From NCBI GenBank assembly GCA_029931535.1, contig JAQPZY010001685.1:7609001-7673000 (forward strand): a stretch of 64,000 bases of DNA, read 5' to 3'. Below the pieces are notes generated by a model. The model had not been told where the DNA came from and searched no databases. It was given only the letters and a program-made list of their open reading frames with translations. The position numbers were made by a program, and so were the translations under genes. This stretch comes from Margaritifera margaritifera (Eukaryota; Mollusca; Bivalvia; Unionida; Margaritiferidae). Positions 1 through 64,000 of the stretch are shown piece after piece; within the stretch, counting starts at the first letter, position 1, and each line of letters opens with the position of its first letter.

Positions 1-439
1 TTCCCTAATTTTATGATAAGTGTTGTCATTATATAGATGTTTTAATGATTTCCTCTCATTATTTCTAATTAGCAATGTGTCAGTGAGTGTGTATAATTTT
101 CTGAAGAAATGATCTACAGCTGTATATTGTTTTTAGTATGATTCATTGCATTACATCTCATCAATCTTTTTTAATGCTTATAACACATACCAAGTGTGAA
201 CATTGTGGACCCAGATCTAGCCGGCCTGACTTTTTCATGAAACTTTCTCAATTTTGTGTCTCTGCAACATTTCTTTAATGTCAAAATTAGGATTAAAATA
301 TTTCAATACTATACCCAAAATGACCAGCTTGTTTCAAAAGATTTGTTAAATATTATTATCCTATTATAGTTTACAAATAATCAGCATTCATAAAATTTGA
401 GCCGAGTTTTTGCTCAGAGTTGACATGTTTAATGAAAGT
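1..439. other. Non-coding, nothing recognised
   Basis: AT-rich sequence with no long open frame, RNA-like fold or repeat that I can recognise. Confidence 0.5.
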
Positions 440-590
440 GAGATCATAAAACTCTGAGCTTGAATTTGAGATTGAGTTTCCACCAGCCACAGCCAATCCA
501 AAAAAAATTTGTTTCAAAATGTAATGTCATTTGTGATTGGTTGACACAAAATTTCAAGTTCAAACTCTGTTCAAAAAGTTTTATGATCTC
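440..590. repeat. Short inverted repeat (foldback)
   Basis: A perfect 14-bp arm at 440-453 (GAGATCATAAAACT) is matched in inverse at 577-590. The similarity continues imperfectly inwards around 'gagcttgaatttgag'. The size (about 150 bp) and AT-rich interior fit a MITE-like foldback, but no target duplication is obvious. Confidence 0.5.
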
Positions 591-595
591 AAGGT

Positions 596-950
596 CTGAT
601 GTCACATGATGCGCTGCAGATCAGGGTCTGTGCTGTCCACTTGAAATCATGGATACAATGAACAATATACCATATATACTCGTGTATAATCTGGGTCCAA
701 ATGCAAACAACATAGACCCTGATCTGCCGTCTCATAATGCGCAGGCAGATCAGGGTCTGTGTTGTTTATTCTACTGATTAGTCCTTACAAACTGCATAGA
801 TCCAGATCTGCCGTCGCATAATGCACCGGCAGATCTGGGTCTATGCAGTTTGCAGTTGGTATTAGCTTATACGCGAGTATATACGTAGACAATGATCTGC
901 TGGCACAACATGTGATGGCAGATTTGAGTCTATCCTGTTTGTAGTTGGGT
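596..950. repeat. Double-hairpin foldback element, copy 1
   Basis: The core (673-884) has outer inverted arms containing 'GTATATAC' and two adjacent imperfect hairpins. Hairpin A (about 704-768) has stems 'CAACATAGACCCTGATCTGCC' in degenerate form. Hairpin B (about 788-853) has stems containing 'AGATCTGGGTCTATGCAG'. Both have loops around 'GCATAATGC', itself nearly palindromic. Degenerate further hairpins flank the core at about 596-640 and 890-945, so this copy seems to have expanded. Order here is A-B. Copies 2 and 3 lie at 8018-8226 and 8637-8842. It has no coding potential and is probably a non-autonomous foldback/MITE family. Confidence 0.75.
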
Positions 951-2275
951 ATGTGATATGCACCAGCAGACAGAGTAAATTATTTTCTATTGCAGTGGAT
1001 CCAGCTTTTCTGTCCAAGCTTAATCAGATGATGTTGACCCCTCAAAGTGAGAAATTTAGAACTCGAATGCATCATCAATCATCATAACCTGGAGCAGAGA
1101 ATGCGGATGATTGGTATGAACCAATTCCAGCAGATGAAGTCTTCCATCTCAATGAAAAATATAATAAATGATGACCCTGACAGTTGGTAAATTGATACAC
1201 ATATCATGCAAAATTGGTACATAAAAGGCATATTTATGTTACCTCTGCTGATCGCAAATACAGCTAATGGACTTCACATTGAGCATTGTTTTAAATAATC
1301 ATGAAGGAAATATGTTCCCAACATACAGCCATACAGATCCAAAAACATAAACGAGTCCAGATGAACAAGACTGAACTGTACATATATTTCTTTAATTTGC
1401 ACATGCTTGTAGCTTAAAGATCCAGGTGATATCCAGATACTCTGATCGGTACAGTTGTGTATTTGACTTTTGCTAACACTTGGTCTGTATTCCTATTTCT
1501 AGTATTGTCATCAATTTTAGAATCTATATGTCTGAATTAGATGCAAAATGTGCTGAAATAACATTGTAAAAGTGTTAGAAAATTGTATTTTCTTATAAAA
1601 AATTTGATTTCAATTTATATATTTTAGGTAGCACAATAACAATGTTTTTTGTCTAAAATTATGTAGGCATAACGGTAAAGATGGAGTTTTTTACTGCATC
1701 CAGTATGAAGGTCATCTGTAATGGAAACAACAGTGGTGCCAAAAGTCACAAAAATAATACCTATGTTTAAAATCAGCTAATGTTCATCTCCAATGAATTG
1801 AGGTTTAGTCAGTTTAACTATACTTTACTTTTATTCTTAGATCTTATGTATTTGTAACAATTAATAGCAGTAGTTTTTTGTATCATTGTACATAGTTTCA
1901 CTGTAGACAATGTACACATGATATGATGGCATTGTGTTTACATATAGAAGAGTCTATTGAAGATATGTGGGGGATGTTTATTGGGGGAAAAATCTGATAT
2001 AAGCGTGTAACTTTGATTCCTCGCAGCTATTTTGAATTGTAACATCTTACTCTTAAATCCTCAGCTATACTCAACCACAATATACTGCAGCAGGAATATT
2101 CAGCATGTGCATGATTGGAATTTTTGTCATCAAACAGAACACTCCCACGCCCCATTTATGTAAAAAAGACTCCTCTCTACATGTTATTACTGTACAATCA
2201 CAGCATATACATACTGTGCCAGCATAATTCTACTTTATGATCCATGACAATGGTATGTCTCCTTCATTAATACTT
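951..2275. other. Non-coding, nothing recognised
   Basis: AT-rich stretch with frequent stops in all frames. No repeat, RNA gene or coding exon is recognised. Confidence 0.5.
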
Positions 2276-2486
2276 ACTATGAATTCACTGTATTTTGTGA
2301 GGTACCAATTTCCATGGATTTCGTGGTTGTTACAAACTATGAATTTAAAGACCCAGTGAACAGTATTTCTACTTTGGAAACATTGGAACTTCTGCCAAAC
2401 TCCATGAATTTAAGCACCGACTAAAATATCATTTTTTGGAAAACCACCGAAATTGATATGCACAAGAATAAATAAATTTACAGTAT
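2276..2486. repeat. MITE-like repeat of a mollusc-type family
   Basis: The sequence begins 'gaattcactgtattttgtg' and ends 'aaataaatttacagta', imperfect inverted termini. Its interior carries the motifs 'ccatggatttcgtgg' and 'aaaccaccgaaatt'. These resemble a short repeat I know as common in bivalve genomes (inference from memory, not a search). The open frame across it on the minus strand (2429-2668) is a chance product. Confidence 0.5.
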
Positions 2487-3959
2487 TTACAAAATGTTGT
2501 CAGTTCCATGTCTAATCCCATATGTAAAAGGACCCCACTGGAGCAAAAGTTTCTCAAATTGACTACTTTCTCCTTAAAATTAGGAGTTTCGATTCTACAA
2601 GGGAGTGTGATATTTGAAAAATACTGGTAGATACTATCTGATTCCATGTAACACTTCTGTATGCTCATCTTCTTTGGGCCAGCATTATATATTTAAAAGT
2701 AGAACTTGATTTTTGTCTCACCTGCATAAATCATGGTGAGATGTAGGTATCACTTTTGTTTGGTGACAGTGGCATTATTGTCAACATTAAAGTTTTGTGT
2801 TCAACTTTTTACGAATCATATACAGGGGTAGGTGGGGGTGGGGGCTTGAGGGTAGGGATACATGGACACAGGTGAGATTTTCTGAAATTTGCTTCTTTTT
2901 CCTAAATTAGGAATACAGATTCTCAAAGGAAGCATTCAGCATAGTCAAGTATTATAAAATAGGTCCTAGGCCAGTATGTCCTATTGCCACGTTACTACTT
3001 AAAGTTTCAGTATACTAACTTTTCATTTTTATTCTATGGCATCAGTAATCAACGTGTGAGGCATTGGTCATGGTGAATGATATTTATTTCCAATCAATGG
3101 GTCCGCCAAAGTGATGGGTATTATGAGGCGACCTCTGATGGGATGCGCTCTAAAATGAGAACGTCCTATTACCACGGCAATTGAGAAATACAGTGACCAT
3201 CAGTAGTATGGTATCAAAGTAAAAAAGAAAAGATTTGGGAAAAATTTCAAAATTAAATTCATAAATTTAATTAAGATTTTTGCATGCCCGAGTTGTAGTA
3301 GATCTATTAAATAATTATGATTTATGATATTCTTATATTATAGTAAATGGCATATTTGTAGTTAACAACAATCCCCCAAAACTTAAATTGAATGCCCCAT
3401 GTCTAGAAAGCACCTTTTATGAATCTGAAGAGATGACAGGGTTCATTAACTTGCCTTTATACTACGGATCTAAGAACCCACACTGGAACAAAACTCACAA
3501 GTTTGACAATACACCCTTAATGGGCCTCCCCAAATTTTTATTGAACAACTTTAGTCATGTAACCAATTCAGCTTGTATTGTTTAAATTGTGAAGCAAATG
3601 ACTTGTTCACATTGTGCTTGGCATAATGTTATGAATGAAAAGTACAAAAAAGGGATTGGAACTGGATAGGGTATTAATAGGATTTGATAACTTAAATGTG
3701 TAACTGTAAGGAAAATCTACGATTTTTTTAACCATGAATAGAGTTTTTCTTCACATTTTTAATCTTCATGGGTATGTGAACTTCCTAACATGTTTACATA
3801 TGAGTTATTCAGATGTGATGCGTGATGATAGTGCTGAATGGAAATGATCAAATACCATGGTGATAGGCATCCCATGGTAATATTACATGACAGTATTATA
3901 TCAAATTCATCTAGTCATTCTTTGGCACCAGCATTATGTATTCAAGAGGTAGTTCTTGA
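2487..3959. other. Non-coding, little recognised
   Basis: No gene or RNA can be supported. A short motif 'tctcacctgcataaatcatggtgag' near 2717 is a small palindrome resembling the start of the common mollusc 'TTTAGCTCACCTG' repeat. Confidence 0.4.
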
Positions 3960-4725
3960 TTTTTAGCTCTACTGGTCATAGACCAGAAGAGCTTATGGGA
4001 TACCCTTTTTTCTGTCGTCTAGCATCCATCCGTATGTTAGTACAAGTTTATTTTTGTTGCTCCTCCTAAACTATTTTGAGGATTGCCATGAAACTTTACA
4101 CAAACATTCAACCCAAGGTCTTGTTGATCCTAAATGAAAATGATGATGCTCAGACTTTGAATATAGCTACTACAGTGGCCATCTTTAAATTCTTGTTATT
4201 GATACTTGTCCTGAACTGACAGTCATATCAACATGAGATTCCACTAAAAGATTTCTTATGCTGTCTAGAAAATGTGAATATTTTCGCTACTCCTCTTGGA
4301 TGGATGGCCATATCAACATGGGGTTTTCACCAAAAGATTTCTTATGATATCTTGTTTGTCCTAAATGAAAATGGTGCCAATCTTACGTCCAATATGGCTG
4401 CGATGATGGCCATTCATCAAAACCTATTTATCACTGACCTGACATCCAATATGGCTACCATGAATGGATAATCATATTAACTTGGGAGTTTTCACCACAA
4501 GACTTATAATGATGTCTAGTTGGTCCCAAATAAAAATGGTACTGATCTGACATCCAATATAGCTGCCACAGTATCCAGTTTGAAAATCTTGTTATCACTC
4601 AAGAATATTGGATGTGGTTTCAACATGCAGCAATTAAAAAGAAGAAATGGCCTTATCTTGGATTCATGGAAATTCTTTTCGGAGAGTAGAGTAACAGTCC
4701 TTTTGAGGAACTCTTGTTGAATAGA
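3960..4725 (+). repeat. Dispersed mollusc-type repeat with internal tandem units
   Basis: It begins 'tttagctctactggtcatagaccagaagagct', a palindromic start resembling the widespread bivalve 'TTTAGCTCACCTG...CAGGTGAGCT' repeats. It then has several diverged units of roughly 130 bp. Each carries 'atcaacatgggatttcacc', 'cctaaatgaaaatg' and 'tccaatatggct'. The small open frames at 4274-4471 and 4520-4720 only translate these units. Confidence 0.55.
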
Positions 4726-5195
4726 GTAATTCTATTTGGTGTACCATAATTTTGTTCTTGTCTCAACCTGGATCTTTAAAAAGTCTTTTTCATTTTCATC
4801 TTTCATATCATGTAGAACATGTACACAAAAGAAGTAAATATCTCCCCTCCTTTAATTACATATGTTAAAAAGTACCTGCATATATATTTGCCTTTTTGGA
4901 CCCTTTTAATAAATTTGTAGATCTGATATGTTATTTTTTTTTAGGCAGCAGAAAATATGTCTGTTTATGAAATCTGTGACATTTTTAATGAATCAGTATT
5001 TCAGAGTGATATTTAGTCACATTCTGACACATTTACTGAATTATTGTTGCTGGGAGCCTAATATTAACCATTCTTGTAACTGTCTCAGTCATTCTTTAGT
5101 CCCTTTTAAATATATACTATATATTTTTTTTTTATTGAAACAATTGTAGTGATTTAAGGCAGAAAATGCTTTTCTTCAGGTGTTTCATCACTCAA
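4726..5195. other. Non-coding, nothing recognised
   Basis: AT-rich. Short open frames have no recognisable domain. Confidence 0.4.
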
Positions 5196-5204
5196 GGTCA
5201 TGGA

Positions 5205-5605
5205 AAGTTGTTATCCCAGAGGTAGCACTATTGTTTGAAGTTGGTATTCATGGGTGTTCTCTTGTATAAAAAATATTCCCTAGTCATGATTATCTGCCAG
5301 TACCTCCACTCCCTTTCCTTTGACTTTCATGAATTCAGTTATATATATCGAGTAGTGCCCCCCCCCCCATGTCATAAACCTGTCAAATAAACCATGTCAA
5401 ATATAGGGGGAGAAAACTCCAGGAATGGAGGAATGGCACACTTTTGGACCCTTCTCTTTTGTTCTTTTGTTTTCCAAATTTCACACTTAAAAATACATGC
5501 ACTTGCAAAATTTAAAATACGGATGATTACCAACTTTAAGAGTGCCACCTCTAGGGTTGTTATAGCATGAGAGTGCCACCTTTAGGGTTGTGCTACTGTC
5601 TTTCT
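5205..5605. repeat. Imperfect inverted repeat, about 400 bp
   Basis: The left arm near 5210-5255 ('gttatcccagaggtagcac', 'gaagttggtattcatg') matches in inverse the right arm near 5522-5580 ('gattaccaactttaagagtg', 'gccacctctagggttgtt'). A second copy of the 'gagtgccacct-tagggttg' end lies at 5570-5592. It is likely a decayed non-autonomous DNA element. Confidence 0.45.
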
Positions 5606-5812
5606 TTTGCTACATTTATGCTGTTGTACAGTCTAAATACAGTAAATTTTCTTATACCTTAAATTGTGTTGGTGAAAATATATATGCTTAAGAAATAAAT
5701 GCATTTTTGGTTGTAGACTTGTCCTTGTACTACGTTATATTTATCAAAAGATGACATAAATATTTGCTAGATATTTTTTGTAAATAAATTATATTTTTAT
5801 TTTATGAGTTAT

Positions 5813-6172
5813 TAAAGTATATATAAAGCTTTTATATATGTCCTCCAAAATGTCTGCAGGCTGTCTCACTTTGCAGGGCATTTGCATGTTTGTACTAATT
5901 AACAGTAGTAAAGACATTTTGTTGGCAAGATAATGTGACATAACCATAATCTTGGTAGATATAAGCTGTTTTTCTTTGAATTGAATATTTTTGAAATAAT
6001 GATCAGTATAAATATCAAGAGAGAGAGAAGGGGGGGACTCAGCATGATATTGATACATTTACAAGAGATAATATTATAAAAAGCATTTAAATACAGCTTT
6101 TAAATGTGGCTACTGATGTGTCTGCAGTCTGGCTCAAATTGCAGGGCATTTGCATGTTGGTACTAATTAGGG
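5813..6172 (+). repeat. Diverged direct repeat (about 90 bp, two copies)
   Basis: 5813-5905 and 6076-6172 share 'gtctgcag-ctg-ctca--ttgcagggcatttgcatgt-tgtactaatta'. The intervening sequence is unique AT-rich DNA. Confidence 0.55.
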
Positions 6173-6239
6173 CCCTCCATTGAGATGATTGAGCTATACT
6201 GTAATCACTTTTTCCATCTGTTCATTCATTCACACTTAC

Positions 6240-6775
6240 TGCAATGCTTACACATAAAATTGGATGCCATTTGGTAGGTGTATTGCCTCTGACATGTACA
6301 TGTGCCTTTTAAAGGTTCATCTTTTGAGGTCGCTATTGCCTAAAAGTTTTTTATCAATTTTAAATCTCCCCACAGCAGATCTTTGTAACCAGCATAGGTC
6401 AGGAACCATTAAACATATTTGGATGCAATTTGGTATGAACATGGCCTCATTGATCTTTATGTGCCTTTTATGGATTTTGTGTCATAACCTCCGTTTTTTA
6501 ATAGAGTTACTGCCTTTGACAATTAATTGCATATCTTCACTTGGATGTTGCTTGTAACCAGCATAGCTCAGGAATCATTCAACATACTATAATGAAATTT
6601 GGTAAGAACATTGTCTCATAAGTCTTGACATGCCTTTTACGGGTTTGTCTCATCAACTTTATTTTGGATAGAGTTATGGCCCTTGACAATTAACTCCATG
6701 GGATGTTGTTTGTAACCAGCATAACTCAAGAACCATGCAACACATTCTGTCCAGATAATTACAGCAACAAGACAG
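6240..6775 (+). repeat. Tandem repeat, about 155-165 bp, three diverged units
   Basis: Units contain 'ttgtaaccagcatagctcag', 'caacata', 'gaaatttggtaagaacat', 'gtgccttttatgg' and 'gcctttgacaatta'. They recur near 6385, 6555 and 6712. The motif set resembles dispersed repeats common in molluscs. The 97-residue frame at 6264-6557 is a by-product. Confidence 0.6.
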
Positions 6776-7305
6776 GATCAGAACATACTAGTATATGTGT
6801 TTATATTGATCATAAAGTTAACATTTTTATTGTACATACTATATTTCCTTCTAAATATATGGGTATATTCAGAGTATGTAGGCTTTCTCTTTGTGCTGCC
6901 AAAATTGTTAGTCTTTGAGAAGGGAACTGTGACTGATGAAATGTTGACTTAACAGACATGCATCTGTGATGAAAACTATGAATTTTCCAAAAGAGAACCT
7001 AAGTTGTATTTGAAAACAGTAATTAAAGTTGTTGTTTTTTTCAAACCAGACAGTGTCATTAAAAAAAAAAATAACAATTTTCTTTAAGTTAGAAGGGGTT
7101 ACAGACATCCTTTCAAATGTTTAACATGCATCTTGAACTTAGGCCCTGGAAATAAAAGTTGAGTTAACCTTGAAAATTACCCATAATCCATTTTTAGAGA
7201 CTTTTCCAATCCAGCGAGCATTGTTTAACTTGTGATTACTAACAAAATAAATCAAGGAGTTACTAGTTATACAGTGTATGGTATGAAAATGTTAAGTACA
7301 ACAAT
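6776..7305. other. Non-coding, nothing recognised
   Basis: No convincing coding or structural signal. Confidence 0.4.
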
Positions 7306-7309
7306 ATTT

Positions 7310-7405
7310 GTCTAACCTACCAGAGGTTATCTATTGTCTAGTGTATTGTAACTTTATTGTCTAACCTGCTAGAGGTCATCTGTTGTCTAGTGTATTGTAA
7401 TTTTA
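7310..7405 (+). repeat. Direct repeat, 47 bp x 2
   Basis: The unit 'tgtctaacct-c-agaggt-atct' followed by 'ttgtctagtgtattgtaa' occurs twice in a row. Confidence 0.7.
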
Positions 7406-7654
7406 TTTTTCCAATGTAAAAATCACACCATTAATATGATTTATATATTTCTTTATATTACGAGTAAAAAATACTATAAAGTGTTTGTTCTCTAAATGCC
7501 AGTTTTCTGTGATTTTCTCTCCAGACTAGTGTGCTATTTCAAATGCTTTATCAGTTTTGTATAGTTATGGATAAGAGGTTTTTGTGAAAATACTCATACA
7601 AATCTGAAATTGTTTTACCACTGTATCATTGATATCAATTAGTATATGCTGTAA

Positions 7655-7935
7655 AATGTTCACATTCAGAATCCCAGTTATATAAAACTTTCACATTTAG
7701 AATGCCAGTTATGTAAAATTTTCACATTCAGAATGACAATTATGTAAAATTTTCACTTTCAGAATGACAATTATGTAAATTTTCACATTCAGAATGACAA
7801 TTATGTAAAATTTTCACATTCAGAATGACAATTATGTAAATTTTCACATTCACAATGACAATTATGTAAATTTTCACATTCACAATGACAATTATGTAAA
7901 ATTTTCACATTCAGAATCCAAGTTATGAAAAACTT
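7655..7935 (+). repeat. Minisatellite, units of about 29-35 bp
   Basis: About eight head-to-tail units contain 'ttttcacattcagaatg' and 'acaattatgtaaa'. Single-base variants (caca/caga) are shared by neighbouring units, which points to local duplication. Confidence 0.85.
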
Positions 7936-8017
7936 TCCTCATAAATGGATTACTTCCTAAACTATATTTATGGCTGATTTTCAATATGTCAGGATAAGAA
8001 TGGAGGATGAATTACTG

Positions 8018-8226
8018 TATGTAGTTGCCTATAAGTCAAGTCCAACTGCAAACTGCACAGACCCAGATCTGCCATCGCATAATGCACCAGCAGATCTGGG
8101 TCTATGCAGTTTGTTAGGACTAATCAGTAGAACAAACAACATAGACCCTGATCTGCCAGTGTATTATGTGACAACAGATCAGGGTCTATGTTGTTTGCAG
8201 TTGGACTTATAAGTGAGTATATACTG
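8018..8226. repeat. Double-hairpin foldback element, copy 2 (inverted)
   Basis: The cleanest copy. The outer arms read 'tataagtc-aagtccaactgcaaac' on the left and 'gtttgcagttggacttata' on the right. Inside are hairpin B (8049-8113) and hairpin A (8133-8197), separated by a 19-bp spacer. The order B-A is the reverse of copies 1 and 3, so this copy is inserted in the opposite orientation. The open frame 7970-8212 runs through it and is an artefact. Confidence 0.8.
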
Positions 8227-8636
8227 TATTATCTACACCAATCTGTGCTTTCTGATAACTCCATCTGTTCTTATTTACCTGACAAAAAATGTCTCGCTTA
8301 TACAGAGTCAAGAAACAAAATTATTTTTTATTACAACTCCAGATATTCAATCGTCCAGCACTAAAACATCAAGATAAATATAAAAGATATACTTTGTATA
8401 TACATCATGCTTTTGACTTCACATTTGTATTGTACAATAATAAAATGAAACGTATAGCTGTATTATTTATATGACACACCATAATATCATATAATTAAAA
8501 TTACTGAGATATCCAAGCCTTCATACTTTTTTTAATGGTGGAATGAATTTCCAATTATTGCATATCAATTAATTATTTTCATGTTATAACTAGATTTTGT
8601 TGCTGTATTTTTTAGGCAGATTCACTACCATCTGTA

Positions 8637-8842
8637 CTTGCTTATAAGACAAGTCCGACTACAAACAACATAGACCCTGATCTGTCATCGCATAATGCAC
8701 TGGAAGATCAGGGTCTGCATTGTTTGTTCTACTGATTTCTCCTAACAAACTGCATATACTTAGATCTACCAGCACATTATGCGACGGCAGATCTGGGTCT
8801 GTGCAGTTTGCATTTGGACTCTACTTATAAGCAAGTATATAC
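8637..8842. repeat. Double-hairpin foldback element, copy 3
   Basis: Same architecture as copy 1. Left outer arm 'gcttataagacaagtccgact', hairpin A (8662-8726), spacer, hairpin B (8746-8810), right outer arm 'ttatalike' ending 'ataagcaagtatatac'. The stems have several paired and unpaired substitutions relative to copy 2. Confidence 0.8.
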
Positions 8843-9000
8843 AGTACCCAAAACTTCAAAATTTTACCATCCAGTTATTTTGTTCCTTTTGAGTTTCTTT
8901 CAAGCTCATATAGTGGGGTGAACTATTTTTTATTCCTGTACATTTTACTGTAATTTTGTATACTAACTGCATTAGTGTAACCAACAGCTATCATTTATTC

Positions 9001-9042
<42 letters not shown>
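9001..9042. repeat. (TAA)n tract, 3' tail of the LINE
   Basis: About fourteen TAA repeats lie directly next to 'gactttatttaaag'. In the minus orientation this reads CTTTAAATAAAGTC(ATT)n, the usual simple-repeat tail of CR1/L2-like LINEs. Confidence 0.75.
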
Positions 9043-9045
<3 letters not shown>

Positions 9046-9303
9046 CTTTATTTAAAGAGGGCGACACAATTAGCTGAAGAACTAATCTACCTTGAGGCCC
9101 TCATACAAAGGAACATTTTTATATATAAATATACAAACAGACACACACATATGCATACATATAGATATCAGGTTGCATATACAACAATATATTCATTTTC
9201 TTTTCTTTCTCTCCTCCACACAGACACTCACCCACAGATCTGAACTCACATAGTCAATATACATAAAATATGCAATACAAATACAGTTGTTTTCATTCTC
9301 ACT

Positions 9304-9306
<3 letters not shown>

Positions 9307-9400
<94 letters not shown>
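9307..9400. repeat. (CT)n then (AT)n microsatellite
   Basis: Pure CT dinucleotides to about 9370, then AT to about 9400. It sits inside the 3' part of the LINE. Confidence 0.95.
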
Positions 9401-9402
<2 letters not shown>

Positions 9403-9939
9403 TTTTTTAATTATTTATTTTAACTACATCTCTGAAGCCACTGGAAGAATTAGAGTAGGTATTTCTAATCTCTACTGGAATACTATTCCAGAGCAAAGTT
9501 TCCTGAGTATTGGAAACTTCTTTGGAATAATTCCTTATTTGGTTTGGGAAGTTTATACTGTTTGGTAGATTTGGCTCTCCGGTTGGGAGATTTACCAGGT
9601 AGCCTATACTGGAATAGTGAAGGTAAATAGACAGGAGCACTGTTATTGGATATCTTGTACATTAACTTAGCTTTTCTCAAATGGATTCAGTCTTTAAAAG
9701 GTAATATTATTAACTTATCAGTTTTCTCTGTTTTCTGATTGGTCTAATATTAGCCTGAATGCTCTTTTTTGAAGATGTGCTAGCTTTGTTATGTTTTTAT
9801 CATTTTTGAATTACCCCATACTTTATTACAGTAAGCTAAACAGGGCTGTATGTAACTATTATAAAATAGTTTTCTGTGCCTTTCTGGGAGAAAATGTCTT
9901 ATTCTACATAGTATTATCTACAAAAACACCAAGTACTTT

Positions 9940-10135
9940 ATCATGACAGACCATTTAGTATTATCTACAAAAACACCAAGTACTTTATCATGACAGTCCA
10001 TTTAGTATTATCTACAAAAACACCAAGTACTTTATCATGACAGACCATTTAGTTTTAAGTACTTTATCATGACAGACCATTTAGTATTATCTACAAAAAC
10101 ACCAAGTACTTTATCATGACAGACCATTTGCAAAT
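9940..10135 (+). repeat. Tandem duplication inside the LINE, about 56 bp
   Basis: Three full units and one partial unit contain 'tagtattatctacaaaaac' and 'accaagtactttatcatgac'. They lie in the reverse-transcriptase region and lengthen it, a post-insertion event. Confidence 0.85.
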
Positions 10136-10894
10136 TTATATCCTTCCATCAATGTCATGATTTGTTCTTTTATGACATGTTGAGATAAGTAATATTTTAC
10201 TTTTACCAGTAGTATTAATTACCATGCCATTGCTTGTGCATGAGTTGTCCAGTTTGTTTACGGCAGCCTGTAAAGAAATTTCCAATTCATTTTTTGTGTT
10301 TTGGATGTCTGATAATGTTTTGTCATCTGCACAGAGATCTGTAGATAAATTGAGTCCCTCAATACAAGGGATAGATCATTAATGAATAATAAAAATAGTA
10401 ATGGACCTAGAATTGAGCCTTGTGGAATTTGATATCTAATTGTTCCAGGTTCAGACCGAATGTCATTTATATAAACATGTTGTGTTCTCTCATTTAAGTA
10501 TGAAGTAAACCATTTAATTGTGCTGTCATCAGTGATCACATTGGTAAATATTCAGTTTGCTTAAAAGGATTTCATGATCCACCATGTCAAATGCTTTCCT
10601 GAAATCTATAAGTACAGATCCTATGACAAAATTAATTTTCCTCATTAGGAATGATGCTTCTGATTTTAAAAAAATGGGGTTAGTCATTGTTACAATCTGA
10701 AACATTAGCATTTTTCTTATTAAGATAAATCCAGTTTCTGACAAGATGAATATTATTAAACAGTTCTGTCTACAGTTATTGAAATCTAAAATTTGTCGAT
10801 AGATAATATGTCTGTGATTATAGAAACAAGTCACATGCCAATAGTGTACACATTTTGGGTTGAGAGAGAGTAATGCTTTGTGTACGCAGTACAA

Positions 10895-11204
10895 ACTATT
10901 TCTTTTTTTTATTAGCTCATTATTGTTGAAAGAACTGAGATATTTTTACTACTACTGTTTAAATTAACTTAGCTTAAAATGTATCCTTATATATTATAAA
11001 TGAGAAAAATTATTGTAAGCAATGTCTCCTAAAGTTAAGGAATAATATATAATGTAGGCACTGGAGTAAAAAATGAAACAAATGGCAAACTATATTGTAA
11101 GGAATATATTCTGTTTGCTACTGTCTCTTTTGTACATGTACATTATCTTACATAGTTGTTCCCCCCCCCCCTGCTTGTATTGTATGGGATAGAGTCAGTG
11201 TAAT
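10895..11204. other. Non-coding with a C tract
   Basis: No gene is seen. A C homopolymer lies at 11161-11171. Confidence 0.5.
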
Positions 11205-11337
11205 ATCCATTGTATGAAATATTAGAATTGTGCACATTCAATGTGCAGTGTTCCCTCACTAAAAAGCCCCTCCATTGTATGAAATAATAAAATTGTTCAC
11301 ATTCAATGTGCAGTGTTCCCTCACTTTAAGCCCCTCA
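11205..11337 (+). repeat. Direct repeat, about 63 bp x 2
   Basis: 'ccattgtatgaaat', 'cacattcaatgtgcag' and 'tgttccctcact' occur twice at a spacing of about 63-65 bp. The block 'cacattcaatgtg' is itself palindromic. Confidence 0.75.
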
Positions 11338-11529
11338 GTATACTGCAGCCTCTCTTATAACATGGGTCTAGTCATGGATTCCATTAAATTGGTAAGATAT
11401 TGTTTTTTCAGTACTATTTTATTTTTTCTCTTTAGTTTAGTTCTTGTCTAATGTGAATCAATTATAATATGATTTAATATCATTAAGTACCAAGTTTTTT
11501 GTGCTGCAATCCACTGTCAAGACACAATC

Positions 11530-12230
11530 TTGTTTGAACATCCCTCAATATAAACCCTTCTCAATTATAACATGGGTAACTGTTTGAACATACCTCAATA
11601 TAAGCCTTCCTGAAATATAACATGGGTAACTGTTTGAACATCCTTCAATATAAGCCTTCCTCAATTATAACATGGGTAACTGTTTGAACATCCTTCAATA
11701 TAAGCCTTCCTCAATTATAACATGGGTAACTGTTTGAACATCCTTCAATATAAGCCTTCCTCAATTATAACATGGGTAACTGTATGAACATTCCTCAATA
11801 TAAGCCTTCCTCAGTTATAACATGGGTAAATGTTTGAACATTCCTCAATATAGCCTTGCTTTCCTCAATTATAACATGGGTAACTGTTTGAACATTCCTC
11901 AATATAAGCCTTCCTTAGTTATAACATGGGTAACTGTTTGAACATTCCTCAATATAAGTATTTCTTAATTATAACATGGGTAACTGTTTGAACATTCCTC
12001 AATATAAGCCTTCCTCAGTTATAACATGGGTAACTGTTTGAACATCCTTCAATATAAGCCTTCCTCAGTTATAACATGGGTAACTGTTTGAACATCTCTC
12101 AATATAAGCCTTCCTCAGTTATAACATGGGTAACTGTTTGAACATCCCTCAATATAAGCCTTCCTCAGTTATAACATGGGTAACTGTTTGAACATCTCTC
12201 AATATAAGCCTTCCTTAGTTATAATGTAAC
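11530..12230 (+). repeat. 50-bp minisatellite, about 13-14 units
   Basis: The unit contains 'ataacatgggtaactgtttg', 'aacatccctcaatata' and 'agccttcctcagtt' and repeats every 50 bp. Variant positions (ccttc/cctc, cagt/caat) cluster in neighbouring copies, consistent with recent local expansion. One unit near 11850 has a short insertion. There is no long open frame through it. Confidence 0.95.
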
Positions 12231-12352
12231 TATCATGGCTCCCATGAAGAGTAGTATATAGAAGGAATACTGTACATTGTACTTATATTATTAATTATTA
12301 GAATATGGTCTGATGTCTCTTTCGCTCAGGTTCTACATGAATGTATGGTTGT

Positions 12353-12355
<3 letters not shown>

Positions 12356-12424
<69 letters not shown>
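12356..12424. repeat. (AT)n microsatellite
   Basis: About 34 AT dinucleotides, uninterrupted. Confidence 0.95.
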
Positions 12425-12430
<6 letters not shown>

Positions 12431-12634
12431 ATTAAATAATTTACAAGAAAACATGCTTTTCATTATATAAATATCATGTTAAAGCTATTAACACGACCAA
12501 AGGCCATGTGTGTCCTTCACACAATTTGCGCTGTATCACTTTACATGTTTTATAGAGAGTACCTTTATTGTTTCTGTGATATTCTAGTGATGCAGAAAGG
12601 TGTCTAAATGTAACCAAATTCTAATTGTCAAAGG

Positions 12635-13200
12635 GTTGCATTTTAGCTCACCTGACTAAAGGTCATGTAATGATATGGCATATATACTGTGTCAATTATG
12701 TGTCGTACATCATGCATAATCAATCGTGTCTGTCAGAATTTAGCACATTTGTGTCATCTCCAGAACTGCTGAGCCAGTTTTAATAATTCATTATAGCATG
12801 TTTCCCTGGACATTTTCTATCAAAGTCATGTGGATTTTTCATGGTTTCTTTAGCATTCATTTGTTTTCCATAGCAACAAAAGGTAAAACTTATTTCTGAT
12901 ATTTGTTCTGAAACCTCAAAGCCAATTTTGATCAAACTTGGTAAAAATATACCTTAGGATTAGTTCTATCAAAGTTGTTTCAAGCCGCTTCCCTAGCAAT
13001 CATTTGACTTAAATAGCAACCAGGTGGAAAGTTTATTTTCGACACCTCCAAAACCACTGTGCAGAATTTTTTTGACATGTTCTACCAAGTTTTATAGCTT
13101 TTTGTTAGTTCCAAATCAACTGTTTGACTTCCAGAGCAATTAAGTGTGAAACTTAATAATCACAATAAATGTCATCAGTGGTCACCAGCCAGTGAACATG
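12635..13200 (+). repeat. Mollusc-type 'TTTAGCTCACCTG' repeat
   Basis: It opens 'ttttagctcacctgactaaaggtcatg' in two halves, followed by diverged blocks such as 'ccagaactgctgagccagtttt', 'gccaattttgatcaaacttgg' and 'tagcaac'. The order of motifs fits the widespread non-coding repeat family of bivalves (recognised from memory, not by search). Confidence 0.55.
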
Positions 13201-14308
13201 TGAAGGAAACTAAAAATGATTGTGGATTTTAGACACAAAAAATTCTTTGCAGTTAACTGTAGATGTACAACTCTTCCTCTTTCACTTAATTGAAAATATC
13301 CTGACCTATAAATTTTTTAATCATTACTGTAACATTTGTATGAGAATCTGATTCATGTTCAAAACTTGCTGTTTTATTATAATATGAAGAGAATATATAT
13401 ATATATATATATATATAATGGCAAAACTGCACTTGTTTTGTTTTCAATCCCCCATAAAACGCATAAAATTTATGTTGATCAAATATCCAACTGATTTTGA
13501 AGCCAATCTACTGATCAGAATTTTGGAATCTACTGATTTGATGTCCTGGTTCTATCATATGTATGCAATAAATAAACGCCATCACCTAATGTAAGTGTTG
13601 CCACGGTGGTGTGGTACTTTACACGCTTCAGTGATGCAACTTTTTTTGCATTAAAGCTCTGTTTCTCAGACAGTTGCACAAACACTTTAATGGGTGCATT
13701 GTCTCAAGGATTACTCCTCACCATTGTGCAACAAATGTGGGTTACATTAACCAACTATTGGTTTCAAATAGTGATTGTAAAAATGTTTCTTTACATTTCT
13801 TATTTACCTACCATCGAGCAGACGAGATTTAGCATCCGTGGAATTCTTTTCTTTATAATTGATGCATAAAATCCTAATGTGAATATAAATGCATCAAACT
13901 CCAAATTGTAAGATTATGATCAATAAAATATCAGTGCTCAAAGTGGGAACCGACGTAATTTAAGGTGTGGTCATTATCAATGTATGCTCTTTCTTAATAC
14001 GTTTTTTCTTGGGCACAGATTCAGGGTCAGTGGCACGTGGCTGCTTTTCCATAACGATACGTACAATCAGAATCTAAGACGCCCGATTTGCCAATGGCAG
14101 TTCGGTTTTCATACGGTACAACTGAGAAGTATCAGACATAGCATATGGTATATCATCTTGCCTCTGCGTGTGCTTCATTATTGGCTAATACAAATCTTGT
14201 ATCTTGTACGGTTGCGCATTGAGAAGTACCCTGCATATAGTGCTACCTTTGTCCATCCGTACGTCCATCACACCTTGATTACGTTTTGTGTGTATGTCAT
14301 TTCAGACA
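13201..14308. other. Non-coding, nothing recognised
   Basis: An (AT)n run lies at 13392-13418. Two open frames (13606-13869, 13984-14328) have no domain, no splice context and tryptophan/leucine-rich chance composition. I do not support them as genes. Confidence 0.5.
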
Positions 14309-14316
14309 CTGTGGTG
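14309..14316. repeat. Left 8-bp target-site duplication
   Basis: CTGTGGTG directly precedes the left inverted repeat and is repeated exactly at 16585-16592 after the right one. Confidence 0.8.
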
Positions 14317-15167
14317 CGGTCCTACTAAACACCGCAAAGTCAGACAAAGGCAGACAAAGTCATGCAAAGTCAGACAAAGTCTGTTTATTTTTGTTTTATT
14401 TGTACATATTTGTATACATTATACTATATTAATTTTGGTTTGATATTTAAATTTTAAAAAGCGTGATTTATGTTAGGAACTTATTATATTACATAAGTAT
14501 AAAGAAATATTTAATAGAACAAAGGCAGATAGAGTATGACAAAGTCATATAACACAGATAGCGTATGACAAAGGCAATCTCAATGTGACAAAACCAGATT
14601 TAATAATTTTATATAATAATTATCTTATTGTGAGACACGTAATAATATTATGAAAGTAATATAAAATATATAAGTATTTAATAGAATATAGTATGCCAAC
14701 TTGATGTAATAAACTTAAGATATCGTATGACAAAGACAGATTCATAAATTATGTGTCAATTAAATATTCTATTAACATTCATAATCATAAATTCGTGATG
14801 TACTTTCATCGAAAAAGATAGACCATGACAAGATGTATAGTACAAATACAGAACATCATTTCACATGTTAATGTCCTAATTTGTTTCAGCATAATCATTA
14901 CAGTGTCTTAAGCAGTAATACAAATCTTTTCTGTTGCTATTAATGTTTGCGGTATAATGAGAAGAAGCGATTATGCTACAAACAGTAAGAAATTACTCTG
15001 CCGCTGTCGGCAAAATCAAACGCGGTTCATGGCTATTTTACGTTGTCTCAAGCAGTTATACAAATCTGTTCATGCAGTACTGTTCAAACAGTAATCATTT
15101 AATCAACCTTTAATTATATACCGGCGTCGGCAATCTCAAACGTAGGTACTGTTACTGTTATGTCAGA

Positions 15168-15419
15168 ATGCCTTCTGCCCGTGCTCGTAAGCGTGTTAAA
15201 CTCCATCAGTACCCGTGCGCTGTTTGCAAACAGAATTGTGCCAATGATTCGGTCCATTGTGATTCTTGTGAAAGTTGGGTACATGCATTGTGTGAAGGCA
15301 TCACAGTTAGTGAATTAAATGTTCTTTCTGGAAAGTATAATTGTATGTGCCGAGTTTGCATTAAGAACAATGATGGTGAAGAATATAGCTACATGAATGC
15401 TCTCTTCCAACTGAACGAG
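15168..15419 (+). CDS. PHD-type zinc-finger exon inside the TIR element
   Basis: The open frame begins MPSARARKRVK (basic) and then shows a Cys4-His-Cys3 pattern: CAVC, C at 'NCAN', CDSC, 'WVHALC', then CRVC at about residues 19-65. The spacing is that of a PHD finger, a module that binds histone tails in host proteins. Coding probably stops at a donor site, 'GAACGAG|GTAAAT', at 15419/15420; the frame otherwise reads on to a stop at 15473. The frame lies 0.85 kb inside the left inverted repeat, so it belongs to the transposon rather than the host. The remaining exons are not visible. A minus-strand frame at 15653-15847 is unexplained. Confidence 0.6.
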
Positions 15420-16075
15420 GTAAATGATAATTGTGTAGTTTGTCGTATATCTGCTTTCTGTACATGTATTTGAAGAAAATCATGTTTTCTAGATGAGATT
15501 AAAAGAACAACGGAAAAAGTTCTCAAAAAAACCCCCAAAACAAACATACTTTGAATGAGACTTTAGTTTGTAGAGTTGTATGTATCGTTATTAGAGTATT
15601 TATTTCTCCGTATGGTAATACATGTACTTTGTGAACTCAATAAGAATTGTGATTATTCATATACAATGCTATCTTGTTCATTGTAATGCTGTTCATCCCA
15701 CGACTGCTTCATCTGAGCCAATTCATTTCCCGATAAGTTCTTCTGTCTTAATTTTGGATGCAAAATGTCAAACAAATGTTCAATGACATTTTCCATTTCG
15801 CATTTATTCAATATTTTGAAACTCGTTTCCTTTGTTAAATATGACACTCCAGAAGTCTAATCGTCACGGTTCTCTGTACTTTTAGAAAGCACAATTGTTC
15901 TACTGATAATTTTTTTTTAAAATGACCATAACTAAAACTTATAATTGATTTATTACTTCAGTATTTCCGCAAAATGTGTGTCCCTTTATAGTTATTCTGA
16001 AAAGCAAAAAAAGATTTTCGCTTCTAAAGTCAACATCGAGTTTTTAGAATTACAGCGACGTTATGCAGTTTCGTT

Positions 16076-16214
<139 letters not shown>

Positions 16215-16592
16215 ATACACCCCTGTTACTATGTCACTCACATTTAAAACTTTTGTTCTATTAAATATTTATATTATACTTATGTAATATAATACTGTCC
16301 TAATATTATTGTGTAAATCTAAATAATATAATTATTTTGTTAAATAACTCGTTAATGAACGTTTATTAACAATTGTCGGCATATATATCGTCGTCACAAG
16401 GCTAAATAAAGGGACACAACTATTGGTGCGTATGTACCAATTTTACTTTCAAACAACATTAAATCACGCTTTTTTAAAATTTAAATATCAAACCAAAGTT
16501 AATATAGTATAATGTATTCAAATATGTACAAATATAACAAAAATAAACAGACTTTGTCTGACTTTGCGGTGTTTAGTAGGCCCCCTGTGGTG

Positions 16593-17165
16593 GGACATAT
16601 ATGTTCTATGAACACATTTCTAGTTCTTTCTGCTGCTAGCTTGGTTAATAAATCAATCCCAGAATCATAAATTAACAATGTTTAATTCGACAAACAATTT
16701 ACCAAAACGATATGCATGTTTGTGCCAGACGACAATTATCTTTAAACAAACAGTTTGATAACTTATTTAATTCAAGGTGAATACTTTTTTCTCTCTCTCA
16801 CAGATGTGAATCTTAACAGGAATAAAATTAAAAATTGTTATGTAATATTTGCAATGTACATATTAATAGAAAAGAATAAGAGCAAACTATATAGTAATTG
16901 CTTATGATAAAATTACACAAGGAAATATTTTTTATACTGCTATTTTATGAACTGCTATATTTTTTATTTATATAGATTTTTGATTTGACTGATGGGATAC
17001 TTTTTTTTAAAGCTTTTATTCACAACTGAATGAACAGTCATTTATGTCAGTTGAAAGGACACTTGATCAAGAAGACATTTAATTGTGTGCTATATGTAAA
17101 AATTTAGTATGCCAGATTGTTGCGGTCTCTTTACAAGTACACTGGCATTTTTACATGCTGCCGGC
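16593..17165. other. Non-coding, nothing recognised
   Basis: AT-rich, with no coding or structural signal. Confidence 0.4.
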
Positions 17166-17168
17166 TTT

Positions 17169-17264
17169 GTAGCACTAGAATTCTGTTATTTATTCTCTCT
17201 AATCCAATATAGCTCTCTCTCTCTAGCACTAGAATTCTGTTATTTATTCTCTCTAATCCAATAT

Positions 17265-17338
<74 letters not shown>
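17169..17338. repeat. 54-bp direct duplication running into (CT)n
   Basis: 'tagcactagaattctgttat' plus 'ttattctctctaatccaatatag' occurs twice in tandem, and the second copy continues into about 35 CT repeats. This looks like slippage or template switching at the microsatellite edge. Confidence 0.85.
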
Positions 17339-17341
<3 letters not shown>

Positions 17342-19070
17342 TACAAACACGTATAATAAATATTACATCGATGTTTGCCCTGCTCTAATCCATCGTCCAG
17401 CTCTGTCTTTGGCTTTTTTTGGTTGATTATTTCAGCATTATAGCATTGCTGTTGGAGTTTTGTGGTAAAATAAAGAATATAACGTGCGTCACTGTTAACA
17501 AATTTTCCTTGTTCCTTTTTTTATGTAAGTCCCAATTTATAAGAGACTTATACTAATGCACACAAACTTGTGTTGACTTATATGATATCAACACTATTAT
17601 ACAACACGAAGTAACACAATACCTTATGTGGAGAACAACTGTGTCACGCATGTGGAACTATTGTTAATAACAATCTTCATAATTTGCTTCCGAGTCCTTG
17701 ACCTTTAACTCTTTTAACATTTGACATTAATTTGTCCTCGCCAAATATTTCTCAGTCTCGCCTTGCCAACTATTTTACAGTGGTCTTCGTCAGTTTTTGA
17801 AGTTTTAGAAACTAACCAAAAATGGACTGTTCGCTCTAGTGGCAGTTGATTAAATATTTTTACCAATTTGTAATTAACATAATGTAGTCTAGGTACTTCT
17901 AACTTTAGTAGTTAGAATTAATTGCAATGTTTAGTTTCTGCGGTGTTCATTTGAAGTCATATGTCCGTGGGTGTAATCATCATAAACCTTCAGTATTAAC
18001 TCGGTTTAGAGACTGTTTTACCTGCATCCGCACGGGTCAACGAATACCTATTTCGCTGCTGCCGCTACTACTACAACTGCTACTACTTGTAGCGAATCAA
18101 CTATTAAAAAGTCACTACAATATTTGAGCATACTGGAAATTTACCCCCGGAGTGCACGGGTGCAGATATATTGTAGGCCTGGAATGTCTAACTCCGAATC
18201 CAAATTCTGGATGTGAGTTCGCGTCCAGGAAGAACCCAAATAGAATTTATTTCCCCATTTTGAGAAACTGGGTTTATAGTATGCACTTTATCCGTCTGTC
18301 TGTGAGTGTGTTCCTCCATCCGTCTGTCAAATCACATATTTTATGTGTTTTCCGCATGGTAAAAGGAGCACATGTAGTGCACTTTTTTGTTTTGTGTTGC
18401 TTATACAGAGGTATTCCTATTATATTTGTCCTGTATATTCTATTTTGTGATTAATACATAATATTGATAGGTTTTCTGAGAATTATAAAAACTGAAACAT
18501 GTATGCAGTATCGAAGTGGCTGCAACTATAAAATTCGTTTTTCTTAAATTTCTTTCCTGTCAACATTTTTGTACTCGGAGGAAAAACTAACAACACCTAA
18601 AATGTATCGGTCTTCTAATGCAATACTCGAATCTATGGCTTCTTCCAAAGCCTCGTAAATCTGGAACAGTCCCATTCCATATCATTTCATCAGCAGCCAT
18701 ATTGATAGACAAGTGACATATTTTAATACTGAACACATAGCGTATTGTAGTTTAAATCAATTTTTTCAATCTAAACAAATGGAATCAACCTACATTCACA
18801 GAAATAATTAAAAAAAACAGGCTTTATTTCAGTGTATATTTTAGTAATTTGTGTGCTGAATTTACCTCGGTGACAATACCATGTTGAAAATTGCACGTTT
18901 TAGCCGACATATATAGGATGGAATATTGCAGTTTTGTTTATCGTGTGTAGATGTTGTTGTTGTTATTATTATTATTATTATTGTTATTATTCCCACACGC
19001 CCCTTTTATCCACCAATTTTCTTTATGAAAGCTAGATTTTAGTGTTTCCCACAGCAATATTATCGTAACA
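17339..19070. other. Non-coding, nothing recognised
   Basis: No domain is recognisable in the short open frames at 17927-18127 and 18152-18454. A (TTG/TTA)n patch lies at 18951-18990. Confidence 0.45.
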
Positions 19071-19071
19071 G

Positions 19072-19262
19072 ACACGCGGTGGTTCAATTGGACGAGCGTC
19101 GGACTCGTAATCCAAGGGTCGAGGGTTAGATACCCGCACAGGCCAGCCTTAGTCGGCTGCCTCTGTGTGTCCTTGGGAAAGACACGTAGCTCCTATTTCC
19201 TCGTCATGATATAGCCAATAATGTGTTAAAAGTGCCATTAAATCCAACAAATGAAAAAACAC
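19072..19262 (+). mobile_element. tRNA-derived SINE
   Basis: The head resembles a tRNA gene: an A-box-like 'TGGTTCAATTGGACG' at about 19081 and a B-box-like 'GGGTTAGATACCC' at about 19123. It is followed by the SINE body motif 'GTGTCCTTGGGAAAGACAC' at about 19167. It ends at 'aatgaaaaaacac', directly against the Penelope-like sequence. No intact tRNA cloverleaf is expected. Confidence 0.8.
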
Positions 19263-19263
19263 A

Positions 19264-20446
19264 ACTAAGATGGCACCCTCATATGCAAATATCTTTATGG
19301 GCCGATTAGAAAGCTAACTTCTGGCCTCTGTAAACTATAAACCATACTGACGGGTACGTTTAATTGATGATGTGAAAATGAAATGGAAAGATGGGAGGGG
19401 AAATTAGACGAATTCATCATGCAGATCGATACTTTCCATCATTCGATCAAATTATCTGCCGAAATTTCGAACACTGAGCATATATTTTTTGACACAAAAA
19501 CTAAAATTGTCAATAACACACCCCATACATACATTTATTCCAAACCGACTGACAAACATCAATACCTACTTCCATCCAGCTGCCACCCAAGGCACTGTAC
19601 CCAAAATATCCCCTACAGTCAATCACTTAGAATCAGGAGAATTTGCTCTGATGGCTTAAATTTCGATGCAAGGTGCAGAGAGCTAACCCAACATCTGACA
19701 AAGTGGGGCTACAAGAAAGATATAATAGCGGAAGCGATACAAAGAGAAAAGCAATCAAACCGTGCTGGCCTCCAAAAAATACACGGGAAAAGAAAACGCG
19801 GAATGAACACCCTTCATTTTCACGTTCCACCCAGAGAGTAGGTCGCATCATTCACAAACATTGGCCAACTATTGAATCGTGTAAACCGCTTAAATTGATG
19901 TTCCCACACAAACCAATTGTACCATTCCGTATACCTCAAAATTTGAGGGACATGCTAGTCAGGACAAATTAAATAAAAAAAATAAAATAAAAAAAGAGAT
20001 GGGAAATCGAAACCTCGTGGAAACAAAAAATTTAAGACGTGCCAGCACATGAAGGAAACAAATACATTTTCCAGCAGTCACAGGTGAAAAGTTTAATATT
20101 CACAACCATACGATTAGATTGCAGCACAGAAAATGCGATCTACCTCTTCATATGCAAGGTATACAGCACCCAATATGTTGGAGAAACGCAGAAATTAAAT
20201 ATTAGAATGAATCTTCACAGATCAGACTGGCAAACCAATAAATTGGAAATGATCTCAGTGGCGGAACATTTCTCTTCTCCCAGCCATACTTTCAATGATG
20301 TTATCTTGACTGGAATCGCCCATAACTCAAAATGGAGCACAGAAAATAGGAAATCCAAAGAAACATATTGGATTCGCCGGCTGCGAACACTCAAACCCAG
20401 CAGCTTAAACCAAGAAGAATCCAAACTGTCATTTGTCCGTGCATAG
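19264..20446 (+). mobile_element. Penelope-like retroelement fragment (RT + GIY-YIG)
   Basis: The 5'-truncated copy starts within the reverse transcriptase. Motif B 'MAPSYANIFMG' is encoded from 19272. Motif C reads 'RLIDD' at 19357-19371. Frame 19383-19841 then carries the RT thumb ('PYSQSLRIRRICSD', 'LTKWGYKKDII'). The frame at 20039-20446 carries a GIY-YIG endonuclease-like region ('AIYLFICKVYSTQYVGET', then 'RMNLHRSDW', 'EHF', 'ETYWIRRLRTLKP'). Stops and frameshifts separate the pieces. Penelope elements characteristically join an RT to a C-terminal GIY-YIG nuclease, so the order is diagnostic. Confidence 0.88.
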
Positions 20447-20770
20447 GTAATAAGGAATTTACAAGTTACCAAAATGACATTTTCCTGGCGTGAATTCGCT
20501 TTCTCAAACCCATGGTCTTAACTACCATTTTTCTGTAAAATTGTCAAATGAAAAAAATGCATATAAATCTATCTAAAAGCGTTTGTTACGCTATTAATTA
20601 GTACTAACTCAATTACTACTTTAGTACATAACTTCCGCAAGTTTTAAGAAACAGCCATTTCAACAGGGATTAGGGATGAAATAATGTAATTGGACAATTG
20701 TAGAGGGCGCGACGATCTCATTGGTGACCTACTTATTTACGTCATCAATTGGAGTCCTTTGTTCTAGCCA
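20447..20770 (+). other. Probable Penelope 3' non-coding region
   Basis: No other feature is seen. It lies between the GIY-YIG frame and the palindromic MITE, and its continuation seems to resume after the MITE. Confidence 0.35.
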
Positions 20771-20968
20771 AAGGGCATCGTATCGTTGCTCACCATTTAC
20801 ATATAAATCATATATGTACTATATACTAATATTATTATATAGTACATATATGATTTATAGGTGGGCTCGTATCGTTAGTTACAATTTAGCTATAAATCAT
20901 AATAATATTAATATATAGTACATGTATAACTTATTGGTAAATATTAAGCAACGATTCGAGCCCCTGTA
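20771..20968. mobile_element. Palindromic MITE flanked by a 10-bp direct repeat
   Basis: GTTCTAGCCA occurs at 20761-20770 and again at 20969-20978, a good 9-10 bp target duplication of Mutator type. Inside, the inverted ends ('GGGCATCGTATCGTTGCT' against 'AGCAACGATTCGAGCCCC') enclose a perfect 23-bp stem at about 20810-20863 built from 'ATCATATATGTACTATATA'. A third, internal copy of the end motif ('GGGCTCGTATCGTTAG') occurs near 20864, so the element is a nested palindrome. Confidence 0.75.
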
Positions 20969-20978
20969 GTTCTAGCCA

Positions 20979-21310
20979 CTTCCACCTTACGAACACTTTA
21001 GCAGGATGCATCTTAAAAAGTAGCATTGTTTAGACTCGTTCAACCTTGCTCATTTTATTCATTATTTCGTTGTATCGTCTATGTAAATATAGTATTGTGT
21101 TTTGTGGGTTCTTGATTCGTTTGTGGCTTTGTGTCCTTGAAAAAGGAATCTGTAGTTTCCGAAAGCGCTTGGACTGGTTTAACACCAGTTTTACGCTGTT
21201 GTTTGTCAGTTTTTCTTGAATATATCCGGATATTAAAGTATCACGGGAAGTAACTCTTGTAAGAATGTCCACTCTGTTGGAGTTGCTTCTCTTCAGCATC
21301 GACATGAGTT
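20979..21310 (+). mobile_element. Probable distal part of the Penelope-like element
   Basis: It contains 'ccttgaaaaaggaatctgtag' followed by 'tttccgaaagcg', a short stem-like motif often seen near the ends of Penelope elements. I infer that it continues the element cut by the MITE. The minus-strand frame 21030-21305 overlaps it and has no recognisable domain. Confidence 0.4.
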
Positions 21311-22152
<842 letters not shown>

Positions 22153-22310
22153 TCAGTGGCGCACTAAGGGTAAATGGCGCACGGGGCGATGATTATGGCC
22201 CAAAGGGCCAGAATACAAGGCCCGAATTTTTATCAGCTGTTTTGGCGCCCCAAGACATCTGGCGCCTGGGGCAACCGCCCCGTCCGCTCCCCTCCCCGTT
22301 AGTACGCTAC

Positions 22311-22312
<2 letters not shown>
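22153..22312. mobile_element. hAT-like MITE, GC-rich
   Basis: The left end is CAGTGGCGCACTAAGGG. The reverse complement of the right end reads CTGTAGCGTACTAACGGGG, an imperfect inverted repeat of hAT type (CAGTGGCGTA...). The interior is 'ggcgcccc'-rich against an AT-rich background. The right end abuts an (AT)n run (22312-22376), so a target duplication cannot be read. Confidence 0.6.

Positions 22313-22376
<64 letters not shown>
22312..22376. repeat. (AT)n microsatellite
   Basis: About 32 AT units. Confidence 0.95.
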
Positions 22377-22380
<4 letters not shown>

Positions 22381-22479
22381 GTAGTACAAAAGTAACTGTA
22401 TTTCCCTCAAATCAGCAATAACTTAGCAGAAGAGTTAAATAACTAGTAGTGGTTGCCGATCAACACGGTGATTTGAGTG

Positions 22480-23333
22480 CTTCTGTAAAGCTTGTTCCCT
22501 TTCCATATTGAAAGCCTTGCAGAATCTTAAATTTGACAACCCGTTGATATCCCATATATTACAGACACATGATGTTCTCATACAATCTGGGAAAAGTAGT
22601 CTGTACTGTTGACTGCCTAGTCACATTGGTATAAAGGGTAATAATAGGGCAAATAAAGCAGCCAAAGTTGCCCTGCAGCTACACGTTTCCGAATAGAAAA
22701 TTACATTTACTGACTTGAAATATTGTATAAATCAGCATGTTCGTGATACCTGGCAAAATATGTGGAATGAAAACTCCACAAACAAATATAAGAACATCAA
22801 ACTCACTATTGGAGAGTGGCATCCCTCGTATAGAACAAATCAGAGAGATGAGGTGGTATTGTGCCAATTGCGTATCGGACACACATACCCGACTCATGCA
22901 CGCCTCCTGAAAGGTGAACCTCGACCGGAATGCATACTATGCCAGTGTCCACTGACAGTGGAACACATTCATGTCGAGTGTGTCGATTTCCACCCTGTGA
23001 GACAGTAGTTTGACATGAACTGCTTGCAAAAACTGTACAATACGTACCACCCGAGAACATCTTGGACTTTTTAAGGGAATGTGGTTTATACAACAAATTT
23101 TAATCATGTTTTAAGGATTTTACATGTGTTACCTTTATTTGTTATTTTATATACATTTTACAAAGTTTTAGAATTTTTACGCATTCTAATTTATCTTTTT
23201 GTAGTTAATCTTTATATTTATTTGGACGGGTTAATCTTCCTAAGATTTTACTCAATTAAGTTTTACATTTTTCGAACTTTGCCTTTAGTTGGCACTACAT
23301 AGCCACTTTTGTGCTGAGGTGCCGTAAAACACT
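22480..23333 (+). mobile_element. 3' end of an RNase H-bearing LINE, decayed
   Basis: The plus frame from about 22506 reads an RNase H-like tail: 'LPSHIGIKGNNRANKAAKVAL' in two halves, with a TGA directly before it. The region downstream contains 'DTWQNMWN', 'QLRIGHTYPTHARLL' and a Cys-His cluster 'CILCQCPLTVEHIHVEC' (22715-23008). This C-terminal layout is typical of I/Nimb- or Jockey-type non-LTR elements. At least three in-frame stops make it a pseudogene. The 3' untranslated part ends 'gaggtgccgtaaaacac' and runs into the (ACAT)n tail. Confidence 0.8.
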
Positions 23334-23334
23334 A

Positions 23335-23365
<31 letters not shown>

Positions 23366-23426
23366 CATACATACATACATACATACATACATACATACAT
23401 ACATACATACATACATACATACATAC
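23334..23426. repeat. (ACAT)n microsatellite, LINE tail
   Basis: About 23 tetranucleotide units directly follow the LINE 3' region. The open frame on the opposite strand (23295-23480) is translation of this repeat. Confidence 0.9.
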
Positions 23427-23450
23427 TCCGTGAATCCGAGTCAATAATAA

Positions 23451-25837
23451 CACTGGTCTACAGCCAAAATGCTTCCGCAATAAAAGTCGTCAAACGTTTC
23501 TAATTCTGGGTCACTGAGAACGAAAATGATGCTTAAAATTGTTGATTGGTTCTAGTTTTAAAGATATGATACTGGGTCAGTATATACGACCCTTGACTTG
23601 GGAATGGCGGAGGATAAGTGAGTTATAAAGGGAAGGGATCTCAATTTAAACCAGAAATGACTACAATACATCTTTGACTGGATCTATAAATAAATCTATG
23701 ACTGGGTTTGGACAGTACTTGCATTTTAGGCAAAACAATGAATGATGCAATCTGAAGCTGGTATTGCGTCATACATGATATGAATTGCATCATGTTATTC
23801 CTATAAGTCATGGATGATGCAATCATAACTAAGCTTACATCACTCTGCTAAAGAAATTGCCCTATATCAGCTCTACAAATCATACAGTGTCGTTCTCTCT
23901 TATTTGTCAGTGTTTGATTTTGCAAAGGGACAGATTTCTGTTTAGCCAAAGTGAGCAGAGATGCCTCGTACTTGTGTGAACAATGCAGATAACTTCTGCT
24001 ATGTTTGTGGTGTAGTGACTTTTGCATCACAAAAGCGCAGTATAACCACTATGGTTAAGAAAGCCTATCACCTTTATTTTGGCAGCAAAATTGGAGATCA
24101 GGACAAGAGGTGGGCCCCACACATATGCTGCAACACTTGTGCAACAAATCTTCGCCAGTGGTTGAACAGGAAAAGGAAATCAATGCCTTTTGCAGTGCCA
24201 ATGATTTGGAGAGAGCCAACAGATCATATCAGCAATTGTTACTTCTGCATGGTGCCTCCAGTTGGGAAAGGTGTGTCAAAGAAGAAAAAGTGGACTGTGC
24301 ATTATCCAAACATTCCATCAGCTATACGCCCAGTACCCCACGGAGAAGGACTGCCGGTTCCTGATGCACCAGAATCATTCTCACTTGAGTCAGACGAGGA
24401 AGAGGAAGAGGATGAAACTTCTAGTCCTGAACCATCAATGTCACATGACCCATATTTTCTACCATCCTCCTCCTCTGAACCACACCTCATAACACAAGGT
24501 GAACTGAATGACCTATTCAGGGATTTGGAACTACCCAAGAGTAAGGCAGTAAGTGGAGACTGTTCATTGATTCATCGAAGACGAGTCCTAAAGCTGTTTT
24601 GGTGCATAATGGCAGTGTTTTGCCATCAATTCCAGTTGATCATGCAGTCCATATGAAGGAAACCTGTGAAAACATGAAACAACTTTTGAGGTGCGTAAAC
24701 TATGACCAATATCAGTGGCAGCTTTGTGGCGATTTCAAGGTTCTTGCTCTCTTGCTTGGTCTGCAGACTGGATACACAAAGTACTGCTGTTTTCTCTGCG
24801 AATGGGATAGTCGTGCGAGAGATTCCCACTACATCAAGAGAGATTGGCCACTCCGACAGTCACTGGAGCCTGGGATGAAAAGTGTTAAGCATCCACCACT
24901 TGTTGAATCAAGGAAGATTTTTTACCACCCTTGCACATCAAGCTGCGTCTGATGAAGAACTTTGTCAAGGCCATGGACAAAACACAAGCAGCTTTCAAGT
25001 ACCTCCGTGGAAAATTTCCAAGGTTAAGTGAAGCTAAGATAAAGGAAGGTGTCTTTGTTGGTCTTCAGATTCGTGAACTTCTTCGAGATGATGCATTTCA
25101 CCGTGCACTGCGTGGCAAGGAAAAGACGGCACGGAAAGCCTTCCACTTAGTGGCAACAAATTATTTTCGGAAACAACAAGGCAGACAACTACAGGGAGTT
25201 GGTGGAAAACCTCCTCAAAGCACACAAAATCCTTGGTTGCAACATGTCACTAAAGATACATTTTTTGCACTCTCCTCCTAGATTTTTTTCCACCGAACTG
25301 CGGAGCAGTGAGCGACGAGCACGGCAAGCGATTTCACCAGGACATTGCAACAATGGAGAAACGCTATCAGGGCAAATAGAGCCCATCAATGCTTGCAGAC
25401 TATTGCTGGACAGTGACAAGAGATGCTCCATTTAATGAATACAAGAGACAAGCCAAGAAGCGCCGAATAGACACTGAATAAGGACTAAACTATGTACTTA
25501 TATATACATAATAGTTTTTTGACTTTTGTTTCAATATATTTTTTATTTATATAACCCTTTTGCTGTTTTTTTAAAGTGTTACATAAACAGGACAGGTGAA
25601 ATATTATCATGTAAAGCAACCATAAACACATGAAAAGACCTAGGTTTACAATTTGTGATTAAAAGTCTACTATGTACACAATATACATAGACGTAAAATG
25701 TAAAAACTTAAATATCTTGGAAACAGTATCCAATCAGTTGCTTTAATTGTCATATTTGAATTCAGCACATCAAAATCCCTAATAAATAGCACATTTTATC
25801 TCTGAAGCAGACGACTTCTAAAAATTGTAGACCAGTG
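23451..25837 (+). mobile_element. 2.39-kb DNA element with CACTG termini
   Basis: The left end is CACTGGTCTACA at 23451-23462, with the exact inverse at 25826-25837. Both ends are followed inwards by a 'GTCGTC' motif. TAA flanks both sides (23448-23450 and 25838-25840), a possible 3-bp target duplication. CACTG ends with a 2-3 bp duplication are typical of CACTA/EnSpm-like and some Chapaev-like elements, but I see no canonical transposase. The single gene inside is frameshifted. The protein and its untranslated flanks resemble a multicopy sequence I recall from many insects, molluscs and reptiles (memory only). Confidence 0.75.
23961..25480 (+). pseudogene. Broken transposon protein with CxxC zinc finger
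   Basis: The frame opens at ATG 23961 with 'MPRTCVNNADNFCYVCG', then 'CCNTCATNLRQW' and 'NCYFCMVPP', three Cys pairs suggesting zinc binding over residues 5-100. An acidic serine-rich linker follows (about residues 140-170). Near 24546 the reading frame changes, and sequence seems to be missing relative to the family I recall. It resumes at about 24599-24930 ('MKETCENMKQLLR', 'YCCFLCEWDSRARD'), shifts again at about 24925 to the frame 24931-25170 ('LMKNFVKAMDKTQAAFKYL', 'FPRLSEAKIKEGVFVG'), and again at about 25175 ('NMSLKIHFLHS'). The last readable part ends near the TAA at 25480. Function is unknown; it is probably the element's transposase or an accessory protein. Confidence 0.8.
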
Positions 25838-25840
25838 TAA

Positions 25841-26880
25841 TTCGTCCATTTGTGCAGTAAAATTGCTTTGAAATTCATTTGCACGCCTCGGATATTACGC
25901 ATTTTCCTTATATGAAATTAAAACGTCATTTGTGGGATTATGAAGTAATATTACACACGTGTAATGTGGAAAAATATGACTTGTGTCTATGTCACCTTAT
26001 TTACATACTGCCATCTGATAAGTTTAGTATACATGCATCCGTCAAACTCTAGGCAATGCAAAGATCACACAAAATTACTTTCGTAAACTGAACTTTATAT
26101 CCAATTTATTTCGCCCCAGATAAGGAGAAAGTTTTCCTCCTGACCACATGACCACATTATAGTTGAAGAAATTATAATGCATAATTTTTTTTAAAATTTT
26201 TTTTTATTTTTACCTTCTCAAGAGTTATAGGAATTCAAATAGCATGCAAATGCACTATTCAGTAAAGTGATCATGATCTAACATGTAACAATCTGCAACT
26301 TTTTGGGAGTAAAAGTTCACCATTTTAACTTGCCAGAATTGATTTTGTTTAATGAGGTAAATAAAGGCAGAGACTTAAAGATTAACAAAAAATGTGAGAA
26401 ATGGTACAAGTCTTTATGGATACAATCTCCTGCAGTCCCCACTGGAATAGCTCAGAATCCTTGAGGGTGGATGCGAGTCCTTCAAACGAAAATGTTTCAT
26501 ATGTAGGGTGGGGGACAGCCACATTAGAGTGTGTGCAAATATATTTACACGGTAGGAGGGAGCTTTATGGACAATTTATAAAAGTGTTTCTCCAACATCT
26601 GCAAGCAAACTTTCTAAATTAAGACTGATTTTTATTGCCATTTTAGAAACAATCCCAAAAATTTACCGTCGAAGTGGAAGACTTGTTTCTTTGCAGACAT
26701 TTGACTTCCCACCAATACATCTTCAAAGTTGGGATACTTTTACGTGGGAAACGATAGCCTCCTGCGCCCCCCTATCGCCCACTGCGTCCCCGCCCCACCC
26801 CCTCCACCCCCGCTTTTCGGGCCCATGGATATTGAATAGGCCACATGCACCCTCCCACATATCGTAAGAGGTGACTACTG
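25841..26880. other. Non-coding, nothing recognised
   Basis: AT-rich with poly-T near 26185-26210. A C-rich patch at 26760-26815 has no repeat partner in the window. Confidence 0.4.
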
Positions 26881-26887
26881 GTAGCAG

Positions 26888-27078
26888 GAGCCATGGTGAC
26901 TCAGTGGTTAGCGTGCCGGACACGCAATTGAAAGGGTGCGGGTTTGAATCCTACCATAGGATCAGCCTGGGCCTGCTATCGTAGTGTGTCCTTGGGCAAG
27001 GCTCTTTACTCGAATTGCCTTGGCACTAAATAACCTACTTGTGTTGCTGTGCCGCGAAACAACAAACCAAACCAAACC
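26888..27078 (+). mobile_element. tRNA-derived SINE, near full length
   Basis: A-box-like 'GTGACTCAGTGGTTAGCG' at about 26895 and B-box-like 'GGGTTTGAATCCT' at about 26940. Then the body motif 'GTGTCCTTGGGCAAGGCTC' at about 26986, and the tail 'ACTAAATAACCTACTTGTG' with an A/C-rich end 'caaaccaaacc'. The same family as the copy at 43950-44125. Confidence 0.85.
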
Positions 27079-27184
27079 GTACACCCTCCCCCTGCTAGCT
27101 TCTATGCCCATGTCCTCTCCCTCTCCAATAGTCTTCCGTATCCTAAATTGCTAGATTTTCATATGTAGTAGACTAGCTGCGGTT

Positions 27185-27239
27185 ACCTTAGCTCTCTAAG
27201 TCCCTATTTATACTGAAGTGGGGACTTGAGAGCTAAGGT
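27185..27239. repeat. Near-perfect hairpin, 19-20 bp arms
   Basis: ACCTTAGCTCTCTAAGTCCC at 27185-27204 pairs with GGGACTTGAGAGCTAAGGT at 27221-27239, with one unpaired base and a 16-nt loop. Isolated, function unknown. Confidence 0.75.
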
Positions 27240-27589
27240 CAAATGCATGGACATATTCAGCAGATTTGCCAGATCCATGCTTTCTGACATTTGGTGATAG
27301 TTCTGTGGTAACTATGCAGTGATTTTAACCAAATAAAACATAATACTGTATTCTAAAATCCCTTTCTAGTTATTTCGATCGATTTGAGGTGAAACCGGGC
27401 CAGAAATCCAGCATTTTGAGCTTTTTATTTTAGATTACAGCAAAACACGGTAATGAAAATATAAAAGGCTAGTTGGTGACAAACGGTCGTATTGACAGAA
27501 AAGTGCAGCGATCGTTATCAGCCGATCAGATTTGAAAGAAAGAAAGAAAGAAAAAGAATTATAATTATTCAATGAAAATGAAACTAGAT

Positions 27590-27885
27590 GGCTGTAGCTG
27601 TCCCATATGGCGTAAGCAGTTTCGTTTTTGTTGGAACTCGTACAATTTAATCTAATACACAATCGATACGCCTAATAGTCAGCTTATCGGAGTACAGTTT
27701 TCGAATGCAAAGAATGAGACCAAAGGCCGGCCGATGTCAGCTGTTTAAAGCATGTAACATAATGTCCTAATATAACCGATTGTCTTAACTACTTACCCAC
27801 TGACATTGATATTCTTTTGGAGACAAGTAATACACAGCCACTATCTTTTGTTGTATAATTTATTAGCCTATCGGCCATTTGCAAA
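27590..27885 (+). repeat. Dispersed repeat, copy 1
   Basis: Shares 'gcagtt-cgtttttgttgg', 'gaatgcaaagaatgagacc', 'aaaggccg', 'acccactgacatt' and 'aagtaatacac' in the same order with 37780-38085. Non-coding; type unknown. Confidence 0.65.
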
Positions 27886-27978
27886 CATATTATTATACAA
27901 CATTAGTTAGTGTCAAAGTGAAGTAATGGCATACACATATAAACAATAAATCAGTATCTTCAAAATCACACAGTTTAA

Positions 27979-28195
27979 TTGAAAATGCATTATCAAGACA
28001 TTATACATATGCGTAAAAATATGAATCATTATCAAAACATTAGACATATGCGTAAAAATATGAATCATTATCAAAACATTAGACATGTGCGTAAAAATAT
28101 GAATCATTATCAAAATATTAGACATATGCGTAAAAATATGAATCATTATCAAAACATTAGTCATATGCGTACAAATATGAATCATTATAAGTCAT
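27979..28195. repeat. 39-bp minisatellite, 5.5 units
   Basis: The unit contains 'aatcattatcaaaacattag' and 'acatatgcgtaaaaatatg'. As 39 is a multiple of three, both strands stay open and give repetitive frames (HMRKNMNHYQNIR on plus, HIFTHMSNVLIMI on minus). I see no start context or flanking exon, so I treat them as by-products. Confidence 0.9.
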
Positions 28196-28655
28196 GAATC
28201 TATGTTAATTATTACAAATGAACTAACAAACAACCTGGAGATGAAGACACCCCACATCCTGAAAGATAGAAGAAAAAATAAAAAACAATTACATTAAAAA
28301 GAAAAGGAAAAACGAGTGCATCATCATCAACTGAAGCAGTGCAGCAAGTGATAATTTATCATCTTATATAGCTGTTGATTGAGGCTGGTTGAGAAAGTGT
28401 ATTTTTTATTAAATATTGAATAATATTAATTGAAAGATTATGATGCAGACTTCATCCACCGGTGGCATGTTGGGAAAAAAAAAAACGGAATAGCCTGAAG
28501 GAAAAAAATCACACCGAGTGATTACATTACAAGTTACCTCTTAAAATAAAAATTATTGCAATACATATCATTTCGCTTTTTCTAAAAAATAATGAAAAAG
28601 ATGAGTTTACTAAATTGTGTTTATTTAATTGCTAAAACATGTAAGTAGTAGTTTT
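28196..28655. other. Non-coding, nothing recognised
   Basis: A-rich, with no supported feature. Confidence 0.4.
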
Positions 28656-28659
28656 TGAG

Positions 28660-29276
28660 CTAATCAGTTTTCGCCGCTGACGTGTGTGCTGCAAAGGGGC
28701 TCTTCACTGAGGAGGTTAAGAATTTCGTATTCATGGAATTACAAGTGATTGGACTCTTTGCAGACACATATGTAATTCTTCCATGGAATAGGATTCCGAG
28801 AGTTGATTCGAGTGAATGGTAGAAACCTACCTTTGCATCAACATCCGTTCTCAAATTGATGAAGGAATGTTTTCGAAGAGTCGCATATATCTGTAAGTAC
28901 CGGCAATCCAAAGATGAGCTTAACTTTATCGGACCAGACAAAACTTAGGCACGTTATGCAGCCTGTAACTTGTTTGGTCCAGCGCAGAAAAGTAAACGAT
29001 GGCTTGATGAATAGATATATATATCAGGAGTAAAATAAGCCATACATCAGGTGTGGAAAGAAGATATTCTTTATATGAAAAACTATTTGCAAGATGAATA
29101 TATAGCCTTGCTCGACTAGAAGATTCAAGCCTAGAATTCCAATGTTGCACAAAATTATTTTTCAAGGGTTCCTTTACTACTTGTACAAACACATCAACAT
29201 TACCTACGTCGAGCAGAGTCCTACGAGTTTCTAGGAAAAAACAGTTTTGGTAAGCTACTTCTGCGCACAGTCCCAC
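28660..29276 (-). mobile_element. Possible LINE C-terminal remnant
   Basis: Two minus frames (28926-29276 and 28660-28941) have amino-acid rather than AT-noise composition. 'VQHWNSRLESSSRARLYIHL' followed by 'FSYKEYL' resembles the W-x(n)-LxxY-xxxF segment found in the C-terminal region of some non-LTR retrotransposons. No reverse-transcriptase motif is visible. Weak assignment. Confidence 0.35.
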
Positions 29277-29509
29277 CAGTGTCCTACCAGTCTATCCACG
29301 TCTCGACATTGTAATGTGGTGGCTTCATATTTTGTACGCCACCAGCCACCCAATAACACTTGGGATCTTAACCTACTAGTATATTATCTGTAAGCTACTT
29401 GGAGTTAAGCGCTCAGCCAGCCATATCCAGAACTCGAAAGAACCATGCGTTTGCTTAAAGTAACACGATTATTGACTAGATACTATATGGTTTGACTTCA
29501 GAAAAGAAG

Positions 29510-29950
29510 AAGCCGGCTAACGCCACTCACGCGATTAACGACCTGTGCTGTGTCAAATCATCACTAGCACAGCAGCGTGACCGTTTGTACGAGTTGGTTG
29601 CTGGCGCCGCGAAAGAATACATAGGTCGGAACCTTACCTTTGCGGGTCTCGAGGCAATGAGCGACTAAGAGGTAGCAAAGATATATGCCATAAAAAATAT
29701 TTTAAAAATGCGGCAGAGGAGCAGGAGGAAATGCCATCTTATGTTCGCTGGGGAGACCTGGCTTTGATAGCTGCTCTCATTCTTTATACCTTACACGGCG
29801 TGCCAGGAGCATGACCCCCATTATATGGAATAGTATTGCAAACAAAAACTTGTTAAAAACCGTGCAAGATGTCAATATCACCGTATGCTAAAGACATCCT
29901 TTATCACGGAGCTGTACTTGGCGGCCTTGAAGTGGGGTATTCAATGATTG
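29510..29950 (+). pseudogene. GC-rich coding debris, 5' part
   Basis: From 29521 a plus frame reads about 55 codons without a stop, with helical charged composition ('LAQQRDRLYELVAGAAKEYIG', 'LTFAGLEAMSD'), then a TAA and 'EVAKIYA'. Base composition is clearly richer in G+C than the surroundings. I do not recognise the family with confidence. The similar composition of the integrase-bearing block at 62.8-64 kb suggests the same class of virus-like element (inference). Confidence 0.4.
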
Positions 29951-29955
29951 CCATA

Positions 29956-30571
29956 CGTTATGTATGATGTTTATATACTTAACTTTTGTCTATGATTGTA
30001 AGTTGTATGGTTATTTGAAGATACATACTTAACTTTTGTCCAGTTGTTTACATAGTATTTTCATAGGCATTTCGCAATTTGACTGTTGTGACATAGCTCA
30101 TGTAGGCGTGTATATTTATATACAGATTTTGGTAAACAAATTCATTCCTGTTCTATTATTTCGGTTCTGAAAGATCAGTCTGTAAGGAATCCATTTTAGT
30201 TGTGTTGTTGAAATGAGATATAATTTGAGAGGAATTATTCATTTACAATATTCATTGGAAACATAAAGGTGCTCATTGACTTTTGGATTAATACATGATT
30301 TTGGGATTAATGTGAACTCATTCAAATACATTCTGGATTACATCTTTGTGGTACACTAGGACAAGCAAGGCTATTGGAATTCATTCGGAATATTTTATTA
30401 TTTTGGACTTGTGATTAGGACATTTAGGATTATTTGGAATTTAACTCACAAATTATAGTGTCTTTTGAATTTTCACTTTAATTGTCTGGAAATAAATTGA
30501 TTGTTGATTTTACTTACATTGTTGATTTCACTTTTTTCTATTACGTATTTTTAGGACCTAGAGTCGTAACA
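29956..30571 (+). mobile_element. Solo LTR, copy A
   Basis: It is 616 bp, related throughout to 35637-36359 and in the same orientation. It ends GTAACA. It begins CGTTATG, where a T-to-C change from TGTTATG would restore the usual TG...CA ends. The 4-bp CATA flanks it on both sides (29952-29955 and 30572-30575). No retroviral-type genes adjoin it, so it is a solo LTR, probably of Ty3/Gypsy type (inference from the 4-bp duplication and TGTTA...TAACA ends). It splits the GC-rich coding debris. Confidence 0.8.
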
Positions 30572-30575
30572 CATA

Positions 30576-31080
30576 CGCGTGTTCAAGATGAAACCGGCTT
30601 ACCTTGGCCGGCTCAACTTCGAAGACGCAGCAAAGACCGTAACCATCACAAGCGCTGAGCCTTTGGACGCGGGACGTGCTAATTAAGCAAGACATAATTC
30701 TTGCTAATATCATTAAGCCCGTCTAATGGGTACAGCTGTTCTCATGGTCGACCGGCAATCGTCAACGTACTCGCATTCACTGGCTTAAACTTCCTTTTCT
30801 CTGCAGTGAGCCCAAATGAGGTCGAACCGACGCTGAACGCGGCGATGGAAGAACTCCAAGATGCCCAGGCCAGGTATATCCACAAGCGCAACGAGCGTCT
30901 CTGTTGCCTCTATGAAAGGCTGATTGATTAGCAGTGTGACGAAAAGAATGACGAGGATGCCAGCACTTCTTTACACATGTACTACCTCGTGACTGGCGAA
31001 AAAAATGGACGGCGGTCCACAGCTCGGCGATGAGCTGACATTTTCTGACTTTTACACGTCCTCGCCCGAACAGTAAAATT
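30576..31080 (+). pseudogene. GC-rich coding debris, 3' part
   Basis: Continues the composition of 29510-29950 beyond the LTR. The plus frame 30701-30931 reads 'VNVLAFTGLNFLFSAV' and then a coiled-coil-like 'EVEPTLNAAMEELQDAQARY' with 'HKRNERL'. Stops interrupt it on both sides. Family not recognised. Confidence 0.4.
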
Positions 31081-33845
31081 CAGAGATGATGCTTTGTCGT
31101 CAGGGCGGGGAGGGGGGGGGGGGCTTGCCTCTGCAATCTTTTTGACCTATAAATATTTCTAAACATGATCAACTTGAATTTTATCACAGATTTCTCAGCA
31201 TAAAAACTCTTCCCATCTTTAGTCATTAACATTTATACACGCTTTTCTTTTTTGTTCTTAACTCATTCAGGCAAATCTATCTATTTCCAGTCGAAGTTAG
31301 GTATGTAAAATGTCGAATAAACATTAAATGAAAATTATCCATTTCGCCTTCAGTTAATATATTTGCAGGTTTTGTTCTGTTGTAAAAATGTATATGCTCA
31401 GCTTGTTCTATCTCCTAGATGGGTCGCTCATAATTCTGATCGTTGTCTAATTGAGCTTTCACAGAACCAAATTGTCGAAATTTTGAAATGATAGTCCTTT
31501 TTAAATATTGCTGTCTCTTTCAGAAATTCACACAAATCCGTTAAAGATATCCTCATTGACATTTCTGTTATACGAATCTCTAGTGATAATTCTCTTGAAA
31601 TATTTCAATATATGTTCAACTCTTTTGATTTATTTAAGTAGGAATGTTTTATAGTTAACGATTTTACATGTGTTAGGTGCATAAAAAGAAGAAAGCTATT
31701 AATTTGGATTGTATCTGTAAGTAAAGACCGCACAGAATAAAAGGTGAATATGTTATCAGTACACTGATAAACATTATGAACATAGTGAATACGTAATTTG
31801 CGTTTTCTGTCAATCATTGTTGCCATTCAAATATATAAGATATTTATCCGTTATGATCGTGTGCTAACTATAAACATGTGTCCGGAATGAGCAGGCATTT
31901 ATTCTAAACAGGCGTATATTATGTTCAGGTGTTCACTCTAAACACGTGGCCGTTATGTGCAGGTTTGCATTCTAAACATTATTGATGTGGATAGGTGTCA
32001 CCGTAGGAATGCCAAAGCTTCAAAGGCGTAATAGTTCCTGAAAATAGAATACAATAGTGTTATTAGTGTTAATTAATGTAAATATTCAGTTTTAAAATAT
32101 TGCATTCCGAAAACTTTAATGAGTTTCCTGCATAAAGCGGGGCTAGGGGTGGGGAGGGCAGTTGAATTCATTTATTTTGGATCAAAACTTATTCTTCGTG
32201 TGTATTGCTTTATCTGACTTTATCATTGGCACGTTAACTATGCTGGAAATACATGTCTGTACATTCTATTTTACTTGATAACCTACCATTCTTTAATAAC
32301 TAATAACATATACACTATTTTGTATGTTTATATTACTAGATTTATAAATAAATCAACTGTAATCGTAAGAAATCGTGATTGATATCTCTAAAATAGGCCA
32401 TACAAATATAGGTCATCACCAAAGGAAAGATGCCTGCTCTCATCCCGCGAGAAATGCTTGAATTCTAGTCAATTATCAGTAAATACGATCCTATTTTGTT
32501 AACAAATAAATGATAATAATATTTTCTTGCACATACAATTTCACTCTGAAAATCCTCTAAACTCCTTTAAATTTGTTTGTAAGCTGACTGCCCATATGAT
32601 CTGCGCCCTTTGATCTGTTTGATGTAATAGGCTCTTTGAACATTTTAAACCATAAAAAAACAAGAACATCATCGGTACTTTAGAAAAGTACCGAGAGAGG
32701 ACGCGAGTGAAACTGCATGTAACAGAGCTGTTATCACGTTTCCAATCCATGAAATTAATCATAATTCAAGAGTTTTGCTCTTCTTTTAGGCTTATCATTA
32801 AAAAAAAAAAAAACCCAATATTTAAGGTAAGTGCGCAGGATGAACCAACAAGAAATTTAGTAGAATGCTATGTCTCGCCGGTATATAATTCAAAAACTTA
32901 ACACAGGCACTTTGGCAAGAAAACAAGGTCATTAAACCAATTTACTTTTTAAAGATGTGAACAATAGTGATAAAGGTGAATGCGCAAATGAAATTTTCAA
33001 GACCATAAATGCAACAGTTTTGGTTCATCTGCTTTATGTCAATGCAAAAAAGTGAATGGAGCATGAAAAAAACATGTACATCACTTCTACCTCAGTGTAA
33101 TTTCTGCTTGTTGTGATTGCAAATATGAACACACACACACACATCAAATTTCATACAAAGTGTCTATTATCACTACGATCACCTTGTTACCAAGGTGGAA
33201 ATACCCTCAAAGGACAACATGCCATTTAGCGATAAATCGATAGGACTGGTCAGAAATGACTTGAGATTGCACATGCGATACAGTGCAGTACAATGTATCT
33301 GCGCACTTAAGAGTTTCTGGTGTACTTTGCCAAAATAATTATGATCGCTGGCTAAATCTAAGCGCAATATATTATCGCCCATAATTTTAGATGCCAACAT
33401 TCAAAATAAAAAGGTCCACCAAACGGCTTTCCTGTGGAAGCCCCCTCCCCCGCTCAGTCAAACCTATAAAGTGTCTTATGCATCTGTTCAGGCACTATAA
33501 TATCCATGTCAGACTTGAGAAGGATGTCCTAGGAGCAGATAAGATAATTTATTTGAAGCAAATTATTGTTCTTTTCTTTTCAGATCACGCATTTTGTTTT
33601 CAAACCGCAGTTTTGCAAGATTTGGTCGATCACCTCATAACTACACATGCTGAGAAAGCTTAATGTTTGTCACGTTCTCTGTCCCCTTACATCATGCGTG
33701 CTATAGACACTATTCTGCTATTATAGTCAACTTTCCTCGTGTATTAAGCAAAGAAAGACAGTCCAGTATTGTTGGACATGCTGTTCTATTTACATTGAGC
33801 ATGCCGGGTACACCATTCTCCCATCATATTCAACATATCTTGTAT
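31081..33845. other. Non-coding, nothing recognised
   Basis: It contains a G tract (31110-31122), a short (AC)n at 33129-33143 and scattered short open frames with no domains. A loosely repeated 'aacacgtg-ccgttatgtgcagg' motif occurs twice at 31880-31980. Confidence 0.45.
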
Positions 33846-33849
33846 ACAG

Positions 33850-33972
33850 CTGAGAGAGAGAGACAGTTCAATAAAGAAATACTCGTTTACTTCGAGAGAA
33901 AGTTCAATAACGAAATACTCTTTTACTTCAAGAGAGACAGTTCGATAATGAAATGCTCTTTTACTTCAAGAA
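33850..33972 (+). repeat. Tandem repeat, about 39 bp x 3
   Basis: 'gagagacagttcaataaaga' plus 'aatactcgtttacttcga' and two variants follow one another. Confidence 0.8.
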
Positions 33973-35636
33973 ATAAGAACAGCTCCCAAATACCCGTATC
34001 TAATAAATCAAATCTAATGCCGTCTTGCTGGTCCAGTAATTATTTGAAAAGTTTGATTACTGCTAAGATTTTTATAATTTTGAATTTTAGTGCTCTCGTA
34101 CGAGAATATTAAAAATTAAAAGAAATGTAAAGTGATCTAGCATAGGTAGGATATATCTACCAAGTCGTTTAATAATCTTGCGGAATGCTTTCTGTGTTAA
34201 GTATATTTTTTCTTCCTACTCTGTTATCTCTATGTAGTTTATTGGCAAAGTTAAAGCTTAAAGTAGATAAACAGAAGCTAACAATTTCTATCTTCTTCAC
34301 AATTTTGTTTTGGTTGGTAAAATGCATTCGATGCCTGTTATCTTCTTTGTTCGTAGGTTTGCCAAATAACCAAATCTGTATTAATGTGTTTGGTTATATC
34401 ATAAACAAAAGTGAGATATAGATCTAAATTTTTCACAAATGGTACTCTGTAAAAGGTCCACCCTTAATTATTGTCCTGTGAGCACTTAAAAGTTCTAATG
34501 CATTAGAATGACCATTATCAGGAAAGGTGGCGTGACGTCACACGGGATACATCCAGGCACCACTCACGGGTACAAGATAATGGCGACGTTAATTCTACAA
34601 CTTCGATTGCAATTTTAAATTTTACATATGTAGCAAGGTGACCTGTTTAAATGTATTGGTTTTTTATCTTTGCACCGTGCTTTTGCATCTAAGATTCGTT
34701 AAAATAAACCCAGAGTTATTTGCTCAATAGTGTTCTTTTTTTTACTGCTACCTGTTGTCCTTTGGTGTCACACTGGTCTTTCTTAAATAATCATAATAAT
34801 AATAATAGTATGATTTCACAAAGCAGTGGCGATACCTTTCTACTCCCGTTACGCAATTTATGTTGCCTATGTCTGTTAAGAGATTGTTGTCTCTGGATTT
34901 TTTAACAGTCGTAAACCATAACTAGCAGATGTTATCTGACATTTTCCATAGTAATGTCTCATTTGCGAATTTTGATTCTCTATACCTCCATTTTAATCTC
35001 GTATTTATTTAAATATATTTTTTGGTATTGTTTAAATGTTAATTTTCGTCCCTTAACATTCACTCTGTATAGTATTTTATCATTTATGGAACCTGAAGTA
35101 TTTTTTTTTTTAATACAGCTAATGAAATAGTTGATCGAAAGTCCCAATCTCCATCCGAGTCGCTGTATATGATGTGTAAACAGTTTCAAATTCTTTTGCG
35201 TTCGCCAATTGTTTCCATAGTATGACAGGTCTAGTAATTTTAAGGTAAGTAAATTGAGACTACTGTAATTTGATTTTCTGCATGTTTCTCATTCTATTTA
35301 TTTATTTACGCTTGGGTGAAGGCCAAGCAAATAAAGATCGTACAATTTGAAATTCTGCTTATGGTCCAGAAATGCCATTATATCCACTACTAAAGTTGCT
35401 GCACCTAATTCATGTTTTGCTAAAATCTATTTCCTTTAAAATTGCAGGACAGAAGGGAGACAAAATCGATACTTTATAGTATTAATCTGACACCGACTAT
35501 TCTGGCGAGATAATATATCCCATAGTTAAAGTTATTATTATTTTATTAATAACGGATATAATTGAAAGAGTTCAACTCAACATGTATAACTGGTCCAGTT
35601 GAAGTTTTTTACCTTTCTGAATAAAAGTTGAAATAT
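33973..35636. other. Non-coding, one CRE-like site
   Basis: No coding gene can be supported. GTGACGTCAC at 34531-34540 is a full CRE palindrome, and an ATGGCG lies 40 bp downstream with a frame of only 11 codons. Confidence 0.4.
34531..34540. promoter_or_regulatory. CRE palindrome GTGACGTCAC
   Basis: A perfect CREB/ATF consensus in AT-rich DNA. Without an adjoining exon its role is unproven. Confidence 0.35.
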
Positions 35637-36359
35637 TGTATTATGTATAATGTTTACATATTAAACTTTTGTCCTACATATTTAACTTTGTCCTTGGTTA
35701 TAGGATGTAAACAAGTTGTTTACATAGAATTCGAGGTAAGGGTTGCTTTTGTTTACTATTTTACTGTTTTTTCCACGAGAATTACTGATATTTGTCAGGT
35801 AAGCCATATGATTTTCTAGAAAATGCTGTCAGGTGACCTGTGTTTATATATAGGAAGTTTGGTAAGTTACATTATTTCATTCCTATGCTAACTATCAGTC
35901 TTTAAAGAATTTGGTTTAACAATCAGATGTTTATAGTTGTGCTGTGAAAATCCGAGCAAATTCAGAGAGAGGAATTATATATTTAAAATATTCATTGGAA
36001 TTACTAAAGTGTTCGTTCTCATTTTTGGATTGATACATGACTATGGGATTTTTGTGAATTCATTCAAATATATTCTGCATTACATCATTCAGGCATATCA
36101 GGACAGTCAAGACTACTGGCATATCAGGACATTCAAAGCTACCGGAATTCATTCGGAACAGTCTATATTTTGGACTTGTGATTACGAAACTTAGGATTAT
36201 TTGGATTTTATTGATTATTTGGATTTTAATTCACAATATTGTAAGTGTCATTTGAATTTTCACTTTAATTGTCAAGAAGTATATTGCTTGTTGATTTTAC
36301 TTACATTCTTGGTTTCATCTTCTTTCTGTTACATATTTTTAGGCCATAGAGTGGTAACA
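35637..36359 (+). mobile_element. Solo LTR, copy B
   Basis: It is 723 bp, begins TGTATTATG and ends GTGGTAACA, with ATAT on both sides (35633-35636 and 36360-36363). Shared blocks with copy A include 'attcattggaa', 'tacatga-t-tgggatt', 'ggaattcattcggaa', 'ttttggacttgtgatta' and 'ttacatattttta'. It is longer than copy A through small internal duplications ('ggcatatcaggaca' occurs twice). Confidence 0.85.
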
Positions 36360-36559
36360 ATATAATCACAAAGGCTACGCAACCGATCGATGTTTGGCAG
36401 AAAATGAAATAAATCAATCACTACAAGGACTAAAGTAACCTTTATTTTTCACCCGATGTTTCTCAAATCAACAGTAACTCACTATGATAGCTATTTAGCA
36501 TTGTTGATGGATCCAGTGTAAAGGAGGGCTTCTGAAACCTTCGGTGTATGACAAGGGTC

Positions 36560-36990
36560 GAAACTAAAGGTACCGTTCAAACGGTATCCAAATGTTGTTG
36601 CAGCGCTGAATTTTGTTTTTGTAACGGTACTTTTCAACACTTGTGTCGTTGAAACGGCATATATACTGTTGCAACGATATTCTTATATCGGCGGGACAGT
36701 ATTACTTTGTTGTTGCAGCGGTTTCTTGTCTCGTTCAAATAGTAATATTACGGTTGCAACGGTAACATATAATGTTAGAGTTGCTACCATAAAAATTACC
36801 GCTACAACAAGGATAGTACCGTTGCAACGAAAAAATATACCTTTGTAACAATCAAATAGATCATTGCAAGAACAAAAACTCCCATAATATTATTAGCAGC
36901 AGTATATGAATACCATTGCAACGTCAAAACTTAGCATTGTAATGATAACTGGATAACGATATTTGCATACCGTTGCAACCGTACCGTATT
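36560..36990. repeat. Diffuse tandem repeat of CCGTTGCAACG motifs
   Basis: The palindromic word GTTGCAAC or close variants (cgttgcaacg, tgttgcagcg, cgttgaaacg) recurs about every 25-35 bp for 430 bp, on a degenerate background with 'gtacc' and 'ggta'. Confidence 0.75.
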
Positions 36991-36992
36991 TT

Positions 36993-37100
36993 CAGTGGGG
37001 GATCAGAAATAACGTTGGGGTTTGGGGGCGAAGCCCCCGGAAGCTCCTGCATTTTAAGCATTTCCAGGGCATAATTTGGACCATATGTGAAGATAATTTA
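36993..37100 (-). repeat. GGGGGCTTCGCCCCC dispersed repeat
   Basis: Carries 'gggggcgaagcccccggaag' and 'gcattttaagcatttccagg'. The same words, inverted, occur at 52965-53060, showing a dispersed family. Confidence 0.65.
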
Positions 37101-37152
37101 CTATAGGAAACGTATTGTTTGTTTCGCGATTTTTGTTGTTGTTGTGGACAAT

Positions 37153-37281
37153 CAGTGGAGTAGCGAGGCAAAGTGCCGCCCAGGGCCAACTACCAAAATT
37201 ACGCCCCTACTCCATTCAGATTATTTGTGATATATATGGTACTCTTACCAAATTGCCGCCCCCCCCCTCGCTACGTCACTG
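37153..37281. mobile_element. hAT-like MITE, 129 bp
   Basis: The left end is CAGTGGAGTAGCGAGG. The reverse complement of the right end is CAGTGACGTAGCGAGG. Flanks 'tggACAAT' and 'ccaACAAT' agree at five of eight positions, a decayed 8-bp target duplication. Confidence 0.75.
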
Positions 37282-37444
37282 CCAACAATGCGTTTAGATG
37301 TTTATGAGAATTTAAAGGAAAACGATCTCATCCGCCGCATCTGCCCATGCTGTGTCCTCTCTCAATCACCCCAGATCATAGACTACCAAATTTTACTTGG
37401 TTTAATAGTGACAAAAATATTGAAATATTATTGTAACATCGTCA

Positions 37445-37605
37445 TACTCAGTTGCTTGTTCACAGGTGTCTTATCCTTATGCTCATAATTATTCCTTACT
37501 CATTTGCTTGTTCACATGTCTCTCAACTTATGCTCATAATTATGCCATACTTGTTTGCTAATTCGCATGTCTCTCAACTGTATGCTCATTATTATGCACT
37601 GGCTT
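37445..37605 (+). repeat. Tandem repeat, about 56 bp x 3
   Basis: 'tatgctcataattattc', 'ttgcttgttcacatgtct' and 'ctcaact' recur three times with divergence. Confidence 0.7.
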
Positions 37606-37779
37606 GCAAGCTGATATTTAGTTGATTTATGTTATGTTTCTGACGATATTATCTTCGAGAAAATAAAGACTGATGATGACGACGACGACGATGATCTAAG
37701 TTTTGCAATAAAACCTACCGAGGTGTCACACTAATGGTCTTGTGTGATTATCAAAACCGCCAAATGTCAACATAACAAG

Positions 37780-38085
37780 TACATGGAAAAGTCGTCTGCA
37801 GTTACGTTTTTGTTGGCACTTGCCCAGTTAATACAATACACATTCAGTGTGTATGTAATAGAGAAGGTCTATCAAGTACTGCTTTAGAATGCAAAGAATG
37901 AGACCAAAGGCCGACTAATATCTTTCGGTTAACCTCATATAGCACAAGGTCACATTACAACATTTTTCTGTATTATCCGACACAATGTGCCTGAACTACA
38001 TACCCACTGACACTGAAATTCTTCAGAAAATAAGTAATATACGGCAAATATCTTTTTTTATAATATTTGACGTCAATGGAACAAA
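37780..38085 (+). repeat. Dispersed repeat, copy 2
   Basis: Same motif order as 27590-27885. Confidence 0.65.
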
Positions 38086-41000
38086 GGCAAAATATTTCGT
38101 CAGCTTTCTAAAGAGTAGATATCCAACAGCATTGCCTTGGAAACCCTTCTGAATACGAGGAATATAGGCAGTCATTACCTTTTATGAAATCATTTAACGT
38201 CAATCTAATGAAAGCCAATTATTAATGAACCATTCCCAAAGCATTTGCAAATATCCACCCAAGTTAATACAAGCAGAGTGCTCGATTAGTTATTTTATTA
38301 TATACAAATAAATAAATACATAAATAATCAGCAAATGAAAACATATTTTACCGTATCATCGCCTACAAATTATTCACCAGATAAAAAAAAAAATAGAAAA
38401 GATAAAAAATAAAATAAAAAAATGAAATGCTTGATCGTTTACATAGTTATAGAGGTAGAGTATAAAATTTGATAGAAATAAAAGAGAGACTTATTTGAAA
38501 TGAAACAGATGCAAGTGTCCTTGATTTTCGCTATCTTCTTGAAATAATTTAGCACCCGATACGCGAATTAGCAAGCATGACGCATGAGCGCTGGTGAGAA
38601 GTTAATATTGTAACAACAGAAAACTACTGTATAGCCGTGAAAGAATGCCATGCAAAGAAAGAAGAAAAAATTACACAAAATAAACTATATATTGTATTAA
38701 AAAAAAGAAAAAAGTTGTGTTAGAATCAAGATAAATTCTCACGCTAGCAGTGGCCAAAAATAAAAATAAAACAGACAGAAAGAAAAAGAAATGTCCTCTT
38801 GAGATGACATATCCCACCGATCCCCAACTTATCTAAAAGGTCTTACTGAACATATCCATTGTTCCTAACACACTAAATTTTATACTACTTGTGCTAGTGT
38901 CGATATGATCATCCATTCAGGTGGAGAAGCGCTAAAAAGATTTTTAAGATGGATGCCATGGCGGCTATTTTGGCTTTCCGCTGGGGGATGTGCACCATTT
39001 TCATTTAGAATCCATTTGACATCACGGGGACGATTTCAACAATACAATTTTTGGGGGCCCCGTCCCTAGAATTGGGAATTTATACTTGGGACTTTTTACC
39101 ACATAGCCTTACGACTTGTAACCTCCTAAACCTCGTCACTCATAATTTTTGTTGCAATCTATTTTCATATGTACCTTTATAGCCGATAAAAAAATTATAT
39201 TATAAACCAAAATTACATACAAGTTTATTCTTGTTTTGTAGAGATTGATGGCCAAAGATCCATTTCTTTTTTGTAGGTCAATGATATTTATCTTTGACCT
39301 TTAGAGATCGAAATCATTAGGTTCCTTTGCATCCTCAAGCACAGTATGTCGGGGTTTTTTGTGCAGTAATATGTATGTTGCAGTAGAACTCAGGTTATTG
39401 TGTGAAAACCATTTTACTTTGATACTGACAGGTATATCCAACTTTTTGACACCCAGATCAGTAGCCTTCTCTGGAATTTAGATCCCTGAGCATGCACTAT
39501 ATTTTTCCTGAATGGTCCGGTCCTAGCACAATTTTCTGAAGAAGCGTACAAGACTATGTCTCAAACCATTCTGAAACATCGCGAAATTTACATGAAGAAA
39601 TTTAAAGCAGTAAATGTGCATCATACAAATCCATTCCAACCATGCGTATGTGTGTGTTTTGAATATAATTACTAAGACTGTTGTGCCAGAAGAAGTCATC
39701 AACGACCCTGTGAGAAGGGCTGGAACTGGATGGGAAAAATACCTGTCTTTTGTGCCAGAACAGATCACTTCAGATCGTGTTGGATTCTGGTCTCTAATTA
39801 AAAGGGATAATAAAGAGCAGATAAAAAGCTTCTGTGAAACACGGTATCTCATCTGTCAATGCTGTTTCAATTACTCTTGCTCAAGCTGGTGAGACAGGAA
39901 ACCCCAACATTTCAGGGTACAAACTTTAGGCCTAGTAATATACCGAAGTTTCAGTTGAAAACAGACACTTTACGATATATGACTTTCAAACAATTTAAAA
40001 ACAGAATCTTAATGTTGATGCCACCAATGCAACCTTCACAGATGTTGAACATGTATAACTTTCAGCAAGTTTAACACATAATTTGAACTGATTATACTGT
40101 CTCAGCCAGAAAAGTGATATCCATGTTTTGCAATTCACAGGTGAGACAAAGTATCCAAATTTATGTGAACTGAAAAAATCCATAAATCTATTTATCTTGT
40201 CTGTTGTGATGTTGCTGCACACTGCTCTTACGAATTTTACCCCGAAAAACTAATCAACTATTCACCACGTGACTTGACCTTAGACACATATATGCATCAT
40301 TCCCAAGGCTGCACTGTGTACACTGGTGAATCTGCTTAGAAGTCCAATGCCTAACCATAAATACATGATACAAGTCCCCCCCCCCCCTGCAAATAATGGG
40401 CCACTGTGACCTTGCCCATTTGACCCCCACACCTGTAGCAATATTTAAAAAATGGTAAATATCGTTGTCTGATGAAAATTCATCCATGGCAATATTAGAT
40501 AGTACTGCAATATCCAAAAACTTGAACCACTGACCATCCAACTAAAATTTCAACAATTACTCCCTGTGACTTTGATCATAAAACTCTTTGGCCATCAATC
40601 TCTATGGATATTTAGTTCCCACTGATGAATTTGAGGGTAAAGTCTGATGATGATAATCCTCCAATGAAAACACGACAGAGCCCTTTAAAAATCTTTAACC
40701 AAATGTTGATGTTGGATGGACAGATGGACATTATGACCACGATGTCTTGCCTTCTGCAGTGTTCATTGCAGGCAAGACAAAAAATGGGAAAACAAAAGTG
40801 TATGTAAACTTAGATATAAGGATAAGAGTATTTCTTCTGCACATTTATGTGTCAACTACTGAACTACATCAATGTAATCGATTTTCAAATTTATGACAAG
40901 ACAATGAAATGTATATTTATTTCATTAAGAAATCAAGCAAATTAAAATCAAACAAGTTTGAATTAATGTGAAAAATGAATGGGACAAACATTTTCAGTTG

Positions 41001-41195
41001 ACAGCTGTTAAATCCTTTTTTTCAGCACCAATAAGAGAGAAAGTAAACAAAAACAAGATAAAAAATCCAATTATTACCAAGATTCAATTAACTACTATAA
41101 ATTACACATCTACGTATTCAGTTCTGCATTATTTTTACATAACAAATGTAATTATATAGCATTACTTATAATGATACCAGCCAAAAACATGTACT
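38086..41195. other. Non-coding, one weak open frame
   Basis: Long AT-rich stretch. The plus frame 39614-39892 contains 'VVPEEVINDPVRRAGTGWEK' with protein-like composition, but no domain, splice site or partner exon is evident. A C tract lies at 40377-40387. No RNA gene seen. Confidence 0.4.
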
Positions 41196-41199
41196 CAGG

Positions 41200-41375
41200 C
41201 TATAGAATCATCAATAGAGACTGTCAGCATGACTTGTCTGCTATAGAATTATTAATGGGAGACTTTCAGCAGGACTTGTCTGATATAGAATTATCAATGG
41301 AGACTTTCAGCATGACTTGTTTGGTATGGAATTATTAATGGAAACTATCAGCATCATTTGTCTGATATAGACACA
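41200..41375 (+). repeat. Tandem repeat, about 60 bp, three to four units
   Basis: 'tagaattatcaatggagact' and 'ttcagcatgacttgtctg' recur at about 60-bp spacing. Confidence 0.8.
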
Positions 41376-41528
41376 TCGTTATGCATATATTTAGATTTAA
41401 ATAGTTGACTGATGCGACATGACTAGTAGTAGACTTGGCAACTCTAACAAACCAATCTAGTTAATAAATTGCCAGTTTCAAAATATCAAATAAAAAGCAT
41501 TCACTGTATCACTAAATGGTGATAAACG

Positions 41529-41549
41529 TGTGTGTGTGTGTATATATAT

Positions 41550-41594
<45 letters not shown>
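41529..41594. repeat. (GT)n(TA)n(GA)n microsatellite
   Basis: Short GT and TA runs followed by about 20 GA units. Related open frames here are translation of the repeat. Confidence 0.9.
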
Positions 41595-41597
<3 letters not shown>

Positions 41598-42720
41598 GCA
41601 TATATACATACATACCTGACAATAGCTGCCACCCATGGGAAAAGGCAAAACTGGCCTTTGTAAACAGGTGACTTCTGTATGCAGTTTCACCTTGCAAACT
41701 TGGATATTGAACAAATACCATCCACTGAATACCAGCATTGTTATTATTATAATTATTATTTTTATATTATTACATGTACTATTATTATGTCAAACAAATT
41801 TAGTACACTATTCAACAAAATCATAAAATACATGTTGTTTTCTCCCAAACTTATGTTCCACACAAGATAACTACATCATGTTCACTTTAATCCATTCTAT
41901 AAATTAAATTATTGCCATCTCTTTTAAAAGAAACTCAACTGAACTTCCTTTGTTTTGTGCACCTGGACAAAACACCAATTTCACTACTAATTGACAGCTT
42001 ACATATGACCGTGAAACAGAAGACTGACTCTCAGTTTAGCCAACTTGTACAGCTGTTCACACTTCAAACAATATCTGGATTAACCAGTTGCTCAACTCTC
42101 CGAGATCAAATGACATTTGGTGTATATGAGGATTGTGATGAACAGGGAATGAAAAGAAGCCTTATGTAGCTATTGTTTGTAACTGCCCTCAACAAAGACT
42201 CAGCTAGTTATGCACTGTTCATTGTGTTTTGTTTTATTTTACATTTATCTTCATCAATCCCAGACACACAATGCCTTGCTGGATCCAGTACACTTACTTG
42301 GAAAGGACCGTTATTCGCCAGAAGATCTGTATACAGACACATGAACAGTGTATAGCAAACCAGAGATGCTGCCAGAAATTTTCTTAAGACGGGGAGGTCC
42401 CCCACACCTACCTTCAGAGGGGGGAATCATCGGGGGATGGGGGGGCAAGGGTAAACTAAGCCGAATGGTAGATGATGGGTGACAACATTATTATAAGGTG
42501 TAGAAACACCTAATTTAAAATGAGCATTTAATGATTTTGTACCACTTCTTTGAGAATAAATGTATATGGTAGCTGCATACCTAATTGTTGCTCAGATGGT
42601 AAAGATTCTTCTTTGTTTCTTATCACTGCCATTCAAATATGGCTTTGCATACTGAAAATAATTTACTGGACCACACACACACATCTGTATAGTCATCAGT
42701 TTATTTATTGTTTCAGATGT
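41595..42720. other. Non-coding, nothing recognised
   Basis: A G-rich patch at 42405-42450. The open frame 41912-42169 has no recognisable domain. Confidence 0.4.
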
Positions 42721-42721
42721 T

Positions 42722-42908
42722 AGCCCACAGGCCTTTGAAACTCTATCACTGTAGTAGGAAAATGACAAAATATCTCAGAGAAAAAAAATAAGAAAAAAAT
42801 ACTTAATCCAAATTATATATCTGTATAGGATTTTATTTTGTTTTGTTCTCAGATATTCTGACATTTTCTTACTACAGTGATCGAGTTTTAAAGGTCTGTG
42901 GTTACCCT
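42722..42908. mobile_element. Foldback MITE, about 58-bp arms
   Basis: The left arm ('cccacaggcctttgaaactc', 'atcactgtagtaggaaaatg') pairs with the right arm ('cattttcttactacagtgat', 'gagttttaaaggtctgtgg') around an A-rich loop of about 70 bp. Confidence 0.75.
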
Positions 42909-43945
42909 ATTTCGCCGAGTAGTGTGAATTTTGCTTTGAGAACTGAATCACCTTTCACAATCAGTTTTTCGTAAAGGCAAGAACTGCTGCAACTATGACC
43001 AGTCTGAATAGATTCGGGAACTGGTTTTCAGGTATCCAAAGCACAATTTTCCACAATTCAGGCATGTTGTTCCTTGGATATTTCTGTCGAAATATCAGAA
43101 TTTCTGCATGGCCTAAACTGTAGTAAACGACATCATGCCGGCTATTTCTGTATCACAGCTTTCTGCGCTATGTTCAGTTGGCAACAAACCGTCAGATATT
43201 TCATCTTCCCTAGTTTCGTCCTTAACAGATGATCTTTCCATCTCGCTGAGTTTCCTAAAGAAATCTGTTATATTTTGTCTAAACATAACACATTACTGTC
43301 GCGCTTTAGACATTTCGATCGATGGATCAATTTACTACACTGCCCCATTAAAAAATTCAATCGGAATACCTCCATAGTTTCTGCAATACTCCAACAGATC
43401 TCCATCATAAAGGTGCTTGTATTCAAACAATATTCTCCATAGCTATAGCATTAATTGAGATCATAGAGAAAAGTCAAAAAAGACGATCTGATCAACCTAA
43501 TTAAAAAACAATTCATATTTAGCAGCCTTTCAGAAAATGGCAAGAGTAGAATTGTAACTAATTTAAAAAATCCACTAAGTGATAACAATCAATTAAAAAA
43601 GCACTAAAAAATACAGAAAGATTGCATTTTTCTGAGGTTCTTTTAATTTGGCATACAGATTACTAAAACAGGAAGATGGAAGCATTTTGTATAATAAAGA
43701 TAAGGAATAAACTCACAATAAACACAAGTGACAGAAATCTTAACTTGTGCAGAAAATTTTCCAAAATTTGTTCCATGCTACCGGACAATGGATTTTTGCC
43801 ACCACTGTTATATAAATTTTCATTCTAGTAGTTTAGCTAAAGGAACCAAAACCACCTATAAAATAAGAGTTATTGATCAAACACTTATATCTTCCTTTAA
43901 GGATCAAGTTTAACAGATCAAAGACTTTTACTATGCATAAATTAT
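42909..43945. other. Non-coding, nothing recognised
   Basis: No supported gene. The open frame 43135-43377 is serine/leucine-rich with no domain. Confidence 0.4.
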
Positions 43946-43949
43946 TTGC

Positions 43950-44125
43950 ATGCGAGAGTCGTGACAAGGAGGGTTCAGGTACATATCGTGCCATAGGATC
44001 TGCCTGGGTCAGCTACTGTAGTGTGTTTCTGGGCAAGGCACATCACATCAATTGCCTTGCTACTAAATAACCTTCATGTGTGCTTCTGTACTGTAAAATA
44101 TCATTCCAAATCAAATTCTTTGTGT
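43950..44125 (+). mobile_element. tRNA-derived SINE, 5' truncated
   Basis: It begins just before the B-box-like 'GAGGGTTCAGGTAC'. It continues 'gtgccataggatctgcctgg', 'gtgtgtttctgggcaaggc' and 'ctactaaataaccttcatgtg', matching the SINE at 26888-27078 in order. Confidence 0.8.
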
Positions 44126-45231
44126 AACATTTCAAAACAGCCAGTTCTGCATTACAGTTAGTGAAGGACAGATAGTCTGATGAACAAATAAAATACACAT
44201 AGATTTGTGCATGCCCCATTGGGGCGAGGGGATCTAGCATTGGATATTTTTTTTCTATACACATGTATTGCAGACACTGGTATCATTCATTTTCAAATTC
44301 ACGAATTAAGACATCTAAAAGATATCAAGGATTTTCAAGATCTGCAGATAAGAACCATACATTACCATCGGGTACAAAATAAGAACTTACAGTGAACAAA
44401 GTCGGCAATATTCTCGACAACATCCTTTTCATTAAAGAAAAATATTGTTCTGCCCTAAATCAGCACTTTCAACCTATTCTGGGTCCTCTGGGACTAGAAA
44501 GAAATCCCAATTCCAATGTAAATATATCAAAATCATGTAGAATTCCGATATATGGGGAAATTCCTCCTGAAAGTTGCATTATAATTGATCTTTACCCATA
44601 ATGTTCCCAATTACCCTAGAAACATCCATTTATGAAGTTATACAAAAATATTAGAAGATAAATGTAGATGCTGCTATAAGTGAATAAAATAACATAACTG
44701 CTACAATTTGCAATAAATAAGTTCCTGCTTCCCACAATCCCTAGTATTAATGCAATTACTCATTTTGTGAAACCGCTGCTGAAATAATTAATCTTATGTA
44801 TGGCACAAAACACTAAGCAATTTCAAATGTTTTCCACTTCATTACATCTTTGATGTACAGAAATTAAATATTTTTCAATACAGATATTATGCCTAAATGT
44901 TTTGAAGGTTTTTTTTTCTTCTAATTGTAATATTTTGTTCTACAATTCAACTTTCATTTCTAACGATTCTCAAGTATATACTTTTAATTTAAAAGAAGAT
45001 TCTCTTTTACTGACAACCATTGATTGTTCCTAATTACATCAAGTTCCTTAACAAGATGATAATGGATTGTAATATTATTTCAATATATCCAAGATGACCA
45101 TTCAAAACTAGTTGCTTCTATAAAAAGAATCATTGAAATTCTAAGAGCTGGAACTGATTATACCCACATTGTTTGTTAAAATGTTGTCAGCTGTAAATGC
45201 TTCCCTGAATTATGGTTAGTTTTAACCCACA
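44126..45231. other. Non-coding, nothing recognised
   Basis: It lies downstream of the Mcl-1-like gene and may include its 3' untranslated region and intergenic DNA. Confidence 0.4.
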
Positions 45232-45237
45232 TTTATT
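45232..45237 (-). terminator. Possible polyadenylation signal AATAAA
   Basis: AATAAA on the minus strand 35 nt beyond the Mcl-1-like stop codon. Unusually near, so a distal signal may be used instead. Confidence 0.35.
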
Positions 45238-45272
45238 TGCTTCTTGAGTATATTGCAAGAGAATGTGTGCCT

Positions 45273-45389
45273 TCATCGTGCCATAACAGCCAGGGCACCG
45301 ATCCCTCCTAGAGCTGCAGTGAAAAGAAGTCCCTTCCAGATCTTATCCTCCACTGCACTCTGGTCTGAGAAGTAATCTGCAAACGCATC
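45273..45389 (-). CDS. Mcl1: Mcl-1-like Bcl-2 family protein, exon 2
   Basis: It encodes residues 181-218: the second half of BH2 ('DAFADYF') and a C-terminal hydrophobic segment (about residues 200-217, 'GLLFTAALGGIGALAV') ending in R and TGA. That tail fits the mitochondrial/ER membrane anchor of the family. The acceptor is clear: a T-rich stretch, then 'CTCCAATACAG|GATGCG' with the junction at 45390/45389. The frame joins exon 1 in phase 0. The open frame reading upstream to 45500 is intron. Confidence 0.92.
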   Translation of the reverse strand, partial: DAFADYFSDQSAVEDKIWKGLLFTAALGGIGALAVMAR

Positions 45390-47786
45390 CTGTATTGGAG
45401 AAAGAAAAAAAAATGATGATTCATAAAATGTTAGAATGCGAGTACATGACACTCTATCAACAACCCAGTAATTCAGCATGATTATAAAAAAAACACACAA
45501 ACCCCTTCAAATCTAGATTTATGGTTGACCAGGCAGGTACATGTTATTTATATACAGGCACACCCTGCATACCATATTGATAATCACTTGAAATAAAAAA
45601 TATATCTGCACATAACACAAAAAAGTGTGGATTTTAATATGATTAACCAGGGGGGGGGGGGAGGAGGAGGAGGGGGTGTCTTTTTTTCTCCGACAAACAA
45701 AATAAATCATCTATATTTTAGTGAAGAATAACAAGTTCCAAAATTCTGGCACAATTTTTCTAAATATGCTATTCAATAAAATGCAAGGGTTCAAACATCA
45801 TGGAAGGATTTAAAGCACGATGGACTCAAGTGTGCTGAATGATTCTTATCAAAGCATGATGTCAAAGCGCATATGAGTGTAATTAGGCAATATCAAATCT
45901 GCCATCTCTAAGAAAAATAAAAACCTAAGGTCAATTGCACTTGAGTGTTTTAAGATTATAAATAGGAAATCTCCCAGTTATATTTAGATACAGAAATACT
46001 GCAGAAATACCCAGGGTGAGAACATGAAGTTACAGTATTAATTCTTTTAGATATTTTGGTGCAAAACTTTGGAACTCACTCCCCATTTCAAGGAATAAAT
46101 GCCTCCAAGTCAATTTCACAGATTAACAAGTAGCCAGAATATTCCATCCTGTAGCCGCTGAACATGGCTCTATTAGCTACTGTAGTGTGCTCTTTCTTAA
46201 TTATAGCATGCTTTTTGATTCAAGGAAATTATATTTTCCTGTATGTGTGCTATAATATGCTTTCTGCTTCCAGTAGATTTATATCATCAATTATACACTA
46301 TGTCAATAAGCTTTCTAAGTAAATAAACGATGATACTCCTGCTCCAATTAATTTCAAGTTATGCTTTCTGCATAATGCACATAATTTTAAATATCTGCAT
46401 GTTGTAATCTCATACAACTGAGGTGTTTTATGTAACGAGTGTAACTTATTTCATTCATCCCAGATTATGTACTTGTAGATTAGAGTCTATTAAACACATA
46501 GACTCAATTTAATTTATCTGTTGATCCTTTATTACAAGTCTGCCACTTCCATCTTAGAGCCAATGTCAGTCTCATATTTTCTTGTGCACATATCACGTGA
46601 ATGTTTAACATTTGTAGCAAGGTTGGACAAAAAGGGAAAATATTTATATTTTAATTTGTTACCAGTTATATCTGAACCATAATATTTAGTAAGTATATCA
46701 GATTCTTCCACTTTTAAATCTAAACAAAGCCACAGGCAGCGAGGGAGTAGGCTCCTCCCTAATCATTACACTGGCTAATGAAACTGCCTGACTGACTTTA
46801 TGGTCCAATGAAATGTGCACCGAATGTCAACACAGATTTTTGCACTGGTCAACATGGTCAGCTCACATGGAAATCAACAGGCCCTGCGGAAAATCAACTT
46901 GCCCTTCCAATCCAATAAAAATAATGTTGTAATGGCTCTCTAACTTTCCACAGCAAATAATACTATCATTCTTATAGTGTTTACATCCTGCAACAAAAGT
47001 TCCTTTTTTGTAAATACATTTACTGCATGCTTTGCATGTCATGCCTATTTCACAGTACACCAAACAGCTAAACTCCTGCTCCCATTTTGGCAAATGATCT
47101 CACAATCTTTCTTCTCTCATACCTCCTTTGCTGCTCCCACCTTTCTTCTTGTTTTTTTTTTCTTCCTGCGGTGGCTTATAATTCAATAGGGGTGAAACAA
47201 TACACCTCTGCTGTGTATTGATACGATTCACAATACACAGCCTACAAAGCAATACATTACTGATATACATATCAACTTGATGGTCTTTTCGTCTTTAGAA
47301 GGTCTCTCAGTGTTATGGTGGTGCCGTTTTTTATGTATTGACATATTGGTTGTTTCTAGTATTGCAGATTACATACAGACATAGACTTATCATTTGTTCA
47401 TATGCCATTCTCATCCTCAACAAGATTTTTAAAAAAAACTAAACTTCCAAACAGACTACATGTTAGGTGTCAATGATTTTTATTCTGTCTTTTAGGCCAT
47501 CTCAGGCAGCTCCAATTGATCAGTTGCAGGATTTGTCTTGGTCACTGCGCCCTTTGTTTTGCACTGCATGAATGCTTTAAAACATCTTATTACCAATTTC
47601 ATGTCTTCACTTAAATTTGGAGGGCATTACATTGTTATCTTCAAAACAGAACAAATAGTGCAATTTCCTCATGCAAGGAAAATCTTATCTAGAACAAGTC
47701 AGAATGTAGAAGGAGAGAAGACTAACAACCAAATCCTTCACATTGTATTTCCTGCAGATACATAATTGCCACAGCCACTCATTTCT

Positions 47787-48438
47787 GTCAGTGAAAAAGG
47801 AAATAATTGACAACACCCACTCTCCTTCTACAAATTAACAAGATGACTATTACTCGTGCAGTTTGGAATCTGCCACCCCCCCACTCTGCGCTTGTTTTTT
47901 TTATATCCCATCCGATTCAAGTACTTTACAGATCATTTAATAAATACTTTTGCGCACAAGTTTCTCTGTTGCTTTGTATCTATTTGAATAGAGTTTGGAT
48001 ACCAATACAGCAAACTCTGATGTGTCACGTAGTGAATAAGCTCCAGCTAGTTCAGAAACTTGGTTATTGTTTTACTCTTGACTTGAACAAACAATAACCA
48101 CCAATCAGAATTCAATGCAACTTATTTCACTGCGTGACACACAGGAAGTGTAGCCCTCAAATTCGATCCAAGTAGAAAAGATGAGAAGCAACAGAGAAAC
48201 TTCAAGTAAATGTGATTATTAAATGATCAGTAAAGTACTTAAATTATACACAGGGAACAAATCTGGAATGTCTTCTTTACGTTGATATATGTTATCAGTG
48301 GCTGAGCATGCTGACGGGATAAAATAATCAGCATGGAAATGGGGGGGGGGGGGCAGATTTAAAACCAACAAGTTAGTCACCTTGTGTTTCTTAATTTGTA
48401 AAAGGCAAGTGGGTGCTGTCAATTGTTTTTCTCACATG
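47787..48438. mobile_element. Foldback element, about 650 bp, in the Mcl-1-like intron
   Basis: The left half (47787-48072) is matched in inverse by the right half (48088-48438). Outer words: 'attgacaacaccca' / 'tgggtgctgtcaat'. Middle: 'aagtactttacagatcattt' / 'aaatgatcagtaaagtactt'. Inner: 'tgtcacgtagtgaataag' / 'cttatttcactgcgtgaca'. Centre: GGTTATTGTTT / AAACAATAACC around 48080. Arms differ by indels, so it is old. The small open frames in it are by-products. Confidence 0.8.
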
Positions 48439-48879
48439 AATTCTCAATTTAAAGAATAAAAAGGCAAACGACTAATAATTATTCACGACTGCCGAGGATG
48501 AAAGTAACTTGTATATAGTAAGTATCGTTTTGTATCAATTCCTTACTTCTTGTATAGATATGGAAAAAGTATTGATATATCAATTAATCATTTCACTCCT
48601 TTAATTCAACATACATTTTTCCATGGTTAGTAATTTGTTAATGGCTAGTGATTTAAGGCTGCTACCATTTTGATTCATGAACCAATGCATAAATTGTCAC
48701 ATATTTTATTTGTTTAAAAAAGTTGGTGGCATACATAATCTGGTACACACACTCTTTACACCACCATTTATAATTTACTGTAAGAGACCATAAAACCAAA
48801 GCTGTCACAAGTTTTGCGCTGGACAAAACAGCACCCACGAGCAAGCGGTACCTCCCCCTAAAAAAAATACAGGAAACTC

Positions 48880-48950
48880 AGCAAAATGCCCCCTTTGTGC
48901 TTGGTGCCACGGGCAGTCGCCCATATAGCCCACCCCTTACGACGGTCCTG
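48880..48950. mobile_element. hAT-like element end, partial
   Basis: Reads 'gggcagtcgcccatatag' and ends CCCCTTACGACGGTCCTG. The inverse CAGGACCGTCGTAAGGGG is a typical hAT-type terminus. The opposite end was not found. Confidence 0.45.
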
Positions 48951-50550
48951 CATAGAACCAGTCTATATAAGATGCAATGATATGAACACTTGTATGTTTG
49001 ACAAAACAATGGAACGTACTTGGTATAGAAAAATACTGTCAGATTAAAATTCATGATTTAATAGAATTTCTTCAATAATGACTTTGGAAAATTTAACCAG
49101 TCTCGCAGGCCATCAGTATTAACTGGCCCTCCCCAAAACCCACACGCCAAAGGCTGGCAGACCAGCAGCTAAATCAACCCATTCTTAAAAGTCACCCAAA
49201 AGTCTGCTTGTCAAAGATTGTTTTGATTCATGTCACTGATTTCAAGGTGAGGCCAAATAAAAAAGTATGTGTGGTTCTGGTTACCCGACTGACCCTACAA
49301 TTTTTTTGTTAAAAAATTTGGAAATAAAAGAAGAAAAAAAATGTGGGAACAAAATTAACAATGGGATACAACTACGATCAGAGTTAAATTCAGGATGCGA
49401 GTGACGCTTGTATTCTAGTTTATACTGCATTTAAACCAGTCCAAACCCCCCCCAAAATTTGCACCGACCTACCTACCCTCATTTATTTTTCAATGCACAC
49501 CCAAACAACAAATTTTTTCTTCGGCTGGATTATGGCACAATTGTTAATGACATTACTCGCAACATTTCTCTTACGGGTGCGTTTGGAAATAAACGGTACT
49601 TGTCTGTAATGGATCGCCATATGGATTTTTCTCAGAGCATAATCAATGTACTGGAACATCTAACACCCATGAGCAGTGTTTATCATCTATTGTTTACGTA
49701 GTAATTACAGGAGACCAATACATACTGTGTGGAAAATAATTACATGGATAAAAAGATGTGTTCTCAAATCATACAGGTGTGTAAATAAATAAATCATTAC
49801 AAAACCATTCTCATTTACAAGTTAAGCTTTCATCATTGTTGATGCAGTCAAAAAGGCGAGTCCATTAGTATATCTAGGAAAAAAAAAAAAAAAAAATTGG
49901 ACAAGGTTTCCACAAACAAGGCTAATAAATTTGTTGCAAAGAAAAAAAAAACTAATATGATACTGTAAAATAAACAAGAAATTTCCAGTCTGTATGGATT
50001 CAAACTCAGAAAATTATCTAATGTTGTTCAGATACACACACACACATATATATACTATAAGTTTATCTTTTTTGACAGCTTTAATTATTGGCACAACTCT
50101 TAACTGTCAAACTGTTTATTTTATGAAAGAAAAAATAAAATAAGCTCTTTACTTGTAAAACAAATATAACAATTCTAAAAGCAGCCCTATTTTATTGTAA
50201 CTCATTCTTTTTACTTTCATTGCAATCTTGTCATATTTTGGGGCAAGCTCAAATCTCTTTGGGGGAAGTTAAATTTTCCAGTCGGCTTGCCCTGCAGGGC
50301 ATGCTTTCATAAAACTTCTGCAGCCCTGGTATGCATTTTAATTTCCTGTAGATCTTATGTACAAGTATTTTAATAATGTCGGTATACAATCAGTGCAGTA
50401 CTTGTGTTAATGTTGCGATATTTTACAATAAATAAATTGATTCAACTTGGTTTCAAACAACAAACAGTGGCTGACATGACATGACAAAAAAACCCCCACC
50501 TATAAGCTGTTAAAACCTGTCGCACAGTTAATGTAAAATAAACTGCAGTT

Positions 50551-50551
50551 T

Positions 50552-50583
<32 letters not shown>
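50551..50583. repeat. Poly-G tract, about 33 bases
   Basis: One of several long G or C runs near the apoptosis locus. Length in the source genome is uncertain, as such runs are error-prone to sequence. Confidence 0.85.
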
Positions 50584-50585
<2 letters not shown>

Positions 50586-50646
50586 AGAAACAAAATAAAA
50601 TATTTTTCTTTTACATAAATCACTAGATTTAATGGATTTAACTTAC

Positions 50647-51186
50647 CCATCCACCATTGTCCATAATCCAGTGACCAACTTTATTGCCTACATATTTTCC
50701 TACATAAAGTGCAATCTTTTCTTCAAAGTCAGGCTGACTTTGTCTAAAATGTGCAGCCAACCGAGCAGCAAAGGCATAAACAGCAATAACTCTACCCCAG
50801 TTTATCTGACCATCTTCAAAGATTTCATTAGCAACAGTTGCAAATACATCAAAAGCGTTATGTCCCATCTCTCCGATATTTAATTTATTCACCATTCCCT
50901 TGAAAGCAATATCATGTCGGTCTGAAATTTCCTTCACAGTTTTCCTCATGGTTTTGCAGTATCTGTCAGGACATTTCTTATCCGTCTTTTCATAATTAGA
51001 CACGATATCGTTAGCAATGACTTCGGCTTCTCGCCTCACGATTTCAAGTGGTGACGAAGCTTGGTTCGGTGTTTGTGTAGATTCATCCAAACTAGTATTG
51101 AGCCCTTGATAGCCAGGAAGAAGACCCAGTTGTTTATAAATTTCGGCAAATGTATTTTTACCGTTTCTGGCAGTTTTTACTGACAT
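50647..51186 (-). CDS. Mcl1: Mcl-1-like Bcl-2 family protein, exon 1
   Basis: It encodes residues 1-180 of a predicted 218-residue regulator of mitochondrial apoptosis. A BH3-like helix lies at about 76-95: M80-x3-V84-x2-I87-S88-D89, followed by 'AFKGMVNKLNI', the wording typical of Mcl-1. BH1 lies at about 120-139 with N129-W-G-R132. BH2 begins at W173 and reaches 'GGW' 178-180 at the exon end (TGG|GTAAGT). Retention of NWGR, a GGWD-type BH2 and a tail anchor favours an anti-apoptotic, Mcl-1/Bcl-2-like role over Bax/Bak. Residues 1-50 are short and lack the long PEST region of vertebrate Mcl-1. V84 in place of the usual BH3 leucine is unusual. The first ATG (51186) opens the frame and no coding exon is evident upstream. 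Confidence 0.9.
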
Positions 51187-52300
51187 TGTGTCTATCCCAA
51201 TGGTCCCTGGGCACTGGTCTTTTGAATTTCGGTCATTCAGATTGTCACCCTGGTTTTAAAAAAAAGCCTTTCAGCATAAAATTTTCTCCATGGATTCCTG
51301 CCTATCAGCCAAAACCAAAAGATGGCGACCAGTCGGCTACCTAAAATTTATTCCCGTGATCATGTGATCTTCCCGAACGCTATGTTTAGAAGCCGGATAA
51401 TGCACAAAAATAGAAACCGTAATTCGGCCACTCCTAAGACTGTCTCAAAATATGACGCAACTTCCCTGAAATATTGAAAAGTGGTTTGTTGGGCTCAGTA
51501 TTGAAATGTATGCAGATTTTGATGATGATAGTTAAAGAAATACATGATAACGTAACGAAAGATACGTATAAAAATGAAAAAAAAAATTTAAAAATATGTT
51601 ATTGTCACATACCATATTGTGGCCATTTGACTACACTATCTAGTTAAGAATCGTGAAGTTACAATGTTGATGTATTTTTTTAAAAAGAGCATAATGGCAG
51701 AGGATAAAGTAACTCTTAAAAAAAATAGGAGAACAAATAAAACATTTGTTTTCCTTTTGTACGCTCCTCTTACTTATTGTGCGTGATTATTTGAACTGAT
51801 TATTTACTTTTACTTCGACAGTTTAAAATTTTAATGATTTTTACGAAAACAGTTATATACATTAATTTTGTTACGAACGAAGAGGCTAGTTTGGGCTATT
51901 ACACATTTGATATGTACATATCAGACACAAACCCAACTGAGATATTAGAATTTGAATATCTCGGAAACAATCTCAGTGCATCTTGTGAAAGTTAATCACT
52001 ACCTGGCATTTATCAGAGTTGAACAAAATTCAGACTATCTCTCTGATAATATGTGTTTTATCACGAAATATTTAAAGGCTGAGATGTTACGGCAATGTTG
52101 GCTGATGAAAATTCCATCAATTACTCGGCATTTCTATTTCCTAGTATAATAAAGAACATGTTTGTTTGTATTTTTATTTCTCTTTCTTCTCTGGTCCTTT
52201 CTTTTAAAATGGTTAAATTTTAATGTCTGACACACGTGCTTCAAATAAACTTTTTTGATACGACCCCAGCTGTTTTCCACGAACAGGAACACCTTTCGTT
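51187..52300. promoter_or_regulatory. Bidirectional intergenic region, Mcl-1-like / BH3 candidate
   Basis: It separates the Mcl-1-like ATG from the first candidate exon of the plus-strand BH3 locus. A YY1-like 'AAGATGGCGACC' lies at 51319-51330. No TATA box is obvious near the starts. The order implies head-to-head transcription from a shared region of about 1.1 kb (inference). Confidence 0.4.
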
Positions 52301-52309
52301 CTTAATTTA

Positions 52310-52535
52310 GAATGGCGTTATGACATCACAGTCATACTGGCTGTGGATTGGAGAAAAACTGTATCTCTTTTTTGCAAACTATTTTTAGCTCAGGTAAGTA
52401 ACTCGAGGTAAAAATACATGTTTTCCGCCATTTTCATTTGCACCTGTATTTTCCTTTTGTTATAATACCCGATAAAGCACAAATACTAGATGGTAATTTA
52501 GACGAAACTGCGAGAGTGTCGTCCAACAGCTGAAG
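52310..52535 (+). other. Candidate 5' non-coding exon(s) of the BH3 locus
   Basis: Two good donor sites: 'AGCTCAG|GTAAGT' at 52392/52393 and 'CTGAAG|GTAAGC' at 52535/52536. 'ATGACATCA' (CRE/AP-1-like) at about 52320 and 'TTTTCCGCCATTTT' at about 52421 are promoter-type motifs. Either donor could splice to the acceptor at 53719. Confidence 0.4.
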
Positions 52536-52802
52536 GTAAGCCACTTTTTCACGTTATCTATTGAGACCTTCATTGTTTTGATACCTGTTTGTGAAAGAGG
52601 GCTGACGATATATTGTTGGAAACTTCAACTTGTTGGTGATGACCCCATACTTCATCTTGTAATAGTTTTAGAGTTCATTTATTACTTATTTTGTTGCTCA
52701 TTAGATAGGTCGTGATTTATGAGCCGTTTACAATGGGCGACCGTGTTACCTATAATCTGTCAAAAGAATGCTAATACGGGAACTTTCGTTTACGATGGGA
52801 CC

Positions 52803-52807
<5 letters not shown>

Positions 52808-52834
<27 letters not shown>

Positions 52835-52919
52835 TCCTTACTGCATAATTTAGGTTACATCTCAGCATTTGAAAACAGCAAGTAAGAATAACACGTGAGC
52901 GGGGGGGGGGGGGGGGGGG
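52808..52919. repeat. Poly-C and poly-G tracts, potential G-quadruplex pair
   Basis: A C run at about 52804-52833 and a G run at 52901-52919, complementary and 70 bp apart, in the proposed first intron of the BH3 locus. Confidence 0.8.
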
Positions 52920-52964
52920 CTGTAAATAACCGGAACGTTTCCTAGTGTAAGTTTTCTTTACAGT

Positions 52965-53060
52965 TTGATGGTTAAAATTATGCCTTGGAAACGCTTAAAA
53001 TGCGGGGGCTTCGCTCTCTGGACCCCCACCTGGAGTTCTGTCCCACAGACCCATCGCCTA
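52965..53060 (+). repeat. GGGGGCTTCGCCCCC dispersed repeat, inverted copy
   Basis: 'aaaattatgccttggaaacg', 'cttaaaatgcgggggcttcg' and 'ctggacccccacc' match the inverse of 36993-37100. Confidence 0.65.
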
Positions 53061-53063
53061 CTT

Positions 53064-53066
<3 letters not shown>

Positions 53067-53148
<82 letters not shown>
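53067..53148. repeat. (GA)n microsatellite
   Basis: About 41 GA units. Long repetitive open frames on both strands are artefacts of it. Confidence 0.95.
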
Positions 53149-53683
53149 ACTAATGTATCTAGTGTGTGGTCGAAGCCACGAAGGGTGACGAATCCTTCTA
53201 GCCCTAAAATCATTGTAAAACAATTGTCTTTCACTTTGTCACGTTGATTATTTTTTAATAGAGCGTCAAATTTGAATAACATTACACACTTGTAAATATA
53301 AGATAAATCTGCAAACACCTCTCGCAAATCATCAAGGATCAAACATGTCATCTATGCTAGCGAAGGTTCAGATATATTAACCTCATAGGCTAACGCAGTC
53401 AATAAGCTAAAACATCAGAACCTTGGCTAGCGAAAATGCAAACATGTCTTTTGATTGTTGTAAGCTTCATTCTTTCTTCCTTTCTGGTTTGCATAAGCGT
53501 CCGCATGATATCTGAGCAACAATATATAGAGAGTAAGTTTTTAGGGAAATATTTAATACTATATCCTGAAGTTCTCCTTTGCAGTTCATTTCTTTTCTTT
53601 CTCTATTTGTTCTTGTTTCGATTTCTTGTTTTGCTGTCGAAAGAATGAAGATAAAAACGTCGATGACGATGATGATAACAACG

Positions 53684-53684
53684 A

Positions 53685-53715
<31 letters not shown>

Positions 53716-53719
53716 GCAG
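53684..53719 (+). other. (ATT)n tract forming a splice acceptor
   Basis: Ten ATT units lead straight into 'TTATTGCAG|GGAGTG', so a microsatellite serves as the would-be pyrimidine-rich tract. The frame is also open through it, giving a run of isoleucines if unspliced. Confidence 0.5.
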
Positions 53720-53727
53720 GGAGTGAT

Positions 53728-54114
53728 ATGGACTTGAACTCCGAAATGAATGATGTGAAAAAGGATGTGTTTTCTGATATAGTGTGTCGTCAGTTCGCCG
53801 AAGTTCATCAGATTCGTAGAAATTCTGCCCCACCTTCCATGTTCTTGAACAGTGGCGAAGAAAGGAGAAACACAAATGAATCTCAAGAAAATAACCGCCA
53901 GACCTTAGTTTTATGTGGGAAGATCTTACGAACAATGGGTGATGAGCAAACTTCTAAGGCATTTGGCAAGCATTTGAGAAAAATGGGGGATGCAATGTAT
54001 AGTAAATATACAGTGGGTCAGATTTTAGCACAAGTGGAACATGAGCGCCGAGATATGAACCAAAATATGGATATTCCGACAACACTTGTGGATAGAAGAC
54101 CGAGCTCCAGGTAG
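53728..54114 (+). CDS. Candidate BH3-only protein (BAD/BIM-like)
   Basis: A frame of 128 residues from ATG 53728 (G at -3 and +4), eight bases inside an exon that starts at 53720. The BH3 motif is textbook: F79-x3-L83-x2-M86-G87-D88-x-M90. A second BH3-like word, 'ILRTMGDE', precedes it at 66-73 but lacks the fourth hydrophobic position. 'RRNSAPP' at 30-36 matches the RxxSxP mode-1 14-3-3/basophilic kinase site and echoes the SAPP of vertebrate BAD. There is no BH1 or BH2 and no obvious membrane anchor. The stop at 54112 overlaps a weak donor ('CCAG|GTAGAA'), so a further exon is possible. An upstream ATG at 53626 would add 34 Asp/Ile-rich residues from the microsatellite. Function as an antagonist of the neighbouring Mcl-1-like protein is inferred. 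Confidence 0.65.
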   Translation: MDLNSEMNDVKKDVFSDIVCRQFAEVHQIRRNSAPPSMFLNSGEERRNTNESQENNRQTLVLCGKILRTMGDEQTSKAFGKHLRKMGDAMYSKYTVGQILAQVEHERRDMNQNMDIPTTLVDRRPSSR

Positions 54115-54959
54115 AATTTAATAGAGTCTTTCTGTAATGAAAGATTTAGATTATAGAGAGACAAATGTCGCGTTATACATGTTACTGAAGCTTGTTGACA
54201 TAGCGGCAGCCATTTTCAGAAGTTGCCGGACAAAACTGAGAAGCTGTTCCTCTGAAAGATCAATGATTTTTCACCGAAGTTAAGCAATTTATATTTTATA
54301 GCAACATTTTCCTGCAGTATAGAAATACTGAGTGACATCATGGCCATTTGTTACAAGTTACAACTTGCAAATAGAACTCTGCAATTAATGACTCGCCAAA
54401 GTTGAGAGATGATTGTTCATTTTTAAGATTTTTACTTTTTTATAAAGGGTTTTAGAGACAGAGGCCAAAAGGAATTGGTCCAGAGTTTGAATTGAGACTT
54501 CTTGCAACTCTAACATATCATTTGTCTGATCAGACTCCGCATCAGCTCATATGTTGCATAAGATATTTGATGCATGTTCATAGACTGCGCTTCGTATGCC
54601 ATGCAGTCTTCATATCTATAATTGTTTATTTCCATGTTTATATTTCGCTTGTTTGCACGTAGTAGACACATTTAATTAAATTTCATTTTATTTTGTAAAT
54701 GTGTTTTATTCTGTTTGTTGATTTAATTTTTTCCTGCATATAAACAAAACATAAATAATCAACGTAGATGCAAAGATACGCAAAGAGATGCATCAGAATT
54801 GGGTACATTTGTAGGTTTGGTAATGTTTAAAATCTAACTGCAAAAACTGTTCTAAAGGTCATATATTTTCAACAATTGGCATATATTCAAACATCTTTGT
54901 GAGCCATGACAGAGAAGTAATAAGGACTTTTTTGATAATAGAAATATACCAAGTCTTAC

Positions 54960-54963
<4 letters not shown>
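54115..54963. other. Non-coding, possible 3' region of the BH3 locus
   Basis: No further exon recognised with confidence. AT-rich. Confidence 0.4.

Positions 54964-55038
<75 letters not shown>
54964..55038. repeat. (CT)n microsatellite
   Basis: About 37 CT units. Confidence 0.95.
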
Positions 55039-55040
<2 letters not shown>

Positions 55041-56012
55041 AGACTACATTTATTGTGTATTGTATGTATTGTAAGACAGTTGAGCTCAGGGGTCCTCAGC
55101 AGTGACAGTGTCCGATGAGATATAAATCTTCTGAAAAATACAAGTTTGTATACGGCGTGTGTTTAAAGCGGTATGTGAAAATTCGAGGGGAACAAATGTG
55201 CGTAATGAAAATACTGGTATATTGAGATGTGCAGGTGTAACCTAGATAAAGCTTGTATACAAGACGTGATATATCTAATCAAAATATTATCGAGATTCCT
55301 TACCTACTGAACATCGCATTCAATCAATTATCTACGCAGGTTCAAAGGTGTGCAAGTAGTTATTTGGGCTATTTATCGTTCCGTTACCAGGCTGTTAATT
55401 TCACGTGGAGAAATTTGTCTTTTTAATAAGCTATTACAAAGTTATATGCGTTACAGCTATGAAAAGTTATGAATGAGAGAATGTCAAAATTGTTTCGTCA
55501 TTTACGCTCGTCTCGGATCATCGGTGTCTTCAGCACTTTGCTACTTTATTGATACATTGTCAAGCCAAAATGAAGATGTAATCAAGTGCTAATATCAGTA
55601 TCCTCGAACCTCCATATTTCGTGAATTTGAACGCGTTCGTTATAATATTGTGAGGAGGATCTATTCAAATAACCATAGAAAGTGTTCAACTATATCTACT
55701 TCATTTAATCATCGTTAAAATGTGAGGCATTCATGTACATTAGTTCAGAATTACCGTTTTTCCGAGCGTGTGTAAGTTTACTTATTTCCGGAAGAGCATC
55801 CATGGTTCGTGCCACTGACTAAAAGGTCACGTGGCATATGACCGGAATGTGCCAGTTATACGAAGGTATGGATATTATTTGTTTATAGCGTCTCCGTGTT
55901 TTTGAAAAAAAAAAAAAAATAATTAAAAATGATTTTTTCCCCCGTTAATTCTATATGCAGTGTTTGTGCATTTATATTACTGCTTGCTTGTCTTTACCAT
56001 ATAAATACATGA

Positions 56013-56015
<3 letters not shown>
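55039..56015. other. Non-coding, nothing recognised
   Basis: No gene, RNA or repeat recognised except an A tract at 55905-55918. Confidence 0.4.

Positions 56016-56081
<66 letters not shown>
56016..56081. repeat. (GA)n microsatellite
   Basis: About 33 GA units. Confidence 0.95.
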
Positions 56082-56084
<3 letters not shown>

Positions 56085-56386
56085 TTAAAAATAGACTGGT
56101 GAATGGATACACATTATTATAATAGATTCAATGTCTTTTGATGTAGAATATATGTTTATTATGAAACAATGCTGAAACGAACAGGTCCACAGTGAATACA
56201 CATTTCCAGTGTACATTTTCTTACGTTGTATAAGAACCCCACATGATTAAAACCAAATATTTACATTGACTTTGCCGTTGTATAAATTCCCAAAGTAGGT
56301 TTTCCTGTTCAAGAAATGTAAACAATGCCAACATGTGATCAGCGGACCGTCATTATCTCGAAACAAGCGCGTTAGGTCGCGAGAAA

Positions 56387-56550
56387 CATGGCGCACGATT
56401 CAAGGATGATAAGGAAGTTAGGTGGGTGGACGATATGTAGTTACACACGCAGAAATAACGCTAGCTTACATACAAAAGAAGAATTTGAAGTGACTCCGTG
56501 GATTTTCAACAACTTACGTACGATTTACGCCATTGTAATCCACTTTTAAA
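56387..56550 (+). other. Weak ORF or first exon beginning ATGGCG
   Basis: 'gagaaacATGGCG' is a strong Kozak-like context in a locally CpG-richer stretch. It opens a 53-residue frame (MAHDSRMIRKLGGWTICS...) and has a possible donor 'GTTAG|GTGGGT'. No similarity is recognised. It may be the first exon of a gene whose rest is not visible, or chance. Confidence 0.25.
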
Positions 56551-56559
56551 GCTCTCGAT

Positions 56560-56885
56560 GTCAAGACCATTCGGACCACCTCGGCTATTTCTGCAATACA
56601 AATAAATGCCAAGAATGTATGCCGATAGCTCCATTTGAACCACCTCGGCTATTTACGAAAACAAGGATTGACCGAGAAGTTGTGAATGCATCGAACTATT
56701 TTTTCATTCGTAGCTTCTCGGTCAGTCCAACCCAAACGTAACTTCGAGCTCAATCCTACGGATCACACCTCTGCTATTTACGATACAAGGATTGACCAAG
56801 AAGTTACGAATGATCGAATTATTTGTTTCATTCGTATCTTCTCACTTAATCCTACAGTCGGTCCAATCATAGAAAAAGCCGAAGT
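56560..56885. repeat. Tandem hairpin repeat, about 117 bp x 2-3
   Basis: Each unit has 'ccacctcggctatttacga' and then a hairpin. Arms of the first (56665-56735): 'GGATTGACCGAGAAGTTGTG' / 'TAGCTTCTCGGTCAGTCC'. The second (about 56789-56855) has 'GGATTGACCAAGAAGTTACG' / 'GTATCTTCTCACTTAATCC'. Several changes in one arm are not matched in the other, so the stems are decaying. Confidence 0.75.
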
Positions 56886-56914
56886 GGTCTGAAAAAATTA
56901 GGGTTTCTTTTTCT

Positions 56915-57185
56915 GCGGAGAAATTTCCTGCGAACAAATATATGATGTTTTTTCCCCCAGCAAATTACTGCGCCGACACACATTCGCGGCATATTTTTGT
57001 CTCGCAGAAACAGTTGTGGTCCAAATAGATTGTGTGCGTGTGTGACTGTGTGTGGTTTAGCGAAGATATTTTCGGCGAACGATAATGAATGATTTTTTTT
57101 TTTTTTTTTTTTTTTTTTAGGTACTGCGCCGACAGTACATCCGAGGTATGATCTATATGATTGACCTCGAAGTTGCGAATATGTT
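56915..57185 (+). repeat. Diverged direct repeat near the tandem hairpins
   Basis: 'tactgcgccgaca' followed by a 'cattcg-gg' or 'catccgagg' word occurs at about 56965 and 57121, each preceded by 'gcgaac' and a T tract (the second is 27 T's at 57092-57118). 'gacctcgaagttgcgaat' near 57163 echoes the hairpin arms upstream. Confidence 0.5.
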
Positions 57186-57845
57186 GAGACAAGAACTGAT
57201 TGATAGAAACTCAATTAGTGACCTTCCAATTGTTTTAGCCAATCGGCGATCTCGAAATTGCTTTTGAGTTGCTCTCTAGAAATGGAGAATTGACTAAACT
57301 GGTGCACACTGTACAGACGTGGGTGAGGTTCTTGTATATTAAAAAAAGGTTCAAGAACAGCATTACCAGTATCATTATGCATTTAACAGATAGACTTCTA
57401 TCTGTTGGCCTGGCTCGGAAATTTAGGAATAAAGTATCATAAGATACTTTGCATTGTCAAAACAGCTGTATGCAAACTAAAAGACGATTGACTTTATTAA
57501 GTACAGAATGACAGAATTTACCATTGCAGGATTAAGTAAATGTGCCAAATGTGAAGCGTCTTCAGTGTAAAGGAAGTTAAAATGTACGTAAATTTTCAAG
57601 ATTTTCTTTCAGTTTGTTTAACTGGATTTACATTGTTAGTTATGAACGGAAATTGGGAGTCATTATTAAGTACTTAAAATATTAGTAATTCCCTGAGTAC
57701 ATAACCACCTCAAGTTATCTTCCTTTTAATTTACCAATTTCTGTCAAACCAGAAGCTCTTAGTGTCCTTGCCTTTTTCATTTATGTCCAATTTGTCAATT
57801 TTTCTTATGCTCTTTCGTGCTTGGTGACCTCTCCCCATTTATATA
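57186..57845. other. Non-coding, nothing recognised
   Basis: AT-rich, with no supported feature. Confidence 0.4.
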
Positions 57846-57846
57846 A

Positions 57847-57941
<95 letters not shown>
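57846..57941. repeat. (AT)n microsatellite
   Basis: About 47 AT units. Confidence 0.95.
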
Positions 57942-57943
<2 letters not shown>

Positions 57944-59440
57944 TATACACGTCTTCTGTCATTCATTCTTGTTATCAATTTATATCTATTTGTCTGTTTT
58001 TCAGTCTATGTATCTACAAGTGATGATCACAATGCAAGACACAAATATGAAAGAAGACCAGTATTTTATCATAGTTTTACAAAGTATGGTATTATATTCA
58101 TCATTTACTTTTACACAAAATATCATCACCATAACACTACATTAATGAGCACAAATTTTAGCAAAGAAGTTGAAACAAAACTAACAAAGATCTCAAAATG
58201 ATTTTGCATATGACATAATATGAACTTGAAAATACTACAAGAAAAGCACCCCTTTATAACTATTTTGTGTGTGCAATAATACACCATATACCAATATAGA
58301 AGACAAAATTAAATTATGAAATTAAAAATGAGGCCATGAATGAGCAGTGGCATAGTATACTGAAATATGAATGGTATATAGCGAAGATTTTATAGATTCC
58401 ATTCTTTGTGCTGGTATTAAGATATAAATGTACATACATACCTTCAATTGCTTAATTTATGCAGTCAGGATGCACACAAAGACTGAAATAAAAACATAGG
58501 CACCCTCTTTTCTGTTGATATTGTATATAAAGGTAAATTTCGCAAATATTCAATTTGAAAATTTTTATGATGACCCAAATAAATTGTACATATTCTGAGT
58601 TACTTATTATCAGAGGTTTATTATTTAGAATTAGATATATGATTGCAAACATTGCACGTCATCTCTGCTTGACAAATTGGTCCAAATGAACATGTGTTTC
58701 GTCCCCGGGGCTGATGTTCACTTTTCACAATTGGTGGGGGGTGGGGGAAGCATTGAGCCAGCGTCTCGTTCCTACACGCGTAAAATTGCGCGCGTTCCCC
58801 CCACCCAGGGGACAAAAAACGAAACGGTAGTAAGCCTCCAACTCCCCTCAATGCTGGCGTAAAACAGGAATTTTACACCATTTAAAAATATTGTACCTTA
58901 TTAATAATATAACTTTTTTTTTAAATTGCCACTTTAACATTTTAAATGTCAGGATTGTACAGATTCCCTTGAACACCTGACACAATGCTTTGGGTGTTGT
59001 ACATAATTGTTGAAAAGTCCTGACTCCTGGTTTGCACAGTCTATATTAATAGATATAAATACAAACTTTCTCTCTCCGTCGATTCACACACACAAACACA
59101 CATACACACACTGTATGCCACAAAGAAAAATATACATATGTGCTAACGCTCACCAACAAAAAATAGGGTGTAACTCAAGCATGAAAATATTACGTATAAA
59201 TACAGAACTCAGTAGTAGATGCAATGTTTGGCTATAGTATTCTACAAGCTGTTGAAGTTCGAAAAAGGGGTCCACTTTTTCTCAAATGTGTACGTTTTAT
59301 TATACAACTTTGCTAAATATTTTCCAGTTTTTTTATAGTATGAAACTGTAGTTTTGTAACTTGTAAAATATTTTTTTCTTTAAGCACTGCATTTTTTTTC
59401 TTTTACAATTTGTAAAAATTCTATCTAAAATTTTCATTTT
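57942..59440. other. Non-coding, one GC-rich patch
   Basis: The patch 58725-58860 ('ggtggggggtggggga', 'gcgcgcgttccccccaccc') is partly self-complementary and may be a worn MITE. No gene is supported. Confidence 0.4.
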
Positions 59441-60535
59441 TGGGGGAGTGGGGGCGATCTGTTATTTTAGTTTACGCTAAATTCCGTATCAGTTTCTGAA
59501 TTTTAGTATTACTTTTCGTCTCGGTCATATTGTTTATTTTTTCCAGATTTTGAAAAATCTCCGCTTAATTCCGTATTAGTTTTAGTCACGGACATATTTT
59601 TGAAATGTTTTTTAGTCTCCGCTCCATACTAAGTTTGGAATTTTAGTACTACATTTTGTCTAAGCCATAATTGTATTATTTTCTCCTGATTTTTTTTCAG
59701 TCTCCGACAAATTCCGTATTAGTTTCGGAATGTTATCACTACTTTTAGTTTAAGCCATAATTTTTGAATATTTTCCGAATTTTGTCAGTGACCACTAAAG
59801 TCACTATTAATTTCGGAATTGTATTACTTTCAGTCTAAGCCATCATTTCGATATTTTATCCATAGTTTTATTCAGTCTCCGCTTAATTCCGTATAAATTT
59901 CGGAATGTTAACATTACTTTTAGTCTCTGCAATATCTTTTAAATTTTTCCGGATTTTTTTTAGTTGTTGCAAGATATTAGTTTACGAATTTTAGTTCCAC
60001 TTTAATCTGTAATAATTTTTTTAATTTTTATTTCAGTCTAGGTTAAAGTTGGCATTAGTTTCTGCATTTAGCACTACTTTTAGTTTAAGTCATAATTTAA
60101 AAAAAAAATTGTTTCAGTCTGTTAAATTCCGAAGTAGTTTTAAAATTTTAGTACTTCTTTTAGTCTATGCCATAATTTTAACATTTTTACCTGAGTCTTT
60201 TTTTTTAGTCTCTGCTAAATTCTGTATTACATTGAGAATTATAGTGCTACTTGTAATCTAAGCCATCAAGTTTAAATTTTTTCCCAAGTGTTCTTTTACA
60301 GTCTCATCCAAATTCCGCATTGGTTTCGAAATGTTAGTATTACTTTCAGTCTCGGCCATAATTTTGAATATACTAATATGCCAGATATCATTTTAGTCTC
60401 AGCTAAAGTCCGTATTAGTTTCGAAATTTAATATTACTTTAGTCTCTGCCATTTTTATCTAATTTTTTTTTTCTTTTTCCTAGTCTTCGCTAAATTCGGT
60501 GACAGTTTCGTATTTTAGTGTTGTTATATGTGTTG
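59441..60535 (+). repeat. Diverged tandem repeat, about 1.1 kb
   Basis: About ten units of roughly 100-115 bp with the recurring words 'tctccgctaaattccgtatt', 'agtttcggaattttagtac', 'tacttttagtctaagccat' and 'aattttt--attttttcc'. Units differ by indels in their T-rich ends. No open frame spans it. Confidence 0.85.
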
Positions 60536-60765
60536 GTTCCCTTGATTACACCTATTTTATAACATCAGTACAATATATGCTGACACCGCCAACATTATTA
60601 TATGTTTCATAATGAGATACTGAAATATATCAGTGGGATAAATATAAAAAAAAAATAATTAAAGTTTTCCCCTTTAGATAATATATATGTCCTTAAGTAT
60701 GTTATTCAAATATGTATTTCCATATTTAGGCCTATATAATTTTTTTTCTTTCTTCTTCTTTTGAT

Positions 60766-60767
<2 letters not shown>

Positions 60768-60842
<75 letters not shown>
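60768..60842. repeat. (CT)n microsatellite
   Basis: About 37 CT units followed by a short CA run. Confidence 0.95.
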
Positions 60843-60849
<7 letters not shown>

Positions 60850-61720
60850 GGATGAATAGACCTTAAAATGTGTCAAGACTGTAGACCCTCTAGTATGAAT
60901 TTATTTAATCAATAAGGAGGCGCCATAAAAATGCCAATAAACGAACTCCAACCCGCCACCGCCAAGTAGGTTTCAAGTACTAACTTTTTTAAGTTAGTTT
61001 TCCAAATGAGTCCTGCAAATTATTAGTGACCGAACTTACATGAACTGTTGCTATAAGATATTCTGTCAACCATACAGTGTGCCGTTTACACTCTACGACA
61101 AACGGACACAACTTTACGAAAAACTCTTGGTTAAATATAGTAATAAAATTGTTTAAGTAGCGATTCTTACTCTCAACACAATCATAATCATGTTTGAAAA
61201 CGATGGAGAAATTGGGCATTGATGAGTGTTGATTACAAACCGAAATTATGTGACAATAGAAATTTGGGTGCAGTGTCTGTTATGGAACACGTCTGACTGC
61301 AAATATGCACAAAATCAAGAACCAAATTCCATACAAGTAAAATCACAATCATTAAAAACTTTTGTTTAAAATGTTACGCTCTGAAATATGTCGGATGTGA
61401 CCGCTCCGTGATATTTCTATTATACCCCTACCCTAACAATATTTACTGTATTAATCCACGCAAGAAATATGTTAACGAAAATAAAATTCTCTTCATTTTC
61501 GTTTGAAAACAGTCATTAATTTGACAAAATACACAGTTTGATGAATTATTTGTACAAGATAAATTTTTAAAAGGTAGCTGTCCTAAAATTATTGTAAATT
61601 TCGGAACTTCGAGTATTTTTGATGTAGTAATGAAGCCGTAAATCGCATTGGCACAGAATAGAGGAAAAAATCCATGCAAATCGACGGTTTTGTCTTAAAA
61701 TATATAATAAAAAGAAAATC
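60843..61720. other. Non-coding, nothing recognised
   Basis: Open frames on the minus strand (60989-61219, 61443-61679) have no recognisable domain. Confidence 0.4.
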
Positions 61721-61726
61721 TACGTT

Positions 61727-61792
61727 TTTTGAGTAGATATAAGGAAATGTTTTACTCGTGAAATTGAAATATTTCCTTATATCTACTCAAAA
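61727..61792. repeat. Perfect 22-bp hairpin
   Basis: TTTTGAGTAGATATAAGGAA(AT) at 61727-61748 is exactly inverted at 61771-61792 with a 22-nt loop. Weaker pairing extends outwards (atctacg / catagat). Likely a small MITE or part of one. Confidence 0.85.
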
Positions 61793-61979
61793 CACATAGA
61801 TATCCTCTCTCTATATAAATCTTGGATACATGTATGTAGCCATTAGGCAGGATTATATCGAAGGGACTTCCCTTCCTCTGTTTGGTTGTAAAAGGTGTTG
61901 GACGGTCTGTCTAAAATTAGGTGCTTGTCCACATTACTTTACCCACAAACTTTACATCCTACCCTTACACATCTGTTTG

Positions 61980-62340
61980 TAGGTGTGAGTGCCGCTCAGT
62001 AACAGTGTGCATTGGTTAGTAGGCATGGCTGTTGGTTAGTAGATGTGGGTGCTGGTCAGTAAGAATTCTGTGTTGGTCAGTAGGTGTGGATGAGGTCAGT
62101 AGGTGTATGTGCTGGTCAGTAAATGTTGGTGCTGGCCATTAACACTACTGGTTAGTAGGCGTAGATATTGGTTATTAGATGTGTGTTTATCAGTAAGACT
62201 GTGTTGGTCAGTATATATGTGGGTGATGGTCAGTAGGTGTATGTACTGGTCAGTAGATGAGGGTGCTGGTCAGTAACACTGTGTATTGGTTAGTATGCGT
62301 GGGTGCTGGTCAGTAGGTGGTGGTGCTAGTTAATAAAAGG
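61980..62340 (+). repeat. Minisatellite, about 18-22 bp units
   Basis: 'gtgctggtcagtaggtgt' and variants (gtgttggtcagta, 'ctggtcagtaac') repeat about seventeen times. Confidence 0.9.
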
Positions 62341-62527
62341 GTATGTTAAACCTTTGGAGATTTTTTTAAATTACATTTTCCCTGGTCTCCAAACTGGCCC
62401 ATAATGTTAAACCTATGGACATTCGGACACCTATTAAATACATGTTTTTTGTTGAGATAAATAATATCTTGCACTTAATCTCGTCCTTGGCAACCAAATG
62501 AAAAGTTAACTAGTTAGGCAAGACCCT

Positions 62528-62842
62528 TTCTGTTTTCATTAATTTCACAAATCAACCGTGGCAAATAGTGGTGTCACCAAATTATTATTATAAACATATG
62601 TTTATACCTTCCTTTTTTTTGCAAGTAGAAGAGAAGCACAAATTCCTAAATATTACGAATCCACGGAACTTCGAGCTGCAGTGCTAACAAAATGATCTTT
62701 CTCATATTGTTAAATTTTGCAAATCAATCGTGACAAATAGTAGTATCACCTAAATTTATTGTTATTATCAACATACTTTGATACCTTGCTTTTGCAAAAT
62801 AGAAGAATAGCGCAAAAACGCCTAAAGCTGCATGAATCTACC
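62528..62842 (+). repeat. Direct repeat, about 140 bp x 2, diverged
   Basis: 62528-62664 and 62697-62842 share 'aaatcaaccgtggcaaatag', 'gtcacc-aaatt-attatta' and 'gataccttgc-ttttgcaa'. The second copy ends where the GC-rich integrase block begins. Confidence 0.65.
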
Positions 62843-63700
62843 CACCCCATCGGGGGACTTGTTGAGGTAGTATATGACGGTCTGGCAAGAGGTTTCCCAT
62901 CGGTCGAGTATAACGTACGTATCCAGCGACCATACTGGATCTGTGGTGCGGCAGTTCCAATCCTCCTGTTCGCCAGTCGTTCAAATGTACCGCACAGGGG
63001 CCAGAGCATTGAGCGGCTGCCCGGTCGGCTTTCCCTAGCGGGTCGCATGTGCCGCAGGCAAGGCGCAGATGGCATCGACTGGTCTTGCGCCAGTAATGTG
63101 GGGCACCTCTTCATTCAGGGCAGACACCACGACCGGCAGTCGTGGAACCCATTCGACGCTACGCGTCGCCACCCCTTTTAGAAAGCAACAGCTCCTAGGC
63201 GTACTGGTGCCCAAACAGCCGCTCGGCCATGGTTCCATTAAACCACTCCACGATGCCTTGGGCCTGGTGGACGCCGGCATTGCGGCGCCACACGCAGAAG
63301 CCACGCATAGCCAATAGTTGCGACACGGCGCCCATAAAATCCCGCCTGGGATCGACCTTCACCAGCGTAGTCCACTGGCTCGGTCTCCGCTTGTAGATCC
63401 GTTCCAGCGCGACGGCAGGTTCGACAGCCTCCTTGCTGGACAAGGGCTCTACCGCCTTGCAGCGGTTGGAGACGTCCACCACGGCCAGCGCGTACTTTTA
63501 CATGCGCCGTCCAACCTTCTCGTGCGGCAGGAACAGGACGTCGGACTAGTGCACCTCGTTGGGGGTCGAGACGCTAAAACTCGGGTCGACGACTTTGCGT
63601 GGCGCCGGCAGGTAAATCTGCTACACGGACTGTCTTTTTAGCCAATCCCTGGCAGTGTCTGTCGGGACTCTGGCGGCCGCTGCCAGCTTTTAGCCGTCGC
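62843..63700 (-). pseudogene. Integrase (rve, DDE) of Polinton/adintovirus type, degenerate
   Basis: Read on the minus strand. An N-terminal 'ARDWLKRQ' helix-turn-helix-like segment (about 63640-63670) precedes the catalytic core. The first acidic residue is in 'SDVLFL' (about 63544). The second is the D of 'LVKVDP' (63351-63353). The glutamate is in 'GIVEWFN' (63246-63248), 34 residues after the second D in this copy, close to the D-D-35-E spacing of the family. A C-terminal region continues through 63035-63195 ('RLPVVVSALNEEV') to about 62843. Stops occur at about 63620 and 63550 and between the first two core strands at about 63500; frameshifts lie near 63195 and 63035. Such integrases insert linear virus-like DNA. 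Composition is GC-rich against AT-rich flanks, a sign of separate origin. Confidence 0.75.
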
Positions 63701-64000
63701 CTTCACTTCCAGTAACCCCTGGGTCTGTAGTAGACGGATGCAAGACGGGCCTCAATCGCTCCAGCCTGTTGGGCCCGCCTTCAGGTGGCTGCGACCCACC
63801 GACCGCGAACTTGGCTTTTATTACGCCCGTAACGAGCATGCGGCCAAGCCGCTCGCCGACGGCGGGTCACCTGACGGCCTTTAGGTCGTTGATCAGGTCC
63901 ACGTCGGCCTTGTGCCGGTCCCTCCTGTTGTTGCTGCGCAAGTACAACAGGTCGTGCCGGTTACACGTGGCGCCCAAGCAACTGATGGGCGACTCGCCCG
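63701..64000 (-). pseudogene. Phospholipase A2-like segment upstream of the integrase, partial
   Basis: The minus strand reads a 'C-x2-HDLLY' word at about 63960 followed by 'RDRHKADVDLIND' (about 63890-63930) and a helical 'VGERLGRMLV...VIKAKFAVG' (about 63815-63865). His-Asp-x-x-Tyr followed by a His/Lys-Ala-Asp helix resembles the phospholipase A2-like domain seen in parvovirus-like and Polinton-like virion proteins. A TGA near 63870 and a frameshift near 63690 separate it from the integrase. It continues past the window edge. Whether it was fused to the integrase or a neighbouring gene cannot be told. Confidence 0.5.

Follow-up and report, generated by a model that had tools for sequence, protein, structure and literature searches.

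Three published papers report that BH3-only proteins were not found in bivalves or molluscs. An oyster study states, in the part of its text available, that no BH3-only homologue was present in the oyster or the phylum, and describes Cg-Bcl-2 and Cg-Bcl-xl as pro-survival proteins whose binding to pro-apoptotic partners is by way of the BH3 domain (PMC5550854). A 2022 paper calls BH3-only sequences potentially present in Lophotrochozoa, the legend of its Figure 5 giving potential cases in Crassostrea, Mizuhopecten, Octopus, Lottia, Capitella and Lingula; in the accessible portion of that paper neither a tandem repeat nor a linkage to a Bcl-2 gene is described for these sequences, and synteny is named once in the Results, on the validation of Bcl-2 homologues (PMC8998228). 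Some of these potential BH3-only sequences may be members of the tandem-repeat family described here. Bnip3 of the bobtail squid is also called BH3-only, in the available part of its report (PMC9389742).

The window analysed here, a 64,000-nucleotide stretch of Margaritifera margaritifera DNA, contains a Bcl-2 family gene and, head to head with it, a candidate BH3-only gene:

50647..51186, minus strand: Bcl-2 family gene, exon 1, residues 1-180, with the donor directly 3' of GGW
45273..45389, minus strand: Bcl-2 family gene, exon 2, residues 181-218 and the stop codon, with a CAG acceptor
51187..53727, no strand assigned: head-to-head stretch between the start codons, with poly-C, poly-G and GA runs
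53728..54114, plus strand: coding sequence of the BH3-only candidate, 128 residues, start possibly at 53746
53815..53832, plus strand: RRNSAP, a basophilic-kinase or 14-3-3-like site, BAD-like
53914..53949, plus strand: CGKILRTMGDEQ, first of the two BH3-like repeats and under the stricter conservation
53962..53997, plus strand: second repeat, a canonical BH3 motif, FGKHLRKMGDAM

We give a probability of about 0.77 to the reading that the plus-strand frame is a genuine, bivalve-conserved BH3-only gene whose second repeat binds the groove of a pro-survival protein, likeliest that of its neighbour, and so frees Bax/Bak-type proteins. The second repeat of the product would sit in the hydrophobic groove of pro-survival members of the Bcl-2 family, most likely that of its head-to-head neighbour; occupancy of the groove would release Bax/Bak-type proteins and lead to mitochondrial cell death. 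The first repeat is read as an old tandem copy of the BH3 motif.

The minus-strand gene is a Bcl-2 family member, as the sequence-only reading had it, and has two exons. By eye, exon 1 (51186..50647) holds a BH3-like helix, BH1 and the start of BH2, and exon 2 (45389..45273) the remainder of BH2 followed by a C-terminal hydrophobic tail, GLLFTAALGGIGALAVMAR. Exon 1 ends in NGGW, directly followed by GTAAGT, and the phase 0 junction with exon 2 gives a protein of 218 residues with BH2 intact (GGWDAFADYF) and a Pfam Bcl-2 match of E=5.5e-27. The predicted splice is supported by a 218-residue relative (P0023), 96% identical, since the 1,275-bp contig that carries it is too small for a 5.3-kb intron. 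The protein is probably pro-survival, a role that we infer. Mcl-1-like, the name given to it in the sequence-only reading, is one of several possible affinities. By sequence it scored 67.8 bits to a Bcl-2/Bcl-2-like 1 chain, 61.8 to NRZ and 59.0 to Mcl-1; by profile, among the matches listed, it scored 83.7 bits to 'Bcl-2-like 4', at most 76.2 to Bcl-2/Bcl-xL and 71.6 to Mcl-1. Names among the 60 of 195 profile matches listed include Bcl-2, Bcl-xL, Mcl-1, A1, BCL2-like 10 and 'Bcl-2-like 4', and none of those listed is named Bak, Bax or Bok. Foldseek of P0023 gave 377 matches at E<=0.001, the best (E 5.5e-07) to zebrafish NRZ, with Mcl-1 next, BAK sixth and BAX fifteenth. Public names on relatives of the gene include bcl-2-like 1, bcl-2-like 2, MCL1-like and NR13-like.

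For the plus strand, the frame that had been proposed (53720-54114) is correct, with the start codon at 53728 or 53746. In alignment, the ATG at 53728 falls on the initial Met of the protein from Potamilus and on a Thr in that from Sinanodonta; a CAG acceptor-like site (last base 53718) lies upstream, and an additional 5' exon beyond it is possible. Judged from sequence comparison, the frame is a real gene, since annotated hypothetical proteins of two freshwater mussels, Sinanodonta woodiana and Potamilus streckersoni, are 76% and 72% identical to its product and a profile search recovered 20 relatives, 15 of them new. The conservation in related species that the sequence-only reading had named as a check is thus found. 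Counts below are for 21 members, the window protein and its 20 relatives. Mean identity of the relatives to the window protein is 60% over residues 63-97 and 17% elsewhere. The frame had been described as lacking BH1 and BH2, and the Bcl-2 domain that comprises them (PF00452) is missing from the Pfam families listed for all 21 members; no C-terminal membrane anchor was seen by eye.

The motif F-x3-L-x2-M-G-D-x-M lies in this frame at 53962-53997, where it had been reported. A looser BH3 pattern has its only match among window frames of at least 60 residues in the second repeat; in 200 first-order Markov sequences of the window's length and composition, the loose pattern occurred 0.08 times per sequence and the exact pattern not once. 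Two BH3-like repeats, 16 residues apart, are common to all 21 members, the second being broken in one relative (P0022). Within the second repeat Leu is kept in 21/21 members and Gly and Asp in 20/21 each, with Met or Ile at P3 and Ile, Met or Leu at P4 throughout, and P1 is Cys in 10, Tyr in 7, Phe in 3 and Ser in 1; the repeat reads F/Y/C-G-K/R-x-L-R-x-M-G-D-E-I/M. In 17 of the 21 members the fourth hydrophobic position of the first repeat is taken by Gln. The 12-residue copies share 5-8 residues within each member (shuffle p 0.0001-0.0019 each, values that are not independent because the members are related). The BH3-like repeat directly upstream of the BH3 had gone unmentioned in the sequence-only reading.

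The AlphaFold model of 131 residues is weak as a whole (mean pLDDT 68.9, pTM 0.39; 54 residues at pLDDT 50-70 and 23 below 50). Helices are predicted at residues 11-35, 49-76 and 80-115, with residues 61-90 averaging pLDDT 93-96, and the two repeats form two helices with a three-residue break between them. The two helices may fold back on each other as a hairpin, the first holding the BH3 masked or pre-shaped. BH3-only proteins are described as disordered, in the available part of the text cited (PMC8998228), and a confidently helical pair such as is predicted here would be unusual among them. The hairpin, if real, would make this a BH3-only protein with its trigger possibly folded away instead of disordered.

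The spacing of about 2.5 kb between the two genes was confirmed, with start codons head to head and 2,541 bp between them. CpG observed/expected is 0.74-1.12 over most of this stretch, dipping to 0.54-0.59 near the GA repeat (53067-53147), against 0.62 for the whole window. As for a possible shared promoter, which the sequence-only reading had raised, only the CpG content is suggestive; a p53-site scan gave matches at chance level. The linkage itself is probably old, since a relative of the BH3-only candidate (P0019) and one of the Bcl-2 gene (P0049) have the same longest contig size listed, 1,798,677 bp, and the latter groups with Mya, Mactra, Mercenaria and Ruditapes, on the heterodont side; immediately past this GGW the frame of P0049 diverges, which is what entry into an intron would look like. 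Support for the linkage comes from a single further bivalve contig, matched on length only. The lineages of freshwater mussels and of heterodont clams separated several hundred million years ago. A wider reading, which we offer tentatively and think rather unlikely in full, is that molluscs have a BH3-only class of their own, a tandem-BH3 hairpin whose second helix is masked by its first, and that its gene has stood head to head with the pro-survival gene it antagonises since before the split of these two groups, which would place trigger and guardian under one regulatory stretch.

A core profile built from 19 of the 21 members and run against all PDB chains gave 54 matches, 49 of them to BH3 peptides or Bcl-2-family chains and 5 unrelated. 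The 49 represent seven genes (Bak, PUMA, Mule/HUWE1, Bim, Noxa, Bad and Bcl-2-like 2, the last aligned to the first repeat), the best being Bak and PUMA BH3 peptides, and many of the BH3 chains are variants of Bak or Bim. A profile of the second repeat and linker gave 42 matches, of which 35 are named as BH3, Bak, Bim, Bad, Noxa, PUMA or Mule, 1 only as dF4, and 6 are unrelated; the same profile reversed, as a single control, gave 2 matches and no BH3 chain. Taken singly, no profile match reached significance (best E 0.021 and 0.010), and searches with the window protein alone or with a 28-residue peptide from it retrieved no BH3 chain. That the frame encodes a conserved bivalve helical protein with some other job, its BH3 likeness convergent and its Bcl-2 neighbour incidental, is in our judgement unlikely. 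It would suit the two confident predicted helices and the first repeat, which is kept more strictly yet drew no BH3 chain when used alone as a profile, and chance enzyme matches from the same profiles (aspartate decarboxylase, fucosyltransferase) show how loose BH3 patterns are. However, the PDB matches are mostly BH3-bearing and spread over seven genes with none in the reversed control, at every hydrophobic position but P1, and at Gly-Asp, the pattern persists in 20 or 21 of the 21 members, and a bivalve that groups with heterodonts has contigs of equal size listed for a relative of each gene. Taken as a set, the mostly BH3 matches and the retention of BH3 positions in nearly all relatives support the BH3-only reading well.

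Descent from the bilaterian ancestor as a divergent orthologue of vertebrate BAD or PUMA, instead of a lineage-specific origin, we regard as improbable. RRNSAP occurs in 3 of the 21 members and an RRxSLP form in 3 more, sites that we take to resemble the serine sites of BAD; Pfam Bcl-2_BAD matches 2/21 members (best E 0.048), and the PUMA BH3 peptide aligns over 22-23 residues. Nothing here is significant, however, and the serine site is confined to 6/21 members. Pfam gave no convincing family match across the 21 members and none to PUMA or Noxa, unrelated families do about as well as BAD or better (Peptidase_U57, E 0.0041, one member; DUF7129, E 0.041, three members), and the window protein has no match to Bcl-2_BAD at E up to 10. 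Since the chains in the PDB are short BH3 peptides, comparison with them is confined to the BH3, and a tandem repeat is, to our knowledge, no feature of BAD or PUMA. A chance open frame or pseudogene beside a Bcl-2 gene, as might be suspected from a single frame with simple repeats on its flanks and an incompletely conserved start codon, is barely credible, given that 20 relatives keep the frame; 2 of these have annotations in mussel genomes, and for 9 the contig measures about 0.8-1.2 kb and is possibly a transcript.

With the BH3-only gene as the preferred reading, the conserved candidate family would reopen the question of BH3-only proteins in bivalves, the adjacent gene offering a natural partner, and has a possible bearing on bivalve leukaemia and on haemocyte death under stress. 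The neighbour, as a probable pro-survival Bcl-2 protein of a mollusc, resembles Cg-Bcl-2 and Cg-Bcl-xl, and has oyster relatives in Saccostrea and C. virginica. The squid Bnip3 is likewise a mollusc protein named BH3-only, of a family separate from the tandem-repeat candidate. Bim, PUMA, Noxa, Bad, EGL-1 of nematodes and the schistosome BH3-only proteins, as far as the available descriptions go, are also short, carry a BH3 motif without BH1/BH2 and are expected to bind pro-survival grooves; nothing significant was found for homology of the candidate to known BH3-only proteins outside the motif, and it is unlike them in its 16-residue tandem, its two confident predicted helices and its adjoining Bcl-2 gene. 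Mouse Noxa is likewise a BH3-only protein with two BH3 motifs, but these lie far apart, whereas in the candidate family they form a strict 16-residue tandem, and 17/21 first copies are without the fourth hydrophobic residue. BID and BCL2L13, adjacent on human chromosome 22, also pair a BH3-bearing gene with a member of the Bcl-2 family, but the genes and their arrangement are different. The surprise of this locus is the tandem BH3 together with its linkage to a Bcl-2 gene.

The minus-strand Bcl-2 family gene proposed in the sequence-only reading is real, with two exons, an intact BH2 and a Pfam Bcl-2 match of its product at 5.5e-27. It stands head to head with a BH3-only candidate across a gap of 2,541 bp.

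Features of the gene pair
51186..50647, minus strand, exon 1 of the Bcl-2 gene, ending in GGW and then GTAAGT
45389..45273, minus strand, exon 2 of the Bcl-2 gene, behind a CAG acceptor, finishing BH2 as GGWDAFADYF
53728..54114, plus strand, frame of the BH3-only candidate (128 aa)
53914..53949, plus strand, repeat 1 (copy 1)
53962..53997, plus strand, repeat 2 (copy 2, the canonical BH3)

The closest of 80 relatives of the Bcl-2 gene, P0023 (96% identity across 218 residues), has a 1,275-bp contig that could not contain the 5.3-kb intron of the window gene, which supports the splice. Bivalves, gastropods and cephalopods are among the named relatives. A 34-row tree, built from the window sequence and 33 of those 80 relatives, pairs the former with P0023, adjoining a group with Mya, Mactra, Mercenaria and Ruditapes. 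As to the label "Mcl-1-like", the AlphaFold model of P0023 (mean pLDDT 76) matches zebrafish NRZ best and Mcl-1 second, with BAK sixth and BAX fifteenth; by sequence, chains named Bcl-2, Bcl-xL and 'Bcl-2-like 4' outscore Mcl-1, and the product is not clearly Mcl-1. Because of these match names, and because Bak, Bax and Bok names are absent among the best 60 of its 195 profile matches, we infer that the product is pro-survival.

A first search with the plus-strand frame yielded five relatives. Two carry names, both as hypothetical proteins from freshwater mussels, namely Sinanodonta woodiana (76%) and Potamilus streckersoni (72%). Compared end to end, the pair share 80% identity, and each has 72-73% identity to the window protein, so the window probably stems from a freshwater mussel other than these two. 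The profile built from all six sequences found 20 proteins, 15 of which add to the first five. Identity to the window protein averages 60% over residues 63-97 and 17% elsewhere. Common to the family, single exceptions apart, is CGxILRxMGDE....(K/R)..GxxLRxMGDxI....Y; in P0022, one of the relatives, copy 2 stops matching after LR-G-M. The core is a single motif in tandem at 16-residue spacing, with 5-8 identities between the two 12-residue copies in every one of the 21 proteins. At the BH3 positions copy 2 carries Leu (21/21), Met/Ile (21/21), Gly (20/21), Asp (20/21) and Ile/Met/Leu (21/21), its first position being Cys in 10, Tyr in 7, Phe in 3 and Ser in 1. Within 53914-53997 copy 1 is conserved more strictly than the canonical BH3 despite not scoring as one (two Gly, Ile, Arg, Asp and Glu in 21/21); its fourth hydrophobic place is Gln in 17/21 and Val or Ile in 4/21. 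Gene, conservation, motif and tandem are shown by calculation for the candidate.

A core profile of 19 of the 21 members, searched against 177,635 distinct PDB sequences (E limit 10), gave 54 matches: 5 unrelated ones and 49 to BH3 peptides or Bcl-2-family chains (seven genes; many matches are variants of one gene). Bcl-2-like 2, one of the 49, aligned to repeat 1. Repeat 2 with the linker gave 42 matches (35 BH3-type names, one named dF4, six unrelated), against two for the reversed profile, BH3 in neither. Repeat 1 alone matched three PDB entries, all a myosin and no BH3. No single PDB match had an E-value <0.01, and no BH3 chain from PDB was retrieved when the window protein or its peptide by itself served as the query; the set of matches, not any one of them, argues for BH3 identity.

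The longest listed contigs of P0019, a relative of the candidate, and P0049, a relative of the Bcl-2 gene, both measure 1,798,677 bp; since these sizes agree to seven digits, the two very likely share a contig. P0049 too has the GGW, directly past which its residues become unrelated, as expected of an unspliced gene; in the tree it is placed with heterodonts. Given the likely shared contig and this placement, linkage of the two genes is probably older than the split between freshwater mussels and heterodont clams. Nine family members lie on contigs >200 kb; P0019 alone could be paired with a Bcl-2 relative, in a comparison that covered, for each of 80 Bcl-2 clusters, its single longest contig.

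Mechanistically, pro-survival Bcl-2 proteins, the neighbour foremost, would take up repeat 2 in their groove, and Bax/Bak-type killers would be freed. Passages of PMC5550854 describe oyster Bcl-2 proteins interacting via BH3. The AlphaFold model of the candidate (mean pLDDT 68.9, pTM 0.39) has one helix at 49-76 and another at 80-115; its block means are 93-96 over residues 61-90. We propose that the two helices may fold back on each other, and that repeat 1 might mask or pre-form the BH3. BAD is controlled by phosphorylation, and kinase- or 14-3-3-like sites (RRNSAP 3/21, RRxSLP 3/21, RPSS at or near the C-terminus 12/21) hint weakly, by analogy, at such control here. Most of the intergenic gap has a CpG o/e of 0.74-1.12, and the surroundings of its GA repeat 0.54-0.59; at 50001-51000, which covers the intron end and some of exon 1, the value is 0.24-0.37, and for the window as a whole 0.62. 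Judged on CpG o/e alone, a shared promoter is possible. To the combined reading, a mollusc BH3-only class built as a tandem hairpin with a masking helix, at an old locus with its target and under joint control, we give about one chance in four.

Elsewhere in the window, GC rises from ~31% to 56-63% near 62.8 kb and stays high through the window end (62800-64000); three frames there lack a Pfam family match, 62400-64000 matched no plasmid record, and the stretch may stem from a mobile element or a foreign source. Two adjoining frames at 19371-20446, of which the second encodes a GIY-YIG nuclease domain (E 2.3e-06), resemble a Penelope-type retroelement remnant. A frame with a PHD-finger (15114-15473, E 1.5e-07) is perhaps a piece of a mobile element. 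Three long overlapping frames with a Cys-rich start (23955-25281), two of which had no Pfam match when searched, look like a broken repeat-family gene. A 50-bp tandem repeat (13.8 copies, 92% matches) occupies 11531-12224.

According to three papers, bivalves or molluscs have no BH3-only protein. On the other hand, BH3-only proteins are called potentially present in Lophotrochozoa in a passage of PMC8998228 (2022), whose Figure 5 legend lists mollusc species; going by the species names in that legend alone, part of the family may already be drawn there. Schistosomes are also reported to have BH3-only proteins, and a passage of PMC9389742 names squid Bnip3 as BH3-only. Beside these, the candidate would be BH3-only by motif, its unusual features being the tandem and a probably conserved neighbour.
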